Source: Cloeon dipterum (taxonomy: Eukaryota > Arthropoda > Insecta > Ephemeroptera > Baetidae). Taken from it: a DNA stretch of 64,000 nt. The translations under genes and the position numbers were made by a program. The stretch spans positions 32,846,335 through 32,910,334 of the forward strand of contig NC_088788.1 of NCBI RefSeq assembly GCF_949628265.1. The letters run 5' to 3'. Of the stretch, positions 1 to 64,000 are shown one piece after another (the first letter of the stretch is position 1; each line of letters opens with the position of its first letter). The notes under the pieces were generated by a model. It saw nothing but the letters and a program-made list of their open reading frames with translations, was not told the DNA's origin and did not search any database.

Positions 1-261
1 GCTTTACTATCTCCTAATGAGTAATGTCCTAACATGTTGTAAGTCAGGAGTGGTTCCCCTTCTCACTTTTTACTACCCTTAAATTGACAAGTCATATTAT
101 ATGATATTAATCGTGTTTAATAAGTGAGAATAAACATCAAATAAATAAATAATTAAGCCAATTAAATTCATATTAAATTATCCCAAGCCTCCCAAGAATA
201 TTTTACCACTATTATTAAAAATTCAGCCGCTAATATTGAGTCCGACCCAAGAGAAATGCAA

Positions 262-285
262 ATACCGTACATGCATGTACGGTAT
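262..285. repeat. Perfect 24-bp palindrome
   Basis: The half-site ATACCGTACATG is followed directly by its exact reverse complement with no spacer; the next base pair outward does not match. The function is unknown. Confidence 0.9.
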
Positions 286-3200
286 ATCCAGATAAAAGCA
301 TGAAAAACATTATTTGCGCTTCTTATTTCGCTTATTTCAATAAAATCTCTTCTGACATCTGTGAGCATACATATTTTTCGTCACTTATTTACTCAACTCT
401 TTTGGCGTTGGCTCATCCAAGGCTGTATCAACATCCGAGAAAGTTCCTAAAAGGATTTCTCTTTCATCAGCGAAAATCAAAAATTCGACTCATATGCAAG
501 AATTATCAATGTCTTCAGCGATTTCACTCGGTGGCCAGGGAAAGCAAATTGAATTCTACGCAACCGTGAGCGGAAAATAAATTTATTCTGATGAAACTTC
601 CTGCGAACCTTCTGGGGCCTGACATTGATTTATTCCTCTCTGAGCTTTCGCGACGCAACACCAATATGAAAACAAGAGTCTATAACGAGCGCGGCGCTTT
701 TACATCGCGTGCAAATTTCCAATTTTCCCTTTGGGCATGCAAAATGTGAATGTTATCATATTATTTAAATTGAATGCAGTATTTTAATTCTATCAAAATT
801 TATTTACATCGGTCTACAAATTTAATTTTACGTGTGGCCCAGTTTTATCCCAAAATTGTAAAAATATATCGCAAAACACTTCAGTTTTATATCTGTGAAT
901 CTTGCATTTGAAGTGAGTTTCTTCATTTATTTTTTGTATTTGAGAAAAAACATAATTTACATTTTATTTTATGTATGTGTCTAATATTTGAAAATATTTT
1001 CTTCGAATCAATTACGTTGTGGAGAAAAAGTTATTTACTTTACGGCCCTCGGCGCCATCCGAGGGAGAGAGCACGCTACATCTATTTTTTTATTTAAATT
1101 TCCAAACCTATATTCATGTTTTGAATATAACTTCTTGAATATATTTTACGCGAACTGATGTTAAAGAAACTGCTGCAGAATTGGAGTCTAAGGTACAGCT
1201 GACAATGAGCTCAAAATAAATGAAAATTCGCTGTATTAGCATCAGCAGGAAGAACACAAAACGTTTTTGTTCAATTAATATGCAAAGCTTTCCGAACGAA
1301 TCTCAATGTGGATATCATTGAATTTCAAGTATTTATTTGCTATTTGTTCATGTTTAATGACTTGTTGTGCATGGCTGAAAGCTCACTCAGCCCACTTGTA
1401 TTATTTGCGTTTGCTCGCATAAACGTTCTCGCTCTTCCAAAAGCAAGTTTGTCAACAGGAGTGTTGATTTAATACAAAATGAACCATGCTGCAGTTCAGC
1501 AATTCTGTCAACTCGGTTTAAATTCAATTAACGAAAATACGGTGTGCAACGCTCAAATTAAGGTTAAGCTCACATATGTAAGAATTTTATGATGCAATTT
1601 TACGTTGAAATTTTTCGGAATAGCCGTATGATAATTAGCAGCGAAATATTATTCATTATCATCGTGATATGATGTTTCCCCATATTGTGCTAAACTAACT
1701 TGGTAGAGGCTTACACGTTTCTGCTAAACGTACATCAGAAATAAGGAACAAACAAATTGAGAAAGAATAGAAATTGCGGAACGCATGCTGCAAAAAGATC
1801 TGTTAAGGTTTACAAGTTCTATGTAAATTTTTTCTATTTCTCGAATAAAATATTTTTACCTACAATAAATCGACGTGAACGACCGGCACCAGCGTCTGCA
1901 GCCACCACCAGTGCGCACTGCGCAGCATTTTCGGCAAGCGAGCTTCTTCCTTCAGCCGGATATCCCTCTCTGCTCAGAAAACACTTATGGCAATTTACAT
2001 TGATTTTAATCCCTTAGGCTTGAAATCCTGTTAGCAAACCACTTTAGACTGGATCCATTTTCTAATTTTATCTAGATTGATTCCACAAGAGATTTAATAT
2101 GGTTCAGAACACACCTTCCTGATTTTTTGGTACGTTGTTTAGGGTGCTACAGAGGTGTCAAAATAATAACCAAGTTTGCTGCAAACATTTTATGCAGGTC
2201 TACCGGGTTAGAATCGAGAGAAACTGGTCACAAAATATGATATTTTCCCTAGTTCTTATCAGGATGGTGCTCAAACAAAAGCATATGAATTTTCCGAGAA
2301 TGCTATTAGTCAGGCTAGCCATCTCCTCGAAGTGGGGTGTGGAATAACATTTTACAGGCTGAAAATGAAAAATTCTGTCGTGAAATATAGCTGTCCCCTA
2401 CGTACTTTAAAGCATTTTTTGTTATCTGTTTATTTCGTCTGTGGCACACTCATGAAATAGGTGCGTGACCAGGTGCACTTTATGTCTAAAATTAATTGTA
2501 TTGTTGCCTTTTTTATCTCGTGAAATATGGTAAACTAGATTAAACAAAACTGTTCGAGTTTTAAATGAATTACTCTAAAATAAACGAAGATGAAAAGTTT
2601 TGTTACTAATTTACCACTTAAAAATGGAACAAAACTCGAATAAAAAAATGGTTTTCAAGAAATATTTCTTGAAATTGTAGACCTTAACTGTAAGGGCTTT
2701 AAGCAGGCGGTCTGATGCCTGTGTTGTTGCTCGTTTTCCCATTTGAAATCAACTCCTGCTTTCGCAAGGAGCGTAAAGTGGCGCTGCAATTTTCTCATGT
2801 AATGACACTACTGTAATAATTCATAATTCAGCAAGCCCATGAGGCTAATCAGTTCCTTTATATTCACTGGGGGACTCAGTTATTTGAGAATATTTATTTT
2901 TTGGTCTTCATTGGTACGACCTTCTCGACCGATTTTCCAGCCTATAGCACTACCAAATCAAAGCATCCTATTTTACATTTACTTCTTTGAACGTAATACT
3001 AATATCGTCAGGTGAATCCCTGAAAATAAGATGAAATCACAAAATGGCCCCAGTCTAGAGTAATTTTTTTACAGGATTTAGTGTAACCCATTGAAAATGA
3101 AATGTATGCGTTGCGGGGTGGCCGGGAAGGAGGAAGGAAAGAACTGCTAAAATTAGACTATTTTATTTCACACTCTGCACTCTCTGCGTGCACACACATT

Positions 3201-5210
3201 CAATGAATACCTGAATGAATACTTGGAACATAACAGAAAATAGCTCACATAAAAAAGGATGGATTTTTTGGCTTAGTTGAATTTTTGTAGCAGGGGGGAT
3301 TCAAGTTGCGGGGTATATTATTAGTTGTGCGGTATATACAGTCTAATTAATTTTGCCGTTGTTCACCACACTGCATATTCATTAAAAGGCTTAATAAGCT
3401 AGTGCACTCGCCCACGTCCATAGGCAATTTTCATTAGTCAAATTGTCATTTTGCAATAGTGTGCGGTTGATTGCTCGTTTCATTGAGTGTTTGATGCACC
3501 TCCGCTAGTGAGTGCGCGTACATCTTAATCAGGCATAACCCTTTGACAGTCGGAACCTGCTTTAAAATGAAGCGCGTTGCCTTGGAAACCCGAGGGAAAG
3601 CTCAAGAGATGAGTTTCCGTAATCTGTCAATCAGTCTGTAAGTAAATGAATGTGGGTTGTAAATCGAAACTGCCGCAGAATTAACTAAACAAAGGCAGCA
3701 ACTTAATGAAGATTGTAATAAGCTGGTTTCGAAAAACATGTTTGTGTGATTTTCCAATTTTATCACGCGTTTCATCAGCAATCCGTTGGCACATGTACTC
3801 AGCATTCGCATTTATTTTTTTGTACAACCCTCATTCACATTGCAAATTATTTTCAGAGTTTTCCGAGGAGCGAGTGCTGGAAATACGATTAATTGTTACT
3901 TGGAACAAATAAAAGGGCATGTTTTGAAGTATAATCAGCTTACTTCGAGCAAAAAGAGAATCGCTTTTGACGAGAGGAACGTCGTTCGTGTGGGGAGAAA
4001 TGTTTGTATTTATTCATTTATTGAGGGCTTTAGTTTGCACATCATTGCTGCGAGGTTTCACCTAGCCTTCACTAAAAGAATATAAAAATGCCTCAGAGGT
4101 GTTTTCCTCGTCCAGTTTCCCCCATGAATTTGTTCGAAGAGCCAATTTCGAAACTCCCTTTGATATAGAGGCCCGGCCTACTCAATATTCTACAGTAATT
4201 ATCGCATGAGATTAACTTTTGAAAAGACTTAAGGGAAAAAGATCGATGAGGAAGTGTGAAAAAAAGTATGCTTTGAAATGTCGGTGCATTTTGCTGGCAA
4301 AAGTTTCCAATGCAGCCGCCTGATTCTTGCGCGCCTTACGTTATTTTAATCGAAGTTCTCGCTAGGATGGAAACCCCCGATTAAACGAGAGACTTGCTCT
4401 TTTGTATAAGTTTCCAAGACGCCAAGCGCTTTGTTCTGATTAACTGTCTGAGATGACTAATGAAATATGCAGACGAGTCACAAAGCTTCATTAATTAAAT
4501 CCCATTTTTTTACAACTGGCGACGGTTAGCTCGTGAAAACTTTGCCCTCAAACCCTAAAGATTGCAACAAAGTGAACAAATAAAGTTTGATAAGAAGGAC
4601 ACATAAATTCTCTCCAAATTTTAGCAAATGTTCTGTCAGTATTTTTGCACATTTACTAATTTGCAACGCTGTCGTATAAAGAAGCAAGTGGAAACAAAAC
4701 TCCCGATTTCATTTCCATGCCGTTAGTGCAGAAAATATTTACTCTTCTTTTGTGAAAATCTAATATGTTAATTTCTGTGAAAAATGGGTGTCAGTTATTT
4801 TTGCCAAACCCTATGGTACTTTTATTGCTTATTCCTGCTTCCAATAGCCATCCATGTTCGCTAAAATCTAATGAAGGTGCTAATTTGTCCCATTAAATCT
4901 CAAAGCCAAAAGAAATTGTTTTTAATTGTTCTTCCCCAAAACATCCGTTTAAAAGAATGTGGCGGCTAAGTATGTATTGGCTCCGCCAAATTTTCCTGGA
5001 GGCCGGCTAGCTTTTGTCGTCCAACTAAATGTTTAAATTGAAATTTGATAGAGTTTACAGCCTGATGGGCTGAAGATTTTCCTCTAGCGCCCTTGTAAAT
5101 TTTTAAATTGGTACCTCGCTCAAACCGCTACACTATGAATTTTAAAATAATATCATCTCTCCGTTTTCTTACTGGAATGCACATGCCTATTGCGCCTTGT
5201 GTTCTTTGCT

Positions 5211-5250
5211 TATGCAACCTGATGATCCACGATGCCAAACAGGTTGCATA
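5211..5250. repeat. 10-bp inverted repeat with 20-nt spacer
   Basis: TATGCAACCT at 5211-5220 is the exact reverse complement of AGGTTGCATA at 5241-5250. It lies about 350 nt upstream of the TCF25 start codon. It could be a cruciform, a small hairpin or a dimeric protein site. Confidence 0.8.
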
Positions 5251-5316
5251 ACAATATTTCAAGTTTATTTATTCCCCTGCAGAGGGCAACTGTGTACATT
5301 CAACTCAAATTCCTTA

Positions 5317-5328
5317 AAAACCGGTTTT
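5317..5328. promoter_or_regulatory. Grainyhead-like palindromic site
   Basis: AAAACCGGTTTT is a perfect 12-bp palindrome containing the AACCGGTT core known for Grainyhead/CP2 factors. Its position upstream of TCF25 suggests, but does not show, a promoter element. Confidence 0.4.
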
Positions 5329-5600
5329 GATATGTTATGGAATACCACACAAAATCAATAGGCAGTAATTAAAAATTCAAATTTTAAATACACTTATGCG
5401 TATTAATTGGATTTTTTGTCTATTACACATTTATAATTTCCTTAAATTATGAAATTGAGAGCTGATTTTTATGTTCAATATCCGGTTTTTTATTTCGCAG
5501 TTTCAAGCCTTCACCGTCAGCTGCCACAAAAACACGATTTTGATGTTTTGGCCGAAAACGCTTAGACAGCTTTTGTGACAGGTGCCAAAATTCTTGCTTA

Positions 5601-8600
5601 ATGTCGTCGCGAGTGCTGCGAAAGCTGCAGGGCGACACCGGCCTGCGTGTCGACAGCGACCCTGAGAAGGACGCGGAGGACGACTTGCTGTCGGTGGCCG
5701 CGGGCGGCGGAGCCAAGAAGAAGCAATTGAACGTAAATCGATACGACCTGCTGAACCAGCAGTCTCTGTCCGAGTCTGAGGTGAAGGAGGATGACGACAA
5801 CGAGACGGAGCCCACGCAGGACCAGGACGGCGCCGACCCTGCAGACAAGGGTGCCAAACGCAAGAAGAAAAAGAAGAAGAAGAAGGCCGTAAAGGTGGCT
5901 TTGGCGCAGAGGAGCAGCGAAGACAATTTTGATGTATAATAAATCAGTTGTTTAGCCAGAAAGTTACATAAGCAGAGTTTTATTTGTTTCCAGGGTGACG
6001 AGATCGATCAGGTGAACAGACTCCTGGGCCCAGTGGCAAGCGCCGAGAGCGTCCAGAATGCGGCCGAAGTGCAGAGGACCAAGGAACTGCTCAGCATTGA
6101 TAACCGCAACCTTAACCCAAACAATGAGCTGAAGCGAATCTTTGGCGTCAAAATTGTTCAGTCTGAGCAGAGGTAAATAAAGCAGTTTCTTGGTTCTGAA
6201 CTGCTGATTTAACAAAATTAATTTAGAAAGAAGAGCAGGACCAGGACTCACTTGAGGAACACCGGCATTGTCACTCCCAAGGACACCTGGCCCATTATTG
6301 GGAAACAGGGTAATTTAAGCTGAACATGGTTCCAGCATTATAATTATTTTTAAATCATTCCGTTTTTGGTTTTCGACATTTCGTGCTCAGCTTAGCAGAA
6401 GCAATGGCATTAGAGCTTTTTATTGTTCGGGAATGACGTTATTGCATTCAAAAGAAGTCCGTCACGTGCCAATATATTGGAAAATAAAAACATGCTTTGA
6501 CATGTTTACTCTCTTTGGCGTGCTGGATTGTAAATACACGTGATTAGAAAATTTAATTAATTTTTCATTAATGTTTTTCAAGAATGCCTCAGTAAAAAAT
6601 CGCCTCCGAAAGCTAATTCCCACAAAGGAACCTACTATATCGTTGTGCATTCTTGAACTTGCTTGATAACATAGAGTTCAATCACATGAGGAATGTCACT
6701 CACTACACATATTAATATTACAAAAATAGATTCCACTAGCGTTATTCAATTATTGATAGATAAATCAAAGGGACTAAGAGATGAAGAATTCTTACAAAAA
6801 AATTGAAAAAATAATTAAATATACAAATTACGTATATTTAATAATATTCACTGTCTAAATCAAGAAGTCCTCATTAAACTCGACACATTTTAATTTATTT
6901 AACAGCTCATTTAAAGATTCCCCATCATATTAATTTACCAAGAGAATGCCTGATTCGCAGGTATCACAATGAGGTACTGCGAGCAGAAGGGTCAGGTGCA
7001 GGTCTTCTCGTACGAGCACAACCCTGACTACCAGCTGGTGCAGCGAATTTTCCTGCAGGCGGTGGAGAGTCTGAACCCTGACAATGTGGTGGCCGTGATT
7101 CACTCGCACCCATACCACGTGGACGCCCTTCTGCAGGTTGCTGAGCTTTGCAAGATGAGTGAAGATTTGCAGATGGCTGCTGACCTGGTTGAGAGGGCGC
7201 TCTACGCACTGGAACACGCCTTCCACCCTTTGTTTAACCTGGCGCAGGGCAATTGCAGACTTGACTACTGCAGACAGGAGAACAGGTGTGTTTAGAGTGA
7301 AATTTAGATGGTTTTTTCTAGACTTTTTGATTGATCTCTTTATATTTTCACATTTAACCAACCCTGCTTGAGGTTAAATTTCCAAAAAAAAAAACACCCT
7401 ATGATGTATTCTCTTACTAAATTTAATAATTTGTTAAGAGTTTTTATCATTGCAATGTTTGTTCAGTTTAATGATATATTGTCTACAGTTCTTATCAATG
7501 TTTTTTCTATCATTTCAAGGGCCTTATTCATCGCCCTCTTCAAGCACCTGACGATGGTCGGGCAACGGGCATGCCACCGCACCGCCCTGGAGCTGAGCAA
7601 AGTGGTGCTGTCGCTGGACCCTGACGACGACCCGCTGGCCATGGTGCTGGTGATCGACTTATATGCACTGCGCAGCCGCCAGTACTCATGGCTGGTGCGT
7701 CTGGCCGACGAGTGGGAGGCTTCCCGCAACCTCAGCCAGCTGCCCAACTTCGCTTATTCAACGGCCGTGGCGCGCTTCCACCTGGCGGTGCAGGGTGCCA
7801 TTGAAATGGCTGACGCGGACGCCTCACTGCAGCTAGCCCTCATTATGTTCCCGGGGGTGCTGTCACCGCTGCTGGAAAAGTGCTCGGTGCAGGTCGACCA
7901 CAAGGTTCTGGCGCACGACTTTTTCGGACCCAAAGCACAAACAAGGTGTGTATTGACTTATTTACTTTTGGAATTTGGAAATCTCAATCCGCGTTGCATT
8001 AATCAACTGCATCGTGTTTTGTTCTTTAAAGATTTACATGAAAAACCTACTATGGATTATTTGAACGCTTCAACTAGGTCTGTGAATTTTAGATGGTATT
8101 TATTTTTGGGAAAAATTCAACTATTTTTATACTTTGTTTTTCTTTTAATAGACGATTTTTTTATTTGTTTATTTTCCTCTGAGTAAATATACATATTATA
8201 AAATGCATTGGCCATGTATGTAAGATGAAAAAAGGGAACATTGCTAGCGAAAAATCGATAAAAACAGACCATAAAGTCGTCACGGTGCACCCGTTCAAAA
8301 ATTTAACTTCTATTTTTTTATTCATACGTTTTCTGTCAAAATTTTTTTTAAAGCTTAGAGCAAAATTAAGCATTTATCAATGTAATTTTAGCAGATATAG
8401 ATGATTTTAGAAGGTTGTGGTAGTTTTAGACGGTTTCTGTTATAGTTTGAATGGCTGAAAATTGCTTGATTCTTACTCGTTGGATGGTCCCGCAACGATT
8501 GGAAGCTTCGAACAAAATATAAACTAAATTATAAATTTCATAGCCCTAGCTATAAACAAGTTCAGGTAAAATTTTCATGGGCCTTTATTTCGTCTTCACT

Positions 8601-9966
8601 GAATTTTTATTGGATTTTTAAAACTAATATTTAGCTGTGGACTGACACTTAACCATAGTATATTTCTTAAGTAAAATTGAGCCTTATAAATATACAAATT
8701 ATCCTACAATGTCAGTTGAAGGGAAAATAATTAATTGTCCTCTCTTGCAGCATGCCACCAGCCTTGGCGCAGTTAGTGCAGCTTTACGTGGCCAGGTGCT
8801 GGCCGGTGTGGAAGGAGGCTGAGCTGCTTCCCTGGCTGGAGAGAAACACGCACGCTGTGCTGGCTAGAGTGGACAGCAAGGACCCGCTGGTCAGCGAGTG
8901 CGACGGCCACAGACGCCGCAGGTATCAGGGTGCTCCGCCCAAGAACATCACAAGGCACATCGTCCTGGCCGACCTGAAGGAAGTGCCTCCGGCAATCTCC
9001 CCTGGCGACTCCACCGGCCCAGTGATGAGCTTTGACCCTCTTCCTCCCGCTGATTCCATCAACCTCTACGAGAGGCCCAGGAGGCCAAGAACGGCCACCG
9101 TTGACAACGCTGGTGCTCTCAGCCTCTTCTTCCGTTCTCTGCTGCCCACCTACAACGCCAATGAACCTGCGGGGTAAAAATTTGAGGTTTCTCTTTAAAT
9201 TTAATGAATTAATTAATACTTGGGTCTTTCCAAGAGGAGTCTGCCATTTTTAAACTTTTGTTTCAGCACAATCTTTATATATATGGTTAGTTTTTTTGTG
9301 TTTTAGAGATATTAAAATTATCTAGAATGCCTAGAGTCAAGAGCTTCCAGATTATGTTACTTTTGACCCTTTGAAAACCATCGGGGCGCTCAGGGATAAG
9401 ATTACAGGCATGTCAGTGTGTTTCCTTAGCTCCCTAAAGAGCCAAATTTAACATATTCTGAAAGCTCTTGACTGGGCCGTTCTAACAGTACGCAGATGAA
9501 ATCAATATAGAGCCCATTGAGCTGGGCTCAAACAAAAATTAAAAAATTGCAGACCCAATCATATCTCTCATGAAAACACCAACCAAATATACATTCCAGT
9601 TTACATTTTTTGTTTTGTCGAAAAGTAAAATTTAGGAAACGGTTTTTTTATCTTACTAGACTTCAAGCTCATTTTTATTAGTGAATGCTGAATTTTAGAT
9701 GGTCTTTGAGATCTTAGATGTAATAGCAACTTTGTTTTCCGTCTCTTAGGGCCGAAGGTGCAGCTGCAGGACCAGTTGACGATGCGCAGTTTGACGTCGA
9801 GTTTGAGCACGAGGGTGGCGGCCTGGAGGTGAGGCGAAACCTGGCCTCCCTGATGGATATGCTGAGAGACCTTCTGCGCAACATCCAGTTGCCAGACGCC
9901 CCTGACGCGAGGGCGGATGCCGACGTGGACAGCTCCGGGGATGATGAACTGGGCAACGAGACATGA
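5601..9966 (+). CDS. TCF25: TCF25/NULP1 homologue, complete, seven exons
   Basis: TCF25 is the animal relative of yeast Rqc1, a cytosolic subunit of the ribosome-associated quality-control complex that acts with the Listerin ubiquitin ligase; vertebrate TCF25 was also described as a nuclear repressor. Exons 5601-5933, 5994-6172, 6227-6309, 6961-7285, 7520-7945, 8751-9173 and 9750-9966 join in frame to 661 codons, close to the human length. The N-terminus carries acidic stretches and a lysine run (about residues 87-95). The Tcf25 domain follows, with recognisable blocks such as LLSIDNRNLNPNNELKR, DLVERALYALEHAFHPLF, SRNLSQLPNFAYS, MFPGVLSPLLEKCSV and SLFFRSLLPTYN. The C-terminus is acidic. All introns are GT-AG. 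The ATG at 5601 is chosen because the family N-terminal pattern (short basic start, then an acidic region, then RYDLLN) begins there. Possible polyadenylation signals are at 10411 and 10465. Confidence 0.96.
6310..6960 (+). other. TCF25 intron 3
   Basis: AT-rich intron of 651 nt between the exon ending in the IIGKQG block and the exon starting ITMRYCEQ. No repeat, RNA gene or hidden exon is visible. Confidence 0.85.
7303..7312 (+). repeat. TTTAGATGGT motif, copy 1 (TCF25 intron 4)
   Basis: First of four exact copies of this 10-mer in 3.3 kb (others at 8088, 9694 and 10566). Copies 1-3 extend to TGAA[A/T]TTTAGATGGT. This copy lies 17 nt after the exon 4 donor. Confidence 0.5.
7946..8750 (+). 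other. TCF25 intron 5
   Basis: AT-rich 805-nt intron. It holds the second TTTAGATGGT copy (8088-8097). Exon 5 could be read on for about 80 codons into this intron, but that tail has no family similarity, whereas splicing to 8751 continues the conserved protein. Confidence 0.85.
9174..9749 (+). other. TCF25 intron 6 with a foldback element
   Basis: 576-nt intron. It contains the inverted repeat at 9321-9487, described separately, and the third TTTAGATGGT copy (9694-9703). Confidence 0.85.
9321..9487. mobile_element. Foldback/MITE-like inverted repeat
   Basis: AGTCAAGAGCTTCCAGAT at 9335 and its near reverse complement ending at 9473 form arms of 25 bp with two mismatches. Weaker pairing continues outward to about 9321 and 9487. 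The spacer is about 90 nt and no ORF is present. This architecture fits a small non-autonomous DNA transposon. No clear target-site duplication was found and no second copy was seen in the window. Confidence 0.5.
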
Positions 9967-10922
9967 GCTGGTTGCCAAGTTGATTTTCATAAGTGTAGAG
10001 ATCTCTCCCACTACCAAAATAAGTTGTGATATTTTTATAGCTCTCACTCTGCGCTACATTCAACTCAAAATTCACTTGATAGACACGCCTCTCTATACTC
10101 ATGAGTGGGGAGAAAGCTAAAGTAAATCCAAGAAGTAGCAACCAAATTTGATAAATTATTTCAAGTAGTGTAGCTTTTCATCGTAATTTTTAAATTGCCT
10201 AGAGAGGTGCTTTTCACGGTATTGCTGGGGGTTCATTAAATGGGGTGGGAGTCCAAGTTTTATTAAATAGTGCTATTTGGAGTAAATGATTAATTAACCT
10301 AAATCTTTGAGTGGTAAAATAGGGCCTGACAATTTGCTACCTAAATTTCATCTAAACTTAAATTACATCTCCTCTCTGTTCATTAAAAAGAGCTTACCTT
10401 GTTGTTAGAAAATAAAGTAAATGTATTTGATCCTCTAAACTTGTACACATGATGTTGCCTTTAAAATAAAAATACATTTTGTGTGTTTACCTCTCAGGAC
10501 CATTGGTACAGACAGAAATGTTTTAATTCTGAAAATAAGACTCAAAAATTAAAAATTTACTCCAATTTAGATGGTGCCTAGAACATCCCATCCCAAAATA
10601 TGTATATTAAAGTTAAAGGCCTAAAATTATCCAACAAGCATTATTGCGTTATGTGTAACACACAGGAGCAGCAAAGGAGATTGAATTGAACACAAAAATT
10701 AAATTTGCAATTATTTTGAAAGATATATTGTACTGCGTGTCCGCAGAAAGAAGAAATTTGATGTTCTCCTATATGAGTGTAATAAAGACGATGTCATTCA
10801 ATTATAAAATTCTTGGGTTTAATTTGCACAGTACCTTCCTTCCTTCCAATCAGTCTGCTCCCGTTCTGATGCGAATGACGTTATCTTAGTACATATAGGT
10901 TGCATTTTACATCTCTCACTAA
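9967..10922 (+). other. TCF25 3' UTR and spacer to the tRNA
   Basis: AT-rich sequence without ORF bias. AATAAA hexamers at 10411-10416 and 10465-10470 are candidate polyadenylation signals for TCF25. The fourth TTTAGATGGT copy is at 10566-10575. Confidence 0.6.
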
Positions 10923-10995
10923 GCCCGGCTAGCTCAGTCGGTAGAGCATGAGACTCTTAATCTCAGGGTCGTGGGTTCGAGCCCCACGTTGGGCG
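10923..10995 (+). tRNA. tRNA-Lys (anticodon CTT)
   Basis: The 73-nt cloverleaf is complete. The acceptor stem starts GCCCGGC and pairs with GTTGGGC (two G-U pairs) before discriminator G. The D arm contains AGCTCAGTCGGTAGAGC, the anticodon loop is CTCTTAA with anticodon CTT, and the T arm has GTGGGTTCGAGCCCCAC. It matches the eukaryotic tRNA-Lys(CUU) I know, with intact A and B boxes and no intron. A T5 run at 10999-11003 is the Pol III terminator. It looks functional rather than SINE-derived. Confidence 0.97.
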
Positions 10996-10998
10996 CAC

Positions 10999-11003
10999 TT
11001 TTT
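10999..11003 (+). terminator. Pol III T-run terminator of tRNA-Lys
   Basis: Five T residues begin three bases after the mature tRNA 3' end, the normal position for RNA polymerase III release. Confidence 0.8.
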
Positions 11004-14000
11004 GCTTTGTTAAAATCTATTACATGGTTGAGTCATTATTGTGAAAGGCAATATTGTTGCGTAAATTCGTTTTTCATATTAGATTTGTAGTGGTTGCGGA
11101 GCCGAGCTCCCACTTCTTTTTCACTTTTGGTCTAGGGTATTGTTATTTATGATTGTTTGACGATACTTAATTGTAATAAGTAATTGTTCCGAGCGTTTAG
11201 TTGAGAAGGTTGAGAAGGAAGAAGGACCGGGCTCATTCACAAATTCTTTTCTAATTTTAAATTGTTCCTCAAGTCAATTCTCTTAAATTGTTAATTCTAA
11301 AGTCGATTATGAATTCTGTTTAAAGGTCCTTGTATTCTGTTAGACTTAGTCGCCAAGTGACTGTCTTATTACAGAGAAGAATTGTTCAAGATCCCGCCAG
11401 GTTTATTTTTCACCTCCCAATCCCCAAAGATTCAACACTAATTTTTAATTCCGCGTCCTCAAGAAAAAGCCCATGCTTAACATTACTATACATACACCGC
11501 GTTTAGCGGCGGGCCTTTTTGTGCCTGCACCTTTTAAACTGGCGAAAAAGATTTAATCGATTAAATATTTTAATATTATTGTTTTTGTGTGTTGGGGGTA
11601 AGTGGCAAGTGGCCCCGCCGATGAAATAATGGCCATGGATTTCGAAATAAAATTAAAATGCTGACAAGTGTGAGTATAAACCTTTTTATTCAGATAAAAT
11701 ATTTCAATGTGTAAACATTGATGTATAAGTGTAACATTGTTTGGAGATGATTTCAAAATTGAGATAATATACACAGTTATAGAGTTCATGTTTCTTTTGC
11801 TTGGATAGCTTTTGGCACAACATGTTGAGAGCAAGTAGGTTACTTTTCTTGATTTTTTTAACAACTTCGAATGCTTGCTTGACCTTAGTGAAATGATAAT
11901 CTAAAAAATGTACTAAATTTACGAAAAATACGTTAATGCAGCAGCGTCGTTGTAAAGATCTTATGTCATATTTTTATTAAAATTCCGGTGGCGAAATTTT
12001 ACTAATCTATTTAAGTGCCACATTATTTCAAAGAAATTCGAGCTTGAGATCCATTTATAAAGATAAGTCTAAACCCTACAATTTATACCATGTAATATAT
12101 TTTTTTATATTTATTTGATATTGATATAAGCACATGGAACATGCTTTCTCTCCGTCTATGGTTCGTCGATTCGAACACAAATCGCCACATCAAAAGCTTT
12201 TGTCGCCCATAATATTATTAATTTTTGTCTTACACGTGTAAAAAGCACAGTTTTCAGTTATATGCGTACTCGAAAGGCTGCTGGCAGCTAGTTTGTTGGT
12301 GTGACTGACTCAAATCGCTACGTTTACATCGCTTAAAAAATTGATGATCGCCCCCCAGCTTATTAGCTTATTCCAATCCGAAAGCCTAATTTAATAGTGT
12401 AATCAAACTACACGCTCGTAAAATCGGAATTTGCTTCATATTTTAGTTGAATAAGAAAGAGCAATTCGCCAGCTGCAAAATTTTTTATTCTGGAAGAAAA
12501 AAATCTGGATAATCTTTGTTTTGAAATTCATCGTTTTGTTTATGTCTACTGCTGCCATATTTTATAGAATAATAAAACCTTAATTGGTTAATTCATTAAC
12601 ATTTATATAAATTGCAACAAAATTTACAATCAAAAAATTAATTAAATACAATTTTTATAGTAACAATAATTTAAATCCTCGAGTGCTACCTTCAAAGGAA
12701 AAAATATCAAAAATACTCATGATTCATTATCTATTCCAAATTAGTTCTCACGAGTTATGGAAATGAGTATGGGACTTGGGAATTGAGTAAAATCAGCTAT
12801 ATTTTCCTGTGCCTCTCATCAACAAAAACATTATCATTAATTTCCTTTTTTCTAAATTGAGGACTCAACTATAAAAGATGGTGAGTTGGGACTCTTTTAA
12901 TTCGGAATTAAGCTAGGAAGGTCAACCGATTTAATTAGATCCCCAATATTTCCATGTGGTCATGCTCAGTAGTTTTGTTCTAATTTGTCGACACGTAAAA
13001 AACGGCAAAAATGACTTACATTAATGTAAAATTTAGTGACTATAATGTCATGATCGCATGAACAATAAACGTACGAAATACTAACCAAAAATACCAACAA
13101 GAATTGGTCTTTGACTCACCTAGAAAAAGAAAGAATGTAACTAAATTTTTTTATTTAAAAATAAAAAAATAAAAAACAAACCGTCTGAAATATTTGTGCT
13201 CAAATATATATTTCATTAGGCCATTTCATATAAATATATTGATTTTTGCTCTAATTAAGAGGAGAAAATCTCATGAATACACGTGAGGATGTGCTGATAA
13301 AATAATATAATATATATCGATAAACTTAAAGAAAAACTCTGCAACCAGCAACGAAAGTTCCATAAATCAATTTAAACCAAATTATTAACCTTTAAATAGG
13401 TTTTTGGCGTCTTATACGGGGCATTATATTCCTAAAAAAACTAAATCTAATTATTACTGAATTTTGGTTTCATTTTAAATTGCAATCAGAGTTTTATCAT
13501 AATTCTTTATGTGGCATGTTTTTTTTTACTTCTTGTGCTTCTGGCGTATTGCGTAATCCTAAATTAAACAGCGCAGTTTTTGTTGAGTGAGTGAGTGAGT
13601 GAGTGAACCCATCACATCGCAGGGTCGAGTTAGTACCCGCCCCAGAACACTGTTAGTGAGATTAAGAGCCGTAAATTGTGTGTATACTATTATGTACATA
13701 CACCAGCGCGTCGTGTCCGCAAAACCACTTTGATGCGAATTGCGGTCGATCAGGCAGCGAGAGGGCCTTTTCGCAACGTGTTGCTTCTTCTTGGGCGCGC
13801 GCGATTCTTGCTTCATCCGGCGGCGCCTGAGTGCATTCTCAGCAACAGCAGCAGCGGCGATGAACATTAATTGCGAAACTTCGCCCCCACGTGCAAATGT
13901 GCTTCGTTGCCTTTTGACACAAAATGTGTGTGTATTAACTATTCAGAAGCCAGTTTGTTCCTGTAAACTTTATCCTTCTTTGCGTGTAGTAATTTTTTAA

Positions 14001-15223
14001 AACCTGTTTGCATCGCGCATAACATCCGTGCCGAGCAGGTTGCATCCTTAGGCGAAGTTTGATAACCATCGTAATTCGGTCTCGTTAACTGCTGCGTTCC
14101 ACTTTAGTCGATGTCCTGCAGTACCTCACAATGAATTAACTCACAATCAAAGTTTTGATTGATACGCTGCATGCTAGATTAGTAATTGAGCTTTTTAATC
14201 ACAACCTTAGTGGTCTTTAGTACGAAGTTTGTTCGTTTTTAGAGTTTTACAAATAAAAATTTACTTGGCTTCGTTTAGTGCGCGAATGCACCTTTCGCAC
14301 GATTAACTCACTCTTCCTTAGCTTGACACTTTCGTTCACGCGAAATAGCAAATATATTTTCGTGTCACTGCCTAAACAAATTCGGGCTATCTGTTTTAAG
14401 GAATTTACAATGCTTGCAAATCCTCCTTTACATATCTTCAATCGAAATAAATAATATTTTTGGAAACCATCTGGAATCTTCGGCATCAAATAAACAAATC
14501 CACGCTTCACTAAATGGCTTTGTTTTGTAATTGGTATAGGTGGAAAATGAGAAATTTAAGAGGAAAATATTCATAACAAGCTTCTCTCACTGAGCAGCAG
14601 CTGTTTCTGCTCCTCAGGCCTCATCAATAGTACTTTACTTGCAAAAAAAGATGCATGCCACAAACTACAAAGGATTCTAAATTACCAGCGGCCTTTGATT
14701 GCAATCATTGCTGAGTACAAATAAAAAGGGAACGATAACTATCCCCTTGAAAATATTTCAACCCACTGTATTTATTATTATTTGTTTTTTTGCTCGAGCC
14801 CAACAATGTGTGCAGTTGATTGTTTTCAAAGAACTGCAAATCTTCTCTAGCTATGTTGATTTTCTTGTGAATCCTGGGAGCCTAAATAGCTGCTAACAAG
14901 TCAAAACTTCTTTGAATATTTTTCTGCTTTTTAACAGTGAAGAAAATTCTCCAGTTGTTTCCTGAAAATCTCGATCGTTTCAATTAAAACAATTTTGGGC
15001 CACCATAGTTTTTCATAAAACCTAAATTAACGGCCTTGAAGCAAAGGCGGTGGTTGTGACGCTAAAAATTACCGAATTCATTTCTAAAGCTTCCAAAATT
15101 TTCTAGAATCAGGCAGCGTTTAACGCGTTTCATCTTGGCCTAGGCGAGAGACAGTAAAAGAGACGAAAAGTGCATTCGGCAGGAGTTAAAATTGAACGGT
15201 GTCAGTCTGTGGTTGATTCACGT
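11004..15223. other. Intergenic region between tRNA-Lys and the readthrough gene
   Basis: Mostly AT-rich with no recognised gene. A bulged hairpin (about 11090-11116) and a CCGC/GCGG hairpin followed by a T run (about 11497-11522) are visible, without a known RNA family. A (GAGT)n microsatellite of about five units lies at 13584-13606. On the minus strand an AATAAA at 14776-14771 could serve the gene that ends at 15224. Confidence 0.5.
13584..13606. repeat. (GAGT)n microsatellite
   Basis: About five perfect tandem GAGT/GTGA units. Confidence 0.85.
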
Positions 15224-15385
15224 TCACACGTGCAGGAGGACGCAGTCCGGCGGCGTGTTGGGGCTGGGCTCGTCGGGCCCCATGGGCGGCGGCTGCGGCG
15301 GGCGGCCGAGGGGCGGCGGGGGCGGGGGCAGCACGGGGGGCCCTGGCAGGCCAGGCAGCATGAGACGCCTGGCCAGCCGCCGGCG
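15224..15385 (-). other. Proline-rich in-frame extension after the TAG stop (readthrough candidate)
   Basis: After the TAG at 15388-15386 the same frame stays open for 53 codons to a TGA at 15226-15224. The translation is basic at first (RRRLARRLML), then proline-rich with six consecutive prolines and PPQPPPMG, and ends DCVLLHV. Composition by codon position is about 87, 64 and 94 percent GC, the order expected for coding sequence in this frame and matching the exon before the stop. The stop context is TAG followed by C. A GC-only hairpin (7 bp, one bulged A, 5-nt loop) occupies 15385-15366, directly after the stop. The end L-H-V fits a class II PDZ ligand pattern. The rival explanation is a GC-rich 3' UTR that happens to be open. 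Confidence 0.5.
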
Positions 15386-18300
15386 CTACGCGCGCGGCAC
15401 GAAGCGCCGGTGCTCGGGCTCCTGGGACCAGCAGTTGTCGCTTAGCCAGCAGCCGATCACCACCGTCACCAGGCCGATCAACAACGCCAGCACGATGTAC
15501 ACCTCGGCCTTGCCTGCGGCACGACATCAACACACACGTGTCACTCCACTCTTGGAGCAGCTTGCAAAACAAACAATACACGGGCAAATAGCAAATAGCA
15601 AACAGCACCCAGCACCCAGCGTTTGATTTGTGCTGAGCACCGATATGTTGTTTGCCTTTGTACTCGCATTATTTAAGCTCTTTCAGTCAATCACTTAATG
15701 GGACGAAAGAGAGGAGAATTTTCCGAATGACCCATTTTGCTAATGAAAAGCCAATGTGAACATACAAAAATGGTTTTAGGGCGTACCGCTGTTTGAAATT
15801 GTTGGTAAATGCCAGTGAATTGTGAAGTTGTCATAATTAATCAGTTGAAATTTACTACAGCTTCCTTGGTGTGTAGCGTAGCGATTTGTTATTTTTCCAA
15901 ATTTACCAGTTTCGAAGTATTTGGTGTTCGAAGCTGCCAATAGATGGCGCCAGCGGTTACTTTTGATTTTAAGCTGCGATTTAACACTCAATCCCTGCTA
16001 CTTATGCTGAAAACCGAAATCAGTCTAGCCAATCACCGTATTAAGAAAGAATTTTGAGGGCTGAATGCACAGCAACTGAATTAGTTCTAAATCGCAACGG
16101 GATTGCCTTAAAATTGGAAGTATAGGGCGAGGGTGACACCATCTGTTGGAGGCTTTAAACTCTGACGGCTTTCGAAAATTGTAAATTTTTATGATAAATG
16201 TCCTGCTCAGGACATTTCTATAGAGATAATGGGAAATAAACAGCTCACTGGATTTCATTTCAAAATTGTTTGAAATTCTTCTAGTTTGAAATCCTTTTCA
16301 GAAACACAAAACTGCATACTAGTAATCTTGTGACTTATCTGCATTAGTTGAAATAAATGGCATAAGTGCTTTTAGGGCTGTTTAAACTCGAATTATTCAT
16401 TTCTCTCACAATCAGATTTCTCCATTTAATTACACTTCTTGCACCAATGGGACCGACACGATAGCAAGAACTTTTAACCTTGAGGGAAATTCGGCAAATT
16501 CGCTTTTCTGACAAATTAAACTCAGGCTGCCGGAACATCACATGAACAAATGGATCATTAATCCCGCGGGAAGGACGCCGACGTCCGCGCAAAAGGAAGG
16601 CGTTCGCGTGTATTACAAGCGGGTATCGCTGATGTGCGTTTGAATAACTACACCCAACGGAGTCGAGAGCAGATTTCAGCGTTTTCCGAAGCGTTCGAAA
16701 CTGCCGGGTTGCGGAATTATTTGCAATCAGTATCCGTTTATGAGACCGCATCGAATCGTTGCGGTCCCACCAAAAAGAGCATTATGTCTGTGTTTGCAAA
16801 ACAAATCTGGCTTGCTTTCAATTAGTCGGGCGCCAGTCAAAAGCTTGAACCGACACAAAGCTGAGCTAAACAGTGACGGGGAGGCACTAATTAATCACCG
16901 CGTGCGCGCTTTTCGTCGCTTATTACGCGTGGAACTCGGCACATCGGAGCCGCTTAGACAAACCGACTCATTTTTCACCGCAAATCCGGACAAATTGCAG
17001 GCACTTAGCAGCGCGGCGAGGAGCCGTTGAGTTGCATGAATTATTCATCGAGGCGGGAGAGTAATTTAATTTTATTTGGAGGTCCTCTCGCTTCTCCCTT
17101 TCGAACTCTTTTTCGGTCCGCAACGACTCAAGGGAAATTGGAAAGCCTTCAAAGCAACAGGAAAAAAACCACCTGAGTGAACTGATAGAATTTTAAATAG
17201 TGTTTCAAACTCTAAAAATATATATTTTATATTTACTGGTTCGTGATTTGAAGAAATAGGCTTTTAATGGGGAGGAATCTTGGAATTAAAATCAAGCAAT
17301 TCAGGCCCATTTCATAATCAACTAAAATATTCCATTGTTGCCTACTTCCCCTAAGTATTTTAATATTTTTCCACAAATTTTCGTTTCATAATATGCTTCA
17401 AAGTAAATTACGTTGATTGGGAATAAAAGGGGGAAATTTTTATTATTTAGTGTGAAATTTTCTTTGCAAGCCACGAAACAGATCACTTCCCTCGCGAATT
17501 CGAGCTCAAAACGCCTTATTTCGAGCGGTGGCAATCCTCTGGGTGCGTCGTTGGCTTTATATTTACGGCAGCGTTGGTCGGCGAGTTTTACTGGCCGACC
17601 CAATCCACTGATTCCATTGCCCGCGCAAAGGCGAAGAGAGCTAGCCGAGCGCGTTTCACACTCGCAAACTCGGTCTCTTTATTGACGTGAAACAAATTAG
17701 GTTGCTGCGCGCACAGAGGAGCGAAAAATTAGTCTGCTTTTTTACCTCGCATTGTTCGTTTATTCGCTTTTTTCGCTACAGCTGCTGCCCGCGTTTGATT
17801 TACGCTGTTGGCATAAATCACAAACACGCGAAGCTGATATTTATTATTATTATTTATTATTCACCGACGAAGGCTTCAATAAACAAACACAAAACATTTT
17901 TCCTCATCGACTTTTTCTTTAGAGGAGTAGAATTTTTAGTTTTTATTCCAAATTGAAATGATTGCTTTGAATTAGATTACCCATTCCATTTTTCTCCCGA
18001 ATTCGAGCAGCGAGGGGCTGTTTGATTTTGTGAGTATTCGTCTCTTTTTTTCTGTCAGCACAACAGCCTTTATTGTTGGTGATTGATTGATATTCGCCGG
18101 ATTGCAAACAACACTCGCTGTTTGTTTGACGAGCGAGAACAAACGTTCTTCGGCAGATCGAAAAACACGTTCGCACTGAAATTCGCAAATGCACGACAGA
18201 AGGACCTGTTTTAGGATTCGACGATTTCGTTTGTTTGCTTTGCTTTGCAGCCCCCTGCTTTATTTAGTTACGCAACAATGTCATATGCCGATGATGAAGT

Positions 18301-21300
18301 GGTCGGCGCGGCGCTGCGTCAATGACATTTTAATTACGTTACAAGGTTCGCTTATTATTCAGCGTGCCTGGCTTTATAATGGACCCACTGCGGTCGTCCT
18401 GTGTTCGTCGACTATTTGTGCAGCCAGCTAATTATTTGCCCCAGGGAGAGGAGGCGTCGTGTGCAGGTGTCACACCTGTATCACGCTGAATTACACGCAT
18501 GTATAATATTGAAGCGGAACAACAACGAGTTTTGAACAAAATGGAGACAAGGATGTTAGAGAGAGCGGTTTTTACTTTGAGAGAAAATTTCAAACTGGTA
18601 GTATCACGAGGCTTTTCTGAGTCTTTATATTTGTCAAATGTAGCAGTTTGTTTATTTAATTCGAATGCCAATTTTGAAACGCATAGCACATTCAAAGTAA
18701 ACCATTTCATGTATTTTCTTGAGCCGTTTTGAAAATATCTCAATATTTTATGGTTTGTCGTAATGGTGCTTGACTGCCGCGTGCTTATTTAAATTTTGAT
18801 ATATTTGAACATGCCACGGTACGAACGGTTGACTTATTTTTGCCCATATATTCCTCTAAAAACTGACACTGAGTTGATTGAGCTTTTAAAAATTTAAATT
18901 TGGCGTGTTTACCAAGCGGCGTTCTACTCTTCCAGAGGTTGTGCACGAGGGAAGGGTCTCCGCGGCGCCACTCCCTGAAGGCACCCCTGCTGCGCTTGAT
19001 GACCTGGCCTCCTCCAGGGGGCGATTGTTGAACCGCTGGGAAGGCCGGCGGGGCTCCTTGGGTTGCTCCTGAGGAACCCTGTTGCGTTGGGTATTGCTGC
19101 TGCTGGTTTTGGCACAGGAACCCTAGAAATTAAAATTTGTTTCAGCAGCCAGCTGAAGTTCACATCGGTCCGGGCACAATAATTATGTTAATTAGTTTTA
19201 GCGGCAAGGGAATTTGTGGAAAATGGGAAAATACAATAATTCAATTTAAATTAAAATTTCATTTGAGGAGAAGATAGGGTGGTGAAAATTTGATTTTCAA
19301 GTAATTAAGTGGCTTTTAATAAAGAATCCAAACTAATTACAGATTTTAACTCGCATCAAGGAAATAAAAAACTTCTACGAGAAAATATTTAAATCAATAA
19401 TTATAATATGAAAAGCAGACTAGGTCTTAACGAAATATAATTTGAGATAAACCTATTTCTCTTAAATAATCTGCTCCTCTTGCAATCTGATTTTTAAAAT
19501 TAAAAAGCGAGTGTATGATCTTCGGTGGCGGCGCTTTATATGCCTCTGTTCGAAACTGTTCACTTCCACTTTGCCTCTATGTGTAAGCGAACACAGTTCC
19601 AAACAGAGACAAACGCTTCAATGAGGAGAGAAGCAAACGCTTTTAAACCTCAAGTGGCCCGCTTCCAACCAGAAGTCGTGAAGCGAATCCGCTTCAAACC
19701 CCAATATTTCGCTTTCTCGGCACTTTTGGGAACGTTTTGTTTCCGTTGGTAACGAATTTATCTCAATTGGATTTTTAATGGATAAATTAAATGGAAAAAA
19801 TTAAAAGTTTTTGAAATTACACAATTGGCGGAATTTCAGCTTGGAGTTGTAACGCAATGAGGGTGGGTGGCAAGGTATCACTAAGTGACTTGTCCAGCAT
19901 CTTTTCTCAGCAAATGAGTCCAGTCAATTGTTTTTAACTTCTTGGTGATTCAGAATAACATTCCGCAGTTTACTGTTTTGCAGGAAAACTACTGCTGATA
20001 AAGTCTCAGTGCTGCATATAGCGCAAAAACGTGAACATTCTCTTTAAAGTTTGTAACTTTTGCTGTACTTCCTTTTTTTTGTCAAATTAACTATTTCATT
20101 CTTTATGTCCAGGATTTGTCTCATTTGAGTTTTTCTCATTAAGTTTTATTCGTGGCGAAAATACTTGCCGGTTGAAAGTATTAAGTGGACCATTTATCTC
20201 TGGCCAATTTTGCTAATTTGCCAATTCCCGAGAGTGTTTGTTGCGAAAAGTCAGCTGGAGTATCGCTGCAATTTGCCGCAAGTTTGGGCAACGTTTGCGT
20301 GAACAATGTCGTGCAGAGAAGGAGCAGAAAGTGAGACCGGCGCGCAGATGAGTTCATAAAAGTTGAAAAGTTGGCCGGCGCGCGCGGAGAGCTTGATACG
20401 TGTGCGGCCTACTTATTATCGCCGCGTGTCCACGCTCGCCGGCCGCATCACGAATTCATTAAAAACGCGCGTGCGGCTACTTTTTCAAATTAGCCCCTTT
20501 TTACGGGGGCGCTGCTCGATTGAGCGAACAAACAGAGGCTTCAGCTGCGTCCCCGTTTTCGCCAGCGAGCGCGCGCTAATGTTTTCATTTTCCACGACTT
20601 CATTAAAATAACATGCAGCTGCGTGTCGTGTGTTGCAAAAACGCGCTATTTTGCGGCGCGCGGACATTTTTTAATTCTACAATGCTATAAAAACTTTTGC
20701 CAAGAGTCGAGATGCGACTTTACGCAGCAGAACTTTGAGAGAACCTCACAACATTCTCAGATTTCAAAGTTAGCCAGAGCTTTGTGCCACTCTATTATAT
20801 AAACAGAATTAAGCAGAACAAGCAGAATATAAAAAAGCAAGCGGACACTGGCTTGACGTCATGCTAATTATAAATAAAACAGAAAACAATCCGTGGTTGC
20901 GTTAGACTGCACTACAAAAATGCTAAAAACATTTTGAGAAGCATCTAAGAACTGACTGGAAAAAACGTTTCTCCTTATTCTTTATTTGATAGCAATTTAA
21001 TTGTTATAAATGGTATTTACCCAACAAGCATTCCATGGTTACCAATTTCTTTTTGTTCAAACGTTTATTTACAACTCGAATCATTACCAATTTGAGTATG
21101 CAAATTTTGTAATAGTAACAATATCAGCGGCAACATTTAAGAAGATACGCAAGATTTATGTATGTCTTTTGTAAATTTTACACCACCGTTAATGTTGTTA
21201 CTTAGTAAATTTCTATTCCATAAATGGTGTTCTTATGAAGTTTTGCAAATTTTCTCTCAAAAGAGTGAACCGAACTGAAGTGAAACAAAAACTGAACTAG

Positions 21301-24300
21301 TGTACATATAAAAACGAGTTCATATTGAGTTTTATAATTTGTGCGTGTTGCAGTCTTGCCAAATAACCTCTGATGATTAGAGTGGACATCCGTGTTTAAG
21401 AACTGAAAGCCGAAGCTTGCATGTTTTAATTTGAACTCCCATGACACATTATTAAAAAAATACATATGTCCTGCCACGACAATGCATGATGCTGATTTGT
21501 TTGGCACGTTGGAGACGCATCGAATGTGACACTTCTGCATGCCTCATTATTTGTCTGTGTACCAATGCTCCCAAAACGTGCTAATACCGTTTGTAGACCA
21601 ATGTAAGTGTCACCGGATTTGAGCGTGAACGAGAACTGTATTGCATGCAACCAAACTTAATCAGACTTTTTTCTGAACAAACTAAATCAACTGATTTTTG
21701 TCTCTTAATTTTTGTTAGTTTCTTTTGGATTTGGGGATGTTTTGTAGTAGTTACCAGTCTAGTCCGTGAAAAATCTAGAGTTTCAAATGTAATATTAATA
21801 TGTGCATTTATTTACGACAAACCCCGTTTTTTCATTCTATAGAATTTGTTGCATACGCATTTTCCACTTTCACGTTTGAAATATTCACCGGTGGGCTGAG
21901 GAAAAAGTGCAATATTTCCCGTTTTTACAGCTTGTTGGTGGCCATAAGGGAGGTGTACCTTGCGGTCGCACCTGTCCGGCGCGCAACTTAATTCATGGCG
22001 GCTATAAATTTGCTTATCTGCTCCGCCCTGCGACTGGCCGACCGTTTGGTAGTGCTGCATTCAATAAATGTTCAATATAAAGCTTAATTGTCGCGCCGCG
22101 CGCCGGTCGGAAACAATGTGGTGGCGGGCGCCGACGCCTCTTTTACCGCAAAATGCTCTTTCTGCACAGCCACTCTCACTACACGCTAAATGTACCAATT
22201 TACTCCCCATTCAAGGCCAAATTACATATTACTTTCCAAGCGCGTTGTTTGCCCTACTCTGCCCTACTCCTCATGGGAAAACTATAATGTTCTGCTAACT
22301 ATGTTGAAACGCAAGCCTAACATTTGAACCAAAATTATTCAATTTTATTCTTTTTCAATTTCATTTCAAATTAGAGCTTTTCTGGCCAACAGTTATGAAC
22401 ATTTTGCCCTTTTACTAAAGAAAGTAGTTTATTGAGTTAATTAATTATTTGTGAAATTAAGCAACAGTTTATCTTCACGATGTGCAATAATGAAATCAGG
22501 ACCAAGGAACAGTTTATTTTCAGATTTTGCAAAATTACTCGAAAGATTAAACGGGGTTTCACTTGATTTCGATCCGTCTCGTCACGGTCTATCCAATGAT
22601 GTGCGAATTATGAGAAACATTTCCCTTGTGGCAAAATTAATCGTGATTTTAAAATATCGAGAGAATTGATGCTCACCGCCGCTTGATTAGCATGCAAACA
22701 AATAAGCTGATTTTCTCAAATATTTAAACGACAACCTGGGAAAGTTTAAGATTTACCCTAATTTTTAGATAGTACGTATTTCAAGTGTAGGTAATAAGGA
22801 TTTTCACAAATGTTCTGTAAAGCTATACTTCAAATGATCCTGCTGCGCATTGGTGGGAAAGCATCTCGTTTAAGTAAAAAAAGTTCAAAACCACAGCAAA
22901 TGATTTTCTGACGTTTCCTCTATCAGATTTCAATTTCCTGGTGTCTCGAGAGCGCTGCGTTCTTTCTTCCGGTTGTAACGAACATGTTTTGAGCTTTTTG
23001 ATCCACAAATTACTCGTCTGTTTGAATAATTTGCGTGTCAATTTCGTCAAATGCCAATCAATCAATACAATGTTACACGCGGTTTCAGCAAAAATTAAAT
23101 GAAATATGTTGGGCTTGGTAATTTGTAAAAGCCAGCCTGTAAAATCTTTTCCTTGCGGTACGAATTTGCCTGAATTTCTGTGTTGAGTTAAACCACAAAG
23201 CTAGCACAAAGTCAATCCCAAGCAAAACAAACAATGAGAAAATAGAATAATTTTGAAATCTGCCAAATCAGAAAAATAAACACGCAGGAATATTTACCAT
23301 CATTATTCAACCCACACAAAGTTGAGCCATTTGTAAACTTCCCTCCTTCTTTATAATTTCAACAGATCCAAATGTTACACAATTCATTATTCAAGGGAGG
23401 TATGTTTTAAATGATGAAATGTACGGCATCGAGAATAAAATGCACGGTACTGTGAAGGCTTTGAATTTAAATTTCAATTCGCAGTCTCTCTCTCTATGAG
23501 GCTTCGTGCTTTGTCTTGTATTGTGTTAAAGCGCACTCAAACTGAAACAATAATGTGTCTGCCGTAATAAGTAACCGCATTCCATATTTATGGCGGATGC
23601 AGCGCGCTGGTTCGTCTAGCTGCACGAGAGTTGCACCACTTGCTTATTTATATGTACGTGTTATGGCAAGCAACACGTGTGCGCGGAGTAATTTGTCAAA
23701 CGGGCGAGCTCGCTTGAATTATTTGCACCCGGATATTTTATGCTCCAATGCGCTTCCTCTCAGAGAAAAAAGCGAAAACCCTGTACAAGTGCAATACCAT
23801 TTCGCTCTAAATCCCACACACTTACACAAATTTTAAAGCTACTAGTTGTTGAAAGATTTTCCAAAAGGGGTCTGCGAAAATGATTTCTGAAATTTTAATC
23901 CGAAAATTGTCTATATTAAGCATAATTCTCAGAGCTATCCAAAATATTTTCTATGTTACCACTCATCATGCCTTATTTCGAAAATTAAAACAGTTTATTT
24001 GCAAATTAAATGTAAAAGAATAAAAAATTCCAGCGATATGTTATTGTGAGGAAAATGTTTAAATTCACTCCTTTCATCGCGTCTCTTCTTTGCTGACATT
24101 AACAACACTTGACTTCATTTATCACATTGTCCTCACAGCTATAAAATTGTTCACTTATTTCAAGGGGTTTGAAATATAGCAGTTTGGGTGGGAAAGCACC
24201 CCCTTAACCTTCAGCTTGTCAGAGCAGGTCTAGATGAGTCCTACCGTGGATAGTTTTTAAAATTCTGATGGTTAGAACTAGATATTTGGAGTTGACATAA

Positions 24301-25699
24301 TAATGCAAAATAGAAAAAAGTAAAAAATCATATTTTTTCCAGTTTTTAAATGGACTGACACGAAAAAAAAGCTCTCAAATGTAATGGGACAACTCAAAGG
24401 CACGTTATCGATGTGTCAAAAGACTAAGCTTATTTTCAAAACAGTAATTAAAAAACAAAAATAACAGAAGCGACCTTTGAACTTGACCTAGGACATCAAA
24501 ATAAGTGTTATATCAATCGGGCTCATTGAGAGGAATCAAAATCATACCTTATTTTTGAAATTGCACTACAGGGAGATGAGATACTGAGGTCTAAATATTT
24601 TCCCCAAAAAAATAATATTTTGTCGAAATAAATTTACTATGCAATCTGCTAGTAAAGACTGATTTCTGGGGTAAATTTTGTTGAGTTTGCTTGACCTCAT
24701 GCCATTTCCCCCCTCTAACTCATGACATTTCAGCTCATTTGAAATTGTTTCATACTTAAATTAGTTTAATTCAAATAATCTCAAGTTTCCAAATCGTCGG
24801 GAGCCCGTTTTCCTGAACCGCAGATGTTTCTTCATCTCAATCTCAAGCACAGAGAAAGTGTGGCCTTGTTTTGTGCGAAAACAATCACGTATATCCCTTA
24901 TTTCTCTATTAAGACGGCTCGAGAACGACAGAAGGGTGAATCAGTAGGTTGTGAGTCTAGCCGATCAGTCTTGATTAAGAGGTAGTTCAACGGCTGGGTT
25001 GCGTTGCGTGTGCGGCTGCCTGGCGCGAATCTATTAAGCTGCTGCCGGCAGAGGTCAAGGCCTCGCTCGAGCACACGGCTACGCTACGCAGCCCGCTTGC
25101 TTTATTCACCTCGAGAGACGGCTAAATATTTGACTGAGCGCGCCGTGTGTTGCTTCTTTCGCAGCGCACGATTAAAATTCATGACGCGATGAGCAGGTGC
25201 AATCGAGCGCACGCTATACCATGCAACCGGTTGGCGTCTACTGCTCGACCGGTTGCATTCTCTGCCCCTTAATTATGAATGCCGAGTAGCTGTGAAGACG
25301 GCTGTTACGGCCAAGGCCGACCTCATTCCGAAAAAAGAGCTATCGGACGGATCCTAAAATAGAAAAACAAGCTGCTCTGGCATGTCAATGCGAGTTAAAT
25401 ATTTAATTTTTAATTCACTGTAAATTAAATAAAAAGAGCTGAAAATGTATCCCAATTTTCAGCATTATTCGGCCGAAAAATAACATCCTATTCTTTTTTA
25501 AACAACTTCGCATGGGATGGGTTTCAGTCTTTGTTTTCGCATGGGAAGGAAATCTAACCCTCGTCATGAACACCAATTTTAAAAATCGGTGTTTACGCCC
25601 ATGCAGAGAATTTTTGTTATTTAACTCACCATTAAGAGAAAGCAAAATGAAGAGCAGCATTTGGCTCCAGGAGCAGCGACAGCTCTTCCAGTGCAGCAT
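15386..25699 (-). CDS. Small type I membrane protein, unrecognised, three coding exons
   Basis: Minus-strand exons 25720-25630 (ATG at 25699), 19122-18913 and 15513-15386 join with phase-1 introns at both junctions to 135 codons and a TAG. Residues 1-23 are a signal peptide or anchor (core QMLLFILLSLN). Residues 25-93 form an ectodomain rich in Gln and Pro, with a basic IKRSRG stretch, an RGD (77-79) and a single cysteine (27). Residues 98-117 are a transmembrane helix (VYIVLALLIGLVTVVIGCWL), followed by a short basic tail ending FVPRA. Third-position GC is near 98 percent in the last exon, and each splice site is a good GT-AG match. I do not know the family. The first exon starts inside a 5' UTR (acceptor at 25721), so a noncoding exon must lie further up, perhaps at 46.6-46.9 kb. 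The stop is followed by a likely readthrough extension. Confidence 0.72.
15918..16182. mobile_element. MITE copy A
   Basis: About 265 bp related along its length to the element at 31186-31562, with an internal deletion. The ends are imperfect inverted repeats: GTGTTCGAAGCTGCCAATAG at the left, and at the right a sequence whose complement reads GAGTTTAAAGCCTCCAACAG. There is no coding capacity. The left end contains CCAATAGATGGCGCCA, close to the CTCF core. Confidence 0.75.
18464..18478. promoter_or_regulatory. Inverted pair of E-boxes
   Basis: CAGGTG, three bases, then CACCTG: two inward-facing sites of the Snail/Scratch or bHLH type. It is intronic and its function is untested. Confidence 0.3.
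19542..19610. repeat. Imperfect hairpin of about 28-bp arms
   Basis: GCCTCTGTTCGAAACTG (19542) pairs with CAGTTCCAAACAGAGAC ending at 19610, and TTCACTTCCA pairs with TGTAAGCGAA inside, across a 2-nt bulge and a loop of about 13 nt. The size resembles a pre-miRNA, but no known miRNA seed was recognised. Confidence 0.4.
20340..20670. promoter_or_regulatory. CpG-rich intronic patch
   Basis: A GC- and CpG-dense block with several CGCGC and GCGAGCGC runs next to TAAT/ATTA motifs, surrounded by AT-rich sequence and without coding bias. It could be a cis-regulatory element. Confidence 0.3.
24253..24730. repeat. Dispersed repeat family 2, copy 1
   Basis: About 480 bp alignable to 42179-42666. Shared blocks include AATTCTGATGGTTAGAACT, ATTTGGAGTTGACA, GACCTAGGACATCAAA, TAAAGACTGATTTC and CTTGACCTCATGC. 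There is no ORF and no evident terminal repeat. It is probably a fragment of a transposable element. Confidence 0.75.
25221..25258. promoter_or_regulatory. Inverted pair of Grainyhead-like sites
   Basis: ATGCAACCGGT (25221-25231) and its exact reverse complement ACCGGTTGCAT (25248-25258) are separated by 16 nt. Each includes the ACCGGT core of Grainyhead/CP2 sites. They lie in a CpG-rich patch 450 nt from the signal-peptide exon, on the coding side. Confidence 0.4.
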
Positions 25700-28600
25700 T
25701 GTAACCCGCCCCGGCGAAAACTGTAAACAGAATAAATTATTAGCGCGTCATTGCCAGTACAGTGTCTCGTCTGCTTCTGCGAGAGAAAACATTAATCTCT
25801 CTGCCTGTGCTCGGCTCGTTCTCTGGCTCAGTGTACGTGCTTAAAAATATTGCGGTGCTCATTTTAAAAACAGGCAAAAATTTTGGCACTCAAACAGTCC
25901 CTCCGTCAAAAGTGAAAAAGGAAAAATAGACTGCGGTTCAACAGCACGAGAAAGCTACGTTTGAAAGATTTTACAGCAGATTAAGAGGAAGGAAACGTCT
26001 GAAAGAACAATTCTTATCTCCTTTAAAAGTCGTAAAAATTAATAATTATAATTTTAAACTAATGCAGAATTAATTGCCAACTAAAAATATCTTGGAAAAA
26101 ATGTAGAATGCGAGAAAAATTAGACCATTGAATCCATCTGGGCAGATTTTAATGTTAATCATTTTTAAAATATTTAGAAATGAGGCACTATACAAATTCA
26201 TGTGTCCTACAAAAAAAGCTGTTCCAAAATTTATATCGTGCATGATCTTCGCTCCAAATTTTCACTTACATACACAGAAGATTGAGAAAAATGTGCTGGG
26301 ATAACCAGCAATATTTTGAAATGTCCCTTCTAGAGTGTAGCTAAATTCTGGCAACCCTGCAAAAAAGTTGACCAGAGATGAGAAAAAGACCTTTTCTCAT
26401 TAACGTACATGAATGTGTTCTTAAGACGCCTTCCATGTCTTCCCCTTTTAATTTACATAAACTAATTGCATAATTCAAGTGCTTTGAACGTACTGGGGTA
26501 AAAATGTCGTAAAATTATTTTAAATGTCTCTTCAGCACCTCCGTGATTGAAAAAAATGTTTGAATTGTTTGTCGTGAGCATTCCACTATTGAAAAAAATC
26601 CTTTTTGCACAGGCAACTCTTAATAAACCAATTCCACGTGAGCCCAATCAAGGTTCCCACACAATAAAATTTAAAAAAAAAGTCAAGCAACTATATGAGG
26701 GTTTAAAAATATCACGGCAATATGCCATTTTCATAATTTCAGATATTTTTCTTAAAAAAAACCCTTTTACTCTCGCAGGAAACTGCAAGAAATCGATTGT
26801 TTCTCATGAGAATATTCGGCCAAAGATGCCGTCGTGCTGCTCTTTTCCATATCTTTGCCACTCTCGCAAAGCCTCGGGACTAAGCTCTATCTTGTCGGAG
26901 GGTTATGCAAAATGAGGCAAAGATTTATCGAGTGACTCTCAGTCAGCAGCGGAGTGACTGCGACAGCCGCACACGCATGAAATATAGCGAGCGAACCGGA
27001 GTGAACACGCGGCCCTTTTGAATATATCAAATAATATGTGCGCAGCGTGGACTACTCTTCTGTGTTTTCCGATATTGTTTATTGCGTTCGCCAGGCTGAC
27101 AGTGAGATGGAGAGCAGTGTTATTGTTTCGACGAAAACAAAAGACGCCCTTGAGAAAATGAATATTCGGACGGCAGATGGTGAAAAACGACTTATTCCGA
27201 CTAAAATATTCAAAAGGATGCTTGTTTATTACTTTTTCAGCTTTTCCGTGGCCAATTTCCTTCACGAATACAAATGTTTTTAATGCGCTCGCACGTCGCA
27301 AGTTGAAACTCGCATGATTTATGGCTTTAATCTAAAGAAAGTAGCTCCGCTCGTAAAATATCACTTTCCACTGCTATAACCATGAGACAGAGAGTATATA
27401 TTTGTTTGTTATTTCGGTGTTTAGTGCGAGAGTAAAATTACAAATGAGTTTTTTCATCCAGCCCGCAAAGATTTATTCGAATTAAACTGACACACAAACT
27501 AGAGAAGCTATTTTTATAATTTTTGGTTCTGCGTTTAAAGAAGTGATGGTTTAATTATTTTGTTGAAATTCAAATGCCACGCCCTGCAGTATGTACTAAA
27601 TTTTTGTGAAAAAGAGCCATGATCTGGCCGAAAGTGGACAGCAGCTGCTCTCGGGCACGTCCAACTGACAGACGGCGCAGCACAACACACGGCACCGGGA
27701 TTTTGTTCTCTCACGAAATCCATCGCGCCACTTGCAGCAAAGTACACATACACATATTATTGCATCGCAGCTACAAAATCGATGGCATACACGTGTCCTC
27801 TCGGCGCAAAACTGCTCTGAATGCAAAGTAATTGGAGTTTTTCGGTCGCTATAAAAGCGAATTGCTCCGACGATCGAGTCTCTGATTAAACCTCGGAGGC
27901 AGCAAGAAAGCACGTTCACAGATAAAACCGCTTTGCATGGATCCCGCTCGCTTCTGTTGTGCACAAAACTTGGCCATCAAGACGCCGCCGCGCATTGACA
28001 TCAAAGCAGGGCATTCCCTCCGGCTTGTTGCAACTTTGCATTGCATCATCGACGGTGCTACCACCTGATGACACCGGCCAAATGGCTCCAGCACCAGCTG
28101 CCGCCGATGCGAGCTGCTCTATTTTTCCCATCAGCGTGCAATATCATTACGATTCAAAAGGCAGGAGTGATTCGAATGGATTAATGCATCGCGAGCCTAA
28201 TGGGACGAATAAATAGCATGTGCACGAAGCTCAAATACATATAAATAATTACCTCGATTAAAAATTTAAATGGTGTCTCCGTTTAAAAATCATGCTTCAA
28301 CTCTCTAGATATTTCTTAAATGCATCTAGAAGGTGATAATTAATAATCGATAAAAAGCATAGGATCATATTCTATTCGTAAATATTTTATTTTTAATTAA
28401 TTATCGTAAACCTTTTTACCTTTTTTTACGCAATAATTTTGTCTACCGTTTATAAATCAGTTGATGCTTAATATCAAAGCTGCAATGAATCATGCTGAAG
28501 TTTCGCCATTCTTTTGACTTAAAGCTCACTTCAAGTTCATTTACGAGCCCAATGAAGAAACTTTCAAATAACTTGTGCTGCAAAGTCAAACAGACCGAGC

Positions 28601-29819
28601 CTTATTGCTGCACACGCTCGACTCTGCTGTATTATGCAGCCGACAAAGATGACATTTATATTCCCCCGATAAAATACATAAATATGCGAGAAAATTACTC
28701 CGCGTGCGGCTGTTTTACGATCCAAAATTTAATCTCGACCTTGATTTGCATTGCATACGCGAGATCCTCATCGCATATATCGAACCCTGAAAACCAGCCC
28801 CTTCTACATGCAGCACGAGGGAGTTCGTTTCTGTTTGATTTACCACACCAAAGATTTGTTTTTCGCGTTTACAACTTCTGTTTCAAATTAGCCTGAATGC
28901 TGGCTGCTGCTTGCTTACGCATTTGACAAATGCCCCAAAAGTTAACAGAAAAGTGTGTGTGTGTACGAGGGAAAACGATACCAAGTTGTGATTTTTTTTC
29001 TTTATTTCAAATCAGACTTTGTAACAAATATGCCCGTCTAGAAAACTTTCCCGCCCGCGCAAAGTCAACTTTTCTTCGTATTTTCCTTGTGTGAATTTAG
29101 TTGAGAAATAAATCTAAAATTACTCTAAACGTTTCAGGATCCAGTAAAAGATGTCACCATGATTTAATTATATGAATTTTGAATAAGATTATTCACAAAA
29201 ATTTCTTGTTTAAACCTCTCAACTACAACTCTCGATCAAAAACTCTAAAAATGATTAAAAAAGAAAATCTTTGGTGGGCGGCGTATTATATCAGGGAACA
29301 TCTTCTGCGCGGCGTTTCGCGCGAACTTGCACGCTGGCCCCTCGGGCCACATATCTTCAGCAGTAAAAATTCACTCGAGAAAATGAACACGGCGCGCACA
29401 TTATGCTCAAATTTTACGATTTGCTGCAGCAGGTGAGCAGATTTGGCCTGCGAGACGCGGCGCCGTGACTCTGCGGCGCCGAGTGATTTTCTGTGTCAGC
29501 CCGGCGCCCCACGGGACTCCACGGCCGCTTATGAAAATGCTATTTTTGCAAATTTGTCAAGTAAAATCTTGAAAAGGGATTTTTCTCCATACCAATTATT
29601 GCAGGAAAGATCAATATGAAAAACCTTACGGCGTTTAAAGTGGATACGATTAAACTCTTTAAATGTTTTGATACGAATCAAAGCTGAAACATGAAAATAT
29701 GTTAATATTTTCCAAACAGTTCTTCAAATCATGTGAAAATTACTTCAATACACAAACAAGTCTTTACTGCTTTATTAACTAACGTAAAGTTGATTTGGAA
29801 CAAACAAATTTTTGCAAAC

Positions 29820-31887
29820 TTAAACATCAACAAAGTGTATGTTTCTGAAAATACATGAATCAATGGCATAATCCGAACGAAGTAGGATGTCATTGAAGCA
29901 GTTAATGGTGTCTCTTTGGTTTATCTTATGCAAATTATCGGCGAGAGGCAGTTTCCTCAAGAAAATGGGATTATCATCAGGATCTAAAACTTCCACTTTA
30001 AACTCGACTCGACAACCTTCCGGCACAATGGCAAAAAGGTCTATGTGAGCCCAAGAGTTTTTCTCCAGCTTTTTGGGGAAGTTGATTTCACGCTTGTAGA
30101 GCGACCCATTAATGGAAACGGTGTATTGACCATTTAAGTTGTTATTGTAGCTCTTGTGTCCAGCTTCTTCTAGCCTAATGAGAATTGATTTATTTAGATT
30201 TACCATGTGACTCGGAAACTCTAATTTAATACATTGTTGATGTACACTCGCCAAAGTAGTCCTCTTCATATATGTCCAGTTTGCACAAGACATCAAAGCC
30301 TAAGATTTTAATGCATCTCTTAGCGATCAACGTAATTTTAAATATTATGAGACTCGTTATTTTTTCCCATTTTGCCTTTTTGAAAATAGTTCTGATGTCA
30401 TCAATGTAACCGTCTCCAATCAGTGTCAAAATCTTTTTGTGCGGTCCCCTTTCAAATGGGATGGTGCAAATTATGGATTCATTAAGTTTGGGCTCCTCGT
30501 CAAACCGCAGCAGTGGATTTTTGAGTGCAGCAAGGTAAGTTTTTTCTTTTTCGGTGAGAAAAAGCACAAAATTTTGAAGGTCGCTAAACTTCAGTGCCAA
30601 CAATCGAAGGCTTGGACAGAACCGTCGAAAAGTAGCTCTGTGCAACGCAAAATCATAAAATCATTATATTTCATCTTCGTATTTCCTGTAGAATATAATA
30701 TATACCTTTCATCGTCTCTAGATTTTGCGTAATTAAGACAGGCCTTTACAAGCTCTAACTCGCAATCAATGTTCATTTGATCCAAAGTCAAGAACATCTC
30801 AATAGCTTCCTCTCTGGCCTCGAGGAAGGTTTTGTGCTGGACACATTTCTCTGCCTCCAAACTCAGCAGCTGCATTTGCAGGTTTTTATTCTATGCATAA
30901 GTATTAAAAAGTCTTAACCTTCAAGCAAGACGAGGTGATGGCGTTGATCAAAAGGTTCTCGCTCAAGACTGCCCACACGTTTTCCACAGACAAAAACCTC
31001 TCCTCAAGTAGTTTGGAGCACAGAGCACTAAGATCCTCAATCATATATTCATCAGAGGCTGCAGCCAACTTCAGACATAAATCTAAACTGTCTACCTCAG
31101 TCACCAGTTGTCCACAGAGATGGGCAAACCTTCAAATTTTGAGTAGCAAAAATTATGAAAAGCTAATTCACTATAGTTGCTAAAATCCTTTAGTGTTCAA
31201 AGCCACCAACTGATGGCGTCAGCGGCTACTTAGATTTTATTGCACTCTTCCGTTGTGATTTTACACTCAATCCTGCTAATGTGCATTCTGATCTTAAAAT
31301 AATTCATTTTGATGTGTCGGAAACCAAAATCAGTCCAGCTAATCACCGTAGAAACGTCGGGAAAGATTTTTTTATTTCAAAAAGTTGTTTTCCCCGTTTC
31401 TTGGCTGAACCGAAATTGGCTTTCAGCTCACCAAAAGAAATCATTTTAAGGACTGAGTGCATAGCAGCAGAATTTAGTCAAAAATCGCAGCGGAATAAGT
31501 GCTTTAAAATCGTAGCTCTCTGTTGGCGACTTCGAACACTAAAGGCTTTCGTTAAATTGAATAGTCATATCGTATAAGATTCTCACTCAGCAACTAATTT
31601 GAAGACCTGAGGCTCGATGTTCTTGAGTTTGAAATATTCACAGGGGCCGTAAAGTCCATTCAGCCTTTCTTTGAAAAACAAACTGCTCACGACCTTCAAG
31701 TCGGACTTGCATGCGTTGACCTCCTGGGGTAATTTGTTTACTATGCTGTACAATGGGTCGTGAAATTTAAAAGAGAAACCTGGACGTTTTGGTCGTCACC
31801 AACGAGAAATATGCAATCGGTCTGCAGTGCACCTCCCTCCAGGGCCCTCAATTTCTTGATGGCGACTGTTAACTTAGCACCGCTCAT
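29820..31887 (-). CDS. BTB-BACK domain protein with PHR-like C-terminus, six exons
   Basis: Exons 31887-31780, 31723-31587, 31129-30919, 30869-30706, 30637-30292 and 30218-29820 join in frame to 454 aa. The BTB domain starts at DCIFLVGDDQNVQ (residue 24) and runs through SSLFFKERLNG and LKNIEPQVFKLVAEF. The BACK domain includes KCVQHKTFLEAREEAIE, LNIDCELE-like spacing and FCPSLRLLALKFSDL. The C-terminal half resembles the PHR domain of BTBD1/2/3/6 proteins, which act as Cullin-3 substrate adaptors, and the total length fits that group. Introns are tiny (56, 457, 49, 68 and 73 nt), and the 457-nt one is mostly MITE. The last junction is least certain: its donor GTCTTG is weak and the acceptor AG follows another AG by two bases. 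The alternative is a one-base frameshift between 30296 and 30228. Orthology is not settled. Confidence 0.72.
31186..31562. mobile_element. MITE copy B inside a BTB gene intron
   Basis: About 375 bp with terminal inverted repeats of about 30 bp: the left end reads CCTTTAGTGTTCAAAGCCAC, and the complement of the right end reads CCTTTAGTGTTCGAAGTCGC. It has no ORF. It is homologous to 15918-16182 along both halves and is longer in the middle. It fills most of the 457-nt intron 31586-31130, leaving about 80 nt of original intron. Confidence 0.8.
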
Positions 31888-34800
31888 TTTCTGATGATTA
31901 CTCTTTCATACAAAACTAATTTTACGTAAACACCAAACACAAGAGCTATCAAATAATCTCTGTCGCTGCAACGATAGTATGAAAAGACGATAAGACTATC
32001 TCCTTATCCTTAAAATTAGCTGCGAGTTGAAGGCGGGAGGTGGAGCAGAATTCAAAGTCCCCAAATTGTCTGAGTAAAAAGAATCTTGTGTATATATGAG
32101 ATCAGAATCTCGAGCAGGTCTTTTTATTCAATTTTTTATGTATCAACTAATAATAATAGAGTTATTGCGCAAAATTAGGGGTCGATTTAAACAGGGGACA
32201 GGAATAGCTGCTGCCCAAAGACGCCTCAAAATTGATTACATACCGATCTTTTTGCGTTCCATCGCCGCATAAAAGTATCATTTTACAGATAGTTTTATAC
32301 ATGGCGGCAGAAAATTCTCTGATCAATCAGCCAGCAAGTTTTGCTTCCGCAAATATTCCAAAATCTCCGATTAGACTCAACTTACATGCACTGTGATGGC
32401 CGGCGTATACTATGCCGGAACTGCCTCTACAAAAAAAATATGCAATGGTATTGACAGCAAAAGTTTACGAATATGACTCCGCGAAAGTTAGACCACTTGC
32501 GTAGCCCTCGCTTAATTTAATCGTCGATTTCGACTTTTCTCTTTGGTTTTCTCTTGAAGTGTAATAAGTATTTGATGAAAAAGTCGGGCTGTTTTTTCAT
32601 GTTCGCATAGAGAGCAAAATTTTACCCAGAACTGCAGAGAGCAAGGTCCAATAGCGCAACTAGTTCTGATGGCAAAGAGTGTGACGGACTTTCCACCGGA
32701 AAATGAACCCGCGCGTGCTTTGAAAATCGAGAAACAAAAAGCCTTTTGCTCTTTTGCACTCGCTTGTTTGACAAAGGACTCAACTCGCGAATATTTCAAC
32801 GGCACGCTGGACCTAACGATCCAAAAATGAGTGTTTAAATCTACCTCGGTAAAATATAAAATTGGATTGAACAATGGTGTTTTTGTGGCAAAATAAATAT
32901 TCACGTACGTAATTGTAATATAATATAAGAGAAATAAAATAATTAATGTTAAATAATAGATTTATTACATTAATCAGCATCTGCACTTCTGGAAGTGTGT
33001 TTTGATCAATTTAGTTGCCATTAGATCATAGAAAGTGAGCACCGGAATTAGACGATGGTGTTTGTTTCACCCTTCACGAGAGGGTTGCGTGAAAACCAAC
33101 ACTTGCCAAAACGAACGGTTTCTTGATAAATATCTTATCAGGGTTAGCGTGCCGCTGCCTAATCCTTCTCGCTAGAAATATCCCACCACCGACGGTTTCG
33201 CACCCAATCTCGCGCTCCCTTCACGATTCCTGCGAAATCAAACGTTATACATCACTTCCAAATGCAGAAAGAATAGAATGAGAAATGCCTTCGTATCATT
33301 TGAGCAGACAAATGGTTTATTTTGGGGGCGCCTAGTAGATTTTTTGGTAATATGAAAATCATCTCGGACTTGCTGTATATGTATTTCAGAGTTGGAAATT
33401 TAGTGGGAATAAAGCTGCTTTTACCGCGAGACAGAGCAAATGAAAACTTTTTCTTCCAGCTGGAAAATCGTGAGTTTATTGCAAACTTTTTAAGTCTATT
33501 ATGCGAGACAGGGAGCAAATGAATATTTGAATAATTCCCTCCTTTTTATATTTTAGTGGTTTATGGGTTTAAGAAAAATTTGCAATAGCATATAGAGCTT
33601 AAGGTAAATTTGTCAATTTTTAAGTAAAACAAATCTATAATTCGTTCCTCAGAAACCATGATCATCAATGCAAAATGCCCGGTTTTAATTTGACACTTTC
33701 CACTCCCTCTAAATAAGAACTCGCTGACAATAAGATAACTCATTCTGCCTTGAAATGAAGCTACGCACCCAAGAGAGTGAATTAGCTTTGAAAATTTAAT
33801 TAAACTGCGGACCAAACTTGACAAAGAGCAGGCATTTTCAGCTGCACGCGAATTCGGTATCATTGCAAACTCATTAGTCGCTGTTGCGATTAACATGTCG
33901 GCGCATAGGAGATGTTCGAATAATCCGCTCGACGGCGTGCGGATTTGCATATCAATGGTCGTTACATGCAATGTTTTACTCGCGACGATGACAATCTGCA
34001 CCTTTCCGAGCGGACGCAAACTTTTCACTCCCCTCTCTTACTCTGCCACTGTCGCCCGCTGGCATTTCTATTCAAATTTCCCCAAAGCTTTCATCTCTTT
34101 TCTCTCGCGCCGACCAAATTACAAACCGACGACCTAGCCAGGCCGAAATGAAATGAACACTATTTTGCAGGCCTCCGGGGGCGCATATCAAAAGCTCTCC
34201 GCGTCTGGAAAGCCAGCTCCAGGCATATTTCTCCTGCTGCCGTGACGCACAATGCTCCCTCTCGCGTAAGCGAGTCAATTAGCTTTCCATCTCATCCAAA
34301 TTTGCAGCAAAGTGACGGATGCCTGTTGGAATTCTGATGCATAAGCCGCTGCAAATATTCATCTTCCCGCAGCAGAGCGGAGCGGAAAAAGACTCCGAAA
34401 CGCGGTTTTGACGACTGCGCGGGTGGGAAGAAAGAAAATTGCTTTCGAGAAAAGTGAAACTTATTTTGTGAAATAATGTTTCACAAAACAACGCTGTAAT
34501 GAGAATTCTCAGAATGATATAAACTCCTAAAGTAGCTTATTGAAATATCCAAACAAGATTAAATAAAATTTGGATCTCAGTATTTGCATAAAAATGGAGC
34601 GGTATGTTCATGAGTTGTGAATCAAAACTGTTTGACACTGAGTTTAAATTGGCGCTAGTACCTTATCTCTCTGTTTGAGGCTTGGTTTAAATTTTTTTTG
34701 CAGAGGGATGTCTATGAACATCAAAAAGAGCTTCGTTAAAAAAATAAATCAAGTGCCTGCTTTTGACGTGATGTGTAAAATGGTCGAATCAAAGGCTGTC

Positions 34801-37551
34801 GAATTTGTCGCATCTGGCAAAATTTGACAAACAGCAGCAAAAATTTTGCTCTTGATTGCGCTTGACGTACGCTTCTCCCATTTATCACTAAAAACTACGA
34901 TTCGTTTGAAACGTATCGACTGTCTTTTTATTTAGTAATGTTTAGCGCTAAACTGAATTATTAAAATGATCACTGAAAGCTAAACTGCAGCTTCCCAGGC
35001 AATTTTTTACTATTAGAAATACATTAAGCTGTAACTTTTGGACAAATGCACGCGTAGAAAGATTTAAACCGATGTTTTCTAACAAAATATACAAAATTTG
35101 CATACTTCCCATGGTCAAAATCCGGAGAGAATAACACACACGAAACGAGTTATAATTTATTCTTGTGCGTTGGAAGCAAAGTTAATCACCGTTTCTGCAG
35201 GAAAGAATAAAATTAGCATAAAATTAGGAGCGGGACGAGCGCTGGCGCCTTTGACCTTTTGTGCTAAGGCACACACCACATAGTAAAATACTCTAATCCC
35301 CTGATGTTTACGTATCGGAAAAGCAGCAGGAGCAAACTGCTCTGCGAATATTGGATAAAACGCCGCCGAGCCACCCTACGCAGCAGGCATAAATAAATTG
35401 TTTCTGCATGTTCCTACATTTTTCACTGGATTTCTTTTTCTTTTCTAGCTCAAAGGAGCTCGTGAGCAAAGCTGCGGACCTGCTGGGGCTTCGGCAGAAA
35501 AGGACACAGGCAAAAAGTTTAATTACGAACAAAACGCCCAAGAGAAATTACTTTGCTTGCGCGCGCTCTGTTTAATGCGTTTCTCTTGCTTTTCTTCTCT
35601 AGTTTGAGTTTGCTTACAAGCCTTAACTTTGCTTACTCATTCAATCTGAGCGCACCAACATTAGATTCTCAGTGGATGTTGAATCAAGATCCAAGTAACT
35701 ATGGTTTAATCGAAAGAATTAGGTTTTTGACGACTTCTTTTGCTTGAAAATACTCAGCTAAAATGTTCGGCGAGTTACTAAAAAGCAGGTATTTCAAAGA
35801 TAGCTTGAGCGACCGAAGTTCGCAGAATATAGGGGCCGTTTTAATTACGAGATATAACTTTTCGTGTGTGATAGTGATGATCCTATCCTAAATAAACAAT
35901 TTTTTAGTCACTTTGTTTATCTTTTAATTTTTCCAGTAAAAAACAAACATTAAGGAGTCCTGAATTAATCTGAATTAATTTATTTCAACAAAATTAATTA
36001 TAAGCGAACAAATTTTGGAGAGAAAACAGTCCATGTTATTGATCGCAGCCTGAAGATGGTCGGACGAGGAGCATTTAGCGACCAAACATTTCCTCATGCG
36101 TGCAACTCCTTTGGGAAATAATTTCAAACATCAATTTAGGGCAAAGCAACCGTTTGCTGCGCGCTTGCGTCGAATTCAGCCTCAAAATAAACAAATCAAG
36201 ACGAGAAAAACTAACTTTGCATTCGTCAGTTCGGAGGCAAAACGAGTGTGAAATTCGTTCTCATCTGTCGAGAGCTGCTGGAAATAAAAAATAAAAGCAG
36301 CGATAATAGTTTTCAACAGCATGCACGGTTGCGAGAAAACGGCTTCAGGCGCTTCTTTTGGCAAATAGCAGGTCGAAAGTACCCTTTTGCCACACTCGTT
36401 GAGCCGAAATTCCTGATAGGCAAAAGTTTTTTCATTTCAGCCTCGTCATCAAGTTAAAAAACCATCTGTTTATGAATAATAAATTTGAAGCACTAGCGGA
36501 GAAAACTTCATTACTATAGTAATGTTAGAAGAGCCACAATAAAGATCACTTTGAATAAATTTTCAGCTTTCTCAATATTTACAGCTCTAGACTAATGACT
36601 GTTTGGAAAGTTGTTTAGTTCTTATAACCATACAATGCAGTTGACATTTCGATCTAGTTTTAGACTTAAACGCAGTTGCGGTTTCTCGGTCTTGTCTGAC
36701 CACAATAAGGGTTTCCTCTCCATCTTTCAGGATTAATGTCAAAAACATAAACTCCTCAAAATTCAGAACAAATTCATTCCAGTGTGTAGCTTTTGATAAA
36801 AGACGAAATGACGTGCTATGAGCGAAGCTGACTAGGTGAGGGAAAGCACGTAAATGTTTGTAGCTCTGAGTAATTAGCGTCCTCTCTTGCTTAGCTGCCG
36901 TGCAGTGCGTAAGTACTCGCGTTACGGCCCTCGAAACGCCAAGAAGCGCGCACATAGGAGTTCAGTATTAAGAGCAGAGTCGTGTATTAACAGCATTGCG
37001 AGCCAACGCAGCAGGAAACTGCGGCTAATGCCATGCACGGCGGCATCTCATGTGCACCAACGTGTATAATATAAATATTCAACCCTAGACGTTGAATTTA
37101 ATATTTCACCTTTTCGCCGTCGCATTCCAAGAAAGCATCGCTTGTAAAATAGGCACTCTACAACGTCTAGTTTTGCAGACTCTTTCTTCATCGTCCGTTA
37201 AACAAGCTGCAAATTAAAGTGGATTTTTCAGAGCCCATTTTCGTGAGCACAAAAGAATAATGGCGTCGCTGGCGGCCTTTAATCTCGCGGCACAATAGCA
37301 AGAGGGCAAAAAACCCGGAGAAAAGTGATTAAGCGTCTTGTTCTAATATGCAGCAAAGTGCATCGCGGCGCAGGTACGTTTTTGCCCGTCCGAATGGGCT
37401 GCTTGACATTTCATTATATACACTGAGCATGTTGCATTAGAATCGCTCCTTGCTGCTCTGCATGTGTGCATGCATGCCTTATTATTGCGAAAAGAATTGC
37501 TCACTGCGCCACATTTCCTCATTAGCACAAGGAAAACGTATACGAATATGC

Positions 37552-37565
37552 ATGTGCATGCACAT
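37552..37565. repeat. 14-bp RY palindrome
   Basis: ATGTGCATGCACAT is a perfect palindrome in a run of alternating purines and pyrimidines; a similar alternating run lies at about 37459-37477. It could favour Z-DNA or hold ATGCAT-type sites. Confidence 0.6.
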
Positions 37566-39199
37566 TCCATTCCATGCTAATGAGACGCGGATATTAATTT
37601 ATGGGAAAACGAGAAAAGGCATATCTCATTAACACGGACAGAATGAAATCCTTGCCTCGTGTTTATTTAGGCTAGGAAATGGGAAAAGTATGATTTCATG
37701 TGCAAATTTTTCTTTCTAAAAACGTGCAAAATTTTGTCCCACTTTCCCCATATCTGCACGGAGATCCTATAAATTCTTCTGTGAGGGTTATATTTAATTT
37801 TATGGAAGAAAATTTGAAATATTTAATCAGAAGGGATCGTTGAAAAAAATCCGGGCATTTTTTCTTCGTTGCCAAAAGAGCGTCAATTACACAACTATGG
37901 TTTGCTAAGGAAGGTGAATTTTGTTTCAACAATGGAACTTTCCTCGAATGGCTTCTTCAATATGTATGTAATAAATTGAAAATGGCAACAACTGTTTGAT
38001 TCAATATTCCTGGAAGTTGCAAAATCTTTCTGTAACGATTTACTCTTCCGAAAGCCTCATTTTAATAAATTGGCCTGATAAGGACGAAAACGACAAACAA
38101 ACTCTATCCATCAAAGGGAACAACCATCTTTTATCTTTTGTTTGGAGCATTTTTCAAGGAGTATACGTTAAATTATCACAAAAATCCCCCGTTCCGTCTT
38201 TCTTGCCTGACATTTCTCGCGAGTGCCGTTTGTTAAAAAGGCAATCTCAACTGGGTCGCAAATTGGCTCCGAGCGCAAGTGCAATTTTTCCCGTTTTCGC
38301 GGCGCGCAAACGTTGGTCGGATGCAGTTGGACGAGAAAAGGGCCTCGCGCTGTTTACATTTCGCCCCAGTAATGGCTCTTTTGATGAAAAACACGTTCGC
38401 CAGTCAAGGTGGAGAAGGGTTTCGCTGTTTCCGTGTCTTCTCCTGTGAATTGCTGCACAAGGAAACTCGACTGAATTATTCAGCGGTAATTCAGAGCATT
38501 CGTTGCGCAAACAGAGGTGAAATAGTGCGTTTTTGGCGGTAAAAAGTAAAAGATGTGGCTAATAATGAGCTGTCGTTTTTTTAATGGTTAATTTATTTAA
38601 AAATGTAAGAATGTTGTTGATATACATTGAAGATCATAATATTCCCAAGGTTCAAATACATGAATGACGATATGATTTGTGTTAAATTTATTTTATTTCC
38701 GACTTTGAACAGCATCCTTCGATAAATCCGTTTTAATAGCAATACAAGATTTCAAATTAAAAAGTTTTTCGTGGAATTAATCAAAAGGAAATCCCCAGCG
38801 GCAATTTCAGATCGTCGATTTGCTCCCATCAACGAGGTGTATTGACGATTTTCACCTCTGGCGCCTGCGGTCGCTCATTCATTCCCAATCCACTCCAGAA
38901 AAAGCTTTTCAAAAGCACTCGCATATCCCCCTCCATTCACTGCTGGATCTGATTTACCGAGAAAAATTGTCACAGAGAAAGGAAATCGATGACTGCATGT
39001 GTGCTGTTAGCTTTAATTTGAAATCTCCTTGAACAAAATCACAAAAAAATAATTTAATTTGAGTAGGCAGCGTCACTGAACTAACTTAATAAACTTCTAG
39101 AATTTAAAAACAATAACACTAAATAATCTTCACGGAAAGGAAACCAGAATTAGTGGTTGCACACATTCAGGAAACGAGTAAGACGTTATTTTCTTTTTC

Positions 39200-40560
39200 T
39201 TAAAGCCATACCCATCCTGGTTTCATTTCCGTTCCGGTAGTCTAGCTATTTGCTAATTTTCTTTCTATTTCGTAAAATAAATTCCTGCGTCGCTATATTT
39301 CTTCCAAATTCTGGTAGCTAACAATTTATTTGTTCATTTCAATTCTTTAAATCTGGCAGGAGCACAATAATTATTGTCATTTCAGCTACACTATTTTTGT
39401 TGAGAAGTTTAACAGTACATAATTTAATTGCAACGAGATATTAGATAGAGAAAATTAGAAGCTCTCTCTTTTTATTTTTATTTGTTCATTTTATTTTTTA
39501 ATCTGTTCACATCTTTTCAGATAGGTGACCCCGTGATAGCGAACACCATCGCGAAAACTCGCGTACCAATTACATCCAATTGGCTCACGGGCCTCATTGG
39601 AGGAAGCCCCGTCCAGAAAAGGATCAGCTCGTGTTCCTGCCCCCGTCTTTACATTTAAACGCCACGTTCAGCGAAATTAATTCGTGCATGCTGGAAAGGT
39701 TCAAAGTAGCAAGTAGGGAGTCGGACAACTTTTGCAACTCTCCCAGGTCCAAAATGGACTCGTCATTGTAATGCAAGAGAATCAAATTTAGGCGCTTATG
39801 AGCCTGCACTCGATCCCCAAACATAGCTCAGATTCTCACATTGCAAGCGCACGCAAAACATTGCGCTCAATAATGCGAGCCAATGGCCTAGTAATTCAAG
39901 AACTAGAAAAATAGTCATTGTTTTTTTTAATTCCCATGTGGCTATAATATGAGCGGAAATGAAGCCATTATGGGTGGCTTTAAGTGGTTTTCAAGAACGG
40001 AAACGTGTGGCATTATTTTCTTTTTTAAAAAAGAAACATAGTTTGCCACTTCCCACAAAGATTTTTTGTAGTTGAAAAAGTTTTACTCATTGTCAGCAGA
40101 TGAGTATTTAACTTTTGTACAAAACTTGTAAATTGTATTGTAATTCTTTACACATTTTAATTTGTATATGTGTGTATTTGCGATTAGAAAGAGTGCGCCG
40201 GAGTATAATTACGTACTTTGTACTCTATCATACTAAGATACAACTAAATTGAATTAAAATTAAAGCCACATCCATCCTGGTTTCATTTCCATTCAGATAG
40301 TGAAGTTCTTTTATATTCGCTAATCTGTTAATTTTCTTTATTTTTCATAATATTCATGCGTTGCTATTATCTTACTACTTCTTGTCTTTAAATCTAGCAG
40401 GAGAAAACCAATTATCGGCCACTGGCATTCGGCTACATTATTTGATAAGAAATGGAACATTGTGCATAAATATAATATTATTGAAACGGAGATAGAAAAA
40501 ATTAGAAGCTCTGTCTTTGATAAATCAACGATTTTATTTTTGAAAAAGCTAGAGTACTTC
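39200..40560 (+). mobile_element. Degenerate LTR/TRIM-like element with direct terminal repeats
   Basis: Direct repeats at 39200-39470 and 40260-40519 share long blocks (CCATCCTGGTTTCATTTCC, GTTAATTTTCTTT-like, CTTTAAATCTGGCAGGAG, AAAATTAGAAGCTCT) and are roughly 65-70 percent alike by eye. Just downstream of the first copy, GGTGACCCCG-TGAT-CGAACAC (39524-39546) resembles the reverse complement of the tRNA-Trp 3' end, a known retrotransposon primer site. The internal part (about 0.75 kb) has no recognisable gag or pol. The termini lack a clear TG...CA. The alternative is an old local duplication. Confidence 0.5.
39524..39546 (+). other. tRNA-Trp-like primer-binding site
   Basis: The order GG-TGACCCCG, TGAT, CGAACAC follows the complement of the tRNA-Trp acceptor and T-arm end, with two missing and one or two changed bases. 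It sits about 50 nt after the left direct repeat, as in an LTR element. Confidence 0.4.
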
Positions 40561-40604
40561 CACTTGTGCTAATCATGCACAAAGTGCTAGCAGGGAACAA
40601 GTGG
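40560..40604. repeat. Short inverted repeat CCACTTGT/ACAAGTGG
   Basis: Perfect 8-bp arms at 40560-40567 and 40597-40604, separated by 29 nt that also contain AGTGC and GCAC words. The arms resemble NK-type homeodomain sites (CAAGTGG). The role is unknown. Confidence 0.4.
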
Positions 40605-42178
40605 TACTTGTGCACACGCAATTTGTTCAGTGCTGAAAGCACAGCGCCGATTATCGACTTTTGTTCCAACAGTTGTTATTTATTCATTATCTTGAGCTCT
40701 ATTTCAAAGTATCATCATAATGTCTCTTAATTAAATTGAATTCAATTCGGTTTATTGCTCCTAAAACAAGTCATCTATCAGATGTAACAAATTTTTAGAG
40801 TAAAGTAGTTATCAACCAGCTGTATCTCATGATTAAAATAGTGGCAAAGTTATCCCTATACTCTTAGCGTAATTTTCGGATACAAATATTTATTTTAAAT
40901 TAATGCTCTATGTTAAAATTTTAATCTCGCAGTGTTTGGACTACACTCCCAAGAATAATAAGCAAAGCCAAGAAGAGAGCGTTGGATTTGCATTCCTTTG
41001 GCTTTGGTTCGGCAAACGTTGTCCACGCAGCGCGTGTTTACGTAATGATCGAGGTGTGGCTGCTGGGCGAGCTTGCAACCGAGCCCAGCACCGCGTTAAT
41101 TATTAATTGGGGTGCGCGCGGTGAATTATGCACCGGCGTAATTACCGCACAGCGACTTATTCAAGTTTGGCCTCGATCGTCGGGCTCAAGCAGCGTTTTG
41201 TTTCGGGAAAGGGACAGTGGCTCAGGTGCGCCTAAACGAAAGCGGCGCGCGCGAATAATGCCCGAGTTTTTACTGCTAATTAAAACGCCTCCAGCCTCAC
41301 TCAAAAGTTAATTGCGAAATGAAATGGAGGCGTGATCGTTTGATGGTGAAACCAAAACCCGCTTGTTGCGTGAATTCCAACTTCGCAGAGCAATGTTAAT
41401 TAGTTTGCTCAGTGCTCGAACGAGTACTTGAATTTTCTGGAAAACTGGAATGCAATTGGAATGTTAAGCTGGGAATGACGAAATAATTCGAACTATGCGG
41501 TCTGCGGTTGCTAATTTAATTTGATCAACGCTTTAAAGGGTCCACTTCCTCGTCCTCTGCTCTCGCTTGGGAGAGACGAAACCAGAAGAGCAAAAGCATT
41601 TTCACATGACATGTTTTTCCACCGGGCGCGCTCTGAAAGTTAAGACTGAACGGGTGCCATTAATTTTACTTAATTTCTGCCGCCACGTAATTAATGTGAC
41701 GTTATTTTTCGCAACTAGAGCATCATAATCTGACGGGAAAGTGCGAAGGGCAGAAAGAAAAAGGTCAAGTTGTTTGAAGAACTAGCGGAAGAGGCTCCCA
41801 TTTAGATCGTTATGTCACTTTTTGCGCTTCGTGCTCCATTTCAGTCCCGTTCTATTTGCACTCAATCGATCGTCTGCTTTTCAATAGAGCTGTGAAAAGC
41901 TTGATCGGTTTTCTATATCTGCAAAACACTTCACATCGTTGTTACTTTTACAAACTATTTGCATAGCCACGATAGCAGTAAATTTAATCTCAAATGAATT
42001 TTATTTTTAAAAATTTCATATAATTAAATAGCTTATATTTTACGAGCAAGTGTCTCAAACTATGGCTTCCACTTTTTAATTTGTGTAAATAATTAGAATC
42101 ACATACCTGAAATGATTGACTGCTGTATTTGTGTCAACTTTGATTTCACTATTACATTTTACAAAATGGAAAAGAAGG

Positions 42179-42666
42179 TAATTTTTGAAATTCTGACGGT
42201 TAGAACTCGAGATTTGGAGTTGACAATATTTGACAAACATGATAATTCGAAAAATCATTATTTTTTAAGTTTTGAAGAGGTAAACATAAAATAACTCCAC
42301 AACCACACATGTCCACGCATATAATTGAAAAACTTTTTTTAATTCTAAAGCGTCATATCCAAATTTTTAATAAGAAACCAAAATTAACAGTAGTGACCCT
42401 TGACTTTGACCCAGGGCATCAAATTTGGTATCGGTGCCATCGGGCTCTGGGAGAGGAGTCCAAATCACACCTTGTTTTTTAAATTGTTCCACAGGTGAGG
42501 TTTTAAAGGTTTACAAAATTTACCTTAAAACTCACAAAATTTATTTTTAATGACGCAATCTTCTTTTAAAGACTGATTTCCGATGTAAATTTCGTTAAGT
42601 TTGCTTTTTTTGCTCTTTTTATCCCTTGACCTCATGCAAATTTTGCTCTCCGACCCGTGACATTTT
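42179..42666. repeat. Dispersed repeat family 2, copy 2
   Basis: About 490 bp in the same orientation as 24253-24730, sharing the blocks listed there, including TTAGAACTCGAGATTTGGAGT, GACCCAGGGCATCAAA and CCTTGACCTCATGC. It is non-coding. Confidence 0.75.
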
Positions 42667-45600
42667 ATTCTTATCTTTAACTGCAATGAAAATGAAAATG
42701 CTATGACTTTATTCGATGCAACCAATATTAAATTCTTATCACCCGTTTTAAAATATTTATTTTATTATGTCAGTTCCTATTCAAGAGAAGCTGCAGTTCA
42801 TTCCCATTATAGCTAAAAACTTCTTATCAAATAATTTTCCACTTTTATTGAAGCTAGAACCGTATTCCTCGCGGCAATTTTCATTGAGTTAGCCGACTAT
42901 GTGAGACCGGGACTCCAGAGAATAAAAGTCGGCGTCACAGGTCACGGCTCACAGAGCGTCTGACGCGGTCTTATTAGCAGACGGTTATTGTTGAAACTGA
43001 AAAAGAGTTTGTCGACTGCGTCAAGTTGTAGAACCACTAATTCCTCGGCGAAGGTTGCAGGAAGAAAGCGTCCGGGGTCATTTGTCAGTGTCAAGGGGCA
43101 CCTTGAGAGCAGTGGGTCCGCGTGGCACCTAAAAGCACTCTCTGATGTTCTGGCACACATATACATTACACGCCGATGTACAAGCCTCACAATGGAACTC
43201 TATACACAAATTGCGCCGGTGCACGCGCGCCTGCATCGCGTCGGGCACCAGCTGCTCTCCACGTTTATTGCCGAAGAAAAAGAGCAGAATGGAAGGCAAA
43301 ATTGCAACTAACGACACGATCGATTTTTCCATCCTGCTCGAGAATTTCTGACGTAATTTTCACACCGCATATATTATACACTCCAGCGTGAACAACACAT
43401 ATTTTGGAAATAAGACCAGAAAATCTAGATCTGAGGGGAGGGTTTTTAATTTAACCTTGCTCGTATTAGATTTAAACGTCGTTTTAAATGGATTGTGACA
43501 TTAAGATTTCTTTTGAAGAGCTCTGCTACTGACAAATATTCATTTAAGAACACAAACTACAGAAGAAATCTTTAAGATTATTGATATAGGTCTCGAGTAA
43601 AAGTTTTTGAACTCGCGAAGCACATTATATGTATTATCATCATGCCATATTCCCGACGTTTCACTCTTATTTGAGTTTTAAATTTATTTAATCTAGTTGC
43701 ACGAGCTGAATCTGGTCGTTCTCTAGAGAGGAAAACGTTGGTGCTGTAGTGATTCGAGTCGCAGAATAAGTTGTTGCAATCTTGTTCTCCCAGCTCCATT
43801 GCTTAAAGAGCAGCGTGCCGTACATACACGTATAATGAAGAACCGCTTCGAGCAAATTAACAACTCACGATGTTTGCGCAGCACGCGTCAGTTGTTTAGT
43901 CTCGTTTCTAAATGTTTACTCTCTTTTGACAAAAGCTGCATTTTAACTCGAAATTACTTACTTTGAATCTAATTCAATCGTTCCGTAAGAATTACATACA
44001 GCTCTCTAAAAAATTAGGTATATAATTCTTATTTTCGGAATGTCAATTTTCTTAAGAAACGCCAAATTTAAGTCTGTCAATGTGTGGTATTTAGGGTATT
44101 TTTACATCTATCTTCGTTTCCGCAGTAAAGATTAAATTCTTTGGAAAACAAAGAATATTTTCCTCTTGCGTTTTTACCATATAATTTCGTAATACGCAGT
44201 TTAGATAAAAAACCCAAGGCAGCTAGCGGCTGAATAAATAAAAATATACATGTTATTCTATAGCGCTCTGCTTTCCTTTTCAAAACTAAAATATAAAAAC
44301 GTCGACCGCGCTTTCCGCGCTCGGTAGAAATTACACGCGAAAACGTTCTCCTTTGACGCCAGCGAAATATATAAATCACCGCTTTTTTGTCCGCCTTTGC
44401 AGTAGGTGCGAGGAATAAGACTCTTAATTAAGGCGCTGAAACAATGCCAGCAAACGCTTTCAACTGGCAATCAGGACTCTGACCTTTTCCACCTTTTTCC
44501 CTTTCTTACGCAATGACACACGCTTTTCGAGCCAGCGAGCGAGTTTAATTGAATTTGTCGCTCCTTGGCAATTGACATCGCAGTACCCGCCAACTCGCTG
44601 CCATAGCTTGCAAAAGGAGAAATCTCTAGCTTTGTGCCACATAATGAATAAATCGACAAAAGTAGTGCCGGATATAAACTTAATCAATTTTTTAAATTCG
44701 TAGCTAAAAATGATTGGAATGGAGAGGTTTCAGAATAGTTTCGCTGGTTATTGATTACATTGAATTTAATTAATCAGCCCGCATTGATTTTGAAGGAGAA
44801 GTCAGTGTTTACTTTACGATGTCTGCAAACTTACTGTAAAAGTTTAAAAAAGATCGGGCTAGCAAGAAACATGTTTTAATAAATTACAAGTTTACCACAA
44901 CCTATACTAGGGAAACGGAGAGCTGACCTAGCAAAGTTTCAAAATGTTCATGCTTTATAGGACTGTGTATTTTATTTTTCGTAGTGTTATTTATACTAAT
45001 AATTAAATTTGGACCGTGTCAGCGACCCAGCGCCAGGTCAGCACAATAATTTCGTTAGCGTCGTTAATGCACTGTGCCCCTTTTTCCTCGAAAATTTGCA
45101 TTTGATTGCCCAAGCGAGCGCACTACTTTGTGGCGAAACACGAGTTTAATTGGCTTGAGTTGTGAAACAAGCGGAAAAATTTCCACTCAGTCAGTCTCGT
45201 TTTGTAGTTGAATTTTAAAATTGCGGACGCTTATAAGATAAAAGGCAATATTTTCTCTACCGCGCCTCTTTATTTTCCCCCAATGGCATCAGGGAAGTTG
45301 CCAACGAGGATATGGTAAATATATACATAGCGCGAGTGTATGCGAGGGAATTTTTTACTCTCGAAAATCAACATCAGAAACGTACGGGGCCAGCAATGTA
45401 CTAATATTTTACGACTTTTCTTCTTCCCCACCAAAAGTGCGCGGCTGTAAAACATTTTACGCCACCAATGATATGTCTCTACATTCTGATAATCAAATTC
45501 TAGAGTCTGCAGCAATTCCACGACGCACTTCCCGACTCTTTCCGATGGCACAGCTCTTATTTTACAGCTTTAGGTGATGTCACATGGTCGTCCAATAAAT

Positions 45601-46606
45601 ATGAAATAAAATTTATAGCCCAACAATTCCAGAATGTGAGGATATATATAAAAGATTGATTCCCTTCTGCACCAAATATTGGAATTCACACCTATATTTT
45701 ATCAAATTTTATCTATTGATCAATAAATATGAGGAAATTGAGCGAAAAGTATTTATTTATTCAGCTATTTTTAGAAGCATAACAATTTATCAGAGGTTTG
45801 AATGACACTTCAAATAAATTAGCAATATTTTGCTGTCATATAAATTAATTAAAATATGAATTTTAAATGTATGTTAAATTTTTAATTTGTTAAAATAACT
45901 TATTTTAATGATAAACGTCATAGTAATTATATATGGCTGAGATCCTCGTTTATTTTAGTTGAAAAGAAAATGAAGCAAAAAACGATTTCATTTAATACAA
46001 AGCCACCCCTATAAGAATCGGATCGTATGTAGTGTTCTTGATTCGATTAGGCTTTAATGTTAGCAAAGAAATTGAAGAAGTGATTTCTCTGTAGAGGAAC
46101 AAACCATTTTTTTTGGCAATTTGCACAGTGAAAAAAAATATTTCTTTATTTCACTAACCAACATCTTGGAAAACTTTTAAATTTTGAAGAGCAACAACTT
46201 TTTCAATGTTTAATACAGAATTCATTTTTTAACTGTAATTTTTTCCCCATGAATCAGTATTTTCTTGCAGCACTGTACCTCTACTTGAGAGTTTGAGCAT
46301 TCTGGGTTAAATACATGTAACTGCATAACTTTTTAAATCAAATTCACGTCTTTCATTACATTTAATTAGGAGAGAGCCTTTGAGGGTTTGCATACTAGGC
46401 AGAATCATGCATCCCAACTCTTGAAAAAATTCAGAAAGAAGCTGTGAAATTTGAAATGGTTTTTGCCTCATCCAGGGAAAAATGCCAATAAAATATTTTA
46501 ATGACAACCGTACAATATTCGATGCACAATATTTTAAAAATCCACAAAAAATTAACAGGATCGAATTAAAAATTGCGGTCAGGGTACGGATGGAAGTTGC
46601 ACTCAC

Positions 46607-46950
46607 CTTTGACTGAAAGCGAGGGACAGGGTCGTCGGAGGTCAGGGTGCGGCCGCAGGATTGGAGGTGGTGGTGATGGCGCGGGGCGCGCGGAGCGACT
46701 GCCCCCGCCTGGCTCGCGACGGGCTCCGTCTGCCTCCGCCAGATGGACGATTTTGCGCGCCTGCCTGCCGTGCTGCCCTGGCCACCCCGCACTTATGTTA
46801 GGCAACCCGCACGGAGCCGGCAGAGGTCACGTCACACGCGCCCAACCCACTCAACCTCGGCACTCGCACTACCCACTCGCACGGCGCCCTTTGACGCGCC
46901 CGCCTCCGAGGGCTGCTTGCTGCGTGCACTGCCGCCGCCGCTGCGGCCTG
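46607..46950 (-). promoter_or_regulatory. GC island with a minus-strand first exon (probable 5' UTR)
   Basis: A CpG-dense block in AT-rich surroundings. Read on the minus strand it ends in a strong donor, CAAAG|GTGAGTGC, at 46607/46606. No frame within it has a convincing start or continues into a known exon, so it looks like a noncoding first exon and promoter. The nearest minus-strand genes needing a 5' exon are the small type I membrane protein (acceptor at 25721) and, less likely, the BTB gene. The upstream boundary is a guess. Confidence 0.4.
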
Positions 46951-48269
46951 CACGCACTTGTCAACTTGTTGAACGTCTCGCAAATCAAACCAACCCTGCG
47001 CCAAAAGGGATAAGATGAAATCGAGAACTGTGTGCGAGAAGAAGAATGAAATTATCTCGCAGAAAGGTTATGATTGAGTTTTATGCGGTTCTCTTCAGTA
47101 ACGTGACGTCGTTTTTCGAGTGTCTATCTATATTAAGCTCGAAAACCCACCCCCAACGACTGGGGGTGAGTTCCAACCCCACGGCCAGACCTCTCAAAAT
47201 TCTAATTTTGCGTTTATATATCAAGTTATCTTCAAATTTATGCATGAAATCTGAGCGAAACTTTTAAGTCACCTCGTTTTTTGGGGGGTAAAAACACGTT
47301 GAAACTAAATTTCTACACCTATTGCCATTAATAAATATTTTGTTTCTACGTGTATGAGATACATTTTGATTATTTTGAATTTAAATAATTTAAAGTACGT
47401 AGGGATATTTTGTATATTTAACCTTGTTTTAGTGACCTTATAACCTCTGAAGTTGGTCAACCTGGCCAAGTTATTGGGCGTCTAATTTAGAACATTCAAA
47501 TTTTCAATTTACCCCACTTACCAACGGAGCAACCGAATATTTGTATAAAAATCGCTCAAAAAATCGCAAACTTTGAGTCCCTGAATAATAGATAATTTTT
47601 AGAGATTTTTGCCTTATATTTTAGGGTCCAAGGAGGCAATACATCCACTAAATTTCATCGAAATCTGGAGACCTATGCCAAGAGGCAATCTGATCAAGAT
47701 GCTCTACCAAAGAGGACAAAAAATTTGCATCTTATTTTATTCAAGTGAAAATTAAAGGTTTTTAAGTTTGGAGTCATCTTTTAACATTTAACGTCTTCTT
47801 AGAAAGTTCAATTACAGTTTTGTATAGTAATATTAACTGGATTCGATTTGCCATTTATATTTCGTATTATTTTTCTTCAAGCTACAATAATATTCAATTT
47901 TGCAATCAGGGAATGTTCGCTTGTTTCCTGCTGAATCGCTGTCTAAAATTAAACTAACAGTATATATAAAAATTTCCTATTGTGCAATGTGTAACCGAAT
48001 AAACTGAATTATGTGTAGTATACATACAGTAATCAGCATCCGCTGTTCGTGGCAACCACTCATATCAAGCGTATAACGATAACACACACGTTTTTGTGGA
48101 ATGGGGGATTTTACCAGCCGCAATCGGCATTTTTCTTCTGATGTACAGTCATATCCAGTCGTATTTGCGGTTCTGTTTTGAGGCTAGGTGTCACTTTTGT
48201 TTCTTCTAGAAACAAAGACAAACGTACGCTGCTTCACTGCTTCAGTCAGTTTCATTCCATCGCTCGAAA
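46951..48269. other. Spacer and upstream region of the Ly6 gene
   Basis: Holds a 7-bp C/G hairpin (47148-47168) and about 600 bp that look like decayed repeat but match nothing else in the window. The last 80 nt before the Ly6 ATG contain an HSE-like palindrome (48196-48216) and TCAGT initiator-like words (48242-48250). No ORF is credible. Confidence 0.5.
48196..48216. promoter_or_regulatory. Palindrome with HSE-like core before the Ly6 gene
   Basis: TTTGTTTCT, three bases, then AGAAACAAA: perfect 9-bp arms. Inside is TTCTAGAA (48204-48211), the TTCnnGAA core of heat-shock factor sites. It lies 54 nt before the start codon and may be at or just upstream of the transcription start. Confidence 0.35.
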
Positions 48270-48990
48270 ATGAAGGGATTCGCGTGCTTGGTCGCCACTT
48301 TCCTCTTCTTGGGCGTTGCCAACGGTGAGAATTGTGCTTTAGAACTTTCTACTTCAACTAACAACAACCAGTTAGGGGATATTGATTTCTAAAAAAACTA
48401 ACTTTTTCTTTATTTGTTTCGGATAAAATTTGTTGTGTTTTATTTAACATGAGTATCTAAAAATGCCACTTGCTGACAGCTCTTGATTGCTACACGTGTG
48501 ACTCGAACAGGGCAGGAGAAGAGTACTGCTCTCACGTGCCGTTCAAGAAGCCAAGCGCGGAGAAAGCAATGTCTTGCAGCGACTCCTTCAATCACGCGTT
48601 TAACGAATTCAGAAGCACTTTCCAAGCCGGCGGACAGCAAAATGATCAACTCGAATCTTGCGTAAAACAGACCTATTCAGACGGTAAGGATTCGTTCTTA
48701 CCAATTTTTAACCTAATTAATTGTCAACGATACCGTGCCAAGCAGGCGATAATTGTGTTTGAGATTTGCGATAAAATCTGGATTAATATTTTTCAGAGCA
48801 TGGGAAGGTGTTGCGAGTGACTCGTGGGTGCGCCACTGGCTTCGACAACGTGTGCAAGTTTTTCGGGCAGAACCCGCAGAACCCGTACAAGTGCTACGAG
48901 TGCAAGGAAAATTACTGCAACGGAGCCAACTCTTTGGCCTCTGCTATCCTTCTCACTCTTGTAGCCATCGCTTTTTCTTTTAAGATGTAA
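48270..48990 (+). CDS. Ly6/uPAR (three-finger) protein, secreted and GPI-anchored
   Basis: Exons 48270-48324, 48480-48683 and 48797-48990 with phase-1 introns encode 150 aa. Residues 1-18 or so are a signal peptide (KGFACLVATFLFLGVANG-type). The mature chain begins ALDCYTC and has ten cysteines (22, 25, 35, 51, 79, 98, 106, 119, 122, 127), ending in the CxxCxxxxCN pattern (CYECKENYCN) that defines the LU domain. The hydrophobic end (SLASAILLTLVAIAFSF) after a small-residue stretch at about 128-132 (NGANS) is a typical GPI signal. Insect Ly6 proteins of the boudin, crooked and quiver type act in septate junctions, trafficking or neuronal signalling; which subgroup this is cannot be told. The exon layout (signal peptide exon, then two LU exons) is normal for the family. 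Confidence 0.93.
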
Positions 48991-51900
48991 CGTTTTTAAG
49001 TATGTAGAAATTCTGAGATTGCATTTTGTATTCAAATAAGGAGATGCATCATTGCTTAATCAGAGCTGTACGCTAAAAAACTTTGTCCTTGAGCTTTATT
49101 GTTATGTGAGATGTGATTATATATCCGTTTTAAACCAAAATAGAGCGTTTTAGTGGTTTTCTCCAAAGTAAACAGGATGTCACGAGCGACCGCGCCAAGC
49201 CGCTCCTTAAAACACTTTTGTTTGTAAACTCTTGTTATATTTGTACTTCGTGAGAATACAAATATACTCCTCTAAATCGGCGATGACAAATATGTGATAA
49301 AACTGTCACCTTTACTTCTAATTTAACCAGCACTTCCTTTGTTTAACCAAAAGAAATTGGCAACTTTGGCGAATCAACTTCCTCCACTATTAATTAAAGG
49401 TCCCATTTTTTGTACTGAAATAACAGCGGAGGTGTCGTTTAGTTCAAAGTGATCTAGAAATTCCTCGGCGGTAATTGGAAACGAAATTTAGAGTAACAGC
49501 TTTGTTAGCTCGAGGAATTTCGCGTTAATTGCAAACCATAACTCACGCCGGCCGGCAGGCTAGGCTCGTCGCGCTGCCTGCATACCTCTCGGCCCTTATT
49601 ATTGTTATTTCCAGCCAAGGAAAGAGGATCTCCCGTCCCTTTCTTCCACCGCTGCTAACGGCAGTATTGGTCTGTATTACGTTTTCATATAAGCATTGTT
49701 TTTGCTTTGCGTGCGTCGTTCTTTCCTGCGAAAAGCCAATGTCGCAACGTATGACAAATACAATAGTAGAAATATTTTCCCAATCCCTCTAGGCAGCTTA
49801 ATCGAATATATGCAGAAAGAAAAGGGAAGAAGAAGCCAAAATGATATTATTTGTAAGGTATTTTTTTTTCGATGATAAGGGAAATTTCAACTCAATGGAT
49901 TTCTGTGCAGTTTTGATCTTGGTGGTTTTTGGAAATGAAATTTTGGAAGAAAAATTTGGTTGTTACGAGTGAAAGAGCATTTCAGTCTTCATGTTTTATT
50001 GCATACACAAATTTTGCAGAACATTTATTTTAATACGACCTGCTGAACAGTCCAAAGATCTTCATAGTGAGTTGAATAATGTTAGAGGTCTCACAATCAG
50101 CCGTGAGATTTTAGGCGGAGGCTGGCGGGACCGGCTTAGCCGAATTTTTTGCCCGGTGGCGGCGGCTGGGGCAGCTGACAATATTTTAAACGCTAAGTTT
50201 GATAGTGCATAACGGCCTGAAGTGCCGGAGGACATTTTTTTCTCCTGCAATTTTTAATTTTTGGCACTTTTTCACCGGCGGCTGGCGGCTGCTCACTGCT
50301 CACTGCTAAATAATATGAGCATGCGACAGTATTGATTTTCAAGTTAATAGGAATGATCTGACTTTAAAAAGTTAATATAACTTCTAATCAAAGAAAAGGG
50401 TAATATATCAGCACAATTTTGAGCCACGTATGTGAAAGACAAATTAATGGATGTCACTGATGTCTGCTTTTCAGAAGTAAATTTTATGGAATTGGAAACA
50501 CTCTGCTAACGTTTCAGCCAATGACCACGTTTGTGTTGAGTGAAATATTCATTAGCTATTTAGAGTCATGGTACTGAAATTAGGTCGCTGAATATCCGAC
50601 GTGTGAATGCTGGGAGAGGGGAAGTAGAATTGAATCATTAAAAGTTAATAATACAAACTCTCGCGCGACGGATTTTACGGCTCTGACAGTCGTTGTGTGC
50701 AGCACACGTGCACAATATGTGGAATTTGCATCCGGAGCACTTTAATTGGCGCTGCAACCCAGACGCCGATAAAAACAAGGCCATCGAGCCCTGCATATTT
50801 TAATTATTATGTAGTGGGTGTTGTGTCGGCGAAAGAGGAGTTTAATGAGAGAACAGGCGAACAAAAAGTGGGTAACCGTTTACTCTCTGTTCCCCTTGAC
50901 AACAAACGAGATTACGCCTTGTTTTTCTACTTTCCACTGTCTTTAATTCAATCACCCTCTTCGTTTAATCTCTTTAGAGGAAGAAAATAACAGTTAAGTC
51001 AAGCATTAATTGTAAGACTTTTTTGAATTAATGAATTTTTCAATTTTACAGGCTTAATATGTGCGTAGGTTCTTCTCTGATCTCAAGTGTCAGATGAAAT
51101 TTCAAGAGGCTCACTTGTCGAGCATAGGGTTTTTACAACTGCTTCAAAATTTAATCTTGCTGAAGAGCAAGGAAAGGTTCAGGAATTCATCAAAGAACGA
51201 GTTTCTCTTAAAAATTTTGCATATGGGCGACGGGCCTGCGAGCTATTCCCCCAAATAATCGTACTTTGCCAGAAATTCAGAATGATCTTTTGAAATTTCC
51301 ATGAGGCAAGAGAGTGCAAGGAGTGAATACGAAATTAGGAAGGGTTCTTTCAGGCCTGATGCTATACGAACGCGACAAAAGGGACTCGGCTGCCGGCTTT
51401 CTGTAGCTTTCACACTCGGCAACAGCCAGCAGCACTGTCCACTTTTCGCGAACCACTCTTGCCAGCTCCCACCCATGAATGTCGGAAAGCGTTAAGCACG
51501 TACGAGAATAATACGTAAAGCTGAAAGAGATTTTCTCACAAAAAGATACATGAATGTTGCTTTTGAATATTTCGGCGTAAATTTCCTACTGCAAAAATTC
51601 CTTTTTTTTAGCTCATACATTTTATCGAAATTGCTCACCGCCGTTTTTAGCAAGTAGAGAAATTTCCTTGAGTGCGTAGAAAAAGATAGGTGGGAAGCTA
51701 TGAATGTTCCTGTTGATTTATGAAAGGCGCAAAAAATTCATTTCAATTGCTCATGCTGCCAGCGTGTGCGGCAGAAAGGTTAATATTTCGTGATATCATC
51801 CCTTAGGGTGCTGCCCTTTTCTGAGGGGGATCTGCTGATATACGTAAAAGCGTTTTCCCTAACATGTACGCTTGCCGCATCTACTTATTCTGCACTGTTG

Positions 51901-52300
51901 CGCGTCCTCCGAATTTATTCAATTGCTGTCATCAAGTTAATCAGACGAATTTAAAAGAAACAATACCATTTCAATCACTCCTTTACAACAGCAGAAGCTA
52001 TGAACGAAATAGAAATACGTTAATCGGGTGGAAACAAAAAGAAATACCATCGACAGCCTATTTCGACACGAGGAGAGATCGTTCGAATAATTTATAAAGT
52101 ATCATGTTCAATTTTCTCTGCCGCTTTGTCTTTTTACACAGCTACCAGTCAAAGAGAACGCTGACAAACAAATCTTTCCTTTTAATCATATGCAAAAAGT
52201 GCAAGAATGAAGCACATTGACGCATTTTCTCATCTGAAACGCTTCTATACTTCAGCGCGTTATTTAATAATGTTTAGAGCGCTCAAGTAGGGGAGGATGC
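48991..52300. other. Intergenic region downstream of the Ly6 gene
   Basis: About 3.3 kb with the Ly6 3' UTR at its left end (no canonical AATAAA seen). Small GC patches lie around 49540-49630, 50100-50320 and 50660-50830. No gene or recognisable repeat is seen. Confidence 0.5.
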
Positions 52301-52506
52301 TTTTAACGAGTGGTAATTAGTCAGAAAGCCACACCCGTCGACGAGAGAGTCGTCCAAGGAAGCAAATTGGCCCATTCGAGGCGGCGGCGGCGGCGGTTTT
52401 CACCTCCGAGCGGAATGCTAAATTCGAGAGCGGCGGCCGCGTGTCTGCATTCAGGCGAGCCATTGATTGTGGGAATCTGGCCGCAAGTCCAGGCGTTCCT
52501 TCGCAG
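52300..52506 (+). promoter_or_regulatory. GC island with a plus-strand first exon (probable 5' UTR)
   Basis: A CpG-rich block including a (GGC)n run ends at a strong donor, TCGCAG|GTGAGTTC, at 52506/52507. The next gene on this strand begins with an exon whose acceptor is at 54520, so a spliced noncoding first exon here would fit. CpG enrichment continues to about 52780. The start site is not determined. Confidence 0.4.
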
Positions 52507-54520
52507 GTGAGTTCAGAAATGGAGCAACACGTATACATATTTTAATGTGGTGATGCGAGGCGAGCGATCGATTTTGTTGAGAGGGAAAATAGAGAAAGGG
52601 CGGAGCACGGACGGATGCTGCGCCGCCGACGCGCCCTTTTCGCCAGTTGCATCCGGACCGCCGAGGCGAACGCACCCCCGTCGGCTGCCGCCGCCGCCAC
52701 CCACGAGTTGCAGCCCGGGCCACCCCCTAGCTCCGATGCGCTCCCCACCGACGGCTAGTCTGCGTGGTGAGCACGCTCTTTTTCTACTTTGCCACACGGG
52801 TTTTTGCGGTTCATTAATTGCTCATCACGCTGCTGGATATTGGCATTGCCAGGGAAAGCTTCTGCCGCTACAAGGAGAGAAAACAGCTTTCGTGAAAATG
52901 TTAAAAAGCCATGAGAAATATGTACAGTGTTTTCCGCGAAATTTACACATCTTGTATGCCAAAATTTCTTACTTCAAATAGGTTTCATTGCGAAATTTTT
53001 GTATCTCTTAATTGATTTTGCCTTAGTAGCAGAGACAACAATGAAATTGATTTGTGCAATCTCCGGGGTTGCGTCTGCGAGATCAGAAGAATATGCTTAA
53101 ATTTTTGTTGATTTTAAAATAATCAGGCATTGAAAATAACGGTAAAATAACACGTCATCAATTGATCAATTAAGTTATTAATTGGTATCAATCTTTTCAT
53201 TTAATAAAATTACCTGTACTTAAGTTCTCCCTATCCCTGTTTCGTCTGTGGTGCTTATCACGTTTAATATTTTCATAAAAAGGTATTTGGAATATTGGTT
53301 TACACCAAGAGTGCAACGCAATATAAAATAGAAAGTCTAAATAAGATGTTTTATTATCAAGTGTATCAATTAATATTTTCACCAGAAGAGGGTATAGAAG
53401 GGGCACGACAAGATTTGAAGTTGAATTTAATTATCCCCGTCACTTTGAAAAGGTGGAAAAGGATTAGCACGCATCATCTTCTTCCATCCTCACAGAAGCT
53501 TTTATGTGAGATTGACCGCAATCATACCTATAAAAATAACGAGGTAGATGTCAAATCTAATGTGATTTATATGGCGAAGCGAATGATTCGTCTAAAGCGT
53601 CAAAGGGAGCAGCAGAGGAAATGGGAAAACGAGATTAGAGCCTTCGGCTGCACTTCGCAAGTGCCATAAGAGTTTACTTTTCATTTTGCACCTCTCGTCG
53701 CAGCTCCAATTAGTTTGATCGTGTCTGATTGGTTGGAAGACAGCCATTACCCAAACACCCCACAAAGGAAATTGTGACACGGTGTTACGAGCGAACATCG
53801 CGGTTCTCTTCATTTCTTTTGCCTTGCTACAATGAAAAAAATCCATTTGAAATAGGAGACAGACTTCTCCCGAGAAATAAAAGGTTGGCTGCTTTTCTTG
53901 GCAGAAAGGAAGACGACTTTGCACGTCATTTGGCAAGCTGTACGTGGTGGAACATTTTTGCTATCTCCGAGGGATGAAAAATCAGTCGTCGGACGAAGCA
54001 TGGGCAGGGCGAAATAAAAAGAGACCGCTGGCAGTTGGGAAAACGCTTAATTGGGTCGTATATGGCAAAGAAAATTCAATCCACTCTTGCGGACTGTAAT
54101 TGATTGCCCGCCAACGCTGTTGCTGCGATTGAGTTTCTCTCTGCAGCCTTTATAAAAGCAGAGCATCCAAGAAATAATTGGATTTATTCCACGCTACACG
54201 CGCATAAACTTAAAAAAACACACAAACAAAATAAATGTAGCATTTTGAAAAAAAGGGAAAGTCACAAATCGAAGTAAACAATCCGATAAATGCGGCCAAT
54301 TGTGAAGCAGCGCTATCCCGTCAGTCGATGCGCGGTCAGATGTCAGCTAAATGTTCATTCGACCAGCATTTGGCAGCGAACTAACGAGGCACGAAATGGC
54401 CAATTCAAAGCAAACTTGCCCTGTGGCCAATCAAGTCGTGTTTGTTTAGGCGTTTTAGATCATTTCATTTAATTCTACGTGCACGCAGCAATAATTGTTA
54501 TTCCGTTCTTGTTTCAGCAG
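52507..54520 (+). other. Probable first intron of the micropeptide gene
   Basis: The first about 270 nt are still CpG-rich; the rest is AT-rich. The frames at about 53295-53669 and 53592-53936 are open on opposite strands but lack codon bias or family resemblance. A polypyrimidine tract and CAGCAG acceptor end the stretch. Confidence 0.45.
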
Positions 54521-54577
54521 CCACGTGAACGAGTTGAAACTGTGCGTCGCAACAATCCGAGATAAAAAGCAGCAGAG

Positions 54578-57500
54578 ATGCCGGTGGGTGGTCGGATGGG
54601 TGGAAAGGGGGTCGGCGTTTACTCCAGCAACGCCAATGGTAAGTCCATTTCAACTGTGCTTTGCTCAAAGATCTCTAGCTTTGCAGGCAAAGAAAGAGCG
54701 AGGAATGGGGTCATAGCAAGAATAATCATGAAGTCCTAAAAGCCGGTAAAACTTACTTCAAACTGAAATTATTTATTCATACATCGCCAAGAAATAATAC
54801 TATGGTTTCTTCCACTTACACAACATGAAAGATATTGTCGAATAAAATGGTGCACTTAATGATTCTTCCCTAACGAGTACAGAAGGATGGATTTGGAAAC
54901 AAAAATTAAAAATAAATGCCTTTCTTTTACAGTTTACTTATCTAATGAAACGAAAGAATCAATATCGATTGGTTCTGAATTAATTCATTCTATCTAGAAT
55001 GCCAATTGCAATTCATCCGGTTAACGTTTCCCCTGGGAACTGAAACTGTTGGGCTGCTTGTCGGAGAGTAAACAAGTGCAGGCCTTCCGCGTGAATTATA
55101 GAGAGCGAAAGTTAGATATTTATGAGTTCTGACAGAGGCGTGTGTATGTGTATACCTTCTCCACTTCGTATGTGCGGCGCCGTAAATAACGAGTCCTCAC
55201 TCGGCCGATGGAACAGGAGCAGAGTTTTCCCTCCCACCCCCTTTTCCTCTAGCGCGAGCCCCACAACACACAAGCAAACACTCGAGAACAATGGGCGCCG
55301 CTCTCGCATTCCCTGTGACGGAAAACGCAGATGAAAAATTGTTCTCATCTCTGTTTGCTCGTTTGTTTTATAAAAGTTAGTGACGCGTGCCAACGGAAAT
55401 GAGGCCCAATGCTCTTTTTGCCACTTTTCCCGGCAGTTTTCATTAGTGAGAGAGAAGTCCACCATATTATGACCGTTTCTGACAGATTATTTCCGTTTTT
55501 TCCACAAAAGATTGAAATTAATTAGTGGAAATCTTCTTTTGATCAGCTAACTTCCATGCTTTAGAAAATATCAAGTTCGGAATTTGGGACAGTAAGCGGT
55601 GATTCATATTTATTTTATTATAAGGAAATAATCGAATTTACACCATTTTAAATTGTTTTAAGAAATTTATTAAATTTTTGAATGGGAAATTAAAGCAAAG
55701 TAAAATATGAGGGCGCATCTTTTATGGTAAGTTTACAAAACCGTATACTGACAGAGCCAGAAGATTTACGTTTTCCGCCTCTGCCCTTTCCTGTTCTCTC
55801 TTCTATAAAAGGCTGCTCAAAAAATTGTTTTTCTTCTTATACAATTTGTGGCTGGTCTCTGACTGGATTTGACAACCCGACCAAACACTAAAAAGATTTA
55901 CTGCTGGATTTCTTTAGCGGGAATTGAATTTCCAGTTCAAGAGCTTTCTCTACTTTGCACCCGAGGCTAACAGAGAAAAATACGTTTCCATCAATCCCGA
56001 CATATTTCTGACGTCCGGCCCTTTTCCAACGGCAAATAAAAACGCGTTTGTGTCACTCCGAACGAAATCCGTTGGAAAAAAACGGCTGCCAAGCGCGGAT
56101 CGAAGCATCGAAATTTATTCCGCCAAGTGCGGCGGCAAGGGTATGCAACCTGCTCGACGTGTGAGCCGCGCCGTTTGCCTACTCCGCTTTTAGCCGCTCC
56201 GGGGAATGGGGAAATAAAGTTTGATTGTCACTGTTTGCCGCCTACCCTATCTGCGTTTTAACGAGAAAATAACTTCGATGTAAATTATACCAACTTTTAA
56301 TTGGAATCTCGAGCTCTGGGGACGGGAAAAAGGCTGTGCATCGAGCGAGATATCAATCTTAAATTACATTCCATGTGACATATATTAAAAGCGCGAGATC
56401 AGTTTTTTTTAAGAGCAGCACATACATACGTCACAGTGTATAAAACCATGGAGCTTAAGTAATTACCAGTTAAAACACGAAACCTAACATTATCGATTCA
56501 TTGTTACACTCCTGCTTGTCATTCATTGCAATTGCGTGTAAAGTTTCAAAGCGCGAATACTAAAAAACAAAATAAACAGCAAGAATGTAGCTTCCCACTG
56601 CTGGTTGAGGCAAAATCCTCTGCGGATTGCTGCAGTGTTGATTTAGTCTTGCTCGTAACGAACTGCTAATTAGGCCTAAGGGGCCAAACAGCTGCGCTCT
56701 TCAATTAATCACTGTTGCTTCCAATCATGTTCTCAACACATAAACAATTCGGTTGGAATTGATTTGATTTCGAACTATTTACCAGAGGTCTCAGAAGTGC
56801 AATTTTGAAGCGGCGGCGGGCTCAATGGCTGATCACGTGACCAAAAATTAGCCGGCTGGAGCAGCGTGGCTGGCTGATACCTCTTGTTTTAACCCATTCT
56901 GGTTACGATCTTTTTATCTTATTGGCAGACGTAAAATTAACACATTGTCTGCATTACATTTTCACTAAACAGAAGCGATTGCTTGCGTTAAAACTTTACT
57001 TTTGAACATGCTTGGACAGATTATTATCCCTTGAAAGCCTCTTAAATCTGACGACATCTCTGGCCAGTCTGGCTTCTTACTGGAGAAACGTGTTTGGCGC
57101 AGCCCCAAGGGAGTTGGAACGAGACTCATTTGAAAGAAAAATAAAAGCACTTCTCAGCTCATTTCCAAGTTAAGAGTGTTATCGATGGGCGAAATTGTGC
57201 AATCAATTTCCACGGAGATGAGATGAGAGCTGCCATTACGCCATCCTATTTCCATCCACCGGCTTAAAATTGTTTCACGGCGCGATCGATCGTTTTTTCT
57301 GTCCAATTTTGCTTGTCATAAATCGTCAGCAAAAAGGGTTTGATCGTAAATCGGAACCTGGCTTTCTGCTTTTATTATTCACGTAGCGGAGCGCGCAGCC
57401 ATACGGAAAAGGGCAGCGTTGGTGGAATTTTCACCATTATTGTAGAGCATAAAAGGCTCATTTCTCATTTCCACCCGCGAATTCCACTCGCATTCCGATG

Positions 57501-60500
57501 GCAAAAAGGCCTTTGTGATCACTTTATCATCGCACTTTATCTTTTGCAGGCAGATAATGAGATAATTCATTTTCCCTCGACACTGGCTGTCGGTGTAGTT
57601 TCTCTTCAGATTCGACAAAAACAGTGCGTGCTCCCTTTGCAGTCGTCTCTCATTAAATGAGATCAACGAGGCAGAGACGAGCGTGTGCCTCGCGCCCGGG
57701 GCTCCTTGCTCTCCGCTTGAGCCTAATTTGCGCTCGAGCCTTTCAAAAGATCAACACAGAGCGTGGATTTGTGTGCCATGCACATCTGGTTTCACTCAAC
57801 CGAAAGCGATGTTGAAGGTGGCTTTTTTTCCTATCGACTTTTTTCTTGGCTACTACGCTTTGCATATATGCAAATGAGGTTCGACGAGCTTGTTTAACTT
57901 GCAAATTTGATTCATGGCGCTATGCTCTATTGAATTTAAAAACATAGACGGTGAGAATTTACCTAGGTAAATATAATGAGAGGAACTGTGTCGCAAAATA
58001 TTGAAGCTTTTTGATATATTCATAGGTCAAGAGAATGAAATCATTTTTAACGAGGTATCTTATTGTTTGCTAGTTTTTCCATGAACTGAAAATCGTGCTT
58101 CAAGCTAGAAGAAACTTAATGATGGAAATTCACAATGGCTCATATATCGTCTACTTGAATAACAATAGGCTCGGCACAAGTGATTTTACTGTTGAACGTT
58201 TTAGCAAATTTTTTCACTCCTCTGGCCTCATCAGGAATGAAATTTGTGCCACAGAATTAATTGCAGAGAGAATGAGACCGACGATAAACTGCAATCATTG
58301 CTGGGCACATTCAAAAAGACAAAAAGTGATTGAATTTCGCGCAATAAAACCACCGGCTTTCCTTCAACAAAGCTCAATTCAACAAAAAAATCACTAGCTC
58401 AAAATTCCGTCTTATCTTGAGCTATTTTAAAATAAAAAATTGCTAGTAAAACAACACAGATTATCAAAACCATTTTCAGTGTAAATTCTCAGATGTATGT
58501 AAAACTAACTTAAAAATCAAAGCATACAAAATAATAAAAATTTGCCACTGGTGAATGGCATGCTAGCGCGAATCACGCGAGATGCACTCATTTGCATGAC
58601 CGCCAGCAACTGCGTGGAAAAGCCTCGCCGCAAAGGTCTTGCAATCGAAACCCGTGTATTTGCCGCATGCTTGATTGCGGGACTTGCAGGACGTGCCCGG
58701 CAGGAATAGCGGAAACCTCTCGGCCGGCCCCGGCGGTAAGAGATGATACTACAGATAGCTCAGCAACTCCCGGATTGCAACGACTATAATCAGCATGCTC
58801 CACAACTAACAGCTTTTTGGGTAGTCAATTGATTAAAAATTCAAATGGGAAGTAGATTTTAATTTATAAATAAAAAATCTTTGAAGGGGATTCTGAAAAA
58901 CAGTGATACACAACGTTTTAAGAAGGCCGCGCCATATTTAGAAGTACATTAAAACAGTGAAATCATTGGTATCAGCTTGAATTTTCTTATTCACATAAAT
59001 TCGTCTCATTTATTTGCACAGGTACTCAATAATGCGTTTACTTAATATTCGCATTTTTAGTGAACACGTATTTTGTTTGTTTAAATTCAGTTGTTTAAGG
59101 TTTTGATGCAAGCGAAACATCACCACTTTGTCAGTGGAAATCTAAACGAGGTATCCAATTAAAATTCAACCGTGCATTCAATACTAAATAAAGAAAAAAT
59201 AAAGAGACTCCAGTCTTTTATCTATTATGAATGGTGTTTTTGCGCAGGAGCGGAGTTGAAATTTGTCAGCAGTGTTGAAAAATGAGCTTTGCCGCAGAGC
59301 AGACACATAAAGAGCAGCAGGTTTTACGTTCTTGTTCCGCTGAAATAGACGTTTATGCCACGTTGCTTTTATTAACTTGTGCTGAAATTACAGTACAGGA
59401 AGCTCAACATTGCCTCTCATTAAAATATTTCTCCCGCGGTACGCTGGATGAAACCTGCTGCACTGCAGCCAAAAGGGAGCGCGCATTATGGGGCTGTAAA
59501 AGTCGCAAAAAACAAATTTAATAATAAATTTGCGTTGGCAGGGGACGCTCGTCCAGCTGGCAACGCGAAATTAGCTATGGAGAATTATATGGAAATCGCA
59601 TCGATGTGGTGTTTGCGTTGGGGGAGTTAGTCCTTGGGCGATTCGTTATAGGCTGTGGCGCAAATTGGAAGCGGCACGTCTCTCTAGGGGCGTATTTGTC
59701 TCGGGCGAAAATGCCCTCCGCGTTTTAATAGGGTCGTGTAGCTCTCCGCATCTGCGCCTTTCCAGAACAATTCCATCGCGCGGAGCAGCATTGTTTTCCG
59801 GCAAAAAGCTCTTATCTCGCGAGCAGATAAGTCGAGCCACGGGGGAAACGCGGATTTGCGCCGCAGCCGAGACCTATATTCCTCCGCTCTCTGTTCCATT
59901 TCCCTGCTAGATTCTCTCAAGTCTCTTCGCAGCGCGTGAAAGACGCAAACTTTTGGGGGGAAAAACGACTTATCCATTAAGCCGGAGGAGAGAATGAACA
60001 CACTTTTGTTGTGAAAAGAAAAAAAAGGAAATTGTGTCTCTACGGAAGAGCCGGCGGCTGCTTTATTTCACTTTAACGCACCAATTATTTTGCACTGTCG
60101 TGTCTGCTGCCTAGCAAACGACTTTATGGCCCACGTCACTGGAACGGATAGCTGGCAGCGATGTGATTAAGTGGATTTTCTCCCTAAACTGTCAACACAA
60201 CAAATCCGTTAAGAAGCTTAAAGTAAAATCGTTAAATAAAGGCAATAATTCTATTCTACGACTAGCTTTTAGCAAAAATTTTAAAACCTTTCAACCTCTT
60301 GAGTGAGAGTTCAATATCTATAAAAGCTGGTTATGTAAAGAAAGGAAATAAGAGTTCTGGCAAAGAAACGACCGACAGTTTCTCGTCGCATGCACTCACA
60401 TTTAAATTCGATCCATTTATAGAAATTACTAAAAGTCACTGCCAAATTTTGGCTCGGCAGCGGCTGAGCATTTTTGTTGACTGCTAATGCGGCTAAATAA

Positions 60501-61298
60501 AACTTTAAAAAATGAAGTGAGTGCCAATATTTACCTGATACTTTTCGATTTTTTCGACTTTTTGACCGGCAGCTGGCGTGGCTGGCATAATTGGTGTTTT
60601 TGTTTATAATCAAACAGAGAATAGTCTCATAACTAATGCTTGAATAGAAATTCACACTACACAAAAATTCACCGCCAGTAAAATCAGGATATAGATTTTT
60701 TATTTTTCACTTCTGATTTTCCAGATGTAACTAATAATTATTTTGTGACTACCACAGTATAGCAACCACATCAGAGTAACCGTGGAAACATTGCTTTTGA
60801 AATATTACGCATCACAAAATATCTAATGCAAATTTAAAAATTGCGTGGAATCGCGGAAAAAGAAATGCGATGTAGTGTGGAGTTTCCAGGCAAATGCAGG
60901 ATTTTTCAAAGTCCATAGATATACGGTGATATATTATGTGAGAGGGCACAAAAAATATTTAATGCTGAGATAAAGTTAAAAACAAAATAGCTCGATCCGT
61001 CAATATTCCGCACAGGTCCTATTACTGGATATTGTTTGAATTTACATTTAAAATTCAGGGATTTTTGTACAGTTTAATCATTTTCATCTAACCCTTTATT
61101 GAACGAGTTTGAAACTGATTTTAATCAATATTTTGTTCGTCTTTTTCGACAGGTCGCGGTTACAGCGGGATCAACGAGGAGATCATGTATGTGAGCATCG
61201 GCATGGCAATCACGATCGCCATCCTCATCAGCCTGGCGCTGTGCTACATCGCACGCGAGAAGTGCAGGAAAAAGCGCGAGTTCTTCGTCACCGCATGA
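54578..61298 (+). CDS. 68-aa single-pass membrane micropeptide, two coding exons
   Basis: Exon 54521-54638 (ATG at 54578, acceptor CAGCAG before 54521) and exon 61153-61298 join with a phase-1 intron. The product starts MPVGGRMGGKGVGVYSSNAN, a glycine-rich N-terminus without a signal peptide. A polar GYSGINEE segment follows, then a hydrophobic helix at about residues 32-53 (YVSIGMAITIAILISLALCY) and a basic tail AREKCRKKREFFVTA. Codons in the second exon are strongly GC-ending, unlike the surroundings. The positive tail predicts that the C-terminus faces the cytosol. I do not recognise the family; short one-pass regulators such as the stannin/hemotin type are similar only in build. AATAAA near 61669 is a plausible polyadenylation signal. 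Too short to be caught by usual length cut-offs, but the splice match and bias are good. Confidence 0.72.
54639..61152 (+). other. Large intron of the micropeptide gene
   Basis: 6.5 kb. GC-richer patches occur at about 56000-56200, 58560-58790 and 59550-59920. The 58.6-kb patch is open in several frames on both strands, none convincing. No repeats shared with other parts of the window were seen. Confidence 0.55.
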
Positions 61299-62995
61299 TC
61301 CGCGCGGATTTCGGCCATTTGATGTGTGGGACGTTGAATAAGAAGTGACAGAACTTTTTGAGTAATGTGTTTGCGGCGAAAAAGGCCGAATGGCGCGGCG
61401 ATGACGATATTTAAATTGTAAAAACGGGTGTGTTCTCTTTTAGTCCCTTACTACCCTTCCTCTACTCTTTGAAAAAGTGTTACCCGCAGTATAATTAATA
61501 TTTATGTCTCGGAATTGTGTTGCATATATATAGTACACGGTATAGCTGTTGAAATTCTGAAGTTTAAGAATGGATCAAAACAAATGAAGACTGCAGCATG
61601 ATAGTTACTTTAGAAGCTATGCAAATATCACTTTCAAAATGTGTTCACCATTTAACCTTTATTTGTATAATAAATGGCAGATTTAGCTGTTTTATCTGTT
61701 CAAATTGTTTCCAGGTCATTCTTTATTGGCACTGTTTAAAATTATTGGGTAATTTCCAATTCATGTACCAATAATTGCACTGTATTTGAAATAAAACAAA
61801 AAGCAGGGTCGAAATAGAGAGCTATATAAATAGCAAAACTATACATTATGTATTTGTCCTTTTCTTGTTTCCAACCCTAAAATTTTGATTCTAGAACCTA
61901 TCGTTTCAAGTTTCAGAGCTTCAAATCAATCAAAAAGTTTCAGAAAATTTCAAATAAATAAGCTTGCTACTGACGATATAACTTGAAATGGGAAAATGAG
62001 CAATAATTTTAGTTTTTTCTTGTCGAATATTATTTTTTATCGCATTGTTTTTAAATGTAGTTAATTGTTTAAGATTTTAAAATTCACTGCAATATCATTT
62101 TAATAATTATGGAAATTGGGAAAGTTGCCATTGCAACGTAAATTTTTATATCATATAAAACCGAATAAAAAAAATCAAAGTCTTTTTATATTTGCCTGAT
62201 AATTCTAGATTATTCTCAAATTCTTATCAAGTGATCCTGCGCAAAGTAAATATTACGATGGAGTGTCTGCGGTATTATGCACTTTAATCATACATTTGTG
62301 TATTTAAGTGGAATTTTCTGTTCCAGTAAAAGCAAAAATAAGAGAGAATAAAACTTCACACGTAGTGTACAAATATATGAGGATTCATTGATTTGAATTT
62401 AATTAAAGAATTAGACTAAAGCGAGTAGGAATAATTAAAAAGATAATTAATTATTAATTATGACGATTGAAGCATCTCAGCGCACGCAGAACGCAGGCTA
62501 TATCTTTAAATGTGCCTTGATAAAAAACAAAAGACAGTGCTCAGATAGGCTGGGATTAACGAGAGCATTTTAAATAATTAAAAACTAATACATCATAAAC
62601 AAACATAAATGTTTTAAATGTTTAAGAAACACACAGAAAATGATTCTTCTTGCAATAAAAAATGGTTTTTTGTTAGAAATTTATTGCGTGATAAGCACAA
62701 CATAGTTAAGTATTTCCAAACGCTGCGACTCCTTTTGTTACACCCCAGCAGTGTGAGGCAATAAGCAATGCCCAGCTGAGAGAGTATAACAATGCGAAAA
62801 GGATAATCGGGACAATTCTGCGAAACTCTGGCCTCTGAAATACAGAAAATCGGACACAAGAAGAAAAGACATGAACAATCATGTGTATTAGGGGATTTAG
62901 CTAAGGTTTTTTCATTGAATTCGCGTGTGATCAAGGTCGATTGCGGAAGAACAACGTGTTTTGCGAGCCGAAAGTGACCCTTTGTCTCCGAAACA
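61299..62995. other. 3' UTR of the micropeptide gene and spacer to MTF-1
   Basis: AT-rich sequence. AATAAA near 61669 probably ends the micropeptide transcript about 370 nt after its stop. The rest, including the MTF-1 upstream region, shows no clear core promoter. Confidence 0.5.
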
Positions 62996-63954
62996 ATGTC
63001 TGTGCGAACTGCAGATGAATCGTTGACCGAGCTGATCACCTCTCAAGACCTTCAGGACCTGCAGAGCTGCTTCGAGGAGAGCAGCCTCAACTTTGAGCGT
63101 GTGTTCGAGCAGCTGCCACCCGTGAACACTGACAAGGACTCGTCCCCAGGGTGAGTCTTCTTTTGCCACTTGACTTGCCTCTTTTTACCCTCCGAGGGTC
63201 GGCAGATTCGAGCGGACTGACAGCTTGAATTTGGATGAAATCCATATGCGAATCCAGTCGCAGGAGCTGTCCGAGGAACCTTCACATGCCACAATCACCA
63301 TCGAGACCACCGACCCAGACACTAAGGAGAGTGATATCAAAAGATTCCTCTGCACATATGAAGGCTGTGACCGAACATACAGCACCGCCGGCAACCTCAG
63401 GACCCACATGAAAAGGCATTTAGGTGTGTGTGTGTGTGTGTGTGTGTGTTTCCTGATCAAAAAGGGATCAATTTAAAAGTTGTTTATTGATGGTTTGGTT
63501 TTCTGAAATGCATATACATACAAATAATGTTGTGGCTGTCCAATAAGATTTGAAATAATTTATGAGTTTGGCATCTTTCTACTTTGTCCTGCAGGTGAAT
63601 ATCGATTTGTTTGCTCAGAGCCGAACTGCGGGAAAGCATTTTTGACTTCCTACAGTTTAAGAATTCACATCAGAGTGCACACAAAAGTGAAACCGTTTGA
63701 GTGCAAGTTTGCCGACTGTGAAAAGGCTTTCAACACCCTCTACAGGTGAGCTTGATAAGAGACTTTGACAATTTGGAGTGTTGTATAGAGCGGAAGCTAT
63801 AAAAACTGGCCATTCCCAACAGACTGCGCGCACACCAGCGACTCCACAATGGCAATACCTTCAACTGCAAGCAAAAGGGCTGCTTGAAATACTTCACGAC
63901 CTACAGCGACCTCAAGAAACATGTCCGAACCCACACCAAAGAAAAGCCTTTCAA
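62996..63954 (+). CDS. MTF1: MTF-1, metal-responsive transcription factor, 5' part (zinc fingers 1-4)
   Basis: MTF-1 is a nuclear zinc-sensing C2H2 factor that binds metal response elements and activates metallothionein and transporter genes. Exons 62996-63150, 63206-63423, 63595-63745 and 63823 to about 63954 encode an acidic N-terminus of about 85 residues and then fingers with the MTF-1 signatures: [59 protein letters not shown] and [18 protein letters not shown]. The GEY in the first linker and the closely spaced linkers are conserved. The gene continues past the right edge: fingers 5-6 and the activation domains are missing. Exon 2 may start at 63206 or nine bases earlier at 63197, both in frame. 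The donor after exon 2 is the first GT of a (GT)13 run. The last donor (AA|GTTTGC at 63955) is weak but is supported by loss of similarity after it. Confidence 0.93.
63424..63449 (+). repeat. (GT)13 microsatellite forming the 5' splice site of MTF-1 exon 2
   Basis: Thirteen GT units start exactly at the exon 2 boundary (TTAG|GTGTGT), so the repeat itself provides the donor. Length changes would not alter the first GT but could alter U1 pairing or offer shifted donors. Confidence 0.8.
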
Positions 63955-64000
63955 GTTTGCCAACATTGCTCTTTTTTGAGGGTGAAATTTTAAAATCTCT

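Follow-up and report, generated by a model that had tools for sequence, protein, structure and literature searches.

A coding-type extension behind an in-frame TAG in a putative membrane-protein gene of Cloeon dipterum, a candidate case of stop-codon readthrough

In vertebrates, stop-codon readthrough of myelin protein zero (L-MPZ) lengthens the cytosolic tail of a single-pass membrane protein. Among insects readthrough is widespread: Jungreis et al. (2016, PMC5100048) estimate more than 900 readthrough stops in the fruit fly and more than 600 in a mosquito, and describe readthrough as abundant in most insects tested and in one crustacean, with none among the other species tested. According to the same study, TGA is the preferred readthrough stop and TAG comes next, readthrough genes are on the whole long, and the sequence CAGCAGCA, sought from 250 nt upstream of the first stop to the second stop, accompanies 35.3% of the candidates in the fly and 23.5% of those in the mosquito, i.e., as an enrichment and not as a requirement (PMC5100048). 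A second set, the Drosophila readthrough genes of Dunn et al. (2013, PMC3840789), was established by ribosome profiling and includes C-terminal extensions carrying short signals.

We analyzed a 64,000-nt stretch of contig NC_088788.1 of the mayfly Cloeon dipterum (hereafter the window), in which the last exon of a putative membrane-protein gene runs on the minus strand from 15513 to 15224 through a transmembrane segment, a tail, a TAG, 53 open codons and a TGA:

15389–15513, minus strand: first part of the last exon, behind a phase-1 acceptor cut between GCAG and GC (15514/15513; acceptor score 1.7)
15386–15388, minus strand: TAG stop, next base C
15227–15385, minus strand: 53-codon extension RRRLARRLMLPGLPGPPVLPPPPPPLGRPPQPPPMGPDEPSPNTPPDCVLLHV, with a codon-position pattern of coding type
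15224–15226, minus strand: TGA, the second stop and the end of the coding signature

As in L-MPZ, the cytosolic tail of a single-pass membrane protein would be extended, the difference being that L-MPZ is a vertebrate case with an unrelated protein and tail. With the Drosophila and Anopheles readthrough genes of Jungreis et al. (PMC5100048), the locus shares an in-frame coding second ORF that ends at the second stop and a C after the first; unlike them it has TAG for TGA, a short first ORF and no CAGCAGCA within 250 nt upstream, and it is known from one genome. The genes of Dunn et al. (PMC3840789) likewise share C-terminal extensions with short signals, but those were identified by ribosome profiling, whereas the present case is built from sequence.

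An earlier examination of the letters (hereafter the sequence-only reading) had noted a transmembrane exon ending FVPRA-TAG, with C as the next base and 53 open codons behind it. This can be read directly off the DNA: the minus-strand frame is EHRRFVPRA-TAG-C, then 53 open codons and a TGA at 15226–15224. The last exon, together with the final base of exon 3, encodes GKAEVYIVLALLIGLVTVVIGCWLSDNCWSQEPEHRRFVPRA up to the TAG; its first part holds the single transmembrane segment VYIVLALLIGLVTVVIGCW, whose hydropathy peaks at 2.65 in a 19-residue window, and a 19-residue tail LSDNCWSQEPEHRRFVPRA, and the exon joins exon 3 in phase. The extension opens with the basic stretch RRRLARR, continues with LPPPPPPL and PPQPPP runs and terminates in CVLLHV; the basic start, PPPPPP, PPQPPP and L-H-V end named in the sequence-only reading are all present. 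From sequence, we presume these motifs to be compatible with EVH1, profilin and SH3 binding and with class II PDZ binding. An ATG at codon 9 of the extension is a candidate downstream start.

Upstream of the last exon, the gene was modelled ab initio, with exons matched in phase:

18913–19122, minus strand: exon 3, with phase-1 boundaries on either side, ab initio (acceptor −1.7, donor −0.5)
25630–25720, minus strand: exon 2, with start codon and signal-peptide-like MLHWKSCRCSWSQMLLFILLSLN, ending in phase 1, ab initio
46607–46740, minus strand: candidate GC-rich non-coding first exon, with a donor cut between AAAG and GTGAGT (score 8.0)

The splice-site weights behind these scores are approximate. 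Exon 2 has good splice scores (3.4 and 5.9) and a codon score of −1.5. Exon 3, which encodes a Gln/Pro-rich ectodomain, was missed at strict splice thresholds and found after these were loosened; its acceptor was placed at 19122 to match exon 2, the scan's own preference being 19102. The first exon is possible and the least certain element of the model. The model predicts a protein of 135 residues that begins with a signal-peptide-like stretch and continues with an ectodomain, one transmembrane segment and a cytosolic tail, and hydropathy favours both hydrophobic segments of this ab initio model. The modelled ectodomain (18913–19122, minus strand) also contains a dibasic KRSR and an RGD (WRRGDPS) near the membrane.

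Homology searches returned no family for this protein. Against Pfam the 135-residue model stayed far below cut-offs (DUF3040, E 0.078; Vps55, E 0.41), and against the PDB its one match was a chain at E 0.97. Searched singly, neither the membrane exon nor the extension nor an overlapping frame hit a Pfam family; in the PDB the membrane exon likewise had no match. In the assembly (190,111,064 bases in 10 contigs), a paralogue search found nothing except a match at E 5.8 containing a stop, and the extension stretch occurs as a single copy, with no second one in the assembly. One scan each of bacterial/archaeal and of viral collections gave 119 and 16 pattern-matched stretches, none of them confirmed. 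A literature search that paired readthrough with membrane proteins, with proline-rich tails and with mayflies brought up no such gene among the best-matching titles, a search limited by the gene having no name.

We also scanned against Pfam 260 minus-strand ORFs from 15.5 to 60.7 kb, namely 137 of the 150 ORFs of 54 codons or more (the other 13 lie right of 60.8 kb) and 123 of 40–53 codons. Among the matches listed, BACK was found in two ORFs (best E 0.00069), and the others listed were single ORFs at E 0.0055 and 0.0089, with the rest at 0.01 or above, i.e., at chance level for a scan of this size. One of these weak matches, OAF_N at E 0.19, was dismissed as chance, though oaf is a readthrough gene in the fly. 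The two BACK matches, just under the cut-off, lie at 30594–30890 (E 0.00069) and 30907–31131 (E 0.0078) within a BTB-like gene (29823–31795, minus strand), which is on the same strand as the membrane gene and would sit in its intron 1 should the candidate first exon hold. Elsewhere in the window, a tRNA-Lys (anticodon ctt; 10923–10996, plus strand) lies between a TCF25-like gene and the membrane gene; Cys-rich exons at 48461–48987 (plus strand) with a hydrophobic tail end (FSFKM) appear Ly6-like by eye, with no Pfam match at 0.01; and an isolated exon at 61152–61298 (plus strand) encodes one transmembrane segment, GYSGINEEIMYVSIGMAITIAILISLALCYIAREKCRKKREFFVTA, followed by TGA, with a GC3 of 0.9 in its best 40 codons and no Pfam match at 0.01. 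Genome-wide, 94 matches to the chitin-binding cuticle domain were found, indicating an arthropod.

Next, we evaluated whether the 53 codons behind the TAG are coding, using our own codon-position pattern measure on a single genome and not the published Z curve score. A single-genome composition test with a similar aim is used in PMC5100048. The sequence-only reading had based its case on an open frame and on a GC pattern of 87/64/94%. The percentages hold exactly, with G or C in 46, 34 and 50 of the 53 codons at the first, second and third position, and the exon before the TAG shows 61/41/98%. The openness carries no weight as evidence: with about 82% GC in the extension stretch, open frames are to be expected, as in 79% of 5000 shuffles in frame 0, and other frames, on the plus strand too, are likewise open across it. 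The pattern does carry weight. AT counts of 7/19/3 by codon position give a chi of 14.3, matched by 4 of 5000 dinucleotide shuffles, and a position 3 this AT-poor together with a position 2 this AT-rich arose in 1 of 5000 dinucleotide-preserving shuffles.

The signal also follows the boundaries of the proposed frame. In 13-codon windows in the exon frame, GC3 is 0.23–0.46 in the intron, 0.92–1.00 from the acceptor to the TAG and 0.77–1.00 in the extension; the final window ahead of the TGA has 1.00 and the one just beyond it 0.62, so that the coding signature stops at the second stop. Within the extension, the final 19 codons, which lie clear of the poly-proline run, carry G or C at 19 of 19 third positions vs. 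23 of 38 others (p 0.0007), while the opening 17 codons alone (G/C at 15, 12 and 14 of 17) are without third-position excess. GC1 exceeds GC2, as it does in the exon ahead of the TAG, and this order fits the minus strand and not the plus; the long plus-strand ORF can be an echo, since the mirror frame has the same third positions.

Were the extension a non-coding, GC-rich 3′ UTR, with its pattern arising by chance or as a side effect of CCG-type repeats, the GC content and the open frames would be as seen, but the shuffles, the signal in the final 19 codons and the end at the TGA speak against this, as do other GC-rich stretches. Specifically, we scored 14 partly overlapping controls of at least 70% GC: the five inside the window (46.6–47.0 and 52.6 kb) reached a chi of at most 3.4 and the three in one other locus at most 4.4, vs. 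14.3 for the extension, while four of six controls from kinase loci, which are possibly coding, exceeded 7, one of them (16.5) surpassing the extension.

A survey of stop triplets bears on the same question. Every stop triplet in any frame and on either strand with 159 bases after it (n = 22,794) was taken from 222,681 bases, i.e., the window, 40 kb rightward, one 10-kb stretch leftward and further loci, leaving out loci that duplicate the exons. Overall, 1,486 of these triplets had 53 or more open codons behind them, and four of the 1,486 showed the pattern, defined as at least 48 of 53 third positions G/C, with a GC maximum at position 3 and a minimum at position 2. One is the TAG at 15388–15386; the other three precede true exons by Pfam match (TTL, E 1.2e-28 for a longer stretch; protein kinase, 1.5e-13; dynactin subunit 5, DCTN5, 1.2e-16), where the stop triplets are taken to be intronic. 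The pattern was absent past seven other gene-end or exon-end stops (chi 0.0–1.4), three of which are the next stop in a scored exon's frame, where a true gene end is only presumed. Headcase, which is a readthrough gene in the fly, provided one more gene end without the coding pattern: its last exon here (1510–1686, plus strand of its locus) has 41/45/95% GC before a TAG and G/C at 24, 24 and 25 of 53 after it, i.e., ordinary sequence. The Synapsin gene was also located in the genome. With the survey added, a non-coding 3′ UTR is the least probable of the readings considered here, and the coding nature of the 53 codons in the exon's frame is well supported from this one genome. Because of the position pattern and the survey, we regard the extension as coding now or until very recently.

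The three companions in the survey also bear on splicing that skips the TAG, since true exons downstream of intronic stops show the same signature. Either the TAG itself would serve as an AG acceptor, cut before CGC (15386/15385), or a small intron would lie inside the exon. The acceptor scores −0.4, but joined to phase-1 exon 3 it leads into a different frame. As for a small intron, there are three GT donors past the membrane segment and ahead of the TAG, with scores of −3.8, −4.6 and −7.2, and the better donors (up to 2.2) sit inside the membrane segment, so that such an intron would delete part of it. We consider splicing around the TAG quite improbable.

RNA structure around the stop had been a further argument of the sequence-only reading, which described a hairpin of seven G-C pairs beginning right after the stop. 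Instead, the best perfect partner of the post-stop bases reaches six pairs only (CGCCGG with CCGGCG, beginning 25 nt upstream), and a search from 175 nt upstream to 306 nt downstream for a partner of 7–8 bases found only the palindromic stretch itself. Seven G-C pairs need the G of the TAG, and the stem therefore encloses the stop. Two hairpins were found:

15380–15410, minus strand: stop-holding hairpin of 13 bp, an 8-bp stem CCGGCGCU/AGCGCCGG plus 5 bp
15340–15384, minus strand: second hairpin, with its main stem beginning about 8 nt past the stop

In chosen short windows the structure z-score was −2.3 (37 nt, stop-holding hairpin) and −2.5 (46 nt, second hairpin); in longer ones it was −1.3 (57 nt, stop-holding hairpin), −0.74 (66 nt), −0.51 (89 nt), +0.14 (100 nt) and +0.2 (290 nt). 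The proposed argument from downstream structure thus counts for little: over 66–100 nt the structure is no stronger than in shuffles, the one 46-nt window at z −2.5 notwithstanding, and the hairpin is weak support for readthrough.

The stop-holding hairpin would suit A-to-I editing: UAG would become UGG (Trp) in some of the transcripts, which would yield the longer protein without leaky termination and act as a switch deciding on the proline-rich, PDZ-type tail. The stop's own A and G are the first bases of AGCGCCGG, the A being paired with U15403 at a probability of 0.85–0.87, and it lies between a 5′ U and a 3′ G, a context favoured by ADAR. The stem is short, however, and 8 of 20 shuffled queries did as well as, or better than, the best long-range partner within 13.5–19.2 kb. 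Editing also had no role in the testable fly readthrough events (PMC3840789). Taken together, we hold an edited, hairpin-held UAG to be very improbable.

A more serious competitor is that the TAG is recent or unreal, i.e., a nonsense allele of the individual sequenced, a young stop gain that shortens the protein or an assembly base error, with the species, or its recent ancestors, normally making the longer protein. This predicts exactly the unbroken codon signature observed. Such stops mimic readthrough, and for this reason Jungreis et al. dropped stops confined to close relatives and subtracted estimated sequencing errors in their single-genome test (PMC5100048). Against it, insects have, in our judgement and not by count, fewer such stops than readthrough stops, the C following the TAG fits leaky stops, if weakly, and the assembly's one copy of the stretch offers no second allele for comparison. 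A recent or unreal TAG therefore appears to us unlikely, if well worth keeping in view; the standing given to it and to readthrough is a matter of judgement and was not calculated.

Overall, stop-codon readthrough is in our assessment the best explanation for the coding extension, favoured with modest confidence, and would be a new case of a known phenomenon. The sequence-only reading had come to readthrough by way of a coding extension, the commonness of readthrough in insects and the hairpin; the first stands through the codon pattern, the end at the TGA and the survey, the second is borne out by PMC5100048, and the third is weak. Several features count against readthrough: the stop is TAG and not TGA, the first ORF is short, structure in long windows is ordinary, and the splice scores of exon 3 are weak. 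In addition, CAGCAGCA was not found from 250 nt upstream to the second stop, nor anywhere in the exon or extension; its nearest copies in the modelled mRNA precede the stop by 315 and 318 nt.

With readthrough, normal termination at the TAG would produce the 135-residue single-pass type I membrane protein, while a minority of ribosomes would take TAG-C as sense and continue to the TGA, giving a 189-residue isoform whose cytosolic tail would be first basic, then proline-rich, and end in LLHV. We infer translation past the TAG, its regulation and the binding of the tail to proline-recognising or PDZ domains. If this is true, one concrete and easily assayed case would be added to insect readthrough, and a single-genome codon-position test would be able to single out such a case. 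There would then be two forms of the membrane protein, distinguished by their tail alone, in a balance set by termination efficiency, and the extra tail could dock scaffolds or actin regulators.
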